This document shows, in pieces, positions 1 through 51,686 of a stretch of 51,686 bases of DNA. The position numbers and the translations under genes are program-made. The stretch lies in NCBI GenBank assembly GCA_035498015.1, contig DATKAO010000108.1, positions 1 through 51,686 of the forward strand. Reading direction: 5' to 3'. The stretch is from Myxococcota bacterium. GTDB taxonomy: Bacteria > Myxococcota_A > UBA9160 > SZUA-336. Every line of letters begins with the position of its first letter. Position 1 is the first letter of the stretch. Under the pieces are notes generated by a model. It had not been told where the DNA came from, searched no databases, and was given only the letters and a program-made list of their open reading frames with translations.

Positions 1-114
1 CCGGCTAGTTCACGTTGGCGGGAGTCTCGACTTCCGTCACGCCCTCGAAGATGTCCTGGAGCGCGGGCCAGGTCCACAGACCTAGGCCTGAGCGACCGCG
101 CTCGGGTGGACCGG

Positions 115-393
115 TCAGCCTCGGGACTTTGGATAGGGGAGCCGCGCGAACGCCTCGCTAGTAGCGTTCGCTCTACGCTCGTCGAGGGCGATAGCGTAGA
201 GCGCCTGCACTAGTCCCTCAAACACGACGGGCCGAGACTCGGGCCGCAGGCCGAACGCCGCCACTAACTGGTCTGTCTTTTCGAGGAAAGGCGGTCTCTC
301 CGACTCCTCAAGCAGAGCCTCGGAAGACGAGAGGTGGTCGTCGGCGTGCGGTGATTCTGCTTCGATCCGCGTGAACTTCGACGGCTCAGCCAT
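115..393 (-). CDS. small hypothetical protein coupled to integrase remnant
   Basis: 92-aa protein of no family I recognise, acidic in the first half and with a clear Arg-Pro end. Its ATG lies inside the last codons of the integrase remnant: the start and the integrase stop share the 8 bases ATGGCTGA, so the two were probably translated together. It may be a small accessory gene carried with the recombinase, or a piece of a decayed element. There is no signal peptide, membrane segment or motif that gives a function. The downstream 114 bases at the window edge carry no gene that I can support. Confidence 0.45.
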   Translation of the reverse strand: MAEPSKFTRIEAESPHADDHLSSSEALLEESERPPFLEKTDQLVAAFGLRPESRPVVFEGLVQALYAIALDERRANATSEAFARLPYPKSRG

Positions 394-811
394 CGCCGAC
401 GATCTCCATCAGCGCCTTCGACCACAGCTCCAGCGCGGCTCGCTTCTCGGCAGCCGCCTCGCTCTTGTCGTAGATCCGCTCGAGGCCGACACGCGCGTGC
501 CCGAGCACGGCTTCGGCGACGTGCGGCGCGACGCGCAGCTCGGTGAGTCGCGTGCGTGCCGTCATGCGGAGGTCGTGCACGCGGAAGTGCGGCAGCTCCA
601 GGCTGGCGTCGCGCCGCAGCACGATCGCGGCTGCGTCACGCAGTGCGTCGCTCGCGCGCGTGAAGCCCGAGATGGGCGAGCGCCCGAACGTGTTCGTGAA
701 CATGAAGTCACCTCGTCGGAACCGCGGTAGCGCGGTCACGACGCGCCACGCAGCCTCAGAGAGTGGGATGAGCTGGCCGCGCCGGCTCTTGTGGCGCTCG
801 GGTGAAATCCG
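386..811 (-). pseudogene. tyrosine recombinase/phage integrase, C-terminal remnant
   Basis: The last ~140 codons match the catalytic C-terminus of phage-type tyrosine recombinases, which cut and rejoin att sites. Visible are the conserved box HDLRMTARTRL (the HxxR pair), the LGHARVGLERIY segment holding the second His and the nucleophile Tyr, and the usual end in which EKRAALELW follows the Tyr. The N-terminal DNA-binding domains and the first catalytic Arg are missing. The frame stays open upstream to about 970, but that part is antisense to a secreted-protein fragment and does not look like integrase. Homology starts at about RISPERHKS (base ~811), so the gene has lost its 5' part and is probably dead. 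Confidence 0.8.
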
Positions 812-1154
812 CGTAGGCCGAGATGTGCCCCGGCGACGCGGTAGCGAAGCCCGTCCAGCCCGCCCCGCTGAGTGGACACGGAGGGGTGTCACAGAGGGGG
901 TTTTCCGGATCTCCGGCGCCCGCGGTCGTGAACATCTCGCTCGAACCACCGGTGACTGAAACCGAGCCACCCGGCCCGGCGGTGGGCACGAGCTCGGAGC
1001 GGTGAGGAGTCACACCGTCGTCCCCCGAGGTATACCCGCCGCCGCTGGCGCTCGCGGATGGGGCCGCTGCGCTCGGAAGCGGGTTGGCGACCGCAGCCAG
1101 GACCCACGATGCCAAGGCGAGACGACGCGCGATCACGCGGAGCCCCTTTTTCAT
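756..1154 (-). CDS. secreted protein, truncated by junction with integrase remnant
   Basis: 132-aa open frame that starts MKKGLRVIARRL, followed by a hydrophobic stretch and an Ala-rich cleavage region (PSAAA): a standard Sec signal peptide. The mature part is rich in Gly, Ser and Thr and has a CDTPPC pair, like an extracellular surface or passenger protein. After about residue 118 (base ~801) the protein-like character ends and the frame runs out of frame through the integrase remnant to a stop at 756. The true C-terminus therefore seems lost at a rearrangement point near 801-811. The start at 1154 is chosen because the signal peptide begins there; an in-frame ATG nine codons upstream is less likely. 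Confidence 0.55.
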   Translation of the reverse strand: MKKGLRVIARRLALASWVLAAVANPLPSAAAPSASASGGGYTSGDDGVTPHRSELVPTAGPGGSVSVTGGSSEMFTTAGAGDPENPLCDTPPCPLSGAGWTGFATASPGHISAYADFTRAPQEPARPAHPTL

Positions 1155-1199
1155 GAGCGGAGCTTGATCTTCGCCATCCAAAGCATGACTCAGGGAGAC

Positions 1200-1230
1200 A
1201 TCGTAAATCAGTGACTGGGGGTCGGGTCAA
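1200..1230 (-). promoter_or_regulatory. possible sigma-70 promoter for the truncated secreted gene
   Basis: On the minus strand TTGACC (1230-1225) and TACGAT (1205-1200) are separated by 19 bases, about 45 bases before the ATG at 1154. The -35 is good and the -10 fair, but the spacing is longer than ideal. The rest of the 190-base gap 1155-1344 shows no gene. Confidence 0.3.
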
Positions 1231-1344
1231 TCTCGAAATTCGCCGATCCGTGCCAGCGCAAGGCCAGTGCCTGAGGAGCTCGAAAGTGACGAGACTCCGA
1301 GGCTCTGAGTCGCGCGCCGACTCCGAGTCGCCACCCTGTGTCGG

Positions 1345-1608
1345 TCAGGTCGCGCTGGCGAGGACGCGGTCGGCGAGAGCCTGGGTCTCGCGCAGAAGCT
1401 TCTCGTTCGCGCGCTGCACCTGGCTCGGGATCGTGAACGTGTCGACGAGCACGCCGATCAGGAAGCCGCCCAGCGTGCACAGGTAGAACAGGCCCATGAG
1501 CGGGCGGTTGAGATAGAACTTGTGCGCGCCGAAGCCGCCGAGGAAGAGCCACCAGAGATAGGCCGTGCCGGTGCTCTTGAGCGGGACGACGTAAGTCGGT
1601 CGGGCCAT
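1345..1608 (-). CDS. TM2 domain-containing small membrane protein
   Basis: 87-aa protein with the TM2 pattern: a first transmembrane helix (AYLWWLFLGGFGAHKFYL), a short loop with the conserved GxxGxHxFY-like GGFGAHKFYL, and a second helix (LFYLCTLGGFLIGVLVD) ending in an Asp. The C-terminal 25 residues are charged and helical. TM2 proteins are common in bacteria, and their molecular role is mostly unknown. The start is chosen at the ATG at 1608, which has GGAG a few bases before it (gaggagatcccc); the open frame extends farther upstream only because of the high G+C. It is divergent from the deacetylase gene. Confidence 0.85.
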   Translation of the reverse strand: MARPTYVVPLKSTGTAYLWWLFLGGFGAHKFYLNRPLMGLFYLCTLGGFLIGVLVDTFTIPSQVQRANEKLLRETQALADRVLASAT

Positions 1609-1705
1609 GGGGATCTCCTCTCTGCCCCTGTGCGACCTTCCGGCGGGAAATCTTGAGTCCCTGCAGACGTCGAGCGACTCGACTACGCTTGGGACCCGAG
1701 GGAAG

Positions 1706-2554
1706 ATGGTCGACCAGGCACCCGAAGAGACTCGCCGGCTGCCGCGGGGCTGGCTGCCGGCGCCGGCGATCCAGGCGACGGCGGCGCTGCACCTCGGAGG
1801 TGCGCTGGCGCTGGCGTTGGCGCGCACCGATTGGCGCTGGGTCGCGGGCGCGCTGCTCGCGAACCACGGGCTGATCCTCGCGGCGACGCTCGCGCCGCGC
1901 AGCCGCGTGCTCGGGCCCAACGTGGTGCGGCTGCCGGAGGCGAGCGCGGCGCGGCGCGAGGTGGCGCTCACCTTCGACGACGGGCCCGATCCCGAGGTGA
2001 CTCCGCGCGTGCTCGACATTCTGGACCGGCACGGCGCGCTGGCGAGCTTCTTCTGCATCGGCGAGCGCGTGGCGGCGCAGCCGGAGCTGGTGCGCGAGAT
2101 CGTCGCGCGCGGCCACGCCGTCGAGAGTCACAGCCAGACCCACTCACTGGCGTTCGCGGCCTTCGGCCCGGGACGGCTGCGGCGCGAGGTCGCGCAGGCT
2201 CAGGCCGCGATCACCGGCGCCGCGGGCGTCGCGCCCGCGTTCTTCCGCGCGCCCTACGGACCGCGCAGCCCCATGCTCGATCTGGTGCTGGCGCGCGCGG
2301 GACTCACCTATGTCTCGTGGCAGCGGCGCGGCTACGACTCGGTGGACCCCGATCCCGAACGGGTGTTCCGCCGGCTGGCCGACCCGCTGCGCGCGGGCGA
2401 CGTGCTCTTGCTCCACGACGGCTCGACCGCGGCGCGGCGGCGCTTCGAGCCCACGGTGCTGCGCGCGCTGCCGCGGCTCTTGCGCCACTTCCAGGAGCAC
2501 GGCCTCCGGCCAGTCACCCTGCGCGCGGCGTTCGGCGTTGCCCACGCCGCCTGA
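1706..2554 (+). CDS. polysaccharide deacetylase (NodB homology domain)
   Basis: 282-aa protein with an N-terminal hydrophobic anchor (about residues 20-70, two short helices), then a NodB-type CE4 domain. CE4 enzymes remove N- or O-acetyl groups from glycans with a metal held by an Asp-His-His triad. Visible: the first motif TFDDGPDP (catalytic and metal Asp), the second motif SHSQTHSL with the two metal His, the RAPYGP motif, and LLLHDGS near the end. The substrate cannot be told; peptidoglycan, chitin-like or surface polysaccharide are possible. The ATG at 1706 is tentative, since the frame is open back to 1607. The methyltransferase frame overlaps its 3' end, so the two are likely one operon. 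Confidence 0.85.
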   Translation: MVDQAPEETRRLPRGWLPAPAIQATAALHLGGALALALARTDWRWVAGALLANHGLILAATLAPRSRVLGPNVVRLPEASAARREVALTFDDGPDPEVTPRVLDILDRHGALASFFCIGERVAAQPELVREIVARGHAVESHSQTHSLAFAAFGPGRLRREVAQAQAAITGAAGVAPAFFRAPYGPRSPMLDLVLARAGLTYVSWQRRGYDSVDPDPERVFRRLADPLRAGDVLLLHDGSTAARRRFEPTVLRALPRLLRHFQEHGLRPVTLRAAFGVAHAA

Positions 2555-3266
2555 CGCGTGGGTCGATGCGGTGGCGCGGCGCTACGCTCCGGCCGGCCGC
2601 TTCGCCCGGGCGTATGCGCGCGCCAAGCTGCGGCGTGACCCGATCTTCGCGGCGCTGCTGCGCCAGGGCCTCTTGCCCGAGTCCGGGCGGCTCCTGGACG
2701 CGGGCTGCGGCCAGGGCATGCTGCTCACCGCGCTGGCGGTGACTCGCGAGCCCGAGGTCAGCGCGCGCTGGCCGGCCGACTGGCCGAAGCCGCCCGCGGC
2801 GCTCGAGCTCACGGGCATCGAGCGCGACCCCAAGGACGCCGAGCGCGCGCGCGCGGCGCTGCGCGGAGCAGGCCGCATCGTGACCGCCGACCTGCGCGAG
2901 GCGATCCTGCCGCGCAGCGACGTGGTCGCGCTGGTCGACGTGATCCACTATCTCGAGCCGGCCGCGCAGGAGACACTGCTGCGCCGCGTGTGCGCTGCGC
3001 TCGCGCCCGGCGGTCTGCTCCTGCTGCGCATCTGCGATGCCGACGCCGGCGTGCGCGCGGTGCTGACGCGCGCGGGCGACCACCTCGGCGTGTTCACCCG
3101 GCGCGGGCGGGTGGGGCGGCTGCACCTGCGCAGCGCCGCCGCGTGGAGCGCGCTCTTGCGTGGCGCCGGTCTTGCGGTCGAGGCGGTGCCGATGGCCGAG
3201 GGCACGCCGTTCGCGAACGTGCTCCTGCTCGGCCGCGCGAATCCAGCGGGCAGCCGCGCGCCGTAG
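2538..3266 (+). CDS. class I SAM-dependent methyltransferase
   Basis: About 242 aa. A typical Rossmann methyltransferase: motif I LLDAGCGQGMLL binds S-adenosylmethionine, followed by an acidic residue in GIERD (ribose contact), then a DVIHYLEP post-motif and LAPGGLLLLRICD, the usual 'leader-has-finished-product' strand. The acceptor is unknown. The N-terminus is uncertain: a TTG at 2538 would overlap the deacetylase stop by 17 bases, and a GTG at 2571 is the alternative. Because WVDAVARRYAPAGRFA before the GTG resembles family N-termini, TTG 2538 is preferred. Its tight coupling to the deacetylase suggests work on the same glycan or lipid, which is an inference. Confidence 0.75.
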   Translation: MPTPPDAWVDAVARRYAPAGRFARAYARAKLRRDPIFAALLRQGLLPESGRLLDAGCGQGMLLTALAVTREPEVSARWPADWPKPPAALELTGIERDPKDAERARAALRGAGRIVTADLREAILPRSDVVALVDVIHYLEPAAQETLLRRVCAALAPGGLLLLRICDADAGVRAVLTRAGDHLGVFTRRGRVGRLHLRSAAAWSALLRGAGLAVEAVPMAEGTPFANVLLLGRANPAGSRAP

Positions 3267-3274
3267 TGAGAGCG

Positions 3275-3526
3275 ATGAGAGCTCGAATCGCCTGGGCCGT
3301 CCTGGTCGCTGCGCTGGCCTGCGCCGGCACACAGACTCCGCCGCCGGTGGCCGCCGAGCCCCCGCGCGATGCGCCGCCCGCCGACCTCCAGTCGGAGACA
3401 CTCGTGCGCTGCCTGATCGACACGCCCGATGGCTGCAGCGGCTGCGATCAGGGAGACACCTGCGTGTACAAGCAGATGAAGGAATACGACTGCGTGTACA
3501 TCGTCTACGGGACGAAGTGCTCGTGA
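3275..3526 (+). CDS. small Cys-rich exported protein, possible lipoprotein
   Basis: 83-aa protein with a short signal peptide (RARIAWAVLVAALACAG) that ends in a plausible but non-ideal lipobox (ALAC, Cys16). A Pro/Ala linker follows, then a compact C-terminal domain with six Cys (RCL, GCSGC, TCVY, DCVY, KCS). These Cys suggest disulfides in the periplasm or on the surface. No family recognised. The ATG at 3275 lies 9 bases after the methyltransferase stop, so it may be the last gene of that operon. It converges on the sugar transporter gene with only 10 bases between. Confidence 0.65.
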   Translation: MRARIAWAVLVAALACAGTQTPPPVAAEPPRDAPPADLQSETLVRCLIDTPDGCSGCDQGDTCVYKQMKEYDCVYIVYGTKCS

Positions 3527-3536
3527 GTCGCGCCGG

Positions 3537-5324
3537 CTAGGACGCGCGCTGCAGCGCCTCGGCCGCCGAGCCCACGGGCGGCAGCGTGCGCGCGGTCTGC
3601 TCGAGGTGCGCGCGCAAAAGCTCGGGCGCGACGGGCCGCGCCGCCATGCGAGCCGCGGGCCCGAGCCGCAGCGCGTGGAAGGCCGCGCCCGTGAGCGCGA
3701 AGCCGGCAGTCACGACCGACAGCACGGGCAGGAGGCCGGGCTCCTCGTGCACCGCAGGCAGCGTCGCGATGCAGGTGCCCACGGCCGCGATCGACAGCGC
3801 CAGACACGCGCCGGCTTTGGCCGCCACGCGCCCGCGCAGCCCGGCGGCGCCCTGCGCGATCACGCGCCGGAGCTCGCCCGGGGAGAAGTGATCGAGGAAC
3901 CAGGCGGTGTCGGGATCGACCAGGCGCGCGGAGGGCGGCGGAATCACTCGTCCCGTGAGCGGGTCGACGGCGTTCTCGCCGCGTGCGTGCGCCGCGATCC
4001 CGGCACGGATCTTCTCGTGCACCTGTTGACTCACGTTGTACTGGCGGCCCAGGAAGAACGCGACGGTCGCGCACGCGGCCGGGACCAGCGCGTAGATCAC
4101 GCGGATGCCCAGCAGCACGGTGGGTGACTGGTCCTGGTTCGGCACGTAGCCGAGCTGCGCCAGCAGCGCGATCGGCAGCGCCGCACCCGGGATCGCCACG
4201 AGCTTGGGCACCAGCGCCCAGAACGCGGTGAACTGCGCCTCGCGGCGCTGTCCGGTGTGCAGCTCGTCGTAGTCGATCACGTCGGCCTGCATCGCGGGGA
4301 AGAGCAGGAAGCCGGCGCCAAACGCAATGCCCGCCCACACGTGCAAGACCGCCACCCACGCGACGTCGCCCTTGCCCACGAAGAACAGGCCGATGCCCGC
4401 GCTGATCCCGATCATGAACGAGGCGAGCCAGGCGTGCAGCTTGCCGAAGCGGTGCGCCGCCCAGACCCACAGCGGCACGCAGAAGAAGCTCGTGCCGAAA
4501 TACAGCACGAGGAACAGCGCGACCGTCTTCTGCGTGTCTGCGGGGTCGATCACGTAGTCGGTGTAGTAGGGCAGCATGAGCGCCGGGATCGCGGCCGGCA
4601 GGCTCGCGACCACGAGCGTGAGGAACAGGATCATGAACGGGCGATTGCGCACCGCGACGCGCACGCCGGGCACCAGCGCGTTCGCGGCGTGAGTCGTGCT
4701 GCGGCGGCGCTCGCGCACGCCCACCACGAGCAGCGCGTACAGCACCACCAGGAGCACCGCGAGCATCGTCCCGGTCGCCGCCATCGCGCCGCGCGGCCCG
4801 CGCGCCGCCAGCACCACCGGCAGCACGCTCGCGAAGAACGTGCCCGAGATCAGGAACGCCGTGCGCCAGCCGTACAGGCTCGAGCGCTCGTGGTAGTCGA
4901 CCGTGAGCTCCGCGCCCATGCCGAGATAGGGGATCTCGTAGATGGCGTGGAAGAAGAAGTAGAGCGCGAAGGTGACTCCGAACCACACGCCCGCCTGCGC
5001 CGGCTCGAGTGACTCCGGCGGCGAGAGCATGAGATACAATGCCACCGCGCAGAACGGCGCGCCGATCAGGAGATACGGCCGGCGCCGGCCGAGCCGGGTG
5101 TGCGTGCGGTCGGACAGCCAGCCGATCGCCGGGTCGACCATGGCGTCGAGCGCGCGCGCGATCGCGATCGCCAGCGCGATGTAGCCGATCGGCACCAGCA
5201 CCACGTCCGAGTAGAACTTCGGCAGGTGGATGAGCAGCGGGATCGCGATGGCCGCGCCCGCGAAGGTCGGCGCGCTGTAGAGCAGCTTCTGCAGCAGTGA
5301 GAGCTTCGGCTCGTTGGAAGTCAC
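3537..5324 (-). CDS. GPH-family (MelB-type) sugar/cation transporter with C-terminal extension
   Basis: 595-aa membrane protein. The first ~450 residues match the glycoside-pentoside-hexuronide branch of the MFS, with about 12 membrane helices and the signature DPAIGWLSDRTHTRLGRRRPY between helices 2 and 3. Such proteins import sugars or glycosides with Na+ or H+. It is 100-150 residues longer than usual: after a charged, probably cytoplasmic segment (about residues 430-490) come two more hydrophobic segments (ACLALSIAAVGTCIATL and LLPVLSVVTAGFALTGAAF). The start is a GTG at 5324. It stands alone on the minus strand, downstream of the polyamine-synthase-like gene by 43 bases. The substrate is unknown. 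Confidence 0.85.
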   Translation of the reverse strand: MTSNEPKLSLLQKLLYSAPTFAGAAIAIPLLIHLPKFYSDVVLVPIGYIALAIAIARALDAMVDPAIGWLSDRTHTRLGRRRPYLLIGAPFCAVALYLMLSPPESLEPAQAGVWFGVTFALYFFFHAIYEIPYLGMGAELTVDYHERSSLYGWRTAFLISGTFFASVLPVVLAARGPRGAMAATGTMLAVLLVVLYALLVVGVRERRRSTTHAANALVPGVRVAVRNRPFMILFLTLVVASLPAAIPALMLPYYTDYVIDPADTQKTVALFLVLYFGTSFFCVPLWVWAAHRFGKLHAWLASFMIGISAGIGLFFVGKGDVAWVAVLHVWAGIAFGAGFLLFPAMQADVIDYDELHTGQRREAQFTAFWALVPKLVAIPGAALPIALLAQLGYVPNQDQSPTVLLGIRVIYALVPAACATVAFFLGRQYNVSQQVHEKIRAGIAAHARGENAVDPLTGRVIPPPSARLVDPDTAWFLDHFSPGELRRVIAQGAAGLRGRVAAKAGACLALSIAAVGTCIATLPAVHEEPGLLPVLSVVTAGFALTGAAFHALRLGPAARMAARPVAPELLRAHLEQTARTLPPVGSAAEALQRAS

Positions 5325-5367
5325 GGCGCGCAGTATGAGGGGAGCGCCCGCGCGCGGTAAAGCGAGC

Positions 5368-8300
5368 TCAGCCGCCGAGGCGCGCGAGCGCGGCGCGCGC
5401 CTGCGCGTTCTCGGGTTGGACCGCGAGCGCGCGCTGCAGCGTCTGCCGTGCGCGTGTGACGTCCCCCGCGCGCTCGGCCGCGAGCGCCATCCAGTACAGA
5501 GTGAGCGCCTGGTTGTGCCGCGCGCGCGCCGCTTCGGCGCTGCGACCCTGGCGCGCGCAGGCCTGCTCGAGCAGCTGCCAGGCCTGCACGAAGCCGGGCT
5601 CGGCGCCGGTGAAGGCCTCGAGCCGCCGGATACCGTCCGGTAGGTCGCCGGCCTGAAGCGCGGCGATCGCCGCCAGGAACCAGAGCGGCTTCGACTGGGC
5701 CCAGTACTCGCTGCGCTCGACCTCGGCCAGCGCCGCGCGCGCCTCGACGGGGCGCTTCAGCCGCAGCAGCGCGCTGGCGCGCACGCCGAGCAGCGCCGGA
5801 TCGCCCGGCCTCCGGGCCAGCGCCGCGTCGACGTCGGCCAGCGCGCCCGGCACGGCCGAGTCCTCTTGGTCCAGACGCTCGCGCGCGCGCAGCATGCGCA
5901 CGTCGTACGAGTCGGGCTCGCGCGCCGCCGCGCGGTCGAGCTCGGCGGCGTAGTGCGCCTCGTCGATCTGGCCGGCCGAGCGCGCGAACTGCGCGCGCGC
6001 CGCGATCACCTCGCCCGAGTCGGGCGCCAGCGCCGCGATGCGCGCGGTGGCGAGTGAGTCGTGGCGCACGTTCAGGTAGGCCAGCGCGAGCTCACCGGCC
6101 CGCGGCGCGCCGGGCGCGGCGAGCGCCGGCTCGAGCAGCCCCGCGCGCGACAGCGGCTGCGCGTCGATGCGCGCCCAGGCGCGCGCGCTCGGCCCCTCGC
6201 CCGGCGGCGCGAAGTGATCGGCGTAGAGCAGCCAGGGCGTGCGCAGCTCGACGAACAGGTTGTCGTCGCGGTTCTCGAGCGCGCCCGCGCCGACCAGCGC
6301 CGCGACGTCCTCGGGCATGAGCCGCAGGAGACTCCACAGCTCGGCCGTGGAGTGGGTGCCGATCCGGTACAGGTCGGACTGCACGGCCGGCGGGAGTGAC
6401 TCGAAGCGCGGCAGGTCGGCGGGAGTGAGTGGCTCGAGCCGCGCCAGCACGATCAGGTCGGCCTTGTTGCGGTCGAGCACGAGCGTGTACACGCAGGGGA
6501 ACTCGGCCTCCAGCGCGGCCAGGATCGCGCGCAGCGCGTCGAAGTCGATCGCGTACAGGGGGAACCAGGCCACGAAGCGCCCGTGGGGCGCGAGCGCGCC
6601 GCGCGCCGCATGGAAATACTCGCGCGTGAACAGGTTCGCGACGCCCGTGAGCCAGGGGTTCGACGGCTGCGAGATGATCACGTCGTACCTCTCGTGCGTG
6701 GCCGCCACGAAGTGGCGCCCGTCGTCGAGCACCACGTGCACGGCCGGGTTCGCGAGCGGGCGCCCGTTCACCGGCTCGAAGAAACGCGAGGCCTCGAGCA
6801 TGGCCGGCTCGAGCTCGACCGCGTCGAGTCTCTCGACCGGATGGCGCGCCGCGGAGCCCACGGTGACTCCCGACGCCCAGCCCACCACCAGCACCCGCTT
6901 CGCGGGCGGCCCGAACAGCATGGCGGCCTGGGCCACCAGCACCTGCGTGGCCATGTCGCCGCCGGTCGAGGCGTCGGCCTTGCCGTTCAGGTGCAGCGAA
7001 GTGACTCCGCGCGCCTCGTGCACCGAGACCGTCGCGGAGAGCCCGTCGCGGTAGTAGAGCATGCGCTCCGGCGGCACGCCCTCGAGCAAGCTCGCGTCGG
7101 GTGAGTCGTCGAAGATGTGCGTCGACACGTAGCCGCCGCGCGCGAGCGGATCGGTGTCGAGCGAAGGCGGGTGGAGCGAGACCGCGGCCGCGAGCAGCGC
7201 GCAGGGGGCGGCCCGGGCGATCCGGCCGCGCGCGCTCGGCGCACCGCGCCACAGCAGGACGGCCGCGGCTGCCGCGAGATTGGTCGCGATCGCGAGCGCG
7301 GCCGTGCCGCGCAGGCCGAGCAGCGGCAGGAGCACGAAGCCCGCCAGGAACGCGCCCGTGGCCGAGCCCAGCGTGTTCGCGAAGTACACGTCGCCCGCGG
7401 CGGGCGCCGCGCCCTGGGTCGTTGCCTGCGCGCGCGCGAGCAGCGGGAAGAGGGCGCCCAGCACGAGCGCGGGCGGGAACATCACCGCCACTGCCATCGC
7501 CATCTGCGAGCCGAAGAGAGTCACGGGCGAGCCGCCGAAGCGTCGCACCAGCCCCATGAACGCGGCCGGCAGGACCGGCAGCAGCGAGAGCGAAGCCAGC
7601 GAGAGCAGCCCCAGGGCGGCGATTCCGCCCGCGTAGACCGCGAGCGGCCGGCGCAGCCGGTCCGCGAACGGCTGGACGGCGAGTGACCCGAGCGCGATCC
7701 CGAGCAGGAACGCCGCCAGCATGCACGCAAAGGCGTAGATCGACGAGCCCATCACCATCGACAGCGCGCGCGTCCACGCCACCTCGTACACGAGCGAGGT
7801 GAAGCCCACCGTGGCGTAGGCGAGCAGGGCCGGGTTCCAGCGCGCGAGTGACTCGCGGGCCGGCGCCGGCGCCACCGGCTCGACGGCCGGCCAACGCCGC
7901 GCCAGGGCCAGCGCCAGCGCGCCCACCGCGAGATACAGCCCGGCGCCGGCCAGGCTCGAGCCGCGCACGCCGAGCGCCGGCAGCAGCAGGAACGTCGACC
8001 CGAACACGCCGCACACCGCGCCCAGCGTGTTCACGCCGTAGAGCAGCGCGATCCCCCGCCCGGCAGCGCCCGTGTCGCGCACCAGGGCCCGCGTCAGGAA
8101 CGGCAGCGTCATCCCCATGCCGACCGTGGGCACCACCAGCACGGCCAGCGACAGGGCGAAGCGCGCGAAGGCGGCCGGCCAGAACGAGAGACCGTCGAGC
8201 CACGCGCGGCCGAGCGCCGGGAAGACCGCGAAGATCGCCGGCACCGCCAGCGCGTAGAGCCCGACCGCGAGCTCGATCGCCCCGTAGGCGCGCACGCCGT

Positions 8301-8493
8301 CGCGCACGCGTGGCGCGAGCCGGCCACCGAGCAGCCCGCCGATCCCGAGCCCCGTCATGTAGGCGACGAGGATCGTGCTGATCGCGAGCGTGGTCGTGCC
8401 GAACACGAGCCGCAGCACGCGGCTCCAGGCGACCTCGAGCACGAGGCTGCCGGCGCCGGACAGGAAGAAGCAGAGCGAGAGGAGAACCGGCAC
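5368..8493 (-). CDS. fused membrane protein / spermidine synthase-like domain / TPR
   Basis: 1041-aa three-part protein. Residues ~1-440 form many hydrophobic helices like an MFS half-pair (starts VLLSLCFFLSGAGSLVLEVAWSR, typical of the family). Residues ~520-740 resemble the spermidine synthase Rossmann fold: LVVGWASGVTVG (SAM or decarboxylated-SAM loop), AVELEP, DDGRHFV, and DVIISQPSNPW, where spermidine synthases have a catalytic Asp region. Residues ~830-1041 are Ala/Arg-rich helical pairs, i.e. TPR-like. Proteins of this 'fused MFS/spermidine synthase' type are widespread but lack an agreed substrate. The start is a GTG at 8493. True spermidine synthase activity is not proven by the sequence. 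Confidence 0.85.
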   Translation of the reverse strand: MPVLLSLCFFLSGAGSLVLEVAWSRVLRLVFGTTTLAISTILVAYMTGLGIGGLLGGRLAPRVRDGVRAYGAIELAVGLYALAVPAIFAVFPALGRAWLDGLSFWPAAFARFALSLAVLVVPTVGMGMTLPFLTRALVRDTGAAGRGIALLYGVNTLGAVCGVFGSTFLLLPALGVRGSSLAGAGLYLAVGALALALARRWPAVEPVAPAPARESLARWNPALLAYATVGFTSLVYEVAWTRALSMVMGSSIYAFACMLAAFLLGIALGSLAVQPFADRLRRPLAVYAGGIAALGLLSLASLSLLPVLPAAFMGLVRRFGGSPVTLFGSQMAMAVAVMFPPALVLGALFPLLARAQATTQGAAPAAGDVYFANTLGSATGAFLAGFVLLPLLGLRGTAALAIATNLAAAAAVLLWRGAPSARGRIARAAPCALLAAAVSLHPPSLDTDPLARGGYVSTHIFDDSPDASLLEGVPPERMLYYRDGLSATVSVHEARGVTSLHLNGKADASTGGDMATQVLVAQAAMLFGPPAKRVLVVGWASGVTVGSAARHPVERLDAVELEPAMLEASRFFEPVNGRPLANPAVHVVLDDGRHFVAATHERYDVIISQPSNPWLTGVANLFTREYFHAARGALAPHGRFVAWFPLYAIDFDALRAILAALEAEFPCVYTLVLDRNKADLIVLARLEPLTPADLPRFESLPPAVQSDLYRIGTHSTAELWSLLRLMPEDVAALVGAGALENRDDNLFVELRTPWLLYADHFAPPGEGPSARAWARIDAQPLSRAGLLEPALAAPGAPRAGELALAYLNVRHDSLATARIAALAPDSGEVIAARAQFARSAGQIDEAHYAAELDRAAAREPDSYDVRMLRARERLDQEDSAVPGALADVDAALARRPGDPALLGVRASALLRLKRPVEARAALAEVERSEYWAQSKPLWFLAAIAALQAGDLPDGIRRLEAFTGAEPGFVQAWQLLEQACARQGRSAEAARARHNQALTLYWMALAAERAGDVTRARQTLQRALAVQPENAQARAALARLGG

Positions 8494-8512
8494 CGCGGGA
8501 TTCTAGCTGGCG

Positions 8513-8899
8513 TCAGTCGTCTTCCCGCCGGCCGTACTGGAGACGCCCCGAGGCCACTGCGGTGAGCGTCTTCTCGCGCAGGTTCTCGAGGTGCTCGCTC
8601 AGGAACAGCACCAGCGCCTCGCAGTCTTCCGCCGAGCGGCGCAGGGCGTCGGGGGAGCTCCAGTCGACGGGGAGCACGGCTTTGAAGCTCGGCACGCCGT
8701 CGATCCGCACCACGGCCCTGGCCTGGTGCGCCGAGTCGTGGTGGTACTCGAACTGCAGCGTGGCCACGTCGCGCTTGCGGCGCTCCATGCGATCGGCCGC
8801 CTGTCTCACCGTGAGGTCGTAGTCCTGCTCCAAGACGTCCAGCAGGAGCTCCTCGAACTCGCGCTCCAACGCTCTGCGCTTGCCGCCCTTGCCCGCCAT
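8513..8899 (-). CDS. conserved-looking hypothetical protein
   Basis: 128-aa soluble, charged protein starting MAGKGGKRRALEREFEELL. The first half is predicted helical with many Glu/Arg; the middle has strands (ATLQFEYHHDSAHQARAVVRI); the end is helical (ALVLFLSEHLENLREK). No family recognised. The ATG at 8899 has a purine-rich GAGGGCGG upstream. It sits 19 bases before the polyamine-synthase-like gene on the same strand, so the two probably share a transcript. No signal peptide or membrane helix. Confidence 0.65.
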   Translation of the reverse strand: MAGKGGKRRALEREFEELLLDVLEQDYDLTVRQAADRMERRKRDVATLQFEYHHDSAHQARAVVRIDGVPSFKAVLPVDWSSPDALRRSAEDCEALVLFLSEHLENLREKTLTAVASGRLQYGRREDD

Positions 8900-9015
8900 C
8901 GCCGCCCTCTCTTCATCCCCCTCGGCCAGTCTGTTTCGGCGCGGAGGCGGCGGAGGTTGACCCCGCTGTCCATCCGTGGCTGCGCGTGACTTGCCGGCTC
9001 GTGTACGCTGCGCGC

Positions 9016-9924
9016 GTGTCGCGCCCCATCACGTTCGCCGGCAGCCCGCTCGATCGCGCCGCATTGCGGCGGCGCGACGCCGCCTGGGTGGCCGCGCAGC
9101 TCGAGTCCGAGGCCAGCCGCTTCCTGCCGTTCTGGCGCCTGAACGTGTTGGTGAAGTCCGAGAAGCCCGAGCTCGCCTGGGCCACCACGGCGATCCGCGC
9201 AGCGCAGGACCCGCGCACCGGCTGCGTGTTTCTCGGCGTGCGCGACGAAGTGGCGCACTTCGCGCTCGACATCAGCCCGCTGCACGACCCGGTGACCGAG
9301 CTCGGCCTGGCCGGCTCGGCGAGCTTCGTCGAGCTGCGCGCCGCAGCGGCCACGCTCCCGGCGAGTGACTCGGCGATCGCCGCGCAGGGCCGGCAGATGC
9401 TCGACTGGCACGCGCGCCATCGCTTCTGCGCCGTGTGCGGCCGCAGCACGAGCGTGAAGGAGGCGGGCTACATGCGCGAGTGCGACGAGTGCGACGCGCA
9501 GCACTTCCCGCGCACCGACCCGGTGGTGATCATGCTGGTCGAGTCGGGCGACCGCTGTCTCCTGGGCCGCCAGGCCGCCTGGCCGGCCCAGATGTACTCG
9601 GCGCTGGCGGGCTTCGTGGAGGCCGGCGAGTCACTCGAGGAGGCGGTGCGGCGCGAGGTGCAGGAGGAAGCGGGCATCACGGTGGGCGAGGTGCGCTACG
9701 TCGCCTCGCAGCCCTGGCCGTTCCCGTCCTCACTCATGATCGGCTGTCTCGCGCGCGCCGAGAGCGAGAGCGTCACGGTCGACAAGAGCGAGCTCGAGGA
9801 CGCGCGCTGGTTCGCGCGCGGCGACATTCTCAAGTCACTCGCGCAGCCGGGCGCCGGCGGCGTGTTCGTGCCGCCCCCGCTCGCGATCGCGCACCACCTG
9901 ATCAGGTTCTGGGCGGAATCCTGA
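9016..9924 (+). CDS. nudC: NAD+/NADH diphosphatase or RNA deNADding NUDIX hydrolase (NudC-type)
   Basis: 302 aa. Domain order: N-terminal NudC-type domain ([13 protein letters not shown] onward), a zinc ribbon (CAVCG at about residue 139, [11 protein letters not shown] about 20 residues later, four Cys), then the NUDIX fold. The NUDIX box [23 protein letters not shown] matches Gx5Ex7REUxEExGU exactly. The SQPWPFPSS motif after the box is the NADH-pyrophosphatase hallmark. The enzyme cuts NADH to NMNH and AMP and in E. coli removes NAD caps from RNA. GTG at 9016 is preferred because a -10-like TACGCT sits at 9004; another GTG lies at 8986. Its end overlaps the convergent CoA-binding gene by 23 bases. 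Confidence 0.9.
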
Positions 9925-10333
9925 GCCGCGGGATCTCGATCTTCGGGCAGCGGTCCATGACCACCGACAGGCCCGCCTTGCGCGCGCGCTCCGCCGCCGG
10001 CTCGTTCACGACGCCCAGCTGCATCCAGACCGCGCGCGCTTTGGCCGCGATGGCGTCGTCGGTCACGGGTCCGGCCGCTTCGGAGTTGCGAAACACGTCG
10101 ACCAGGTCGATCGGCTCGTCGATCTCGGCCAGGCTCGCGCGCACGCGCTCGCCCAGGATGGTCTCGCCGGCGCAGACCGGGTTCACCGGAATCACCCGGT
10201 AGCCCTGCTGCTGCAGGAAGGCCATGACCTCGTGGCTGTCGCGCTCGGGCTTGGGGCTCGCGCCGACCAGGGCAATCGTGCGCGTTTCTCCGAGGATCCG
10301 CCGGATTTCTGCGTCACTCGTGCGTTCGCTCAT
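9902..10333 (-). CDS. CoA-binding domain protein (YccU type)
   Basis: 143-aa Rossmann-type protein. It starts with a short helix ([11 protein letters not shown]), then [21 protein letters not shown], the nucleotide-binding loop typical of the CoA-binding family, then YRVIPVNP and ETILGERV, and the later segment [32 protein letters not shown], which closely follows the family pattern ending in the Asp-Arg-Cys-Pro-K/E box. It resembles the N-terminal domain of succinyl-CoA synthetase alpha but stands alone. The role is unclear; CoA sensing or protein modification has been proposed. The start ATG at 10333 lies back to back with the acyl-CoA dehydrogenase region, so the promoters must be compressed. 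Confidence 0.85.
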
Positions 10334-10345
10334 GCCTCAGTCTGA

Positions 10346-10351
10346 CATAAT
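10346..10351 (+). promoter_or_regulatory. possible -10 box of a leaderless acyl-CoA dehydrogenase mRNA
   Basis: CATAAT ends 7 bases before the GTG at 10359, which would place the transcription start on or next to the start codon. I see no convincing -35 element. Confidence 0.3.
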
Positions 10352-10358
10352 CGCGTAC

Positions 10359-11447
10359 GTGATCGATTTTGAGCCGAGCGAGGAGCAGACCCTGATCGTC
10401 GAGACGGTGCGCGAGTTCGCCAGGAGCGAGCTGCGGCCGTTGTCGCGCGAGTCCGACGAGTCGGCCAAGCTGCCGAGCGAAGTTCTGCAGCGCGCGCACG
10501 AGCTCGGGCTGGTGGCGAACGGCCTGCCGGAGGAGTTCGGCGGCGGCGGCGCGCGCAGCGCGGTGACCGGGGTGCTGGTGGCCGAGGAGCTGGCCTTCGG
10601 CGACCTGGCGCTCGCGCTCGGGATCCTTTCGCCGAGCCTCCTGGGCTACGCGGTGGCCGACTTCGGCACGCCGGCGCAGCGCGCGGCGCTGCTGCCCGCG
10701 CTGGTCTCGAGCCCGGTCTGCTCGGGCACGCTGGCGCTGGTCGAGCCGCGCTTCGACTCCGACCCGTACCGGCCGCGCACCACGGCGCGGCGCGAGGGCG
10801 CGGGCTGGCAGCTCGACGGCGCGAAGTGTCTCGTGCCGTGGCCCGAGGGCGTGCGCCACGTGCTGGTGCTGGCGCGCGCGGGCGAGTCACTGGCGGGGTT
10901 CGTGGTGCCGGCCGACGCCGGCGGCTTGAAGCGCAGCCCCGACGCCTACATGGGCATCCGCGCGCTGCCGCTCGCCGAGCTCGCGCTCGACGGGGTCCGC
11001 GTGCCGTCCGAGTCACGCCTGGGCGGCGTCGCTGGCCCGGACCTGCGGTCGCTGGTGGCGTGCGGACGCGTGGGGCTCGCGGCGCTCGGCGTCGGCGTGG
11101 CGCGCGCGGCCTTCGAGCTGGCGCGCGACTATGCCAAGGAGCGCGAGGCGTTCGGTGCGCCGATCGCGACCAAGCAGGCCATCGCCTTCAAGCTCGCCGA
11201 CATGGCGATCGAGCTCGACGGCGCGCGCCTGCTCACCTGGGAGGCCGCCTGGAAGCTCGACCGCGGCGAGGACGCGACGCGCGAGGCGGCGCTGGCCATC
11301 CACCAGGTGCGGCGCGTGGCGCTCGAGGTGGCCGACGGCGCGGTGCAGGTCTTCGGCGGCCACGGCTACGTGCGCGAGTATCTGCCCGAGCTCCTGCTGC
11401 GCAACGCGCGCGGCTTCGCGTGCTTCGAAGCACTCACTCTGGTCTGA
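10359..11447 (+). CDS. acyl-CoA dehydrogenase, first of a tandem pair
   Basis: 362-aa flavoprotein of the acyl-CoA dehydrogenase family, which oxidises acyl-CoA to the 2,3-enoyl form with FAD. Visible: N-terminal helical domain (FEPSEEQTLIVETVREFAR), a middle beta domain with a weak form of the substrate motif (GTLALVEPRFDSD), and the C-terminal helical domain (YAKEREAFGAPIATKQAIAFKLADM and VQVFGGHGYVREYLPE). The catalytic base region reads CFEALTLV instead of the usual YEGT, so a Glu is present but its context is changed. GTG 10359 is chosen by likeness to the next gene's start (VISFDP vs VIDFEP); ATG 10332 is an alternative. Ten bases separate it from its partner. Confidence 0.85.
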   Translation: MIDFEPSEEQTLIVETVREFARSELRPLSRESDESAKLPSEVLQRAHELGLVANGLPEEFGGGGARSAVTGVLVAEELAFGDLALALGILSPSLLGYAVADFGTPAQRAALLPALVSSPVCSGTLALVEPRFDSDPYRPRTTARREGAGWQLDGAKCLVPWPEGVRHVLVLARAGESLAGFVVPADAGGLKRSPDAYMGIRALPLAELALDGVRVPSESRLGGVAGPDLRSLVACGRVGLAALGVGVARAAFELARDYAKEREAFGAPIATKQAIAFKLADMAIELDGARLLTWEAAWKLDRGEDATREAALAIHQVRRVALEVADGAVQVFGGHGYVREYLPELLLRNARGFACFEALTLV

Positions 11448-11457
11448 GAGGTATCTC

Positions 11458-12702
<1,245 letters not shown>

Positions 12703-12714
12703 CGTATGTGTGAC

Positions 12715-12744
12715 TTGAAAGTGCGTACGCCGCGAGTCGATAAT
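12715..12744 (+). promoter_or_regulatory. sigma-70-type promoter of the SCP2 gene
   Basis: TTGAAA (12715-12720) and GATAAT (12739-12744) are 18 bases apart, 39 bases before the GTG start. This is the clearest housekeeping-type promoter in the window. It is followed by a strong ribosome site (AAAGGAGA). Confidence 0.6.
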
Positions 12745-12782
12745 CGCGCGCACCACCGACCCCCCTTAAAGGAGACCCCCCA

Positions 12783-13175
12783 GTGGCAGAAACATTCCTT
12801 TCCGACGGCTGGTTCGCTGCGGCCGAGAAGATCCAGGCCGAGGTGAACCCGCCGGTTCCGCCGGCGATCCAGGGCCTGAAGGTCAACATGCAGATCACCG
12901 GCGGCCCGAGTGGCGACGTCGCGTTCCGCATGGACAACGGGCGCATGCTGAAGGGCTTCGCGAACGACGCCCCGACCAAGCTCGTGATCCCGTTCGCGGT
13001 CGCCAAGGCGATGCTGATCGACAACAACCAGCAGGCCGCGATGCAGGCCTTCATGTCGGGTCAGATCCGTGTCGAGGGCGACATGGCCAAGCTGATGCAG
13101 ATGCAGATGGCCGGCGCTCCAGGCCCCGAGGCCCAGAAGGTCTCGCAGCTCATCAAGGAAATGACTCAGGCCTGA
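12783..13175 (+). CDS. SCP2 sterol-transfer family protein
   Basis: 130-aa small soluble protein with the SCP2 fold: VNMQITGGPSGDVAFRMDNGRMLKGF gives the paired strands, then PTKLVIPFAVAKAMLIDN and QAAMQAFMSGQIRVEGDMAKLMQMQ, the family's closing hydrophobic helix. SCP2 domains bind and carry sterols, fatty acids or acyl-CoA. The GTG start at 12783 is supported by AAAGGAGA eight bases upstream. A good promoter and a strong terminator flank the gene, so it is probably a separate, well-expressed unit rather than part of the dehydrogenase operon. Codon use is extremely clean, another sign of high expression. Confidence 0.88.
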   Translation: MAETFLSDGWFAAAEKIQAEVNPPVPPAIQGLKVNMQITGGPSGDVAFRMDNGRMLKGFANDAPTKLVIPFAVAKAMLIDNNQQAAMQAFMSGQIRVEGDMAKLMQMQMAGAPGPEAQKVSQLIKEMTQA

Positions 13176-13275
13176 GATCGCTCGGGAAACAGGGCCGAGC
13201 GAAGGCCGCCCTGAGCGAGGCCGCAAGCGGCGTGAGCTGCGCGCAGCGAGCCAGAGGCGAGCGTAGATAAACCGA

Positions 13276-13317
13276 CGGGGCGACGGCGCTGACGCGCCGC
13301 CGCCCCGTTTTCTTTTT
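13276..13317 (+). terminator. strong intrinsic terminator after the SCP2 gene
   Basis: A 14-bp stem (13276-13289 with 13294-13307, one mismatch) and a 4-base loop, followed by TTTTCTTTTT. It is the only clear hairpin-plus-T-tract in the window. Upstream, 13179-13199 can form a smaller 6-bp stem (GCTCGG/CCGAGC). The stem also stops transcription from the convergent Cys-rich gene less well, as no A tract precedes it. Confidence 0.85.
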
Positions 13318-13326
13318 GAGCTCTGC

Positions 13327-13860
13327 CTACTTGCCCATCGAGGTCGGCGTGGGCGCCGGCTCCTTGCAGGCCTGGATGTCGGTCTTGAACGTGTCGCGGC
13401 AGTCACGGAGGCCCTTGAAGACGTCGGTGCTGAGGCGGCAGTTCTTGCGGCAGATGAACTTCTGCAGCTGCGCGTTGTTGATGCAGACCGCTCGGTCCGC
13501 GCTGTGCGCCGGGAAGTCGGTCCGGCACTGATCGATGTCGGTGTCGAACTGCGCGCACTCGGTGCTGATGCACTGGTTGAGCGCGTCGAACACGCCCTTC
13601 ACGCAGGTGTCGCGATTCTCGCGGGCCGTGTCGGCGCAGTCGTGGTTCACGTTGCGGCAGGTGTCGACCGCCGTCAGGAAGTCGTCCTTGCAGGTCTGGT
13701 TGCAGGTTCTCTGCGTCGCGCGTGCATCGGCGACGCACTGCCTGGTCACGTCGGGGTTGTTGGGATCGTTGGGGTCGCTCTTCGAAGCCGCTGCAGGGTG
13801 AGCGCCGAAAAAGGTGACGCCGGTCACCAGAGCCAGCGCCAGAATCCAAGTCCGCTTCAT
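13327..13860 (-). CDS. secreted cysteine-rich protein
   Basis: 177-aa protein: signal peptide KRTWILALALVTGVTFFGAHPAAA, then an Asp/Asn-rich linker (SKSDPNDPNNPD) and a helical region with 14 Cys spaced mostly 3 to 12 residues apart (for example RTCNQTCKDD, DTCRNVNHDC, FICRKNC). The even number and the exported location suggest a disulfide-bonded helical bundle; no CxxCH heme motif or typical metal site is seen. No family recognised. The ATG at 13860 is preferred because AAGGAGGAG sits 6-14 bases before it on the minus strand, the best ribosome site in this part. It is divergent from the metallophosphatase. Confidence 0.8.
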   Translation of the reverse strand: MKRTWILALALVTGVTFFGAHPAAASKSDPNDPNNPDVTRQCVADARATQRTCNQTCKDDFLTAVDTCRNVNHDCADTARENRDTCVKGVFDALNQCISTECAQFDTDIDQCRTDFPAHSADRAVCINNAQLQKFICRKNCRLSTDVFKGLRDCRDTFKTDIQACKEPAPTPTSMGK

Positions 13861-13935
13861 CTCTCTCCTCCTTCGAGTAAGGGCCGTTCGACCCTTCACA
13901 CAGCAACCGGTGTGCGGCGCGCGGGTTGCGTCCGC

Positions 13936-13941
13936 TACGCT
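13936..13941 (+). promoter_or_regulatory. -10-like box before the metallophosphatase gene
   Basis: TACGCT ends 11 bases before the ATG at 13953, giving a predicted leader of only about 5 bases. The same hexamer is found just before other starts (1684, 9004). There is no clear -35. Confidence 0.3.
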
Positions 13942-13952
13942 CGGCGTCCGCG

Positions 13953-15314
13953 ATGATACGCCGGGGGGTGTGCGCGCTCGCGCTCTTTCTCGCGCTGGGC
14001 TGCGCGCGCGAGCGGAATCTGTGTGTCGCCGTGATCGGTGACTTCGGCGGGGACACCCCGGGCGAAGCGCAAGTCGCGGTGCTCGTGGCCGGATTCCAAC
14101 CGGATCTCGTGGTCACGGTCGGTGACGACAACTACCCCAACGGCGCAGCCGAGACGATCGACCGCAACATCGGGAAGTACTACGCGCGCTGGATCCACCC
14201 CTACCGCGGCGCGTTCGGGCCGGGCGCGAGCGAGAACCGCTTCTTTCCGACGCTGGGCAATCACGACTGGCGCACGCCGGGCGCGCAGCCCTATCTCGAC
14301 TACTTCGAGCTGCCCGGCAACGAGCGCTACTACGATCTGGTGCGCGGCGACGTTCACCTGTTCTTCGTCGACAGCGATCCGCACGAGCCCGACGGAGTCA
14401 CCTTCGACTCGGTCCAGGGCCGCTGGCTGCGCGAGGGCCTGGCGAAAGCCAGGGAGCCGCACCGCTGGGTGTTCTTCCACCACCCGCCGTACTCGTCCGG
14501 ACCCCACGGCTCGACCCCGGAGCTGCAGTGGCCGTTCCGCGCCTGGGGCGCGACCGCCGTGTTCTCGGGTCACGACCACGACTACGAGCGCTTCGCGGTG
14601 GGCGACATGCCGTACGTGGTGGTGGGGACGGGCGGGCAGAGTCTCTACCGCTTCCGCGAGCCGCAGCCCGGCAGCGCGCTGCGCATCGGGCAGCGCTACG
14701 GCGCGCTGCGGCTCGAGCTGCGCGACGGCGTGGCGCGCGGTGAGTTCGTCGCGGTGGGTGACCCCGAGGGCGACAAGTTCGCGCTGCCAGGCGCGGCGGA
14801 GCTGCCGCTGCCGCTGACTCTGGTCGCGCCGACCGCGAGCTGGCACGTGCGCGACGGGCTCGCGCCGCAGGACGGCTGGCTCGCGCCGCGCTTCGACCAG
14901 AGCGAGTGGGCCGCGGCGGGCACGCCGTTCCGGATCGTCGACCGCGGCGCCGCGGCCGGCGCGCCCGCGCGCGAGACTTACTACCGGATCGAGTTCGAGG
15001 CCACGGGTCTGCCGGCCTTGCGCACGCTCGAGCTCGGGCTGCCCAGAGACAACCGCGCCGTGGCTTATCTCAACGGGCGCGAGGCCGTGCGCTGGGTGCG
15101 TCTCTCGCCGGTGCGCGAGAAGCGCTGGCTCGTGCCGCGCGGCCCGCGCGCCGAAGCGGCAGCCCAGCCGGTGCTCGCGCACCACCTGCTCGACCCGGCG
15201 CTGCTCGTGCCCGGCACCAACGTGCTGGCGGTCGAGATCCAGCGCATTCCCGGCGACGGCGGCGACCCGAGCTTCGCCGCCGAGCTAGTTGCGCATCCGA
15301 GAGCCGCACCTTAG
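13953..15314 (+). CDS. metallophosphoesterase lipoprotein with C-terminal beta-sandwich
   Basis: 453 aa. Lipoprotein signal IRRGVCALALFLALGCAR, Cys being the likely acylated residue. The catalytic domain has the calcineurin-type metal motifs in order: GDFG (~32), GDDNYPNG, GNHDW, HHPPYS and SGHDHDYERF, all with the metal-binding Asp, Asn and His present. The relatives are purple-acid-phosphatase-like and alkaline phosphatase-like phosphoesterases. After about residue 285 follows a domain with SWHVRDG and YYRIEFEATG and VAYLNGREAVR, which looks like a galactose-binding jelly roll. It probably works in the periplasm or on the cell surface on phosphate esters. The ATG at 13953 is chosen because the signal peptide begins there. 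Confidence 0.88.
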   Translation: MIRRGVCALALFLALGCARERNLCVAVIGDFGGDTPGEAQVAVLVAGFQPDLVVTVGDDNYPNGAAETIDRNIGKYYARWIHPYRGAFGPGASENRFFPTLGNHDWRTPGAQPYLDYFELPGNERYYDLVRGDVHLFFVDSDPHEPDGVTFDSVQGRWLREGLAKAREPHRWVFFHHPPYSSGPHGSTPELQWPFRAWGATAVFSGHDHDYERFAVGDMPYVVVGTGGQSLYRFREPQPGSALRIGQRYGALRLELRDGVARGEFVAVGDPEGDKFALPGAAELPLPLTLVAPTASWHVRDGLAPQDGWLAPRFDQSEWAAAGTPFRIVDRGAAAGAPARETYYRIEFEATGLPALRTLELGLPRDNRAVAYLNGREAVRWVRLSPVREKRWLVPRGPRAEAAAQPVLAHHLLDPALLVPGTNVLAVEIQRIPGDGGDPSFAAELVAHPRAAP

Positions 15315-15357
15315 GTCCGTCTTCAAGCCCGCGCGGTAGCGGGCCGAAAGCGAACGC

Positions 15358-16512
15358 GTGGAAAACTCGGCGTCGATCGTGCTGCTCGACGACGGCGAGC
15401 TGGACCGCGTGCGAGTGATCCTCGAGCGGCTCGGCGTGCCGTTCAGCCTGTGCCGCCGGCCGCGTGACTCGCGCGCGATCCCGCGCGCCCGCGACCTGTT
15501 GATCAGCACGGGCAACCGCGCGCTCGAGCTCGGCCGGCTGCCCAAGCCGGAAGACGGCGGCCCCGGGCCGCGCTGGCTGTGCGTGCACGGGCAGGACTTC
15601 GACGAGCTGCGCTCGGAGCTGCGCGAGCTGGGCGTGCATTACCTGGTGCACAGCTCGGTGGACCAGGAGACGCTGCGGCTGTTGATCTCGACCATGCTCC
15701 ACGACCGCAACGAGCGGCGCGCGCTCTCGCGCCTGCCGCTGGGCACGGCCGCGGCCGTCAAGGTCGACGGGGCGACTCACTCGGCGAAGCTGCTCGAGCT
15801 GTCGGCGGCCGCGGCGCGCCTGCGCGTCGACGCGCCGCTCGAGGCCGGTGACTGGATCGAGATCGGGCTGCCGCCCGAGCTGTCGAGCGTTGCGCTCGAC
15901 GCGCTCTCCGGTCACGTGTCGCGCTCCGAACGCGAGGGGCATCCGACGGACTCTCCGGCCTGGTCGGTCGCGGTCGAGCTCGATCCCTTGGCGCCCGAGG
16001 CCAATGCCGAGCTCGAGTCGATCCTGTCGGGCAGTCACCTGGGCACCCGCGTCTCGGTGCTGTCCGAAGCGCCGCAGCGCGCGCCGCGCGAGCGGCGCCG
16101 CACCGAGCGGCGCGCGTACCGCCGCCGCGTGGCCGCGCTCACGGCCTTCGACGCCGACGCTCCGCAGGCGGTGCTCGGTCACGACCTCTCGGTCGACGGC
16201 ATCCGGATCGCGCGCCAGCCCGGCATCGTGGTGGGCCAGCGCATCGCGCTGGGCCTGTATGGCGCCGCCGGCGGCGGCGCGCTCGTGATCGAAGCCGAGG
16301 TCGTGCGCGATCACGGCGCACGCGGCTTCGGGCTGGTGTTCCGCGGCGTGCGCGCCGAGCAGCGCCGCCAGCTGTCCGAGCTCGTGGCCGGGCTCGCGCC
16401 GCTCGAGTCACTCGAGGGCGACGACGCCACGCGTCTGGTGGTGTCGCGCGTGCTCGAGACGCGCGTGCTCGACCAAGCCGAGGTCGAGGCCGCCCGGCGT
16501 CAGAAGGGGTAG
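15358..16512 (+). CDS. PilZ-domain protein with receiver-like N-terminus
   Basis: 384 aa. Residues ~1-120 look like a response-regulator-like fold (SIVLLDDGELDRVRVIL; LLISTGNRAL) but without a clear phosphoacceptor Asp. Residues ~125-225 are a degenerate PilZ-like unit (AAAVKVDGATHSAKLLELSAA). Residues ~245-350 are a good PilZ domain: RRTERRAYRRR supplies the arginine pair and GHDLSVDGIRI the DxSxxG motif that bind cyclic di-GMP. It may therefore be a c-di-GMP effector. The GTG at 15358 starts 43 bases after the metallophosphatase stop. The 3' end overlaps the convergent FAD gene by 13 bases. Confidence 0.8.
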   Translation: MENSASIVLLDDGELDRVRVILERLGVPFSLCRRPRDSRAIPRARDLLISTGNRALELGRLPKPEDGGPGPRWLCVHGQDFDELRSELRELGVHYLVHSSVDQETLRLLISTMLHDRNERRALSRLPLGTAAAVKVDGATHSAKLLELSAAAARLRVDAPLEAGDWIEIGLPPELSSVALDALSGHVSRSEREGHPTDSPAWSVAVELDPLAPEANAELESILSGSHLGTRVSVLSEAPQRAPRERRRTERRAYRRRVAALTAFDADAPQAVLGHDLSVDGIRIARQPGIVVGQRIALGLYGAAGGGALVIEAEVVRDHGARGFGLVFRGVRAEQRRQLSELVAGLAPLESLEGDDATRLVVSRVLETRVLDQAEVEAARRQKG

Positions 16513-17771
16513 TCGACGATCGCGCCCCGGTCGCGCAGGCGCGCGCGCAGCGTCTCGACCGGGACCTGGTCCACGCGCCCGCCGTGCTCGAGCGCCAGCG
16601 CCACCGCCACGCCGGCGGCCTCGCCCGTCGCGAAGCAGGGCGGGATCTCCTTGGTGGCATTGTGCGTGCGGTGATCGGCCGAGAGACAGCGGCCCACGGC
16701 CAGCAGGTTCTCGACCTCGCGCGCCTGGAGACAGCCGTACGGGATCGCGTAGACCGCGCCGTACTTCGTCCAGTGACCGGTGATCGCGATCGTGCCCGGC
16801 TGTGGCTTCTGGCGGTCCGCGTGAGCCAGCACCACGCGGCCCACCAGGCGGCGGCTCTCGGTGACTCCGAGCAAGCGCGCGATCTCGCACAGGTGCGCGT
16901 CGCGCAGCTCGGGGTGCTTCTCGCGCAGCGCCCGGAACTCCTCCATCACCAGCGTGCGGCACTCGAGCTCGGCCGCGGTCAGGTCGCGCGGATCGGTGGC
17001 GTCGATCTTGCGGCCGGCGCGGGTGACTGCGCCCCAGGGCAGGAGCGCCTGGCCCGGGTTCGGCGTGCGGAACAACGGCGCGCCGGCGGAGATCGCGGCA
17101 TCCACGTCGCGGATCCCGCCCACGCGGAACCACAGCCACGGGTGCACGCGCTCGAGCTCGAACGCGCAGCCCGCCGAGGCGAGCACGTGACCGTCGCCGG
17201 TCGCGTCGATCACCACGTCGGCCGCGAGCGCGTGCCGGCCCGCGCGCGACTCGACCGCGACCCCGTGCACGCGCCCATCCGCAACGAGCGCCCGCGCGCC
17301 CCAGACGTGGAACAACAGCTCTACACCAGACTGTGTCACGAGCTCGTTCAGCGCCTCGCGCATGACCTCCGGGTCGTACGCCACCGAGTAGCGCACCACG
17401 TGCTCGGCGGGCGCGCCGCCCCAGACCAGGCCCCAGCGCCGGTAGCGCTCCACGAGCTCGGGGTCGGGCCGGCCCCAGTGCTCGCGCGGGGGCGCGAAGG
17501 CGCCGCCGCGCGCGCTCATGCGCTCGGTCACCTCCTGACACAGGCCGCCGATCACCTGTCTGCCGCGGCCGTCGTCGAGCGTGAGCAGGAGCGCGATCAG
17601 CCCGTTGGTCGCAAGCCCGCCGAGCGAGCTCGAGGCCTCGGCCAGGAGCACGCGCGCGCCGGAGCGCGCCGCGGCTACCGCGGCGGCGACGCCGGCCGTG
17701 CCGCCGCCGACCACCAGCACGTCGGCGCGCGCGAGGATCTCGAGGTCGCGCGCGGGCTCGCGAATCGCCAT
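16500..17771 (-). CDS. FAD-dependent oxidoreductase
   Basis: 423-aa flavoprotein of the 'FAD-dependent oxidoreductase' type related to glucose-inhibited and fumarate-reductase-like folds. The FAD loop is ADVLVVGGGTAGVAAAVAAA followed by VLLAEA, and SLGGLATNGLIALLL matches the family's GGxxT region. DVVIDATGDGHVLASAG is the second dinucleotide-binding stretch, and NLLAVGRCLSADHRTHNATK with CFATGEAAGVAVAL closes the FAD site. The substrate is not evident. The start ATG at 17771 is placed just before the conserved N-terminus (the frame is open farther upstream). It is convergent with the PilZ gene and divergent from greB, 57 bases apart. Confidence 0.85.
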   Translation of the reverse strand: MAIREPARDLEILARADVLVVGGGTAGVAAAVAAARSGARVLLAEASSSLGGLATNGLIALLLTLDDGRGRQVIGGLCQEVTERMSARGGAFAPPREHWGRPDPELVERYRRWGLVWGGAPAEHVVRYSVAYDPEVMREALNELVTQSGVELLFHVWGARALVADGRVHGVAVESRAGRHALAADVVIDATGDGHVLASAGCAFELERVHPWLWFRVGGIRDVDAAISAGAPLFRTPNPGQALLPWGAVTRAGRKIDATDPRDLTAAELECRTLVMEEFRALREKHPELRDAHLCEIARLLGVTESRRLVGRVVLAHADRQKPQPGTIAITGHWTKYGAVYAIPYGCLQAREVENLLAVGRCLSADHRTHNATKEIPPCFATGEAAGVAVALALEHGGRVDQVPVETLRARLRDRGAIVDYPF

Positions 17772-17828
17772 CTGCCGGATTGGAGCACAGGTGCGGCCGC
17801 GCGTGGCGCGCGCTATCTCGGCCGGGCC

Positions 17829-18317
17829 GTGGCTCCACAGGGCAAGAAGGTCCACATCACGCCGGAAGGCGCGCGCCGCCTGCAAGAGGAGCTCGAGCAG
17901 CTCTGGCGTGTCGAGCGCCCGCGCGTGACTCGCGAGGTCGCCGCCGCGGCGGCGCTCGGCGACCGCTCGGAGAACGCCGAGTACATCTACGGCAAGAAGC
18001 GGCTGCGCGAGATCGACCGCCGCATCGAGTTCCTGCGCAAGCGCTTCGACCAGCTCGTGGTCGTGCGGCCCGGCGAGGTCGCGCGCGACCGGGTCTACTT
18101 CGGCGCCTGGGTCACGCTCGAAGACGAGACCGGCGCCGAGCTCTGCTACCGCCTGGTGGGGCCCGACGAGAGCGACGTCGCGACCGGCGCGATCAGCGTC
18201 GAATCGCCGATCGGCCGCGTGCTGATGGGCAAGCGCGCGGGCGACGAGGTCGAGGTGATGCGCCCGGCGGGCCGCGCGCGCTTCGTGGTGCTCGAGATCC
18301 GCTACCCGGACCCGTGA
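17829..18317 (+). CDS. greB: transcription elongation factor GreB
   Basis: 162-aa protein that rescues stalled RNA polymerase by stimulating cleavage of the 3' RNA end. The N-terminal coiled coil has VHITPEGARRLQEELEQL and LGDRSENAEYIYGKKRL; the acidic tip Asp and Glu that reach the active site are present in GDRSENAEY. The C-terminal FKBP-like domain reads VYFGAWVTLEDETGAEL and ISVESPIGRVLMGKRAGDE. The WRVERP segment and YIYGKKRLREIDRR favour GreB over GreA. A GTG at 17829 is used; only few residues precede the conserved start. Confidence 0.93.
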   Translation: MAPQGKKVHITPEGARRLQEELEQLWRVERPRVTREVAAAAALGDRSENAEYIYGKKRLREIDRRIEFLRKRFDQLVVVRPGEVARDRVYFGAWVTLEDETGAELCYRLVGPDESDVATGAISVESPIGRVLMGKRAGDEVEVMRPAGRARFVVLEIRYPDP

Positions 18318-18380
18318 CCGGCAGGACTATGGTGTTTCCCACGGCGCGCCGATGCGAAATCGGGTAGAAAAGGAATCGCG

Positions 18381-18743
18381 ATGAGAAAGCCCGGGCTCGC
18401 CCTCGCGCTCGCTTTTGCCCTGGCCGCGCTCTCGAGCCCGGCAGGGGCGGGCACGACCCGCTACAACCCGCAGCGCTCGGGGCACCCGCTGCGCATCATC
18501 GCGTACATGCTGCACCCGGTCGGGGTGGTCGCCGACACACTGCTCTTCCACCCCGCCTGGTGGCTCGGCACGCACGAGCCGCTGCGGACTCTGTTCGGCG
18601 TCGACGTCGTGTTCGACGACTCGGCGGAGATCGCGCGCGACATCCAGGAGAAGCGGGCACAGGCCCTCCAGCCGCCCGCGGCTCCGCCTCCGCAGGAGCC
18701 GGACGTCCAGCCCGCTCCCACGCCCGACTCCGACAGCCCGTAG
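18381..18743 (+). CDS. small exported protein of unknown function
   Basis: 120 aa with a signal peptide (RKPGLALALAFALAALSSPAGAG). The mature part carries GHPLRIIAYMLHPVGVVAD and PAWWLGTHEPLRTLFGVD, a short pattern also seen at the N-termini or as a small domain in envelope proteins of delta-type bacteria (from memory, not checked). The C-terminal third is Pro/Gln-rich and low in structure. The hydrophobic middle may lie on the membrane. No enzyme motif. It has its own ATG with GGAA upstream and is followed by a stable hairpin. Confidence 0.7.
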   Translation: MRKPGLALALAFALAALSSPAGAGTTRYNPQRSGHPLRIIAYMLHPVGVVADTLLFHPAWWLGTHEPLRTLFGVDVVFDDSAEIARDIQEKRAQALQPPAAPPPQEPDVQPAPTPDSDSP

Positions 18744-18746
18744 CCG

Positions 18747-18778
18747 CGCTTCTCGTCTTCGTTCCATGACGAGAAGCG
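18747..18778 (+). terminator. hairpin after the small exported protein gene
   Basis: A perfect 11-bp inverted repeat (CGCTTCTCGTC at 18747-18757 and its complement at 18768-18778) with a 10-base loop, starting 3 bases after the stop codon. No T tract follows, so it may be a weak terminator or an RNA-end stabiliser before the lpt operon. Confidence 0.55.
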
Positions 18779-18868
18779 GCGCACCCGCTCCAACCAAGGT
18801 ATGCTTCTTGCTTATCCCGGACGCACTCCGACCGAGGAGCAGCGGGGGGCTCGGAGGAGAGCGAACGG

Positions 18869-19432
18869 ATGCGAGGGAGCGCGAGGCCACGTCTCAGCCG
18901 CGGCAGCATGGCCGCGGTCGTGTGCCTGTCACTCGGCTGTGGACCCGCGTCCGACTTCCTCGACAACGGCGGGCCACGCGCGGCGCCGGAGATGCCTCCG
19001 ATCGAGATGGACCGAGTGATCTACGAGGGATACCACGGCGACTTGCAGGACCTGCTCGTGACCGCGGCCGGGGCCACGGTCGACATGGCGACCAAGGTCG
19101 CGCACCTGCGAGACGTGTCGATCCATTTCGCGACCGAGGACGCGAGCAAGGTCGAGATCGCCGCGCCTCACGGCCAGTTCCATCTCGACAAGGACGACTT
19201 CGTGCTCACCGACGGAGTCACCGGCACGACCGAGGAGGGGCAGAAGTTCAAGACAAGGGCCGTGCACTACGTGGGCGCGCGGCGCGTGATCGCGAGCGAC
19301 AGCCCGGTCGAGCTGCGGCGCGACAATCTCGTGCTCACCGCCACGGGCATGGAGCTCGAGGTCGCGACTCACAAGCTGCACCTGACCGGGAACGTCAAGG
19401 CGCGCGTGACGCCGAAGGCGCAGCCACAGTGA
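18869..19432 (+). CDS. lptC: LPS export protein LptC-like
   Basis: 187 aa. N-terminal [12 protein letters not shown] gives a lipobox-like Cys, or a membrane anchor in other LptC. The body has the strand-rich LptC/OstA pattern: [66 protein letters not shown] and [27 protein letters not shown]. LptC takes LPS from the inner-membrane LptBFG complex and gives it to LptA in the periplasm. It lies before lptA and lptB with 4-base overlaps. A Cys lipoprotein form is unusual for LptC, which normally is anchored by a helix. The ATG at 18869 gives the signal peptide. Confidence 0.85.
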
Positions 19433-20076
19433 CTCGTGCGGCGGCGCTCGCCTGTCTGGTGGTGCTGGCGTGGGCCGCGCGCGCCGACACCCCTGCGCCC
19501 GCGCCGCCCGCTCCGCCCAGCGAGCCGCCGAAGACCTCCGCCGAGGCCGCCGACCGGCTCGGGCTGAAGTTCACGCCCGGCGCGGAGCTCGTGATCACCT
19601 CCGACGAAGCCGAAGGCGTGAAGGCGGCCGACGGCCGCCAGACGGTCGTGTTCACCAAGCGCGTGAAGGCGCGCCAGGGCGACATGAACCTGACCTGCGA
19701 CTGGCTGCAGGCGATCTACCCGCCGACCGCCGCCGGTCACCCGGACAAGATCAACGCCAAGGGCTCGGTCGTGATCACGCAGGGCACGAACCAGGCGCTG
19801 TGCACCGAGGCGCAGGTCGACAACGTCAACTGCACCGCCGAGTGCCACAGCGGCGGCGACCAGGCGAGCTTGCACCGCGCGACCGACGACGTGCTCGCCG
19901 ACACGATCTACTTCGACCTGTGCAAGAGCACCGTGAAGGCGGTCGGGAACGTGTCGGTGCGCGTGCGCCAGACCGACCCGAACACCCCGAGCGCGACGCC
20001 CGCGACGGGCACCACGCCGGCGCCCGCGAAGGCTCCTGCCCCAGCGCCGGCGCCGGCCAAGGCGAGCGGCGGATGA
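19429..20076 (+). CDS. lptA: LPS transport periplasmic protein LptA-like, cysteine-containing
   Basis: 215 aa. Signal peptide [19 protein letters not shown], a Pro-rich linker, then an OstA/LptA strand region ([86 protein letters not shown]). LptA forms the periplasmic bridge that carries LPS to the outer membrane. Five Cys are in the mature part, which ordinary LptA lacks, and the C-terminal 35 residues are Ala/Pro-rich. The GTG start overlaps the lptC stop (GTGA), and its own stop overlaps the lptB ATG. The LptA call rests mainly on fold pattern and position. Confidence 0.8.
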
Positions 20077-20801
20077 TGACCCCGACGCTGCACGCGCGCG
20101 ACCTGTGCAAGCGCTTCGGCGCGAAGGAAGCGGTGCGCGACGTGCGCGTCGCCGTCGGCCCGGGCGAGGTGGTCGGCCTGCTCGGCCCCAACGGGGCGGG
20201 CAAGACCACCACGTTCAACATGATCGTCGGCCGCATCCACCCCACGGCCGGGCACGTGTACCTCGGTGAGGAGGAGATCACCGATCTGCCGATGTACCAG
20301 AGGGCGCGGAAGGGCATCACCTACCTGCCGCAGGAGCCCTCGATCTTCCGGAAGCTCACGGTGGAGGAGAACATCCTGGCGATCCTCGAGACACTGCCCA
20401 TGCGCCGCCACGAGCGACACGAGCGCGCCAGGGAGCTGCTGGGCGAGCTCGACCTGGTGGCCAAGCGCAAGCAGAAGGGCGCCACGCTCTCGGGCGGCGA
20501 ACGGCGGCGCGTGGAGATCACGCGCGCGCTCGTGCTCGACCCGCGCTTCATGCTGCTCGACGAGCCGTTCTCGGGCATCGACCCGATCGCCGTGATCGAC
20601 ATCCAGAAGATCATCTCGCAGCTGCGCGAGCGCGGCATCGGCATCGTGATCACCGACCACAACGTGCGCGAGACACTCACGATCTGCGACCGCGCGTACA
20701 TCATCAAGGACGGGCGCATCATCCGCGAGGGATCGCCCAACGAAATCACGGAGGACCCGACGGTTCGCGAGATCTATCTCGGGCAGAACTTCCGGTTGTA
20801 A
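20073..20801 (+). CDS. lptB: LPS export ABC transporter ATP-binding protein LptB
   Basis: 242 aa, full length for the family. Walker [18 protein letters not shown]-loop [18 protein letters not shown], signature [15 protein letters not shown], Walker [14 protein letters not shown] and the switch His in [18 protein letters not shown]; the [12 protein letters not shown] segment and DHNVRETL are LptB hallmarks. LptB powers extraction of LPS from the inner membrane with LptF and LptG, which are not in this window. ATGA overlap with lptA; three bases before rpoN. Confidence 0.96.
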
Positions 20802-20804
20802 GTC

Positions 20805-22268
20805 ATGGCGCTCGAGCTCAAGCAGACCGTCAAGCTCACCCAGTCGCTGGTGATGACTCCCCAGCTGCAGCAGGCGATCAAGCTCCTGCAGCTGTCGCGG
20901 CTCGAGCTGCAGAACACGATCCAGCAGGAGCTGGTCGAGAACCCGGTGCTCGAGGAGGCGCTCGAGGACGAGGCGGCGCCCGAGGAGATCGCCGCCGACG
21001 AGAACGAGCCCGGCGAGGTGCCCGCGGCGCCCGAGGCCGCGCAGACCGCGGCCGCGGAGGCCGAGACGGCCACGCCCAGCACCGACGACATGGTCGGCGA
21101 CCTCGACTGGGAGAGCTACATGGAGTCGAAGCCGCAGACCAGCCTGTCGCGCGGCGACGACGACCGGCCGGCGCTCGACGCGAACCTGACTCCGGCGACG
21201 TCGCTCAACGACCACCTGATCTGGCAGCTCGGCTTCGTGGAGCTGGAAGAGATCGAGCGCGAGATCGCGCTGCGCATCGTGTGGAACCTGAACGACGACG
21301 GCTATCTCCAGGAGGACCTCGAGGCGATCGCGGCCGAGACCAAGACCGAGGTCAGGACGGTCGAGAAGGTGCTGGCGCGCGTGCAGGAGCTCGACCCGGT
21401 GGGCGTGGCCGCGCGCAGCCTGGCCGAGTGTCTCTTGATCCAGATGCGGGTCGCGGGGGTCACCGAGGGCCTGGCCGTGCGCATCATCACCCAGCACCTC
21501 GACGCGCTGCAGAAGCACGACTTCCGCGGCATCGCGCGCATGGAGAACTGCGAGCTGGCCGAGGTCGCGGCGGCGGCCAAGCTGATCGGCTCGTTCGAGC
21601 CCCGGCCGGGCCGGCAGTTCGCGGGCGACGAGCCGGTCTACATCACCCCGGACATCTTCGTGCACAAGCTCGGCGACGAGTACCACGTGGTCCTGAACGA
21701 GGACGGCATGCCCAAGCTGCGCGTCAGCCTGGCCTACAAGCAGGTGCTGGCGAACAAGGACGGCAACGGCAAGCAGACGCGCGAGTACGTGCGCGAGAAG
21801 CTGCGCTCCGCGGTCTGGCTGATCAAGTCGATCCACCAGCGCCAGCGCACGATCGTGCGGGTCATGGAGTCGATCATCCGCTTCCAGCGCGAGTTCTTCG
21901 ACAAGGGCCCGGAGCACCTGCGGCCGCTCAACCTGCGCGACGTGGCGGACGACATCGGCATGCACGAGTCCACGGTGTCGCGAGTCACCACCAACAAGTA
22001 CACGCAGACCCCCCATGGGGTCTTCGAGCTCAAGTTCTTCTTCAACTCGAGCATCCGCACCTCCGACGGCGACGGGATCGCATCCGAGTCGGTCAAGGAG
22101 AAGATCCTGCAGATCATCCGGGCCGAGGACTCGCGCAATCCGCTCTCGGACCAGAAGATCGCGGAGCTGCTGTCCGACGCGAGCATCCAGATCGCGCGGC
22201 GGACCGTCACGAAATACCGCGAGGCGCTGCGTATCCTGTCTTCGACGCAGCGCCGGCAGATCGGCTAA
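20805..22268 (+). CDS. rpoN: RNA polymerase sigma-54 factor
   Basis: 487 aa. Region I is Gln/Leu-rich (LKQTVKLTQSLVMTPQLQQAIKLLQL), which holds the polymerase in a closed state until an AAA+ activator acts. Region II is acidic (residues ~45-110). Region III has the core-binding part and the helix-turn-helix (LRDVADDIGMHESTVSRVTTNKY). The RpoN box is IARRTVTKYREALRI close to the C-terminus, which reads the -24 promoter element. Its place after lptB is the normal proteobacterial order. No sigma-54 promoter was seen in the gaps of this window. Confidence 0.97.
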   Translation: MALELKQTVKLTQSLVMTPQLQQAIKLLQLSRLELQNTIQQELVENPVLEEALEDEAAPEEIAADENEPGEVPAAPEAAQTAAAEAETATPSTDDMVGDLDWESYMESKPQTSLSRGDDDRPALDANLTPATSLNDHLIWQLGFVELEEIEREIALRIVWNLNDDGYLQEDLEAIAAETKTEVRTVEKVLARVQELDPVGVAARSLAECLLIQMRVAGVTEGLAVRIITQHLDALQKHDFRGIARMENCELAEVAAAAKLIGSFEPRPGRQFAGDEPVYITPDIFVHKLGDEYHVVLNEDGMPKLRVSLAYKQVLANKDGNGKQTREYVREKLRSAVWLIKSIHQRQRTIVRVMESIIRFQREFFDKGPEHLRPLNLRDVADDIGMHESTVSRVTTNKYTQTPHGVFELKFFFNSSIRTSDGDGIASESVKEKILQIIRAEDSRNPLSDQKIAELLSDASIQIARRTVTKYREALRILSSTQRRQIG

Positions 22269-22299
22269 ATTCGCGACCGCTGCGGGCGGGGTTGGGTCC

Positions 22300-22761
22300 A
22301 TGAAGCTCACCGACATTCTCGTGCGAGACGCATGTCGTACCGACCTGCACGGAGAGACCAAGCTCGAGGTCCTGCGCGAGCTGGCCGAGGCCCTGGCCGG
22401 CCAGGTGAGCGGGCTGGACCCGGACAAGCTGTACGGCATGCTGATCGAGCGCGAGAAGCTCGGCACCACGGCCATGGGCGACGGCATCGCGATCCCGCAC
22501 GCCCGGATCGAGTCACTCCAGCGCCTGCTCGCGGTCTTCGGCCTGTCGCGCGCCGGCGTGCCCTTCGACTCGCTGGACGGTCAGGAGACCCACCTGTTCT
22601 TCCTCCTCGTCGCGCCCGGCAAGGAGGGCAGCGCGCACCTGCTGCTCCTGGCGCGCCTGTCGCGGCTGCTCGGCTCCGAGGCGTTCCGGGCGCGCCTGCG
22701 CCAGGTCCAGTCCACCGACGAGCTGTTCCGCGCCTTCGAGGAGGAGGAGTCGAGGCAGTAG
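22300..22761 (+). CDS. ptsN: PTS EIIA(Ntr)-like regulatory protein
   Basis: 153 aa. A fructose/mannitol-type EIIA fold: MGDGIAIPHARIESL holds the phosphorylated His67; VPFDSLDGQETHLFFLLVAP and HLLLLARLSRLLGSEAFRARL follow the family. In proteobacteria EIIA(Ntr) takes phosphate from NPr and regulates K+ uptake, envelope and nitrogen genes rather than importing sugar. The usual hibernation-factor gene (hpf) between rpoN and ptsN is absent; only 31 bases separate them. The stop is followed directly by the hprK ATG. Confidence 0.92.
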   Translation: MKLTDILVRDACRTDLHGETKLEVLRELAEALAGQVSGLDPDKLYGMLIEREKLGTTAMGDGIAIPHARIESLQRLLAVFGLSRAGVPFDSLDGQETHLFFLLVAPGKEGSAHLLLLARLSRLLGSEAFRARLRQVQSTDELFRAFEEEESRQ

Positions 22762-23304
22762 ATGGCCGCCGAGTCTCACGCGCCGCCGCGCATCCACGGC
22801 AGCCTGGTGGAGGTCGCGGGCGTGGGCGTCCTCTTGCTCGGGAAGAGCGGCATCGGCAAGAGTGAGTGCGCGCTCGAGCTGGTGATGCGCGGCCATCGCC
22901 TGGTCGCCGACGACGTGGTGCTCCTGGGCCGCGATGCCGACGGCGCGCCGCTGGGCTTCAGTCCCGAGCTGGTGCGCCACTACATCGAGCTGCGCGGGAT
23001 CGGGATCGTGCACGTGCCGAGCCTGTTCGGCGAGCGCGCGGTCGCGGAGCGCACGCGGGTCGAGCTCGTGGTGCAGCTCGAGGCCTGGGGCGCGGGCGAG
23101 GTCGAGCGCGTGGGCCTGGACCAGCACAAGGAGGTGTTCGCCGGCTTCGAGATCGCGGCGCTGCACCTGCCGGTCGCGCCGGGCCGCAACATCGCCTCGC
23201 TGGTCGAGGTGGCGGCGCGCGTGCACCTGTTGCAGCGCCAGGGTCGCAGCGGGGCGGCGGAGCTCGACGAGCGCCTGTTCGCGCTGCTGCGTGGGCGCTC
23301 GTGA
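22762..23304 (+). CDS. hprK: HPr kinase/phosphorylase, short form
   Basis: 180 aa: only the catalytic C-terminal half of the ~310-aa Firmicute enzyme, like the short alpha-proteobacterial form. The P-loop is LGKSGIGKSECALEL (residues 27-34), RLVADDVVLL carries the acidic catalytic pair, ELRGIGIVHVPSLFG is the HprK signature, and GRNIASLVEVAARVHLL lies near the end. The enzyme phosphorylates and dephosphorylates a Ser of HPr in response to ATP, phosphate and metabolites. Its target HPr is encoded three genes downstream and retains that Ser (Ser48). GTGA overlap with rapZ. Confidence 0.92.
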   Translation: MAAESHAPPRIHGSLVEVAGVGVLLLGKSGIGKSECALELVMRGHRLVADDVVLLGRDADGAPLGFSPELVRHYIELRGIGIVHVPSLFGERAVAERTRVELVVQLEAWGAGEVERVGLDQHKEVFAGFEIAALHLPVAPGRNIASLVEVAARVHLLQRQGRSGAAELDERLFALLRGRS

Positions 23305-24176
23305 GTCTCGGGCCGTCGCTGGTGGTCGTCTCGGGTCTCTCGGGCGCGGGCCGCACGACCGCCATGAAGGCGCTCGAGGACCTGGGCTTCTTCTGCGTCG
23401 ACAACCTGCCGGTGGTGCTGCTCGAGCCGTTCGTGGCGCTGTTCCGCGCCGGCAGCGACCGGCTGGCGGTGGCGGTCGACGTGCGCGAGCGCACGTTCCT
23501 GGCCGCGTTCCCCCACGTCCACGACCACCTGAAGGAGAGCGGCCTGCCGACGCAGCTCCTGTATCTCGACGCCGAGGACGAGGTGCTCGCGCAGCGCTTC
23601 AGCGAGACGCGGCGCGTGCACCCCACGCGCGGCAGCGGCTCGCTGTTCGACGACATCGGCCGCGAGCGCGAGATGATGCTGCCGATCGCGCGCCGCGCGG
23701 ACCTCGTGATCGACACGAGTCACATGAGCGTGCACGATCTGAAGCGCCAGGTGACCCGGCACTTCACCGGCGCGCAGCGCACCGCGCCGATGGAGATCGA
23801 GCTGGTCTCGTTCGGCTTCCGCCACGGCGTGCCCGAAGCCGCCGACCTGATGATCGACGTGCGCTTCCTGCCCAACCCGAACTTCGAGCCCACGCTGCGC
23901 GAGCGCACGGGCCTGGACCCCGAGGTGGCGGCGTTCGTGCTCGAGGCGCCGGGCACGCGGGAGTTCATGGCGAAGCTGTGTGAGTTCGTCGACTTTCTCG
24001 TCCCGCGCTATCAGGAGGAGGGCAAGGCCCACCTCACGGTCGCGCTGGGCTGCACCGGGGGCCAGCACCGCTCGGTGGCGGTGGCCCGGGCGCTGGAAAG
24101 ACATCTCACGGAGCGCAAGATTGACGTGCGGGTGACTCACCGCGACGTCCAACGCGCGCGGAGGACGGAATCGTGA
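23301..24176 (+). CDS. rapZ: RapZ-family RNase adapter / nucleotide-binding protein
   Basis: 291 aa. P-loop VVSGLSGAGRTTAMKALEDLGF, with Arg at the usual Walker A Lys (residue 18), as is common in actinobacterial members. VDNLPVVLLEP, TRRVHPT, and the C-terminal SFGFRHGVPEAADLMIDVRFLPNP and GCTGGQHRSVAVARAL match the family throughout. In E. coli RapZ binds the sRNA GlmZ and guides RNase E, controlling amino-sugar synthesis for the envelope; elsewhere it binds UDP-GlcNAc and regulates other proteins. The GTG start at 23301 overlaps hprK; the stop overlaps the EIIA gene. Confidence 0.94.
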   Translation: MSLGPSLVVVSGLSGAGRTTAMKALEDLGFFCVDNLPVVLLEPFVALFRAGSDRLAVAVDVRERTFLAAFPHVHDHLKESGLPTQLLYLDAEDEVLAQRFSETRRVHPTRGSGSLFDDIGREREMMLPIARRADLVIDTSHMSVHDLKRQVTRHFTGAQRTAPMEIELVSFGFRHGVPEAADLMIDVRFLPNPNFEPTLRERTGLDPEVAAFVLEAPGTREFMAKLCEFVDFLVPRYQEEGKAHLTVALGCTGGQHRSVAVARALERHLTERKIDVRVTHRDVQRARRTES

Positions 24177-24595
24177 TCGGAATCCTCATCTTGTCCCACT
24201 ACGGGCTCGCCGACGAGTTCGTGGGCGCGCTGCGCCACATCGTCGGTGAGCTGCCTCACGTGCGCGCCATCGGGCTCGATCCCGCGACCGCCACGCCGGA
24301 AGACATGCGGGCTCAGATCGACAAGGCGCTGCGCGAGGTGGACCAGGGGCAGGGGGCCCTGGTGCTGGTCGACATGTTCGGCGGCACCCCTTCGAACCTG
24401 TCACTCTCCTTCCTGGAGGAGGGCCGGATCGAGGTCGTGACTGGTGTGAATCTTCCCATGTTGGTCAAAGTCGCGCGGCCCAAGCCCGGCATGGGCATCC
24501 ACGAGCTGGCCGAGACCGCGCGCGACTACGGCCGGCGCAACATCTCGGTGGCCAGCGACCTGCTCGCCAACCGCGCGGAGAAGCGGGACGCATGA
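24173..24595 (+). CDS. PTS EIIA, mannose/fructose (ManX-type)
   Basis: 140 aa. The fold of EIIA(Man): IGILILSHYGLADEFVGAL has the phosphorylated His9; GALVLVDMFGGTPSNLSLSFL is the family signature; VVTGVNLPMLVKVA follows. This domain takes phosphate from HPr. No EIIB or EIIC partner is in the window, so it is probably a regulatory EIIA, as in other delta-type genomes. The GTG start overlaps rapZ by 4 bases and the stop overlaps the HPr ATG. Confidence 0.92.
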   Translation: MIGILILSHYGLADEFVGALRHIVGELPHVRAIGLDPATATPEDMRAQIDKALREVDQGQGALVLVDMFGGTPSNLSLSFLEEGRIEVVTGVNLPMLVKVARPKPGMGIHELAETARDYGRRNISVASDLLANRAEKRDA

Positions 24596-24867
24596 GCCGC
24601 GCGGAGCGCGACTGCACGATCGCCAACCAGCTGGGGCTGCATCTGCGCGCCGCGGCTGCGTTCGTGAAGGTCGCCGAGCGCTTCAAGAGCGACGTCGCGC
24701 TCGAGCGCGAGGGGACGCGCGCCAACGGGAAGAGCATCATTGCGCTCGTGACTCTGGCCGCGCCCGTCGGCACGCAGGTGCGCGTGGTCGCCGACGGCGC
24801 GGACGCGGACGACGCCGTGGCCGCATTAGCGCAACTCATTTCGGACCGCTTCGGAGAAGGCGCGTGA
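24592..24867 (+). CDS. ptsH: phosphocarrier protein HPr
   Basis: 91 aa, normal HPr length. The active-site loop reads LGLHLRAAAAF: His17 and the following Arg are kept, but the usual GLHARPA is changed to GLHLRAA with loss of the Pro. RANGKSIIALVTLAAPVG contains Ser48, the site that HPr kinase modifies. HPr carries phosphate from EI to the two EIIA proteins encoded upstream. The ATG at 24592 overlaps the EIIA stop, and the stop overlaps the EI GTG. Confidence 0.93.
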   Translation: MSRAERDCTIANQLGLHLRAAAAFVKVAERFKSDVALEREGTRANGKSIIALVTLAAPVGTQVRVVADGADADDAVAALAQLISDRFGEGA

Positions 24868-26633
24868 AGTCGCGCGGCTCCGAGCACCGCGGACTGCCCG
24901 TCTCACCGGGAATCGCGATCGGTCCCGCGTACGTCCTACGGCGCGAGCGCATCGTGATTCCCGAGCACCGCATCCGCGACGAGCAGGCCGACGGCGAAGT
25001 CGAGCGCTTGCGCATGGCCTTTGCGTCGACGCGCGCCAAGCTCGACGAGATCAAGCGCGGCATGCAGGGCACGGGCCTGGTCGGCACGATCTTCGACGCG
25101 CAGTTCCTGTTCCTCGAGGACCCCACGCTCCTGCAGCACGCCGAGGCGAACATCCGCGAGCACGGGCTGAACGCGGAGTGGGCGCTGCAGCGCGAGCTGC
25201 GCCGGCTCGAGGAGCTGTTCGAGTCACTGCCCGACCCGTACCTGCGCGAGCGCGCCAGCGACATCGGCTTCATCGTGCGCCGCGTGCTGCAGGCGCTGAT
25301 GGGCCGCGAGCCCGAAGGCCTGCGCAACGCGCCGCCCGGCGTGATCGTGGTGGCCGAGGACCTGTCACCCGGCGAGGTCGCACAGGTGACTCGCCAGAGC
25401 GTGGCCGGCTTCGTGACCGAGACCGGCTCGCGCACCTCGCACGTCACGATCATGGCGCGCAGCCTGGAGATCCCCGCGGTGGTCGCGGTGGGCGCCGAGC
25501 TCGTGCGCGAGCTGGCCGACGGAGTCACGCTGATTCTCGACGGCCGCACCGGCCGCGTGATCGTCGACCCCGATCCGACCACGATCGCCGAGTACCAGAA
25601 GCAGCTCGCCGACCTGAAGGCGCTGTCGCGCGAGCTGTTCCGCTACGTGGACCTGCCCGCCGAGACCAAGGACGGCGTGGCGATGAGCCTGCTCGCGAAC
25701 GTCGACCAGCTGGAAGAGGCGCGCGACGCGCTGCGCTACGGCGCCGAGGGCATCGGGCTGTACCGCACCGAGTTCCTGTTCCTGAACCGGCACGACCTGC
25801 CCGGCGAAGACGAGCAGTGCGCGGCCTACGCGCGCATCCTGGCCGCGGTCGCGCCGTACTCGGCCACGATCCGCACGCTCGACATCGGCGGCGAGAAGGT
25901 TCCGACCGGCCTGGACCTCTCCGACGAGGCGAACCCGGCGCTCGGGCTGCGCGGCATCCGCATGTCGCACCACCGGCCCGACGTGTTCCGCACCCAGCTG
26001 CGGGCGCTCTTGCGGGCCAGCACCCAGGGGAAGCTGAAGATCCTCCTGCCCATGGTCTCCAGCCTGGCCGAGGTGGAGCAGGCGCGCGCGGCGCTCGACG
26101 TGGCCAAGCGCGAGCTGGCGCGCGAGCGGGTGGTCTTCGACCGCGACGTGCCGCTGGGCGTCATGATCGAGACTCCGGCCGCGGCCATGATCGTGGACCT
26201 GATCGCGCCCTACGCGGACTTCCTGTCGATCGGGACCAACGACCTCTTGCAGTACACGCTCGCGGTCGACCGCTCGAACGAACAGGTCGCCTATCTCTAC
26301 GAGCCGCTGCACCCGGCGCACCTGCGCATGATCCAGCGCATCGGTCAGGCGGCGCGGCGCTCGGGAATCGTGGTCGGGATGTGCGGTGAGATGGCCGGTG
26401 ACCCGCTGCACGTCTGGATCCTCCTGGCGCTGGGCATCCGCGAGCTCTCCATGGCGCCCTTCGCGATCCCGCTGCTCAAGCGCATCCTGCGCGACTCGAC
26501 CGCAGCGGAAGCCCGCGAATTGCTGATGGAATGCCTGCGCCTGGGCGGCCCCCAGGACATCCGCCAGCGGGTCGAACAGAGGATGCGCGAGCGCTTTCCC
26601 GTTGAGTTTGAGCGAATGGCCCTTCAGGGTTAG
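24864..26633 (+). CDS. ptsI: PTS enzyme I (PEP-protein phosphotransferase)
   Basis: 589 aa, full-length EI without the GAF domain of EI(Ntr). N-terminal HPr-binding domain starting RGLPVSPGIAIGPAYVLRR; the phospho-His loop TETGSRTSHVTIMARSLEIP puts His193 at the active site; the PEP-binding TIM barrel has GLYRTEFLF, LDIGGEK, MVSSLAEV, IGTNDLLQYTLAVDRSN and the catalytic Cys in GMCGEMAGDP. It starts the relay by taking phosphate from phosphoenolpyruvate. The GTG overlaps the ptsH stop. A promoter for metK seems to lie within its last codons. Confidence 0.96.
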   Translation: MKSRGSEHRGLPVSPGIAIGPAYVLRRERIVIPEHRIRDEQADGEVERLRMAFASTRAKLDEIKRGMQGTGLVGTIFDAQFLFLEDPTLLQHAEANIREHGLNAEWALQRELRRLEELFESLPDPYLRERASDIGFIVRRVLQALMGREPEGLRNAPPGVIVVAEDLSPGEVAQVTRQSVAGFVTETGSRTSHVTIMARSLEIPAVVAVGAELVRELADGVTLILDGRTGRVIVDPDPTTIAEYQKQLADLKALSRELFRYVDLPAETKDGVAMSLLANVDQLEEARDALRYGAEGIGLYRTEFLFLNRHDLPGEDEQCAAYARILAAVAPYSATIRTLDIGGEKVPTGLDLSDEANPALGLRGIRMSHHRPDVFRTQLRALLRASTQGKLKILLPMVSSLAEVEQARAALDVAKRELARERVVFDRDVPLGVMIETPAAAMIVDLIAPYADFLSIGTNDLLQYTLAVDRSNEQVAYLYEPLHPAHLRMIQRIGQAARRSGIVVGMCGEMAGDPLHVWILLALGIRELSMAPFAIPLLKRILRDSTAAEARELLMECLRLGGPQDIRQRVEQRMRERFPVEFERMALQG

Positions 26634-26636
26634 GAT
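26608..26636 (+). promoter_or_regulatory. possible promoter of metK-ahcY
   Basis: TTGAGC (26608-26613) and TAGGAT (26631-26636) are 17 bases apart and overlap the end of ptsI. The predicted start is about 27 bases before the metK ATG. No SAM riboswitch fits in the 36-base gap. Confidence 0.4.
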
Positions 26637-26669
26637 TCGCCGCGATTCGGGGGAAAGGACGGCATTCTC

Positions 26670-27833
26670 ATGGGGCGCAGACTGTTCACTTCGGAGTCGG
26701 TTTCGATGGGCCACCCCGACAAGGTGGCCGACCAGGTTTCCGACGCCGTGCTCGACGCGTATCTCGCGCAGGACCCGCAGAGCCGGGTCGCGTGCGAGAC
26801 GCTGACCAAGACCGGCTTCGTCTGCGTCGCGGGTGAGATCACGAGCCAGGCTCACGTGAAGATCCCCGACGTCGTGCGCCAGGCGGTGCTCGACATCGGC
26901 TACGACGACTCGCGGCTCGGCCTGGACGGCGCGAGCTGCGGCATCCTGGTCGCGATCGAGGAGCAGTCGCCCGACATCTCGCAGGGCGTGACCGAGGGCG
27001 AAGGGCTCTACAAGGAGCAGGGCGCCGGCGACCAGGGAATGATGTTCGGCTACGCGTGCACCGAGACCGAGGAGCTCATGCCGCTGCCGATCATGCTGGC
27101 GCACAAGCTGGTCGCGCGGCAGGCCGAGTGCCGCATGTCGGGCGAGCTCGACTTCCTGCGGCCCGACGCGAAGTCACAGGTCACCGTCGAGTACGGCGGC
27201 ACGGGCCCGATCCGGCTCGACGCGATCGTGCTCTCGACCCAGCACAGCCCCGACATCGCCTACGAGGCGCTGAAGTCGAAGGTGATCGACGCGATCGTGC
27301 GCCCGGTGCTGCCCAGACACCTGCTCGACGAGAACACGCGCATCTTCGTGAACCCGACCGGCCGCTTCGTGGTCGGCGGGCCGCAGGGCGACGCGGGAGT
27401 CACCGGCCGCAAGATCATCGTCGACACCTACGGCGGCATGGGCCGCCACGGCGGCGGCGCGTTCTCGGGCAAGGACCCCTCGAAGGTCGACCGCTCCGCC
27501 GCCTACGCCTGCCGCTGGGTGGCGAAGAACCTGGTCGCGGCCGGCGCCGCCGAGAGACTCGAGGTGCAGGTCAGCTACGCGATCGGCGTGGCCGAGCCGG
27601 TCTCGGTGCTGGTCGACACGTTCGGTACCGGCCACGTCGACGACGACCGGATCGAGCGCGCGATCCGCAAACGCTTCGACCTGACTCCGCGCGGGATCAT
27701 CGATGCGCTCGACCTGCTGCGCCCGATCTACCGGCAGACCGCGTTCCACGGTCACTTCGGGCGCACCGGCGACGCGTTCACCTGGGAGAAGACCAGCCTG
27801 GCGGACGACCTGCGCCGGGACCTCGGTCTCTAA
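26670..27833 (+). CDS. metK: S-adenosylmethionine synthetase
   Basis: 387 aa, the normal size. The ATP-site N-terminus has [21 protein letters not shown], the Mg/K site has [20 protein letters not shown] (the GAGDQG signature), and the second signature [21 protein letters not shown] is intact. It makes SAM from Met and ATP. GAAAGGA sits 13 bases before the ATG. ahcY follows after 18 bases, so the SAM-making and SAH-clearing steps are co-expressed. Confidence 0.97.
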
Positions 27834-27851
27834 CTCGAAGAGAGGTCCTCC

Positions 27852-29291
27852 ATGTTCGATGCGTTCAAGGTCGCCGATCTTTCGCTGGCGGATTGGGGCC
27901 GCAAAGAGATCCGCCTGGCCGAGCACGAGATGCCCGGGCTCATGGCGCTGCGCAAACGCTTCGGTGCGGCCCAGCCGCTCAAGGGCGCGCGCATCATGGG
28001 CAGCCTGCACATGACGGTGCAGACCGCGGTGCTGATCGAGACGCTCACCGCGCTCGGCGCCGAGGTGCGCTGGTGCAGCTGCAACATCTTCTCGACCCAG
28101 GACCACGCCGCGGCGGCGGTGGCGGTGGGACCCCACGGCACGCCCAAGGACCCGCGCGGCATCGCGGTGTTCGCGTGGAAGGGCGAGTCACTCGAGGAGT
28201 ACTGGTGGTGCACGCGCGAGGCGCTGCGCTTCCCCGACGGGGGCGGCCCGGACCTGATCGTCGACGACGGCGGTGACGCCACGCTCCTGATCCACAAGGG
28301 CCTCGAGTTCGAGAAGGCCGGGGCCGTGCCCGCGTTCAAGCGCGGCGCGGAGCCGGAAGAGTGGGGGATCATCCTCGAGCTCTTGCGCAAGATGCAGCGC
28401 GACGAGCCGGGTGTGTTCGGGCGCATCGCGCCGCGCATCCGGGGTGTCTCCGAGGAGACCACGACCGGCGTGCACCGGCTGTACCAGATGGAGAAGGCGG
28501 GCACGCTGCTCTTCCCGGCGATCAACGTGAACGACTCGGTCACCAAGTCGAAGTTCGACAACATCTACGGCTGCCGGCACTCACTGCCCGACGGCCTGGC
28601 GCGCGCCACCGACGTGATGCTGGGCGGCAAGGTCGCCGTGGTGATGGGCTTCGGCGAGGTCGGCAAGGGCTGCGCAGCCGCGCTGCGCGGCCAGGGCTGC
28701 CGCGTGATCATCACCGAGATCGATCCCATCTGCGCGCTGCAGGCCGCGATGGAGGGCTACCAGGTCACGACGCTCGACGAGGTGGTCGAGACCGCCGACA
28801 TCTTCATCACCGCCACCGGCAACGTGAATCTGATCACGGTCGACCACATGGCGCGCATGAAGGACAAGGCGATCGTCGGCAACATCGGTCACTTCGACAA
28901 CGAGATCGACATCGCGGGCCTGAAGCAGGGCGAGGGCATCCAGAAGGTCCAGATCAAGCCCCAGTACGACGAGTTCACCTTCCCCGACGGTCACTCGGTG
29001 CTGATCCTCGCCGAGGGCCGGCTGCTCAACCTGGGCTGCGCCACCGGTCACCCGAGCTTCGTCATGTCGGCCTCGTTCACGAACCAGGTGCTGGCGCAGC
29101 TCGAGCTGTGGAGCAACGCGGGCAAGTACCAGAAGAAGGTCTACGTGCTGCCGAAGTCACTCGACGAGGAGGTGGCGCGGCTGCACCTCGACCACCTGGG
29201 CGTGAAGCTGACCAAGCTCACGTCGGAGCAGGCCGCGTACATCGGCGTGCCCGTCGACGGACCCTACAAGCCCGATCACTATCGGTACTAG
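27852..29291 (+). CDS. ahcY: adenosylhomocysteinase
   Basis: 479 aa. It splits S-adenosylhomocysteine to adenosine and homocysteine with bound [22 protein letters not shown] and [19 protein letters not shown] lie in the substrate domain, [17 protein letters not shown] in the central hinge, and [20 protein letters not shown] is the NAD loop. The C-terminus KPDHYRY carries the conserved Tyr-Arg-Tyr tail. It removes the product inhibitor of SAM methyltransferases and probably shares the metK transcript. Confidence 0.97.
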
Positions 29292-29293
29292 GC

Positions 29294-30400
29294 GTGCGCG
29301 CTCGGCTCGCCGCCGCCGCTGTCTCGCTCGCGCTGCTGGCAGGCACGTCGGTTGCCGACGAGCTGGTGCGGGTGCGGATCGCGGCGGGCGTCTCGAGCGT
29401 GACCGTCTCGGGCGACGACCTGCGCGCCGACGGCCACGCTCTGCGCGCCGGCAGCGTGGCGCTCAGCGCGGCGGGCGGGCAGGTGCGCTCGGGCGGCAAG
29501 GCGCGCGGTGACTCGATCGTGCTCGATGCTCGCGGGCCCGTGCGCGTCGACGGCCGGGCGTTCCTGGGCAGCGTGCGGGCCACGGCGCGCGGCGGCGTGC
29601 TCGAGCTCGTGAACGTGGTCCCGCTCGAGCCCTACGTGGCGAGCGCGATCGCCAGCGAGACACCGGCCGACTGGCCCGAAGAGGCGCTGAAGGCGCAGGC
29701 CGTGGTCGCGCGCACCTACGCGCTGCACGAGCGCGACCGGCGCGGCGCGGAGTCGTTCGACCTCGAGTCCTCGGTGATCTCGCAGCGCTACGGCGCGGGC
29801 CCGGTGCCCGAGGGCGCCGCGTCGGCCGCGCGCGCCACCGCCGGCGAGTATCTCGCCTTCGCCGGCCAGCCGATCCTGGCGGCGTTCCACTCGTCGTCCG
29901 GCGGCACCACCGCCTCGTCGGAGGAGGTCTGGGGCGAGGACCTGCCCTATCTGCGCAGTGTCTCGTCGCCCGACGACGCCGCACCCGACTACTTCTGGAG
30001 CTACGACATCTCGCTCGACGACCTGGCGGCCGCGCTGCGCGACGCGGGCTACGCGCCGGGGTCGCTCGACCGCGCGCACGTGACCGAGCGCAGCGACAGC
30101 GGGCGCGTCGAGCGCATCCAGCTGGGCTCGGTGCTGCTCTCGGGCCGCGACCTGCGCGAGCTGCTCGGCGGCCGCGCGCTGCGCAGCGCGCTGTTCGACG
30201 TGCGCGTCGAGGGCGGCCGCGCACGCTTCCTGGGCAGCGGCTCGGGCCACGGCGTCGGACTCTGTCAGTGGGGCGCGAGCGAGCTCGCGCGCCGGGGCTC
30301 GAGCTATCGCCGGATCCTGGCACACTACTATCCCGGCAGCGACCTGCGCCGAGTGCGCGCGAATGGCTCGACGCCGATCGACTGGAGCGCGCGGCGTTGA
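29294..30400 (+). CDS. SpoIID/LytB-domain secreted protein
   Basis: 368 aa. Signal peptide RARLAAAAVSLALLAGTSVADE, a beta-rich N-terminal part, then the SpoIID domain: NVVPLEPYVASAIASETPADWPEEALKAQAVVARTYAL is its hallmark. Later come AFHSSSGGTTASSEEVWGEDLPYLRSV and GSGHGVGLCQWGASELARRG, which match SpoIID to the end (the lytic Glu in SETPADWPEEALKAQA is conserved). SpoIID cuts peptidoglycan glycan strands lacking stem peptides in Bacillus sporulation; non-spore-formers use relatives as amidase enhancers or lytic enzymes. The GTG follows ahcY by 2 bases, and its stop overlaps the yajC TTG. Confidence 0.9.
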   Translation: MRARLAAAAVSLALLAGTSVADELVRVRIAAGVSSVTVSGDDLRADGHALRAGSVALSAAGGQVRSGGKARGDSIVLDARGPVRVDGRAFLGSVRATARGGVLELVNVVPLEPYVASAIASETPADWPEEALKAQAVVARTYALHERDRRGAESFDLESSVISQRYGAGPVPEGAASAARATAGEYLAFAGQPILAAFHSSSGGTTASSEEVWGEDLPYLRSVSSPDDAAPDYFWSYDISLDDLAAALRDAGYAPGSLDRAHVTERSDSGRVERIQLGSVLLSGRDLRELLGGRALRSALFDVRVEGGRARFLGSGSGHGVGLCQWGASELARRGSSYRRILAHYYPGSDLRRVRANGSTPIDWSARR

Positions 30401-30741
30401 ACACCCAGGCCGAGACCCAAGCCCCGAGCACCCCCCAGACTCCGCCGGCGGGATCGCCGGGCAGCATCCTGGGCAGCCCGATCTTCGTGCTCGTGGCGAT
30501 GCTCCTGCTCACCTGGGCGCTGTTCATCCGCCCGCAGCAGCGCCGCGACAAGGAGCAGAAGGCCATGCTCTCGCAGATCGAGAAGGGCGACACGATCGTC
30601 ACCACGGGCGGCATCCACGCGCGCGTGACCGGCGTGACCGACACGGTGCTCACGGTCGAGATCGCGCCGAACGTGCAGGGCGTGAAGCTCGACCGCAGCG
30701 CGGTCGCGTCGCGCGTCGCGAAGAAAGCCGACAAGTCGTGA
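30397..30741 (+). CDS. yajC: Sec translocase accessory subunit YajC
   Basis: 114 aa. A Pro/Gln-rich start, one membrane helix (PIFVLVAMLLLTWALFIRPQQ), and the RPQQRRDKEQKAML and GDTIVTTGGIHARVTGV segments of YajC/PreC. It binds SecD and SecF at the translocon. The TTG at 30397 overlaps the SpoIID stop (TTGA); a later ATG would lie inside the helix or after it, so TTG is preferred. GTGA overlap with secD. Confidence 0.93.
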   Translation: MNTQAETQAPSTPQTPPAGSPGSILGSPIFVLVAMLLLTWALFIRPQQRRDKEQKAMLSQIEKGDTIVTTGGIHARVTGVTDTVLTVEIAPNVQGVKLDRSAVASRVAKKADKS

Positions 30742-32294
30742 CCCTGCGCAACCGCTGGATCCTGATCGGCGCAGTCACGGCCATCATGGCCTACCTGTCG
30801 CTGCCGAGCTTCTTCCCGGAAGACCAGCGCAACGCTCACTGGTGGCTGCGCGGCGACGGCATGACGCTCGGGCTCGACCTGCAGGGCGGCATCCACTGGC
30901 TGCTGCGCGTGGACACCGACGCGGCCGTGCAGCGCGAGCTCGAGAAGGTCGCGAGCGCCGTGACCGACGCGGCGGGCGAGCAGAAGCTCGAGGGCGTCAC
31001 CACCGAGATCAAGGGCGACACACTGCTCCTGCACGGAGACACTCCGGCGATCCGCAAGCTCCTGGACGAGAATGCCCCGCAGGTCGACGTCGACGAGCAG
31101 GAGGGCGCGCTCTCCGCCAAGCTGAAGGAGCGCTACAAGAAGGAGGCGATCGACCGCTACGCCGCCAGCGCCCTCGAGGTGCTGCGGCGCCGCGTCGACG
31201 GGCTGGGCGTGCGCGAGCCGATCATCGCGCCCCAGGGCGGCGGCCGGATCCTGGTGCAGATGCCGGGCGTGAAGGACCGCGAGGCCGCCGGCGACGTGCT
31301 GAAGAAGACCACCTTCCTCGAGTTCAAGGCCGTGACCGATTCCGCGCCGAGCAAGGAGCTGCTGCTCGCCAAGCTCAAGAACGGCGTGCCCGAGGACCAG
31401 GAGATCATCACCAGCGCGACGCGCGGCGGGAAGGAAGAAGAAGCGCTGCTCGTGCCCAAGAAGGCCGTGCTCAAGGGCGACATGCTCGAAGACGCGCGCA
31501 TGGACTTCGATCGGCGCAACCGCCCGATCATCACGTTCCAGTGGAACTCGGAGGGCGCCAAGATCTTCCGCGACTTCACGGGCGCGAACATCGGCAACCG
31601 CCTGGCCGCGATCATCGACGGCCACGTGATCACCGCGCCCAAGATCCAGAGCCGCATCGGCCGCACCGGCGAGATCACCGGTGACTTCACGCGCGAGGAG
31701 GCGAGCAACACGGCCCTCCAGCTGCGCTCCGGCGCGCTGCCGATTCCGCTCGTGGTCGAGGAGGAGCGCACGGTCGGGCCGTCGCTGGGCGCGGACTCGA
31801 TCCGCGACGGCGTGCACGCGTCGCTGCTGGGCGCGGGCCTCGTGTTCGTGTTCATGGCCATCTACTACAGCGTGACCGGCATGTTCGCGAACACGGCGCT
31901 GATCGTGAACGTGATCATGATCATCGGCCTGATGAGCGCGTTCAAAGCCACGATGACCCTGCCGGGCATCGCGGGTGTCGTGCTCACGGTCGGCATGGCG
32001 GTCGACTCGAACGTGATCATCTACGAGCGCATCCGCGAGGAGCTCCGCAAGGGCGAGCCCGCGCGCAAGGCGATCCAGGTCGGCTACGCGCGCTCGTTCT
32101 GGACCATCTTCGACGCGCACGTGACTGCGCTTCTGTCGTCCATGATCCTGGTCGTGATCGGCCGCGGCCCGGTGCAGGGCTTCGGAGTCACGCTCACGAT
32201 CGGCCTCCTGGCGAGCATGTTCACCGCGCTGGTCGTGACTCGCGCGCTGATGGACACGTTCTACGGCCAACACCCCGAAAGGCTGCGCATCTGA
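30738..32294 (+). CDS. secD: protein translocase subunit SecD
   Basis: 518 aa. First membrane helix, the signature GLDLQGGIHWLLRVD, the periplasmic P1 domain (to residue ~330), then helices 2-6 with GLVFVFMAIYYSVTGMFANTALIVNV, GMAVDSNVIIYERIREEL and FGVTLTIGLLASMFTALVVTRAL. It uses the proton gradient to help proteins leave the SecYEG channel. GTG start; the next gene overlaps by one base (TGATG). Confidence 0.96.
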   Translation: MTLRNRWILIGAVTAIMAYLSLPSFFPEDQRNAHWWLRGDGMTLGLDLQGGIHWLLRVDTDAAVQRELEKVASAVTDAAGEQKLEGVTTEIKGDTLLLHGDTPAIRKLLDENAPQVDVDEQEGALSAKLKERYKKEAIDRYAASALEVLRRRVDGLGVREPIIAPQGGGRILVQMPGVKDREAAGDVLKKTTFLEFKAVTDSAPSKELLLAKLKNGVPEDQEIITSATRGGKEEEALLVPKKAVLKGDMLEDARMDFDRRNRPIITFQWNSEGAKIFRDFTGANIGNRLAAIIDGHVITAPKIQSRIGRTGEITGDFTREEASNTALQLRSGALPIPLVVEEERTVGPSLGADSIRDGVHASLLGAGLVFVFMAIYYSVTGMFANTALIVNVIMIIGLMSAFKATMTLPGIAGVVLTVGMAVDSNVIIYERIREELRKGEPARKAIQVGYARSFWTIFDAHVTALLSSMILVVIGRGPVQGFGVTLTIGLLASMFTALVVTRALMDTFYGQHPERLRI

Positions 32295-33265
32295 TGGAGC
32301 TCTTCAAGACCAAGACCCACATCGACTTCGTGCGGCAGATGCCGTTCATGGTCGCGTTCTCGATCACGATCATCGTGCTGTCGCTGGCCTCGATGGCCTT
32401 CAAGGGCTTCAACTTCTCGATCGACTTCGTGGGCGGCACGGTGATCGAGCTGCAGGCGCCGCCCGAAGCCGCCGACGTCGACGAGGCCAAGCTGCGCGGG
32501 ATCATGGACAAGCTGGGCCAGCCCGACGCCACGATCGTGCGCCTGGGCAAGCCCGAGGAGCGCGAGTTCCGCATCAGCCTGCGCGGCTCGCAGGAGACCG
32601 ACCGAGACCTGTCGGTGAACCTGCTGAAGGGCATCGGCGACTCACTGGGCGCGCCCGTGGTGGCGAAGAGCGTCGAGTCGGTCGGCCCGCGCGTGGGCGG
32701 CGAGCTGCGCCGCGCCGGCGTGCAGGCGATCATCCTGTCCTGGATCGGGATCCTGATCTACGTGTGGTTCCGGTTCGAGTGGCAGTACGCGCCGGGCGCG
32801 GTGCTCGCGCTGGTGCACGATGTGTGTTTCACCGCGGGGCTGTTCTCGCTGTTCGGCTGGGAGTTCGACATGAACGTCCTGGCGGCGCTGCTCGTGATCA
32901 TCGGTTACTCGATGAACGACACGATCGTCATCTACGACCGCATCCGCGAGACCGTCGCCACGCGCGGCACGACCGAGCTCGAGAGCGTCGTGAACGAGGC
33001 CATCAACGCGACGCTGTCGCGCACGGTGCTGACCTCGGGGCTGACCCAGCTCGTGGTGGTCGCGATCCTGCTCGTCGGCGGGCCCGTGCTGCGCGGCTTC
33101 GCGCTCGCGCTGTTCATCGGGATCGTGATCGGCACGTACTCGTCGATCTACGTGGCGAGCGCGGTCCTGATCTGGCTGGCGCGCCGCTACGGGCACGTGG
33201 TGCAGGCGCCGAAGCCTTCGGGTCAGCGCCGGGACCGCGCGCGCCGCGCGACGACGACGAGCTGA
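32294..33265 (+). CDS. secF: protein translocase subunit SecF
   Basis: 323 aa. NFSIDFVGGTVIELQAPPEA is the SecF P1 signature; later helices carry ALVHDVCFTAGLFSLFGWEFDMNVLAALLV (the conserved Asp is present), IGYSMNDTIVIYDRIRE and TLSRTVLTSGLTQLVVVAILLVGGPVLRGFALALFIGIVIGTYSSIYVA. It is one unit with secD, as normal. The C-terminal 25 residues are Arg-rich. The stop sits inside a palindrome shared with the convergent bactofilin gene. Confidence 0.96.
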   Translation: MELFKTKTHIDFVRQMPFMVAFSITIIVLSLASMAFKGFNFSIDFVGGTVIELQAPPEAADVDEAKLRGIMDKLGQPDATIVRLGKPEEREFRISLRGSQETDRDLSVNLLKGIGDSLGAPVVAKSVESVGPRVGGELRRAGVQAIILSWIGILIYVWFRFEWQYAPGAVLALVHDVCFTAGLFSLFGWEFDMNVLAALLVIIGYSMNDTIVIYDRIRETVATRGTTELESVVNEAINATLSRTVLTSGLTQLVVVAILLVGGPVLRGFALALFIGIVIGTYSSIYVASAVLIWLARRYGHVVQAPKPSGQRRDRARRATTTS

Positions 33266-33280
33266 ACGGCGCTCAGCTCG
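33258..33280. terminator. palindrome spanning both stop codons of secF and bactofilin
   Basis: 8-bp arms CGAGCTGA and TCAGCTCG (33258-33265 and 33273-33280) with a 7-base loop. Each arm contains the stop codon of one of the two convergent genes, so a symmetrical RNA hairpin forms at either 3' end. No T tract, so termination is uncertain. Confidence 0.45.
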
Positions 33281-33803
33281 CCTTCTGGCCGACGATCGGC
33301 GAGGGCGCGGCCTCGAGCTTCTTCTCCGCGGGGCGGAGCTGCTTCTCGAGCGCGCTCGCTTCCTTCATGGTGATGGCGCCGTTGATCACGGCACCCTCGG
33401 CCACGGTGAGCCGCGGGGCGATCAGGTCGCCCTGGATGCGGCCCGTCTCGCGCACCTCGATGCGCTCGCTCGCGATCACGTTGCCCGCGATCTTCCCCAC
33501 GACGGTCACCTGCTTGGCCGACACCTCGCCCTGGATATCGCCGTTGGGCCCGATCGTGAGGTGGAAATTCCGCAGTGACACGCGGCCTTCGACGCGCCCC
33601 TCGAGGATCGTGTCCTCGTCGCCGACGACGTCGCCCTTGATGCTGATCGACTTCCCGATGTTCGCCATCTCGTAACCCCCCGGGTGGCGGCGCTCCGGCG
33701 GCGTCGGGCTCGGCGTCGTGATCGGCGGTGCGCTGATCACTCGGCTCGGCTCGACGCTGCGCTCTTGCGCTTCACCCTCACCCTTGTTTTTCCACAACGC
33801 CAT
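33273..33803 (-). CDS. bactofilin
   Basis: 176-aa cytoskeletal protein. A flexible N-terminal tail (ALWKNKGEGEAQERS with Pro/Thr stretches) precedes the DUF583 right-handed beta-helix: ANIGKSISIKGDVVGDEDTILEGRVEGRVSL and then repeated turns IQGEVSAKQVTVVGKIAGNVIASERIEVRETGRIQGDLIAPRL. Bactofilins polymerise without nucleotides and organise cell shape or envelope enzymes. ALWKxK starts are typical, so ATG 33803 is chosen over the GTG at 33809. It is the first gene downstream of a repeat array on its strand. Confidence 0.93.
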   Translation of the reverse strand: MALWKNKGEGEAQERSVEPSRVISAPPITTPSPTPPERRHPGGYEMANIGKSISIKGDVVGDEDTILEGRVEGRVSLRNFHLTIGPNGDIQGEVSAKQVTVVGKIAGNVIASERIEVRETGRIQGDLIAPRLTVAEGAVINGAITMKEASALEKQLRPAEKKLEAAPSPIVGQKAS

Positions 33804-33961
33804 GATCACCCCGAACGTACTGGCGCCGCATGCGCACTTACGTTGCGGCGCGCTGCGGCTTCCGTTCCGTGAGACGGCTCACAAACCCACCATCGTCGAC
33901 GACGACGGCGAGGCGCAGGGTACTCCCCAGCGGCAGAAGCTGACAACCGCGTCTCCCGGGC

Positions 33962-34077
33962 AGGGTGCCCACGCGACCATCCGGAGCGTGGGTAGGGTGC
34001 CCACGCGACAATCCGGAGCGTGGGTAGGGTGCCCACGCGACAATCCGGAGCGTGGGTAGGGTGCCCACGCGACAATC
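33962..34077. repeat. 32-bp tandem repeat array, 3.6 copies
   Basis: Direct units start at 33962, 33994, 34026 and 34058 (partial); the unit begins AGGGTGCCCACGCGAC and has one base change in the first copy. At every junction GCGTGGG and CCCACGC form a 7-bp stem with the 7-base loop TAGGGTG, so three identical hairpins line up. The array lies between the tolC-like stop (34076-34078) and the bactofilin start, and its last copy merges with the stop codon. The rest of the gap (33810-33961) shows no gene. Confidence 0.9.
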
Positions 34078-35836
34078 AGTACTGATCCATGCCCCGGTCG
34101 CGTTCCTGTTCGACGGAGATTCCCCTCGATTCGAGCAGCGTCCCCTGCGCGCGCTCGAGCGCGGAGATCGCGACGCGGTAGTTCCGCAGCGCCGTGATCT
34201 CGCGGCCCTGCGCGCTGAGGAAGTCGTCCTGGAAGAGCGAGACGTTGTGCGGCGTCGAGTCACCCAGCCGCAGGCGCTCTTGCTCCGCGCGCAACGCCTC
34301 TTCGGATGCGACGCGCTGGCGCTGCGCGGCCTTGACCGCGTCGATGTTGCTCTGCAGCTCGCGCACGGCGCTGCGCACGTCGAGCACCACGTCCTGGCTG
34401 GTGCGCGAGTAGACGGTCTTCGCGCGCCGCAGCTCGATCTTGCGCTGCACGTAGCGCGCGTCGGCCGTGTCGTTCGGGATCGGATAGCTGAAGGTCGCGC
34501 CGACGCTCCAGCTGTGGAAGCCGTGGCCGTCGAAGAAGCTCGAGTTCGCCGCCGCGGGCGTGCGCCCGAAGCCGAAGTCGGGCTGGTTCTGCACCGGGAC
34601 CTGGGTGCCCGAGTAGAAGTCGTCGGCGGTGCCGGGAATCGTGTCGAGTCCCGGGTTCAGCGCGGAGGTCACGGGGTTGATGCTGAGCCCCGGCTGCGGC
34701 TGGCCGGTGATGCCCAGGGTGTTGTTCAGGCGCGTGGGCCCGAACAGCACCACGCCCGGCTTCGTCTTCTGTGACCCCGAGAGTCCGTTCATGGTGTAAG
34801 TCGCACCCAGGTTCAACAGCGGCAGCTTCTGGTTCCAGCTCCACTTCTCCGCCATGTCCGCCTGCTCGACCTGCATGGCCGCAGTCGACAGCTCGGGCCG
34901 GTTCACGCGCGCTTTCTCCACCGCGGCGTTCACGTCGACCTGGTACTCGACGAAGTCCGGATCGTGGGTGCGGATGTTCGTGTTGGCGTAGTCGTTGATG
35001 TCGGGGGCCAGGATCACCGTCAGCAGGTTGTCTTGCGCGCGGCGCACGTTGTTCAGCGCCGTGATGTGCTCCGACTCGCGCTGGGCGAGCGTGGCTTCGG
35101 CCTGGGTCACGAGCACCTTCGAGACCGTGCCTACCTGGTACTGGACCTGCGTCTGGTCGAGCAGCTCGTGCGCCGTGTCGAGCGCCTGCTGCGTCGCGAC
35201 CTCGAGTGCGCGGAAACCCGAGAGGTCCCAGTACGCGGTCTCGACGCGCAGCACGCCGTCCTCGAGCAGACTGCGGAAGTTCTCGTCGCTGATCTTCTGG
35301 TCGAGGCGCGAACGCCGAACGAGATAGTCGGGCGTGCCCCAGTACAGGTCGCGCAGCAGGGGCAGGGTGAAGGCGCTGGCCCAGGCCGCGGTGTACTGCG
35401 GCTTGAGCGAAGTGAGTCCCGAGGTCGAGCTCAGGTCCTGGAACACGTAGCCCGAGGTGTAGCTCGCGCCGTAGGGCAAGATGCCGTTCAGGCTCGTGCC
35501 GTAGTTCTTGCTGTTGTCCTCGGTGCGATCGCCGACCGTGCCGAAGAACGCCTGCAGCGAGCTGGCGACGGGCGTCTCGCTGTGGTTCTGCAGGAACGTT
35601 CCGTTCAGCGTCGGGTCCCACACGCCCTCGGCCTCGCGCACGCGCTCGCGCGCCAGCGCGGGATCGTTGCGGATGATCTGCAGGTTCAAGCTGTTCTCCA
35701 GCCCGAGCTGCACGGCCTGCTGCACGCTGAGGTCGAGGTCGTGGCCGAGCACGTCCTCGGGCTTCAGCTCCTGCGCGGCCGCGGCGCGCGCGATGGCGAT
35801 CACCAGGAACAGAGTCATCCCTCGAGAGCAGCTCAT
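34076..35836 (-). CDS. TolC-like outer membrane channel protein
   Basis: 586 aa. Signal peptide TLFLVIAIARAAAAQE, then two repeats of long helical stretches with the OEP pattern (LSVQQAVQLGLENSLNLQIIRNDPALARERVREAEGVWDPTLNGTF and RVETAYWDLSGFRALEVATQQALDTAHELLDQTQ; later RSAVREL QSNIDAV). TolC-type proteins form the outer-membrane tunnel of efflux pumps or type I secretion. It is ~100 residues longer than E. coli TolC, with a long Gly/Asn-rich strand region (residues ~350-450). It is coupled to the TetR gene (ATGA overlap). No inner-membrane pump or adaptor is next to it. Confidence 0.88.
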   Translation of the reverse strand: MSCSRGMTLFLVIAIARAAAAQELKPEDVLGHDLDLSVQQAVQLGLENSLNLQIIRNDPALARERVREAEGVWDPTLNGTFLQNHSETPVASSLQAFFGTVGDRTEDNSKNYGTSLNGILPYGASYTSGYVFQDLSSTSGLTSLKPQYTAAWASAFTLPLLRDLYWGTPDYLVRRSRLDQKISDENFRSLLEDGVLRVETAYWDLSGFRALEVATQQALDTAHELLDQTQVQYQVGTVSKVLVTQAEATLAQRESEHITALNNVRRAQDNLLTVILAPDINDYANTNIRTHDPDFVEYQVDVNAAVEKARVNRPELSTAAMQVEQADMAEKWSWNQKLPLLNLGATYTMNGLSGSQKTKPGVVLFGPTRLNNTLGITGQPQPGLSINPVTSALNPGLDTIPGTADDFYSGTQVPVQNQPDFGFGRTPAAANSSFFDGHGFHSWSVGATFSYPIPNDTADARYVQRKIELRRAKTVYSRTSQDVVLDVRSAVRELQSNIDAVKAAQRQRVASEEALRAEQERLRLGDSTPHNVSLFQDDFLSAQGREITALRNYRVAISALERAQGTLLESRGISVEQERDRGMDQY

Positions 35837-36465
35837 GTCTTCTCCGTGGCGCCGACTCCGTGAAGGAAGAAGTCGACGATGGCTTCGGCGTCGCGTTCGA
35901 CGCTCTTCAGTGACGCGTTCTGGATGCGGTCGATGATCGCGCCGCGCATGGTCTCGATCAGGAAGCGCGCGGCGCGCCGGGTGTCACACTTGCGCAGCTC
36001 GCCGCTGTGTGCGCCCGCCTCGACGATGGACAGCACGTACTGCAAGAGGCTTTCGCGGTTCTCCTCGAGCTTGCGCCCCAGGAGTGACTCGCGGCGGAAG
36101 CCGAGCTGGGTGCGCTCCTGCACCACGCGGAAGATCTCGCGGTTCTCGCGCGTGTGCTCGAGCGCAGCGCGCATCAGCGCCACGAGCTGGGCCTTCGTGC
36201 CGCGCGCGCGCGCGGTCTGCGCGCGGGCGCGCGCGATCAGCTCCTCGTAGCCGAGCTGCGCCACGTTGGCGAGCAGGTCTTCCTTGTTGCGGAAGTAGAG
36301 ATAGATCGTGCCCTTGGAGATCCCGGCCTCGCTGGCGATGCGCTCCATCGACGCGTCGTCGAAGCCCGACTCGCCGATCACGCGCCGCGCCGCGCGCACG
36401 ATCTCGCTCGTGCGGAAGTCCTTGATGACTTCCTCTTTCGTCCGCGCGTGATGCGGCGCCGCCAC
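35833..36465 (-). CDS. TetR-family transcriptional regulator
   Basis: 210 aa. N-terminal helix-turn-helix: RAARRVIGESGFDDASMERIASEAGISKGTIYLYFRNKEDLLANV, the TetR pattern. The C-terminal ligand-binding part begins ARARAQTARARGTKAQLV. GTG 36465 with GGGGGAA before it is chosen; an ATG at 36528 would add 21 residues but coincides with a palindromic operator, where an operator would be better upstream of the start. It probably represses itself and the co-transcribed tolC gene until a toxic ligand binds. Its stop overlaps the tolC ATG. Confidence 0.9.
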   Translation of the reverse strand: MAAPHHARTKEEVIKDFRTSEIVRAARRVIGESGFDDASMERIASEAGISKGTIYLYFRNKEDLLANVAQLGYEELIARARAQTARARGTKAQLVALMRAALEHTRENREIFRVVQERTQLGFRRESLLGRKLEENRESLLQYVLSIVEAGAHSGELRKCDTRRAARFLIETMRGAIIDRIQNASLKSVERDAEAIVDFFLHGVGATEKT

Positions 36466-36510
36466 GGTTCCCCCAAATCTCGGTTCAGTGCGATGAAACG
36501 AGGTCCAGTC

Positions 36511-36526
36511 GACTGAACGCTCAGTC
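36511..36526. promoter_or_regulatory. palindromic operator of the TetR-family regulator
   Basis: GACTGA-ACGC-TCAGTC, perfect 6-bp arms with a 4-base spacer, 46-61 bases before the regulator's GTG start and about 140 bases before the divergent carD start. The size and form match TetR-type operators. Confidence 0.65.
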
Positions 36527-36583
36527 ATCAGCCTACGCGGACAGGCAGGGCATGTGCAACTCGCCCGGTGCCCCGAGCCGAAG

Positions 36584-36592
36584 TGTTACGAT
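36584..36592 (+). promoter_or_regulatory. extended -10 box before the carD operon
   Basis: TG-T-TACGAT is an extended -10 about 70 bases before the GTG at 36663. A nearly identical TG-T-TACTCT precedes the deaminase gene at 50922. No clear -35 is seen. Confidence 0.4.
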
Positions 36593-36662
36593 GGGCGCGG
36601 CCGGGCAGGGTGGGCGACGGTTCCGGGGGGTCGTCTTGGCGGCAGGGGCCAGGAAATGGGAA

Positions 36663-37145
36663 GTGAAGGTCGGTGAGCTCGCGGTATACCCCGGGCACGG
36701 CGTCGCACGCGTCGAGGCCCTGCAGGTGCGGGAGATCGCCGGCCGCCGGCTCGAATTCCTGGTGCTGCGCAAGCTCGACGACGAGTCGCGCATCCTGATC
36801 CCGCGCGACCGGATCGAAGAAGTGGGTCTGCGCCCGCCGATCGAGGGCAACGACGCCGCGCGCATCTGGAAGATCCTGAAGGAGCGCAAGCGCACGCGGC
36901 CGCGCAGCGGCATTGCCTGGAGCCGCCAGTTCCGCGAGCTGCAGGAGAAGCTGAAGGTCGGCACGATCTTCGAGACTGCCGAGGTGCTGCGCGACCTGCT
37001 GCGGCTGCAGCACACCAAGGAGCTGTCGTTCGGCGAGCGCAAGCTGCTCGAGAACGCCCGCTCGCTGCTCGTGCAAGAGCTCGCCGCTGCGGAGAAAACC
37101 GGCGCGGAAGAGATCGAGGCTTCGATCCGCGCGGCGGTCAAGTAG
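36663..37145 (+). CDS. carD: CarD-family transcription regulator
   Basis: 160 aa. N-terminal RNA polymerase-interaction Tudor-like domain: VKVGELAVYPGHGVARVEAL and EFLVLRKLDDESRILIPRDRI match CarD/CdnL. The C-terminal helical part has GIAWSRQFRELQEKLKVGTIFETAEVLRDLLRL and LSFGERKLLENARSLLVQELAAAE, the DNA-contacting half. CarD stabilises open promoter complexes, including rRNA promoters. The GTG is chosen because the family starts almost exactly there (MFKVGD-like); an upstream GC-rich extension is not conserved-looking. It heads the operon to ispD, 17 bases away. Confidence 0.88.
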   Translation: MKVGELAVYPGHGVARVEALQVREIAGRRLEFLVLRKLDDESRILIPRDRIEEVGLRPPIEGNDAARIWKILKERKRTRPRSGIAWSRQFRELQEKLKVGTIFETAEVLRDLLRLQHTKELSFGERKLLENARSLLVQELAAAEKTGAEEIEASIRAAVK

Positions 37146-37162
37146 CGTTATATTCGAAAGCC

Positions 37163-37852
37163 ATGCGTGCGCTGGCTGTGGTGCTCGCGGCCGGGCAGGG
37201 AGTCCGCCTGGGCCGAGACGTCCCGAAGGGATTCGTGCGCCTGCGCGGCCGGACTCTTCTCGAGTGGAGCGTGGCGGCGCTGGCGCGCAGCGCCGAGGTC
37301 GAAGCGATCCAGCCGGTGCTGCCACCGGGTCTCTCCGCCGAGCCGATCTCGGGCCTGGGCGAGGTCGCCTGGCTTCCGCCCGTGACCGGCGGCGAACGGC
37401 GCCAGGACTCGGTGCTGCGCGGGCTCGAGGCCGGCGCGGCGGCGCGGCCGGACCTGCGCTGGGTGCTGGTGCACGACGCGGCGCGCTGCCTGGTCGAGCC
37501 CGCCGACGTGGCGGCCGTGCTCGCGGCGGCGCGCGAGACCGGCGCGGCCCTGCCGGTGCTGCCCGCGAGTGACACCGTGAAGCTGCTCGACGGAGCCCGC
37601 GTCGAGCGCACGCTCGAGCGCGCCCGGCTCGGGCTCGCACAGACGCCGCAGGCATTCCGGATCGAGGTCCTGCGGGAAGCGCTCGAGAAGGCCGAACGCG
37701 ACGGCTTCGAGGGCACCGACTGCGCGTCGCTGGTCGAGCGGCTGGGCGTCGAGGTGCGCACCTCGGCCGGCCGCGCCGGGAACTTCAAGGTGACCCATCC
37801 CGAGGACCTGGCGCGCGCGGAGGCCGCGCTGGCCGCGCGCGGAGACGCGTGA
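37163..37852 (+). CDS. ispD: 2-C-methyl-D-erythritol 4-phosphate cytidylyltransferase
   Basis: 229 aa. LAAGQGVRLGRDVPKGFVRL is the CTP-binding loop, with the Arg and Lys kept; VHDAARCLVEP and LPVLPASDTVKLL follow the family, and AQTPQAFRIEVLREALEKA and GTDCASLVERLG are the later signatures. It makes CDP-methylerythritol in the MEP route to isoprenoids. TATATT stands 9 bases before the ATG. Its stop overlaps the ispF ATG (TGATG). Confidence 0.94.
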   Translation: MRALAVVLAAGQGVRLGRDVPKGFVRLRGRTLLEWSVAALARSAEVEAIQPVLPPGLSAEPISGLGEVAWLPPVTGGERRQDSVLRGLEAGAAARPDLRWVLVHDAARCLVEPADVAAVLAAARETGAALPVLPASDTVKLLDGARVERTLERARLGLAQTPQAFRIEVLREALEKAERDGFEGTDCASLVERLGVEVRTSAGRAGNFKVTHPEDLARAEAALAARGDA

Positions 37853-38331
37853 TGCGCATCGGGCAGGGCTACGACGTACACCGGCTGGTGTCGGGGCGGG
37901 CGCTCCTGCTGGGCGGCGTGCGCATTCCGCACGCGCGCGGGCTCGAAGGTCACTCCGACGCCGACGTGCTCGCGCACGCGGTCGGCGACGCCTTGCTGGG
38001 GGCGCTGGGCCAGGGCGACCTGGGCGTGCACTTCCCGTCGAGCGACGCGCGCTGGAAGGACGCCGCGGGCTCACTCCTGTTGAGTCAGATCGTCGCCAAG
38101 CTCGCGCCGGCCGGCCTCGCGATCGCCAACGTCGACGCCACGATCATCGCGCAGGAGCCGCGTCTCGCGCCGTTCCGGATCGAGATCCAGGAGAGCCTGG
38201 CGAAGCTGCTCGGCGTGGAGCGCGAGCGCGTGAACGTGAAGCTCAAGAGCAGCGACGGCCTGGGGGCGATGGGCCGCGCGGAGGGCATCGCCGCGCAGGC
38301 GGTCGTGCTGCTGGAGCGGGCCGCGCGATGA
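37852..38331 (+). CDS. ispF: 2-C-methyl-D-erythritol 2,4-cyclodiphosphate synthase
   Basis: 159 aa. GYDVHRL holds the metal Asp and His; LEGHSDADVLAHAVGDALLGA holds the third metal His; VHFPSSDARWKDAAG and NVDATIIAQEPRLAP are standard. LKSSDGLGAMGRAEGIAAQA closes the family. It catalyses the MEP step after IspE (not in the window). ATG 37852 or GTG 37849 can be the start. Its stop overlaps the cysS ATG. Confidence 0.95.
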   Translation: MRIGQGYDVHRLVSGRALLLGGVRIPHARGLEGHSDADVLAHAVGDALLGALGQGDLGVHFPSSDARWKDAAGSLLLSQIVAKLAPAGLAIANVDATIIAQEPRLAPFRIEIQESLAKLLGVERERVNVKLKSSDGLGAMGRAEGIAAQAVVLLERAAR

Positions 38332-39731
38332 GCGAGCTCGTGCTCTACAACACGCTGACCCGGCGCAAGGACCCGTTCGTGCCGCTCGAGCCGGGCTTCG
38401 TGCGCATCTACTCCTGCGGGCCCACGGTCTACAGCCGCCAGCACCTGGGCAACCTGCGCGCCTACGTGTTCGCGGACCTCTTGAACCGCACGCTGCGCTA
38501 CTTCGGCTACCGGGTGAAGCACGTCATCAACATCACCGACGTGGGTCATCTGACCAGCGACGCCGACTCGGGCGACGACAAGATGGAGAAGGCGGCGCGC
38601 GAGTCGCACCAGAGCGCCTGGGACATCGCGGCCAAGTGGACCGGCGTGTTCCGCGCCGACCTGGCGAAGCTCGCCTTCCGCGAGCCCGACGTCTGGTGCA
38701 AGGCGACCGACTACATCCCCGAGCAGATCGCGATGATCCGGACCTTGGCTGCGAAGGGCTTCACATACGCGACCCGCGACGGGCTGTACTTTGACACCTC
38801 GAAGGACCCGCACTACGGCGAGCTCGCGCGCCTGGATCTCGCCGAGCAGGAGACCCAGGAGCGCATCGAGCACGCCAGCGAGAAGCGAAACGCCGCGGAC
38901 TTCGCGCTGTGGAAGCTCTCGCCGCCGGGGGAGTCACGACAGATGGAGTGGGACAGTCCCTGGGGCCGCGGCTTTCCCGGCTGGCACATCGAGTGCTCGG
39001 CGATGAGCGTGAAGCACCTCGGCGAGCGCTTCGACATCCACACCGGCGGCGTCGACCACATCCCCGTGCACCACCCCAACGAGATCGCGCAGTCCGAGGC
39101 GGCGCTGGGCGTGCACCCGTGGGTGCCGTACTGGCTGCACGGCGGCTGGCTCATGTTCGGTGACTCGAAGCTGTCGAAGTCGACGGGCGGGAGCGTCTTG
39201 AACCTCGACGCGCTGCTCGACGCGGGCATCGCCGCGCTCTCCTACCGCTACTTCCTGCTGGGCGGTCACTACCGCCAGCAGCTCGCGTTCTCGGAGGAGG
39301 CCATCCGCGGCGCCGAGCAGTCGCGCAAGCGCCTCCTGCGCCATGCGCTCGAGGCGCGCGAAGACGCGTCGAGCCGCGGGCCGGAAGAAGCGGCCGAGCT
39401 GCGCGCGCGTTTCCGCGCCGCGCTGGCCGACGACCTGAACGCGCCGCGCGCGCTCGCGGTGGCCTGGGAGGTGGCGCGCAGCGACTCACTGGGCGGGCGC
39501 GAGAAGTGGCAGCTCTTGTGCGAGTTCGACCAGGTGCTGGGGCTCGGCCTGGCCGACGCCAAGCCCGAGGAGCAGGAGAGCGACGCCGAGATCGACGCGC
39601 TGGTGCGCGCGCGCGATGCCGCGCGCGCCGCCAAGGACTGGAAGCGCGCCGACGAGCTGCGCGGCGAGCTCAAGCGCCGCGGCATCACCTTGACCGATTC
39701 GCCGCAGGGCACACGGTGGAAGCGTGGCTGA
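38328..39731 (+). CDS. cysS: cysteinyl-tRNA synthetase
   Basis: 467 aa. [19 protein letters not shown] carries the zinc Cys and the HIGH motif as [28 protein letters not shown] (zinc Cys) and [21 protein letters not shown] supply the other zinc ligands; KLSKSTGG is the KMSKS loop with Met replaced by Leu. Charges tRNA-Cys. Its stop overlaps the uvrB GTG by 8 bases, an unusual link to excision repair in this operon. Confidence 0.97.
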
Positions 39732-41814
39732 CTTCGAGGTCGTCTCCGACTACCGGCCGCTCGGCGACCAGCCGCGCGCGATCGAGGAGCTGGTGGATGG
39801 CCTGACCCGGGGTATCTCGCACCAGACGCTGCTCGGCATCACGGGCAGCGGCAAGACCGCGACCATGTCGTGGGTGATCGAGCGCGTGCAGCGCCCCACG
39901 CTGGTCATGGCGCCGAACAAGACCCTGGCCGCGCAGCTCTACGGCGAGTTCAAGAAGCTGTTCCCCAAGAACGCCGTCGAGTACTTCGTCAGCTACTACG
40001 ACTACTACCAGCCCGAAGCCTACATCCCGACCACCGACACCTACATCGAGAAGGACTCCTCGATCAACGAGGAGATCGACAAGCTGCGCCACTCCGCGAC
40101 GCGTTCGGTGTTGTCACGGCGCGACGTGATCGTGGTGGCGAGTGTCTCGTGCATCTATGGCCTGGGCTCGCCCGAGACCTACGGCCAGATGCACGCCTAC
40201 GTCGAAGTCGGCCAGCGCATGCGCCGCGACGAGTTCACGCGCAAGCTGGTCGACATGCTCTACGACCGCAACGACCTCGACTTCCACCGCGGCACGTTCC
40301 GCGTGCGTGGCGACGTGGTCGAGGTGTTTCCGGCCTACGAAGACGAGCGTGCGATCCGAGTCGAGTTCTTCGGCGACGAGGTCGACACCATCTCCGAGAT
40401 CGACCCGTTGCGCGCGCGCGTGCTCGCCAAGCCGCGCGTGGCCGTGGTGTTCCCGAACAGTCACTACGTGCAGACCCGCGAGCGGCTCGAGCGCGCGATC
40501 GAGGGCATCCGCGGCGAGCTCGACGAGCGCATCCAGCAGTTCAAGGGCGAGAACAAGCTGCTCGAGGCGCAGCGCATCGAGCAGCGCACCATGTACGACC
40601 TCGAGATGCTGTCCGAGATGGGCTTCTGCCACGGCGTCGAGAACTACTCGCGCTGGCTCGACGGTCGGGTGCGCGACCAGCCGCCGTACACGCTGATCGA
40701 CTACTTCCCCAAGGACTTCCTGTGCTTCGTCGACGAGAGTCATGTGACCGTGCCGCAGATCGGCGGCATGTTCCGCGGCGACCGCCGGCGCAAGGACACA
40801 CTGGTGGACTTCGGCTTCCGGCTGCCCTCGGCGGTGGACAACCGGCCGCTGCGCTTCGAGGAGTGGGAGCAGCGCGTCGGCCAGGTGCTGTTCGTGTCGG
40901 CCACCCCGGCCGAGTACGAGCTCGAGAAGAGCGTGGGCGTGGTGGTCGAACAAATCATCCGCCCCACGGGTCTGATCGATCCCCAGGTCGTGCTGCGGCC
41001 GGCCAAGAACCAGGTCGAGGACCTGCTCGGCGAGATCCGCGAGCGCGTGGCGCTCGGCGACCGCGTGCTGGTGACCACGCTGACCAAGCGCATGGCCGAG
41101 GAGCTGACCAGCTATTACCAGGACGTGGGGATCCGCGTGCGCTACCTGCACTCCGAGGTGCCGACGATCGAGCGCACCGAGATCCTGCGCGACCTGCGCA
41201 ACGGCGAGTTCGACGTTCTGGTCGGGATCAACCTGCTGCGCGAGGGCCTGAACCTGCCCGAAGTGTCTCTGGTCGCGATTCTCGACGCCGACAAGGAGGG
41301 CTTCCTGCGCTCGACGCGCTCGCTGATCCAGACCATGGGCCGCGCCGCCAGGAACGTGCGCGGGCTGGTGCTGCTCTACGCCGACGTCGAGACCGACTCG
41401 ATCCGCGACGCCATGGCCGAGACCACGCGCCGGCGCGCGCTCCAGGCCGAGTACAACGAGAAGAACGGAATCACTCCGCGCACCGTGGAGAGCGCGATCA
41501 CGGCGCTCTCCGACAGCCTGTACGAGGCCGACTACGTGACGGTGCCGAAGGCGGCCGACCTCGACTTCAGCCCCGAGGAGCTGCGCAGCGAGGTCCAGAA
41601 GCTGCGCGCGCAGATGCGCAAGGCCGCCGAGGACCTCGACTTCGAGCGCGCGGCCGAGCTGCGCGACCGCATCAAGACACTCGAGGAGGGCGCGCTGCTG
41701 GCGGGCTACGAGGGCGAAGCCGGCGCGAGCCAGCCCGCTGCGGCCTCGCCCCGGCGCGGCGGCGGCATGCGCGGGCCCGGCGGCAGACGGGGCGGCGGGC
41801 GCAGGCGGCGGTGA
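39724..41814 (+). CDS. uvrB: UvrABC excinuclease subunit B
   Basis: 696 aa. Walker [12 protein letters not shown] (residues 38-45), the beta-hairpin [38 protein letters not shown] that holds damaged [18 protein letters not shown], and helicase motif [11 protein letters not shown]. The UVR domain [29 protein letters not shown] binds UvrC. The last ~30 residues are an unusual Gly/Arg-rich tail. GTG start; GTGA overlap with uvrC. Confidence 0.97.
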
Positions 41815-43763
41815 CTCCGCTCGAGGAGCGCATCGCGCTGCTCCCGGTCGAGCCCGGCGTCTACCTGTTCCGCGACGCCGACGCGCGCGTGCTCTACGTG
41901 GGCAAGGCGCAGAGCCTGCGCGCGCGCGTGCGCAGCTACTTCAACCGCGGCGGCGACGGCCGCATGCAAGTGCCGTTTCTGGTCGAGCGCATCGCCGACG
42001 TGGAGGTGATCGCCACCGCCAACGTGAAAGAGGCGCTGCTGCTCGAGAACCAGCTGATCAAGCAGCACAAGCCGCGCTTCAACGTGCGGCTGCGCGACGA
42101 CAAGAACTACCTCGCCCTGCGGCTCGATCCCGAGGAGCCGTACCCGCGCTTCACCGAGACACGGCGCTTCGCGCGCGACGGAGCGCTGTACTTCGGGCCG
42201 TACACCTCGAGTCTCTCGCTGCGCGAGACGCTGGCCACCCTGCAGCGCATCTTCCCGCTGCGCACCTGCAGCGACCCGGTGTTCCGCAGCTACCGGCGCC
42301 AGGGCCGGCCGTGTCTCGAGCACTCGATCGGACGCTGCGCGGCGCCGTGCTGCGGGCGCATCTCGGACGAGGCCTACGGCGAGCTGGTCTCGGGGGCCGC
42401 CTTGTTCATGCGCGGCAAGGCCGAGGACCTGCTGGCCGAGCTGAAGCAGCGCATGCGCGCTGCCGCCGAGGCGGAGCGCTTCGAGGAGGCGGGCCGGCTG
42501 CGCGACCGCGTGCGCGCGGTCGAGCGCACCGTCGAGTCACAGGCCATGGTCTCGCGCCAGTTCGTGGACCGCGACGCGTTCGGCATCGCGCGCGAGGGGC
42601 CGCGGCTGGAGATCCAGGCGCTGCACGTGAGACAGGGCAAGATCGCGGGCAGCGCCTCGTACCAGTTCCGCGACGTGGCGGGCGACGACGCCGAGGCGCT
42701 CGGCTCGTTCCTGACCCAGTTCTACGCCGAGCGCGAGATCCCGCGCGAGGTGCTGGTACCGGTCGAGCTCGAGAGCGCCGCGGCGTTCGAGGAGCTGTGG
42801 CGCGAGCGCGCCGGGCACGCGGTCGAGATCGCGCTGCCCAAACGCGGCGAACGCCGCCGGCTGGTCGAGCTCGCGACCCGGAACGCCGCGCTCGCGCTCC
42901 AGGCGCGCGACCAGAAGGAGCAGAACACGGCCGAGCTGCTCGAGTCGGTGCGCGAGGCGCTGCGGCTCGAGCGCGTGCCCGTCACGATCGAGTGCTACGA
43001 CATCTCGCACCTGCAGGGCAGTCTGGGCGTGGCGTCGCGGGTCTCGTTCGTAGACGCGCGCCCGAACAAGGCCGGCTACCGGAAATACAAGCTGCGCGAG
43101 ACCCAGCCGGGCGACGACTACGGAGCCATGCGCGAGGTGCTGCGCCGGCGGCTCGAGAGACTCGAGAGCGAGCCCGCGCCCGACCTCCTGCTGCTCGACG
43201 GCGGCAAGGGCCAGCTCAACGCGGCGCGCGCGCTGTTCACGGACCTGGGCGTCGAGGGCATCGCGCTGGCCTCGCTGGCCAAGGAGCGCGACGAGGAGTC
43301 AGCCTCACCGCGCGTCTTGCGCCACGGCGGGCAGAAGCGCGAGAAGCTGTTCCTGCCGGCCGTGAAGGACCCGATCCTGCTTGCGACCGACTCGCCGGCG
43401 CTCTTGCTCCTGCAGCGGGTGCGCGACGAGTCACACCGCTTCGCGATCTCCTATCACCGCGAGCTGCGCCGCAAGTCGCAGTTCCGCTCGATCCTCGACG
43501 AGCTGCCGGGCATCGGCCCGACCCGCCGGCGCGCGCTGCTGCGCCACCTGGGCAGCCTGGAGAAGGTGCGCGCCGCGACGCTCGAGGAGCTCGCAGCGGT
43601 GCCCAAGCTGGGCCGGCGCGCGGCTGCCATCGTGCACCGCTTCTTCCACCCCGAGGTGCCCGCTGAAGTAACCCCGCCCGAGCTGACCCCATCCGAGGTG
43701 ACCGACGGGGTCAAGTCGGACACACCCGCCGCCGATCCTACCCCCGAGTCGGACCTTTCCTAG
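41811..43763 (+). CDS. uvrC: UvrABC excinuclease subunit C
   Basis: 650 aa. The GIY-YIG nuclease [29 protein letters not shown] makes the 3' cut; a Cys cluster (RTC, RPC, GRC, APCC) matches the reported [4Fe4S] ligands of UvrC. The UVR domain is [19 protein letters not shown]. The RNase H-like part [11 protein letters not shown] and [12 protein letters not shown] makes the 5' cut; the tandem HhH is [17 protein letters not shown] with [13 protein letters not shown]. The C-terminal 30 residues are Pro/Thr/Glu-rich and probably disordered. uvrA is not in the window. Confidence 0.97.
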
Positions 43764-43781
43764 TCCGTTCGGGAGCGGGAC

Positions 43782-44705
43782 ATGCGTGGGAAGCTCGTGG
43801 TTGCCGCGGCTTGCCTGTCACTCTGCGCGTTCGCTGCCGGCGCGCGGGCCGATCTGTACCGTTGGGTCGACTCCGAGGGCCAGGTGCACGTGACCGACGA
43901 CCGCGCCCAGGTGCCCCCGGGCGCGACGGTGACCGTGCAGCCGACGCGCGGCAAGAAGCCCGCGAGTGCGCCGGCGCCCACCAGCGCCCCCAGCCCCGCG
44001 GCGGCAAGTCCGGCGCAGCCCGCCAGCAAGCGCTCCGCCTCGCGCGTGCTCGCGCTGGAGCCGCAGGACGGCTCGCGGCCCGGACGGGTGCACGTGCTGC
44101 ACTTCGAGAAGGCGAGTCACGAGATCTCGCTCAACGTGACCCTCGCCGACCGCGCCCAGTGCGAGTTCAAGGTCGACACGGGCGCCTCGCTCAACACCGT
44201 GCCCGCCTGGGTGGTACGCGAGCTGGGGATCGAGATCGACGACGACACGCCGCGCATCTCGCTGGTGGGCATCTCGGGCAAGCCCGCGCTCGTGCCGCTG
44301 ATCGTGATGCCGCTCGTGCGCGTGGGCGACGTCGCCGTCGAGAACGTCGAGATGGCGGTGCTCGACACCATGAGCGAGGGCCTGCTCGGCATGCCCTTCT
44401 TCAATCACTTCCAAGTGGCGATCGACCCGGCCCAGGGCGAGCTGCGACTCACCGAGATCGACCTGTCCAAGGTCGACGGCGTGTACGACGGCATGAACGA
44501 GGCCGCCTGGCGCCAGCGCTTCCGTCAGCTGCACGAGCGGCTGGCCATGATCCAACGCGCGCGCGAGAAGGTGCCCGAGGAGTCGGAGACCATCGCCGCG
44601 AACTACCTCGACAAGCTCGACAAGCTGGAGAGCGCGGCGCAGCACGAGCTCGACGAGCTCGAAGACCGCGCGCAGGCCGCCGGCGTTCCGCCCGGCTGGC
44701 GGTGA
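43782..44705 (+). CDS. exported retropepsin-like aspartic protease with DUF4124 start
   Basis: 307 aa. Signal peptide KLVVAAACLSLCAFAAGARA, then DLYRWVDSEGQVHVTDDRAQVPPG, the DUF4124 pattern of envelope proteins. A Pro/Ala linker follows, and then a retropepsin-like domain with CEFKVDTGASLNTVPAWV (the catalytic Asp-Thr-Gly is present) and VEMAVLDTMSEGLLGMPFFNHF. The last ~80 residues form a coiled coil. It is like the TIGR02281-type clan AA proteases, of which the function is unknown. The ATG is 18 bases after uvrC. It may be co-transcribed with uvrC. Confidence 0.85.
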   Translation: MRGKLVVAAACLSLCAFAAGARADLYRWVDSEGQVHVTDDRAQVPPGATVTVQPTRGKKPASAPAPTSAPSPAAASPAQPASKRSASRVLALEPQDGSRPGRVHVLHFEKASHEISLNVTLADRAQCEFKVDTGASLNTVPAWVVRELGIEIDDDTPRISLVGISGKPALVPLIVMPLVRVGDVAVENVEMAVLDTMSEGLLGMPFFNHFQVAIDPAQGELRLTEIDLSKVDGVYDGMNEAAWRQRFRQLHERLAMIQRAREKVPEESETIAANYLDKLDKLESAAQHELDELEDRAQAAGVPPGWR

Positions 44706-44878
44706 GAAGCGCGGTCCTCCGCAGCGGGAAAGCTTTTCTCCTTGCGCCGGCAGCCCCGAGAGCGCTCCGCGCCACGGGGCTGCGCAACTCCTGACGCAGC
44801 TGGGTGTAGGGCGGGGTGATTCGCGCGAACGCCCGGCGGGAGCCGCGTTTGGCACCGAGCTTGCTACTCACGCGGCGC

Positions 44879-45211
44879 ATGTCGCCGTTTCACCGGAAGA
44901 TCGTCGAGCTCCTGGAAGGTCGCTACGGAGTCAGCCCTGCGTTTGCAGAGCAGTTCGTGCCGGTCTTCGAACAGGTCGCGCAGAGCCGCCCGTCGTCGGA
45001 TGACTGGGAGGCGCTGATGGCCTGCCTCGCCTCGGCCTACCGCTCGCTGCCGCAGGCCGAAGACAAGACGCTCGCCGAGGCCCAGGTGCTGGTCGGGCAG
45101 TTCGTGGGCGAGCTGCAGAAGATCGACGAGTCACTGAAGGTGGTCGGCGTGTTCCTCGAGCGGCTGCGCGAGCAGCTCGGCGCCCCCCAGGTCCTGCGCA
45201 CGCTGCACTGA
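44879..45211 (+). CDS. helical hypothetical protein before comEC
   Basis: 110 aa, no signal peptide, mostly helical (KIVELLEGRYGVSPAFAEQFVPVFEQVAQ; EAQVLVGQFVGELQKIDESLKVVGVFLERLREQL). No family recognised. The ATG at 44879 is chosen because the region upstream looks poor. Its stop overlaps the presumed CTG start of comEC by 4 bases (CTGA), which suggests that both are translated as a unit. The 173-base gap upstream shows no further gene. Confidence 0.6.
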   Translation: MSPFHRKIVELLEGRYGVSPAFAEQFVPVFEQVAQSRPSSDDWEALMACLASAYRSLPQAEDKTLAEAQVLVGQFVGELQKIDESLKVVGVFLERLREQLGAPQVLRTLH

Positions 45212-47466
45212 CCGGCGTCCCTCTACTCCTCCTGCTGGCGCCGTTTGCGGCGGGAATCTGGCTCGAGGACGGGCTCGAGCTCGAGCCGGCATGGGCTGCC
45301 GGCGCGGCGGGCGTGCTCGCTGCGCTGTGGGCGCTGTTTCCGCGCAGCCGGACTGCCGAAGCGGCGCTCGGCGGGGCGCTCGGCGCCCTCGCGCTGGGCC
45401 TGCGCCTGCACGCCCCCGTGCCGACGGCGGAGCCCGGCCCGGTGGCGGTCACCCTGCTCGAGGCACCGCGCGCCAGTCATGGCGCGTGCCGGGTCACCGT
45501 GTGGCTGCACGGGGCGCGGCCGGGCCGGGCGCTGCTGCTCGCGCGCGGCGAGGCCTGCGAGTTGCTCCCCGGCCAGCAGGCGCTCGCGCGCGTGCGGCTC
45601 GAGCCGCTGCGCCCGCCCTCGAACCCGGGCGCGAGTGACTCGCCGCGGCGCCTCGCGCGCCGCGGCGTGCTGCGGCTGGCGAGGCAGAGCGGCGAGGCGC
45701 TGGCCCCGATCGGTCTTCCGCCGCAGGGCCCGGCCGCCCTCTTGGAACGCGCCCGCCGGCACGTGGCCGAGACCCTCGATCCGCCCGCGCTGCCCACGCG
45801 CGCCGGGGCGCTCTTGCGCGCCATGGCCGTCGCCGACACCTCGCGTCTCGACGAGCCGCTGCGCGCCGCCTTCTCCGACTCGGGCACGACGCACCTGTTG
45901 TCGGTCTCGGGCACGCACATCGTGTGGGTGTTCTGGCTGACACAGATCTGTGTCACCGGGCTGCTCGGCCGCCTGCGCGCGTTGGCGTGGGTGCGCGCCG
46001 CGCGCGCGGCGGGCATGGTCGCTGCGGCGGCAGCCGGGCTCGGCTACGCGGCGCTGTGCGGACTGGAGGCGCCGGCGCTGCGCTCGGCGGCGATGGCTGC
46101 GGCGGGCGGCATCGCCTTGCTCGGCGGACGCCGCGGGCTGGGCTGGAACGCGCTGGCCGCCGCGGCCCTGGTCGTGCTCGCGTTCGATCCGGGAGCGCTC
46201 TTCGAGGCGTCGTTCCAGATGTCGTTCGCGGCCGTGGCGGGGCTCCTGCTGTGGCGGGCGCCGGCGGGCGCGCTGCGCGGTCTGGCGCACGCCTCGCTGG
46301 CCGCGGGCACGATCACCGCGCCGCTCGCGGCCGGGCTGGGCGCGCCCCTGCCGGCCGGCTGGCTGCTCGCCAACGCGCTCGCGGTGCCCTGGTTCGGCGC
46401 CGCGGTCGTGCCGCCGGCGCTCGCGGCCGGGCTGGTGCCGGTGCTGGCCCCGCTGGCACGGGCCGCGGCGGAGCTCGGGGTGCGAGGGCTCGAGCTGCTC
46501 GCGACGCCCGACCTGCTCGCGGGCCCGCGCGACCGCGTCGCGCGGGCCGCTCTGTTCGCCGCGCTGGCCTACGGAGCGCGCGGCGCCGCGCAGCGGCGGC
46601 GCGCGCTCTGCGCGTGCTCGGCCGCCGTCGCCGCGCTGAGTCTCTGGCTGGCGTGGCCGGCGGAGAACGAGCCCGTCGACGCCCCGCGACTCACCTTCTT
46701 CGACGTGGGTCACGGCGATGCGGTGCTGGTGCGCGCCGGGCGGCACGCGTGGCTGGTCGACACGGGCACGCGCGCGGCCGACTTCGATGCCGGGCGTTCG
46801 GTCGTCGTGCCGGGCTTGCGCGCGCTCGGCGTGCGCCAGCTCGATGCACTGGCGCTGACTCACGCCGACCTGGACCACGTGGGCGGTGCGCCCGCCGTGC
46901 TCGCCGGGGTGCCCGTCGGCGAGCTGTGGCTCGGCCGCGAGACACACGCCGCCCCGGCGCTGCGTCCGCTGCGCCTGGCAGCGGCGCGGCTGGGCGTGCG
47001 CGTCCGGATCATCGCCGCGGGTGACGCGCTCGGCGTGAGCGAGCTCGCGCTGCGCGTGCACTGGCCGCCGGTCGAGTATCTCGCTCCGACCACGAACGCC
47101 GGGTCACTCGTGCTGCAGGTCGGCGGTCCGCGGGCCTGTGCGCTGCTCGGCGGCGACGCGCCCGGCGCGGTCGAGCGCGCGCTCGCCGGCACACTCCCGC
47201 AGTGCGACGTGCTCAAGCTCGGTCACCACGGCAGCGCGACTTCGAGCGATCCGGAGTGGCTCGATGCGCTCGAGCCCGTGGTCGCGATCGCCAGCGCGGG
47301 CCGCCGCCCGCGCTCGCCGCTGCCGCACCCGGCGGTGCGCGCACGTCTGGGCGCGCGCGCGATCAGCCTGTGGGAGACACGCCGCGCCGGCGCGCTCGAC
47401 GTCGAGCTCGCGCGGCCGGGTCCGCGCGTCGCGCCCTGGCTGAATCCGGAGTGGCGCGACTGGTAA
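45208..47466 (+). CDS. comEC: DNA internalization protein ComEC/Rec2
   Basis: 752 aa if started at CTG 45208. N-terminal helix GVPLLLLLAPFAAGIWLED, OB-like segment (ACRVTVWLHGARPG), the competence domain with SGTTHLLSVSGTHIVWVFWL and CGLEAPALRSAAMAAAGGIALLGGRRG, and many membrane helices. The C-terminal metallo-beta-lactamase domain has VGHGDAVLVRAGRHAWLVDTG, LTHADLDHVGG (HxDxDH) and LKLGHHGSATSS. ComEC makes the inner-membrane pore for transforming DNA; its MBL domain degrades one strand. Between a TGA at 45001 and GTG 45313 there is no ATG, GTG or TTG in frame. Confidence 0.93.
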   Translation: MTGVPLLLLLAPFAAGIWLEDGLELEPAWAAGAAGVLAALWALFPRSRTAEAALGGALGALALGLRLHAPVPTAEPGPVAVTLLEAPRASHGACRVTVWLHGARPGRALLLARGEACELLPGQQALARVRLEPLRPPSNPGASDSPRRLARRGVLRLARQSGEALAPIGLPPQGPAALLERARRHVAETLDPPALPTRAGALLRAMAVADTSRLDEPLRAAFSDSGTTHLLSVSGTHIVWVFWLTQICVTGLLGRLRALAWVRAARAAGMVAAAAAGLGYAALCGLEAPALRSAAMAAAGGIALLGGRRGLGWNALAAAALVVLAFDPGALFEASFQMSFAAVAGLLLWRAPAGALRGLAHASLAAGTITAPLAAGLGAPLPAGWLLANALAVPWFGAAVVPPALAAGLVPVLAPLARAAAELGVRGLELLATPDLLAGPRDRVARAALFAALAYGARGAAQRRRALCACSAAVAALSLWLAWPAENEPVDAPRLTFFDVGHGDAVLVRAGRHAWLVDTGTRAADFDAGRSVVVPGLRALGVRQLDALALTHADLDHVGGAPAVLAGVPVGELWLGRETHAAPALRPLRLAAARLGVRVRIIAAGDALGVSELALRVHWPPVEYLAPTTNAGSLVLQVGGPRACALLGGDAPGAVERALAGTLPQCDVLKLGHHGSATSSDPEWLDALEPVVAIASAGRRPRSPLPHPAVRARLGARAISLWETRRAGALDVELARPGPRVAPWLNPEWRDW

Positions 47467-47469
47467 GAT
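47461..47469 (+). promoter_or_regulatory. extended -10 box overlapping the comEC stop
   Basis: TGG-TAAGAT ends 9 bases before the ATG at 47479, giving a leader of only about 3 bases for the small membrane protein gene. Confidence 0.35.
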
Positions 47470-47478
47470 CCCGCGCCG

Positions 47479-47634
47479 ATGGCTCGCAGGCCCGACAACG
47501 TCGACCCGGAGACCTGGAAGGCGCAGCGCGCCGCGCACTGGAAGCGGGTGAATCGCGTCTGGAACGTGCTGATGGTGCTCGCCATCCTGCTGGTCGCTTT
47601 GCGCTGGTTCGGCTGGCTACCGGGATTCGGCTAG
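47479..47634 (+). CDS. 51-aa single-span membrane protein
   Basis: Starts ATG ARRPDNVDPETWKAQRAAH, a positively charged cytoplasmic part, then one membrane helix (VLMVLAILLVALRWFGWL) with a short end PGFG. The residues just before the helix (HWKRVNRVW) favour an N-in orientation. No family recognised; small proteins of this type often bind membrane partners. It is too short to be seen in standard gene lists. The 3' end overlaps the convergent gmhB by 18 bases. The TGG-TAAGAT extended -10 before the ATG supports its being real. Confidence 0.6.
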   Translation: MARRPDNVDPETWKAQRAAHWKRVNRVWNVLMVLAILLVALRWFGWLPGFG

Positions 47635-48114
47635 CACGTAGCGGCGCACCGCCTCGAGCAGACTCGAAGCATCGGCTCCGATCCGCACCGCGGCGCAGCC
47701 CACCGCGCGCGCCAGGCCCACGTCGCTGTCCTGGTCGCCGATCACCCAGCTGCGCGCGAGATCCACCGCCAGCTCGCGCTGCGCGCGCACGACCAGCCCC
47801 GGCCGCGGCTTGCGGCACTCACAGCCCGCGTCCGGCCGGTGCGGGCAGTGGTAGTCGGCGTCGAGCTCCGCGCCGTGCGCGGCGAAGTCCCGGCGCAGGT
47901 GCGCCTGGAAGCGCCCGTAGTCGTCTTCGCCGTACAGACCGCGTCCGATCCCGGACTGGTTGGTGACGATCGCGGTCCCGAAGCCCGCGGCGCGCAGCGC
48001 GCGCACCGCCTCGTAGGCGCCCGGCAACGGCGCGTAGTCCTCGAGCTTGTGCACGTAGCCGCGGTCCTCGATCAGCGTGCCGTCGCGGTCGAGGAACACG
48101 AAGGGGCGAGTCAC
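47617..48114 (-). CDS. gmhB: D-glycero-D-manno-heptose-1,7-bisphosphate 7-phosphatase (GmhB-type)
   Basis: 165-aa HAD-type phosphatase. RPFVFLDRDGTLIEDRGYV has the nucleophile and acid Asp; FGTAIVTNQSGIGRGLY is the second motif; YHCPHRPDAGCECRKPRPG has the Cys/His zinc site that separates GmhB and HisB-N from other HADs; SWVIGDQDSDVGLARAVGC gives the last Asp pair. It makes the heptose precursor of LPS. Histidinol-phosphate phosphatase (HisB-N) is the alternative; a single-domain protein near LPS genes favours GmhB. GTG start; GTGA overlap with the upstream aminopeptidase gene. Confidence 0.8.
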   Translation of the reverse strand: MTRPFVFLDRDGTLIEDRGYVHKLEDYAPLPGAYEAVRALRAAGFGTAIVTNQSGIGRGLYGEDDYGRFQAHLRRDFAAHGAELDADYHCPHRPDAGCECRKPRPGLVVRAQRELAVDLARSWVIGDQDSDVGLARAVGCAAVRIGADASSLLEAVRRYVLAESR

Positions 48115-49196
48115 TTCGCCTCCTCGCAGCCCTCGGGCCGGTGACCCGGCTTCTCGCGATGGGCCTTCACGAACGCCGTCAGGTCGCCGCCCAGGCCGGC
48201 GAGCTCGCGCTCGAAGCAAGGCACCAGGCCCAAGTAGTCGCGGTTCCCGACGATCCACGCGTTGCTGAGCTCGAGTGACTGGAAGCGCGCGAAGCGCTGG
48301 CTCTTCCAGGGCTGCGCCGCGTACACCTCGGTCTGGTAGCGCGCGAAGATCGGCGCGCGGCGCGCGCGCGCTTCTTCGGGCGTGAGCTTCTCGGCGTAGA
48401 GCGCATCGAGCGCGTTGCGCAGCTCGTTCAACAGGCGCGCGAACGTGAGCTCGTCGGCGAAGGCCTCACGGGCGCGTTCGGCGAGCTCGGGCCGGTCGGC
48501 GAAATACTGCAGCGTCGCGTGGTGCGCGACGAACGTGGCCAGGCTCTCGTCGTAGGACACGTCGCTCGGCACGTACACCGTGAGGTGGGTCTGCTCGTGG
48601 ATCGCGGTGTCGACCAGCTCCTCGATCGGCCAGCGCAGGATCGGGCGGGGCAGCGGGTCCTCGAACCAGCCCAGCGTGGAGTAGAGCGGCGAGGGCCGCA
48701 GATACACGTCGAGGCCCTCCGAGCGCAGCTCGTCGGCGAAGGCCTGCGCGCGCGCCGCGTCGAAGTAGCCGCGGTACGACACGCTGCCCACGATCGGGAA
48801 CCACCACTCCACCGGCCGCAGCGCGTTCGCGGGCGCGGCGGTCACCACCTGCACCAGCCAGTCCTTCCCCGTGTCGGCCAGGCGGCTGTAGCTTGTGGTC
48901 TGCCTGAGGCCGAGCGACTCTCCGAAGGCGATCGCGCTGCGGAACGCCTCGTAGTTGGTGCGCTCCTCGGGCGGCAGCTGGGCGATCTTCTCGGGCGTGA
49001 GTGACTCGCGCGACCACAGGAGCCGGAGCTGCCCGATGCCCACGTGAGTGAGATAGGACAGCATGTTGTCGGCGCGCGCGGACGCGCCGGGGAGGAGGAG
49101 CCAGAGTGCGCAGGCGAGCGCCCGCCGAAAGCTGGATCGCCCGGCTCGAGGCGCCGCAGGCCGAGGCGGAGCGCCTGGTGGCCGAGCTGTGGTCAC
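48111..49196 (-). CDS. predicted zinc aminopeptidase (COG4324-like)
   Basis: 361 aa. Signal segment RRALACALWLLLPGASARAD; the body starts NMLSYLTHVGIGQLRLLWSRE, as in the putative aminopeptidase family COG4324. IEELVDTAIHEQTHLTVYVPSDVSYDESLATFVAHHATL holds the zinc motif HExxH (HEQTH) with the third-ligand Glu in DESLATF. Many Trp/Tyr residues follow. The substrate is unknown. The start at 49196 puts 91 bases over the divergent prmA gene, but a shorter start would lose the signal segment. The stop overlaps gmhB. Confidence 0.8.
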   Translation of the reverse strand: MTTARPPGAPPRPAAPRAGRSSFRRALACALWLLLPGASARADNMLSYLTHVGIGQLRLLWSRESLTPEKIAQLPPEERTNYEAFRSAIAFGESLGLRQTTSYSRLADTGKDWLVQVVTAAPANALRPVEWWFPIVGSVSYRGYFDAARAQAFADELRSEGLDVYLRPSPLYSTLGWFEDPLPRPILRWPIEELVDTAIHEQTHLTVYVPSDVSYDESLATFVAHHATLQYFADRPELAERAREAFADELTFARLLNELRNALDALYAEKLTPEEARARRAPIFARYQTEVYAAQPWKSQRFARFQSLELSNAWIVGNRDYLGLVPCFERELAGLGGDLTAFVKAHREKPGHRPEGCEEAK

Positions 49197-49972
49197 TCGG
49201 CACCTCCGGCATCGAGGAGCGCGCCGCCGACGGCGCGCTCGAGCGGGTCGAGCTGCGCGCGTGGTTCGCGGCCGCGGGCGCGCCCGCCGAGGCGCTGCGC
49301 GCGCTGGCCGACCCGGCGCGCGCGGTCCGGCTCGTGGAGCTCGCGCCCGTGGTGGCGCAGGACTGGGAGGTCGCCTGGCGCGCGGGGCTCGCGCCCCGGC
49401 GCATCGGCGGGCTGTGGGTGCGGCCGAGCTTCTGCGCCCAGGCCGGCTCGCCCGAGCTCGTGATCGACCCGCAGCAGGCGTTCGGCTCGGGCGAGCACGC
49501 GACCACCCGGCTCTCGCTCGAGCTCTTGCAGGAGGCGCTGCGGCCCGGAGACACGGTGCTCGACCTCGGCACCGGCAGCGGGATCCTGGGCCTGGGCGCG
49601 CTGCGCCGCGGCGCGGCGGCCGCGACCGGCATCGACGCCGATCCCGTGGCGCTGGTGAACGCGGCCGAGAACCGCGCGCGCAACGGGCTGCCGCTGCGTC
49701 TGGCCTGCGCCACGCTCGACGCGCTCGCGCCCGGGGCGCGCTTCGACGTGGTGGTCGCGAACCTCCTCTTGCACGAGCTCCTGCCGTGTCTCGCCGACCT
49801 GCTCGCGCGCGCGCGGCGCGTGGCGATCCTCTCCGGCTATCTCGCGCGCGAACGAGTCAGCCTGGAGCGGGCGCTCGCGAGTCACCCGTTCGCGACCGCC
49901 CGGGAGTCGAGCGAGATCCAGTCCGGCGACCGCTGGTGCGCGCGCCTGTTGACTCAAGCCGCGGCCCGGTAG
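49106..49972 (+). CDS. prmA: ribosomal protein L11 methyltransferase
   Basis: 288 aa. The N-terminal L11-binding part (SWIARLEAPQAEAERLVAELW, TSGIEERAADG) is followed by FGSGEHATTRLSLELLQEAL, the family hallmark GTGxHxTT variant, and a SAM motif TVLDLGTGSGILGLGALRRG, then FDVVVANLLLHELLPCLADLLAR (NIL-type motif as NLL). It trimethylates ribosomal protein L11. The GTG at 49106 has an excellent GGAGGAGG just before it. The 3' end overlaps the convergent epimerase gene by 19 bases. Confidence 0.92.
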   Translation: MRRRAPAESWIARLEAPQAEAERLVAELWSLGTSGIEERAADGALERVELRAWFAAAGAPAEALRALADPARAVRLVELAPVVAQDWEVAWRAGLAPRRIGGLWVRPSFCAQAGSPELVIDPQQAFGSGEHATTRLSLELLQEALRPGDTVLDLGTGSGILGLGALRRGAAAATGIDADPVALVNAAENRARNGLPLRLACATLDALAPGARFDVVVANLLLHELLPCLADLLARARRVAILSGYLARERVSLERALASHPFATARESSEIQSGDRWCARLLTQAAAR

Positions 49973-50898
49973 GCGTCGAGCAGCGCGTCGAAGGCGTCGT
50001 CCGCGGAGCGCTGCGGCGCCCAGCCGAGCGCGCGCAGGCGGCTGGCGTCGCCCGCGAACGCCACGCCGTCGGGCGGGAGCTCGCGGAAGCGCGCGGGGTC
50101 GACTTCGACCCGCGGCCGCGCGCTCGAGCGCGCGATCAGGCGCTCGAGCACGGATCGCATCGAGCGGCGCACGCCCGAGCACACGTTGTACGTGTCACCG
50201 CGCGCGCCGCGTTCGAGCAGCAGCACGTAGGCGGCCGCGACGTCGCGCACGTCGGAGTAGTCGCGCACGGGCGCGAGGTTGCCGACGCGCAGCACGGGCT
50301 CCTGCGCGCCGCGCTCGATGCGCGCGAGCTGCTCCGCGAACGACGACTCCGCGTACAGCGCCGGCCGGCCCGGCCCGGTGTGATTGAACGGCCGGGCGAT
50401 CACGGCGTCGAGCCCGGCGTCCTCCACCGCCCAGCCCACGCGCACTTCGCCCGCGGCCTTGGTCGCCGCGTACAGGTTCATGGGCCGCAGCGCATCGCTC
50501 TCGACGCGTGCCGGTGCGTCGGCGCGCGCGGGGCCGTAGACCTCGCCGGTGGACACGAACAGGAGCCGGGCGGGCGCGGCCGCGAGCGCGGCCAGCAGTG
50601 AATCGAGCGCGAGATAGTTGGCGCGCAGCGCCTCGAGCGGCGCGCGCTCGGCCTCCGCAGGCGCGGCAAGCGCAGCCAGGTGGATCACCTCGACCGGGCG
50701 GACCTCGGCCACGAGCCGCGCGAGCGCTCCCCGGTCCCGCAGGTCGCAGGCGCGCCAGTCCACGTCGCCGGCGGCCCCGGGCGGAAGACCCGGCAGGTGC
50801 ACGCCCACGACCTCGCGGCCGGCGGCGCGCAGGGCGGGAATCAGGTGACCCCCGACGAAGCCGGCGGCGCCCGTGACGAGTGTCCGCACGCGATTCAC
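49954..50898 (-). CDS. NAD-dependent epimerase/dehydratase, GDP-4-keto-6-deoxymannose reductase-like
   Basis: 314-aa extended short-chain dehydrogenase. N-terminal NAD loop VTGAAGFVGGHLIPAL; LLFVSTGEVYG with the catalytic Ser/Thr; MNLYAATKAAGEV with YxxxK; RPFNHTGPGRPALYAESSFAEQLA and LRVGNLAPVRDYSDVRDVAAAYVLLLE and YNVCSGVRRSMR match the RMD branch, which makes GDP-D-rhamnose. The exact sugar is not certain. GTG 50898 or 50889 can be the start. It is near gmhB and may serve surface polysaccharide synthesis. Confidence 0.82.
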   Translation of the reverse strand: MNRVRTLVTGAAGFVGGHLIPALRAAGREVVGVHLPGLPPGAAGDVDWRACDLRDRGALARLVAEVRPVEVIHLAALAAPAEAERAPLEALRANYLALDSLLAALAAAPARLLFVSTGEVYGPARADAPARVESDALRPMNLYAATKAAGEVRVGWAVEDAGLDAVIARPFNHTGPGRPALYAESSFAEQLARIERGAQEPVLRVGNLAPVRDYSDVRDVAAAYVLLLERGARGDTYNVCSGVRRSMRSVLERLIARSSARPRVEVDPARFRELPPDGVAFAGDASRLRALGWAPQRSADDAFDALLDAYRAAA

Positions 50899-50921
50899 CG
50901 GGCGCGAGGCTAGCACGCAAG

Positions 50922-50930
50922 TGTTACTCT
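50922..50930 (+). promoter_or_regulatory. extended -10 box before the deaminase fusion gene
   Basis: TG-T-TACTCT, 22 bases before the ATG at 50953, closely like the box before carD. A strong ribosome site (GGGGAGGAG) lies between them. Confidence 0.45.
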
Positions 50931-50952
50931 GCAGCCCAGGGGAGGAGAGACG

Positions 50953-51686
50953 ATGAAGGTCGGCGTCGCCGGAACGATCGCGGCAGGCAAAGGCGAGGTG
51001 GTGCGCCTGCTGGAGCGCCGCGGCTTCTACCCGGCCTCGCTCTCCGACGTGATCCGCGCCGACCTGGCGCGCGACGGGCTCGAGCCCACGCGCGAGAACA
51101 TGATCGAGCGCGGCCGCGCGCTGCGCGAGCGCTTCGGCTCGGCGGTGCTGGCCGAGCGGGTGCAGCGCATGCTGCCGTCGGACCGCAACCACGTGATCGA
51201 CTCGATCCGCCACCCCTCCGAGGTCGAGGCGCTGCGCGCGGGCGGCGACTTCCTGCTCCTGTGGATCGACGCCGACCCGCGGCTGCGCTTCGAGCGCTCG
51301 CTCACGCGCGCACGGCCGGGCGACGGCGCCGACTTCGAGACCTTCCAGTCGCTCGAGGCGCGCGAGCTCGGCAGCGGCGACCGGGCCGCGCAGCAGCTGC
51401 TCGCCGTGCGCGACCTCGCCGACCGAGTGATTCGCAACGAGGGCGACCTGGCTGCGCTCGAGGCGCAGCTCGAGGAGGTGCTGCGCGACCGTCTGTTCTT
51501 TCGCGACCGGCCGCCGTGGGACGAGTACTTCATGAACATCGCGCGCGTGGTCGCCTCGCGCAGCAACTGCATCAAGCGCAAGGTCGGCGCCGTGATCGCG
51601 CTCGACCGCCGCATCATCTCGACCGGCTACAACGGCACGCCGCGCGGCATCCGCAACTGCAACGAGGGCGGCTGCCCGCGCTGCGC
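50953..51686 (+). CDS. P-loop kinase-like / dCMP deaminase fusion (partial)
   Basis: At least 244 residues, open at the window end. N-terminal P-loop: KVGVAGTIAAGKGEVVRLL, then SLSDVIRADLARDGLEPTRENMIERGRAL, HVIDSIRHPSEVEALRAGG and WIDADPRLRFERSL, like a dNMP or dephospho-CoA kinase. Residues ~175-244 begin a deoxycytidylate deaminase: DEYFMNIARVVASRSNCIKRKVGAVIAL and STGYNGTPRGIRNCNEGGCPRC. The HAE and PCxxC zinc site lies outside the window. It converts dCMP to dUMP for dTTP; the role of the N-terminal NTPase is less clear. The ATG has GGAGGAG before it. Confidence 0.88.
   Translation, partial: MKVGVAGTIAAGKGEVVRLLERRGFYPASLSDVIRADLARDGLEPTRENMIERGRALRERFGSAVLAERVQRMLPSDRNHVIDSIRHPSEVEALRAGGDFLLLWIDADPRLRFERSLTRARPGDGADFETFQSLEARELGSGDRAAQQLLAVRDLADRVIRNEGDLAALEAQLEEVLRDRLFFRDRPPWDEYFMNIARVVASRSNCIKRKVGAVIALDRRIISTGYNGTPRGIRNCNEGGCPRC

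Follow-up and report, generated by a model that had tools for sequence, protein, structure and literature searches.

For dCMP deaminases, dCTP is commonly an activator and dTTP an inhibitor. Some deaminases of this kind act in anti-phage defence. PMC10511110 describes AvcD as an enzyme that deaminates dCMP and dCTP and that is held in check by an RNA, AvcI; AvcD is also treated in PMC9455884. A dCTP site is mentioned for CDADC1 in PMC12088426. In the literature that we searched, which was mostly papers outside subscription, we found no description of a kinase-deaminase fusion as a replacement for cytidylate kinase (Cmk). Here, we describe such a fusion from a genome of the Myxococcota.

A kinase-deaminase fusion gene at a contig end

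The window spans contig C108 (DATKAO010000108.1; 51,686 nucleotides) from end to end, in a genome of 257 contigs (G000). Its last open reading frame starts with an ATG at 50953 and stays open for 244 codons, to 51684 at the contig end (Table 1). A sequence-only reading had described this frame as a P-loop NTPase fused to a dCMP deaminase and had suggested looking past the window end for the HAE and PCxxC motifs. Both points held up. The partial protein matches AAA_18 (PF13238, E 4e-7) and, from about residue 184, the deaminase family PF00383 (E 1e-7). When we searched it against its own genome, there was a 100% identity match at the extreme end of another contig, C157. Reading across the overlap, the frame continues to a stop codon and gives a 331-amino-acid protein with HAEEN and PCLIC intact, which completes the zinc site.

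Could the join be an accident of assembly, so that the real 3′ end differs? These are two contigs of an incomplete metagenome assembly, in which alternative assembly branches are invisible. But the overlap is exact over 141 bases at both contig ends, the frame is open across it, and the product is collinear with relatives that lie on single contigs (for example, L005/L025, from the same genus), so we consider an accident extremely improbable. Relatives carry the whole protein within one contig, so a chance reading looks implausible for the fusion as well as for the join. On the C157 side, a direct repeat several tens of bases long (L024, approximately 9961-10125) lies right after the stop codon, in and around the gap to a gene for a V4R-domain protein.

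Table 1. Features at the downstream end of the window
Feature	Position	Strand	Remarks
PrmA-like methyltransferase	49106..49972	+	relative upstream on the same strand in 37/80 fusion loci (direct comparison), 39 by clustering
Divergent NAD-dependent epimerase	49954..50892	-	relative in 45/80 fusion loci (44 upstream, opposite strand) and 5/19 kinase-only loci
60-bp spacer to the divergent neighbour	50893..50952		
Purine-rich stretch ggggaggagag	50939..50949	+	resembles a ribosome-binding site (sequence)
5′ part of the kinase-dCMP deaminase fusion gene, codons 1-244 of 331	50953..51684	+	continues in C157
N-terminal P-loop NMP-kinase-like domain, residues 1-179	50953..51489	+	AAA_18; PRK08356-like below cut-off; L039 model matches 3lw7/3h0k
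P-loop GTIAAGKG, residues 7-14	50971..50994	+	sequence
SLSDVIR, residues 29-35	51037..51057	+	aligned with the LSTGDLLR motif of adenylate kinase 1
DSIRHP, residues 83-88	51199..51216	+	aligned with the DGYPRE region of adenylate kinase 1
Start of the dCMP deaminase domain, residues 184-244	51502..51684	+	HAEEN and PCLIC sit in C157
141 bases identical to the end of C157 (reverse strand), same genome	51546..51686		exact overlap

The protein combines two domains: one has the fold of a P-loop NMP kinase, with its catalytic residues conserved, and the other is a dCMP deaminase whose zinc site is intact. The fold was modelled from an alignment of 60 sequences with a relative (L039, 74% identical in the best segment) as its first row. 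The model is confident within the domains (mean pLDDT 91.5), but the arrangement of the domains is less sure because the pTM is 0.70. The kinase half (residues 1-181) is nearest to 3lw7 (Z 22.2, rmsd 1.9 over 166), an adenylate-kinase-related Sulfolobus protein with AMP bound, and to 3h0k (Z ~22); phosphomevalonate kinases and adenylate kinases come next (Z ~15-16). The regions of adenylate kinase 1 that align with SLSDVIR and DSIRHP are NMP-binding. Furthermore, 20 conserved kinase positions that we chose are identical in all of the proteins aligned (20/20 fusions and 16/16 kinase-only proteins).

In Pfam, 30 kinase domains matched AAA_18, AAA_17, or AAA_33, with weak matches to CoaE (6/30), to the model for phage deoxynucleotide monophosphate kinases (DNMK, 5/30), and to ADK (2/30). 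The protein scores below the cut-off of PRK08356 (83.2 bits for the 244-amino-acid part and 81.5 for the whole, against 189). There was no match to the Cmk family (PF02224), either with the partial protein (E threshold 1) or with the 30 kinase domains (E threshold 0.001).

The deaminase half belongs with the dCMP deaminases of the CDA superfamily by its zinc site (HxE plus PCxxC) and by its fold (Z 22.4 and rmsd 1.6 over 138 between the L039 model and the S. mutans dCMP deaminase). It scores 109.4 bits against the ComEB model TIGR02571, whose equivalog cut-off is 219.45 bits. The sequence-only reading had held that the gene would be purely housekeeping if the genome had no other dCMP deaminase and needed this one for thymidylate. 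The first half of this stands, as the sole other PF00383 protein in G000 is RibD. The second half does not stand in full: the genome also encodes Dcd (TIGR02274; score 112.5 bits, cut-off 92.8), which offers another possible route to dUMP. Given Dcd, a second PF22769 match (which we take to be Dut), ThyA, and Tmk, we rejected the deaminase as the sole source of dUMP. A search for ThyX in G000 found none. In the same search, 19 of the 20 genomes with a match showed two PF02511 matches, 100-300 bp apart on one strand and with the same open-frame length, which suggests a tandem or fused double ThyX.

Conservation of the fusion and its relation to AvcD

The fusion is a conserved core gene of the window's class and follows its bacterial lineage. 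We searched 39 related genomes, counting that of the window, with the partial protein; 34 gave a match and 5 did not. In 30 of the 39, the match runs along nearly the whole query and the gene is fused, while in another four (G012, G014, G020, G022) it lies mostly on the kinase half. On a tree of 22 members of the class, the seven family labels need six changes, which is the minimum possible; clades f1 (100/98) and f6 (100/99) are well supported and clades f2 (87/82) and f7 (90/57) are weaker.

The fusion also extends beyond the class. A scan of one genome per species returned 448 relatives, and the best 80 of these come from records labelled Deltaproteobacteria/Myxococcota, Acidobacteria, Omnitrophota, Micrarchaeota, Nitrospinia, Tectomicrobia, and others. 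We read 79 of the best 80 for motifs (L047, which has no clean full frame, was left out). All 79 have GxxxxGK[GST], and all 79 have H[AG]EEN and PCxxC.

The neighbours are ordinary. Besides the conserved epimerase and methyltransferase genes (Table 1), the neighbours that we scanned on C108 encode a ComEC-like protein, a HAD phosphatase, and an aminopeptidase, and those on C157 encode V4R, HD/response-regulator, PP2C, dehydrogenase, and SRAP domain proteins. The PADLOC matches among ten neighbours look like generic domain resemblances. None of 72,556 plasmid records and 50,697 phage records covers 80% of the protein. Among the best 80 of 180 viral relatives, none aligns before residue 161.

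The sequence-only reading had left two options for the fusion: AvcD-like defence, or the same layout in housekeeping deaminases of delta-type bacteria. The second is supported by the conservation of the fusion in the class and in genomes labelled as other phyla. The first did not survive, and we consider it very unlikely that the protein is an AvcD-type anti-phage dCTP/dCMP deaminase that is restrained by an RNA and freed upon infection. The protein does share with AvcD a P-loop domain and a deaminase with HAE and PCxxC, in the identical order. A profile comparison with AvcD-type proteins matches along the whole length (E 2e-41), so that the two are homologous along both domains, and the PADLOC dCTPase model matches the fusion protein at 167 bits. 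There is also a weak match (27%, E 5e-6) on an unverified phage-labelled human gut scaffold (MT838710.1, unannotated, L138, 841-1587), which spans residues 3-232 and so runs through the kinase half into the beginning of the deaminase half. But against NF041025 (anti-phage dCTP deaminase) the 331-amino-acid protein scores 119.7 bits, far short of the cut-off of 400, and the ten AvcD-type open reading frames that we read encode 501-577 amino acids. Instead of being accessory, patchy, or linked to mobile elements, the gene is conserved in its class, with a tree that follows the families and with conserved neighbours. The upstream spacer is 60 bp, and Rfam gave no match in 44000-51686 (AvcI itself may not be in Rfam); the 150 nt upstream are no more stably folded than shuffled versions (z −0.48). 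Finally, true AvcD is a separate gene in two genomes that have the fusion, one of them (G001) from the same genus as the window. We rejected AvcD-type identity on score, length, neighbours, and distribution.

True AvcD-type genes are patchy in the phylum: 11/283 genomes have one over the cut-off, as a separate gene. In G001 (L125, L167) and G021 (L124, L168), the core fusion coexists with a full-length AvcD-type gene whose P-loop has decayed. In another genome (G249), an AvcD-type system is split into adjacent open reading frames on the same strand, one kinase-like (193 amino acids) and one for the deaminase (284 amino acids; L134/L136).

The P-loop lysine is lost in 10/10 AvcD-type proteins of the phylum, whereas 15/15 fusions are intact (nine kinase positions were checked). 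We also searched viral contigs with an AvcD-type query and found 52 loci, 50 of which reach both domains by their tblastn ranges (all but L300 and L303). Fourteen of the 52 passed a motif filter that demanded a lysine at position 86 and that did not have the P-loop among its criteria. A lysine aligns with position 13 in just 1 of these 14 (L269, where it is not in GK). We infer that the AvcD-type enzymes are relatives whose kinase half turned into a pseudokinase, with the fusion as the intact relative; this proposal comes from the homology and the lost catalytic residues, and its direction is not rooted by any tree.

Canonical cytidylate kinase is nearly always missing from genomes with the kinase domain

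We surveyed 283 genomes of the phylum that are at least 90% complete. The kinase domain is present in 73 of them (46 fused, 27 alone), counting matches to about E 3e-32; genomes with weaker matches, such as G031 and G138, were scored as lacking it. Cmk (PF02224, scored from ten candidates per genome in this set) is present in 1/73 genomes with the kinase domain and in 194/210 of the others (P = 4e-50, Fisher exact test, which ignores phylogeny). The sole genome with both, G217, has a contamination of 9%. Sixteen of the 283 genomes have neither. Eight of these belong to the class of the window, among them G010 (95% complete) and G019 (98%). The absence of Cmk would not be lethal by itself, as E. 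coli tolerates the loss of cmk.

Two other sets, for which nearly all or all of the PF02224 candidates were scored, agree. First, Cmk is over the cut-off in 0 of the 39 related genomes, as compared to 13 of 14 control genomes (9/39 have fragments below the cut-off). Second, Cmk is over the cut-off in 0 of 28 fusion genomes that we reached from their loci (4/28 have fragments below the cut-off), one of which was deposited as a chromosome (CP070734). These 28 were picked by hand from the best 80 loci: 26 have titles other than Myxococcota or Deltaproteobacteria, and we added L054 and L069. By label, 12 are Acidobacteria, 5 are Omnitrophota, 5 are Micrarchaeota or ainarchaeum, 4 are others, and 2 are from the Myxococcota side. 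For Acidobacteriota and Omnitrophota, our sample consists of fusion genomes.

Our preferred explanation for this complementarity is that the kinase half probably stands in for the absent cytidylate kinase. An alternative, to which we give a smaller but substantial chance, is that the protein is a housekeeping dCMP deaminase whose kinase-like domain is an allosteric nucleotide sensor, or phosphorylates a substrate other than CMP or dCMP (for instance dTMP, dUMP, or dephospho-CoA), while another kinase fills the gap left by Cmk. The domain is nearest to UPF0200, with weaker resemblance to CoaE and adenylate kinase, and UPF0200 was solved with AMP and not CMP, which counts against a CMP-kinase reading. 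(Our literature search found no paper that names UPF0200 together with kinase.) Cytidylate_kin2 (PF13189) is strong in 23/73 of the genomes with the kinase domain and could phosphorylate CMP there. The sensor or other-substrate explanation does not account for the complementarity with Cmk in the 283 genomes or for the absence of Cmk from the 28 fusion genomes. Also, the kinase is retained where the deaminase half is gone, so a purely regulatory domain is a poor explanation.

Of the other candidates, Cytidylate_kin2 was rejected as a general replacement because it is strong in those 23/73 genomes alone and was not found when we searched G000 and G001. Replacement of thymidylate kinase was rejected because Tmk is present in 35/39 relatives, which also speaks against dTMP as the substrate. 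CoaE, Adk, Gmk, and PyrH are further kinases that the domain might replace.

On the kinase tree, the well-supported branches require a minimum of four switches between the fused and the kinase-only form. Of the 19 kinase-only loci, five, in family f3, retain the epimerase neighbour, so that there the kinase was kept and the deaminase half was probably lost in situ. Seven of the 19 (L141-L144, L146, L149, and L150) have neighbours in common. Conversely, two genomes that have Cmk encode fusion-type deaminases whose N-terminus has no kinase motifs (L154, 4445-5335, in G112; L155, 4467-5321, in G134). These N-termini are possibly a decayed kinase half; a kinase HMM run on both did not detect it.

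Proposed role and comparison with known systems

We propose that the protein is a core bifunctional enzyme of pyrimidine metabolism in which the kinase half replaces Cmk and the deaminase half makes dUMP, both drawing on dCMP. From the sequence evidence, we think that this is somewhat more probable than not. The kinase half would take over from Cmk in phosphorylating CMP and/or dCMP, the deaminase half would convert dCMP to dUMP for thymidylate, and the two halves would compete for dCMP. As both would use dCMP, the enzyme would sit at a branch point, sending dCMP back to dCTP or on to dTTP. If activation by dCTP and inhibition by dTTP hold here, then the protein would be a self-contained switch.

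More broadly, and more tentatively, an unnamed family of (d)CMP kinases may have displaced Cmk in several bacterial phyla and in some Micrarchaeota, often as a fusion with a dCMP deaminase, which would let a single protein direct dCMP back to dCTP or on to dTTP, and AvcD may have arisen from it by decay of the kinase to a pseudokinase and expansion of the deaminase half. We put the chance of this wider scenario at a little under even. If true, it would fill a gap in the pyrimidine metabolism of Myxococcota, Acidobacteriota, Omnitrophota, and some Micrarchaeota, and it would suggest where AvcD got its P-loop domain and what that domain does. The idea also lends itself to a simple complementation test. 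A practical consequence is that a loose threshold in a defence scan (such as the 167 bits for the PADLOC dCTPase model) could mislabel a core metabolic gene as defence.

How does the protein compare with known systems? With AvcD it shares a P-loop domain followed by a zinc-dependent deaminase, with homology along both. However, the AvcD-type proteins are longer (501-577 amino acids), patchy, found on viral contigs, and without the P-loop lysine in all ten cases from the phylum, while the window protein has 331 amino acids and an intact P-loop and is conserved in its class. The UPF0200/PRK08356/AdkA-like proteins (3lw7, 3h0k) come closest to the kinase half in sequence and, among solved structures, in fold, but the solved UPF0200 proteins are single-domain Sulfolobus proteins of ~180 amino acids. 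Cmk is also a P-loop NMP kinase, and we propose that the kinase half catalyzes the same reaction, but PF02224 does not recognize the kinase half and the two occur in complementary sets of genomes. Finally, dCMP deaminases (ComEB and the S. mutans, T4, and human DCTD enzymes) have the deaminase fold, HAE, PCxxC, and the TGYNGTP motif in common with the window protein, which differs in being fused to a kinase and in having an extra Cys-rich motif (NEGGCPRC, with C-x-C before HAEEN).
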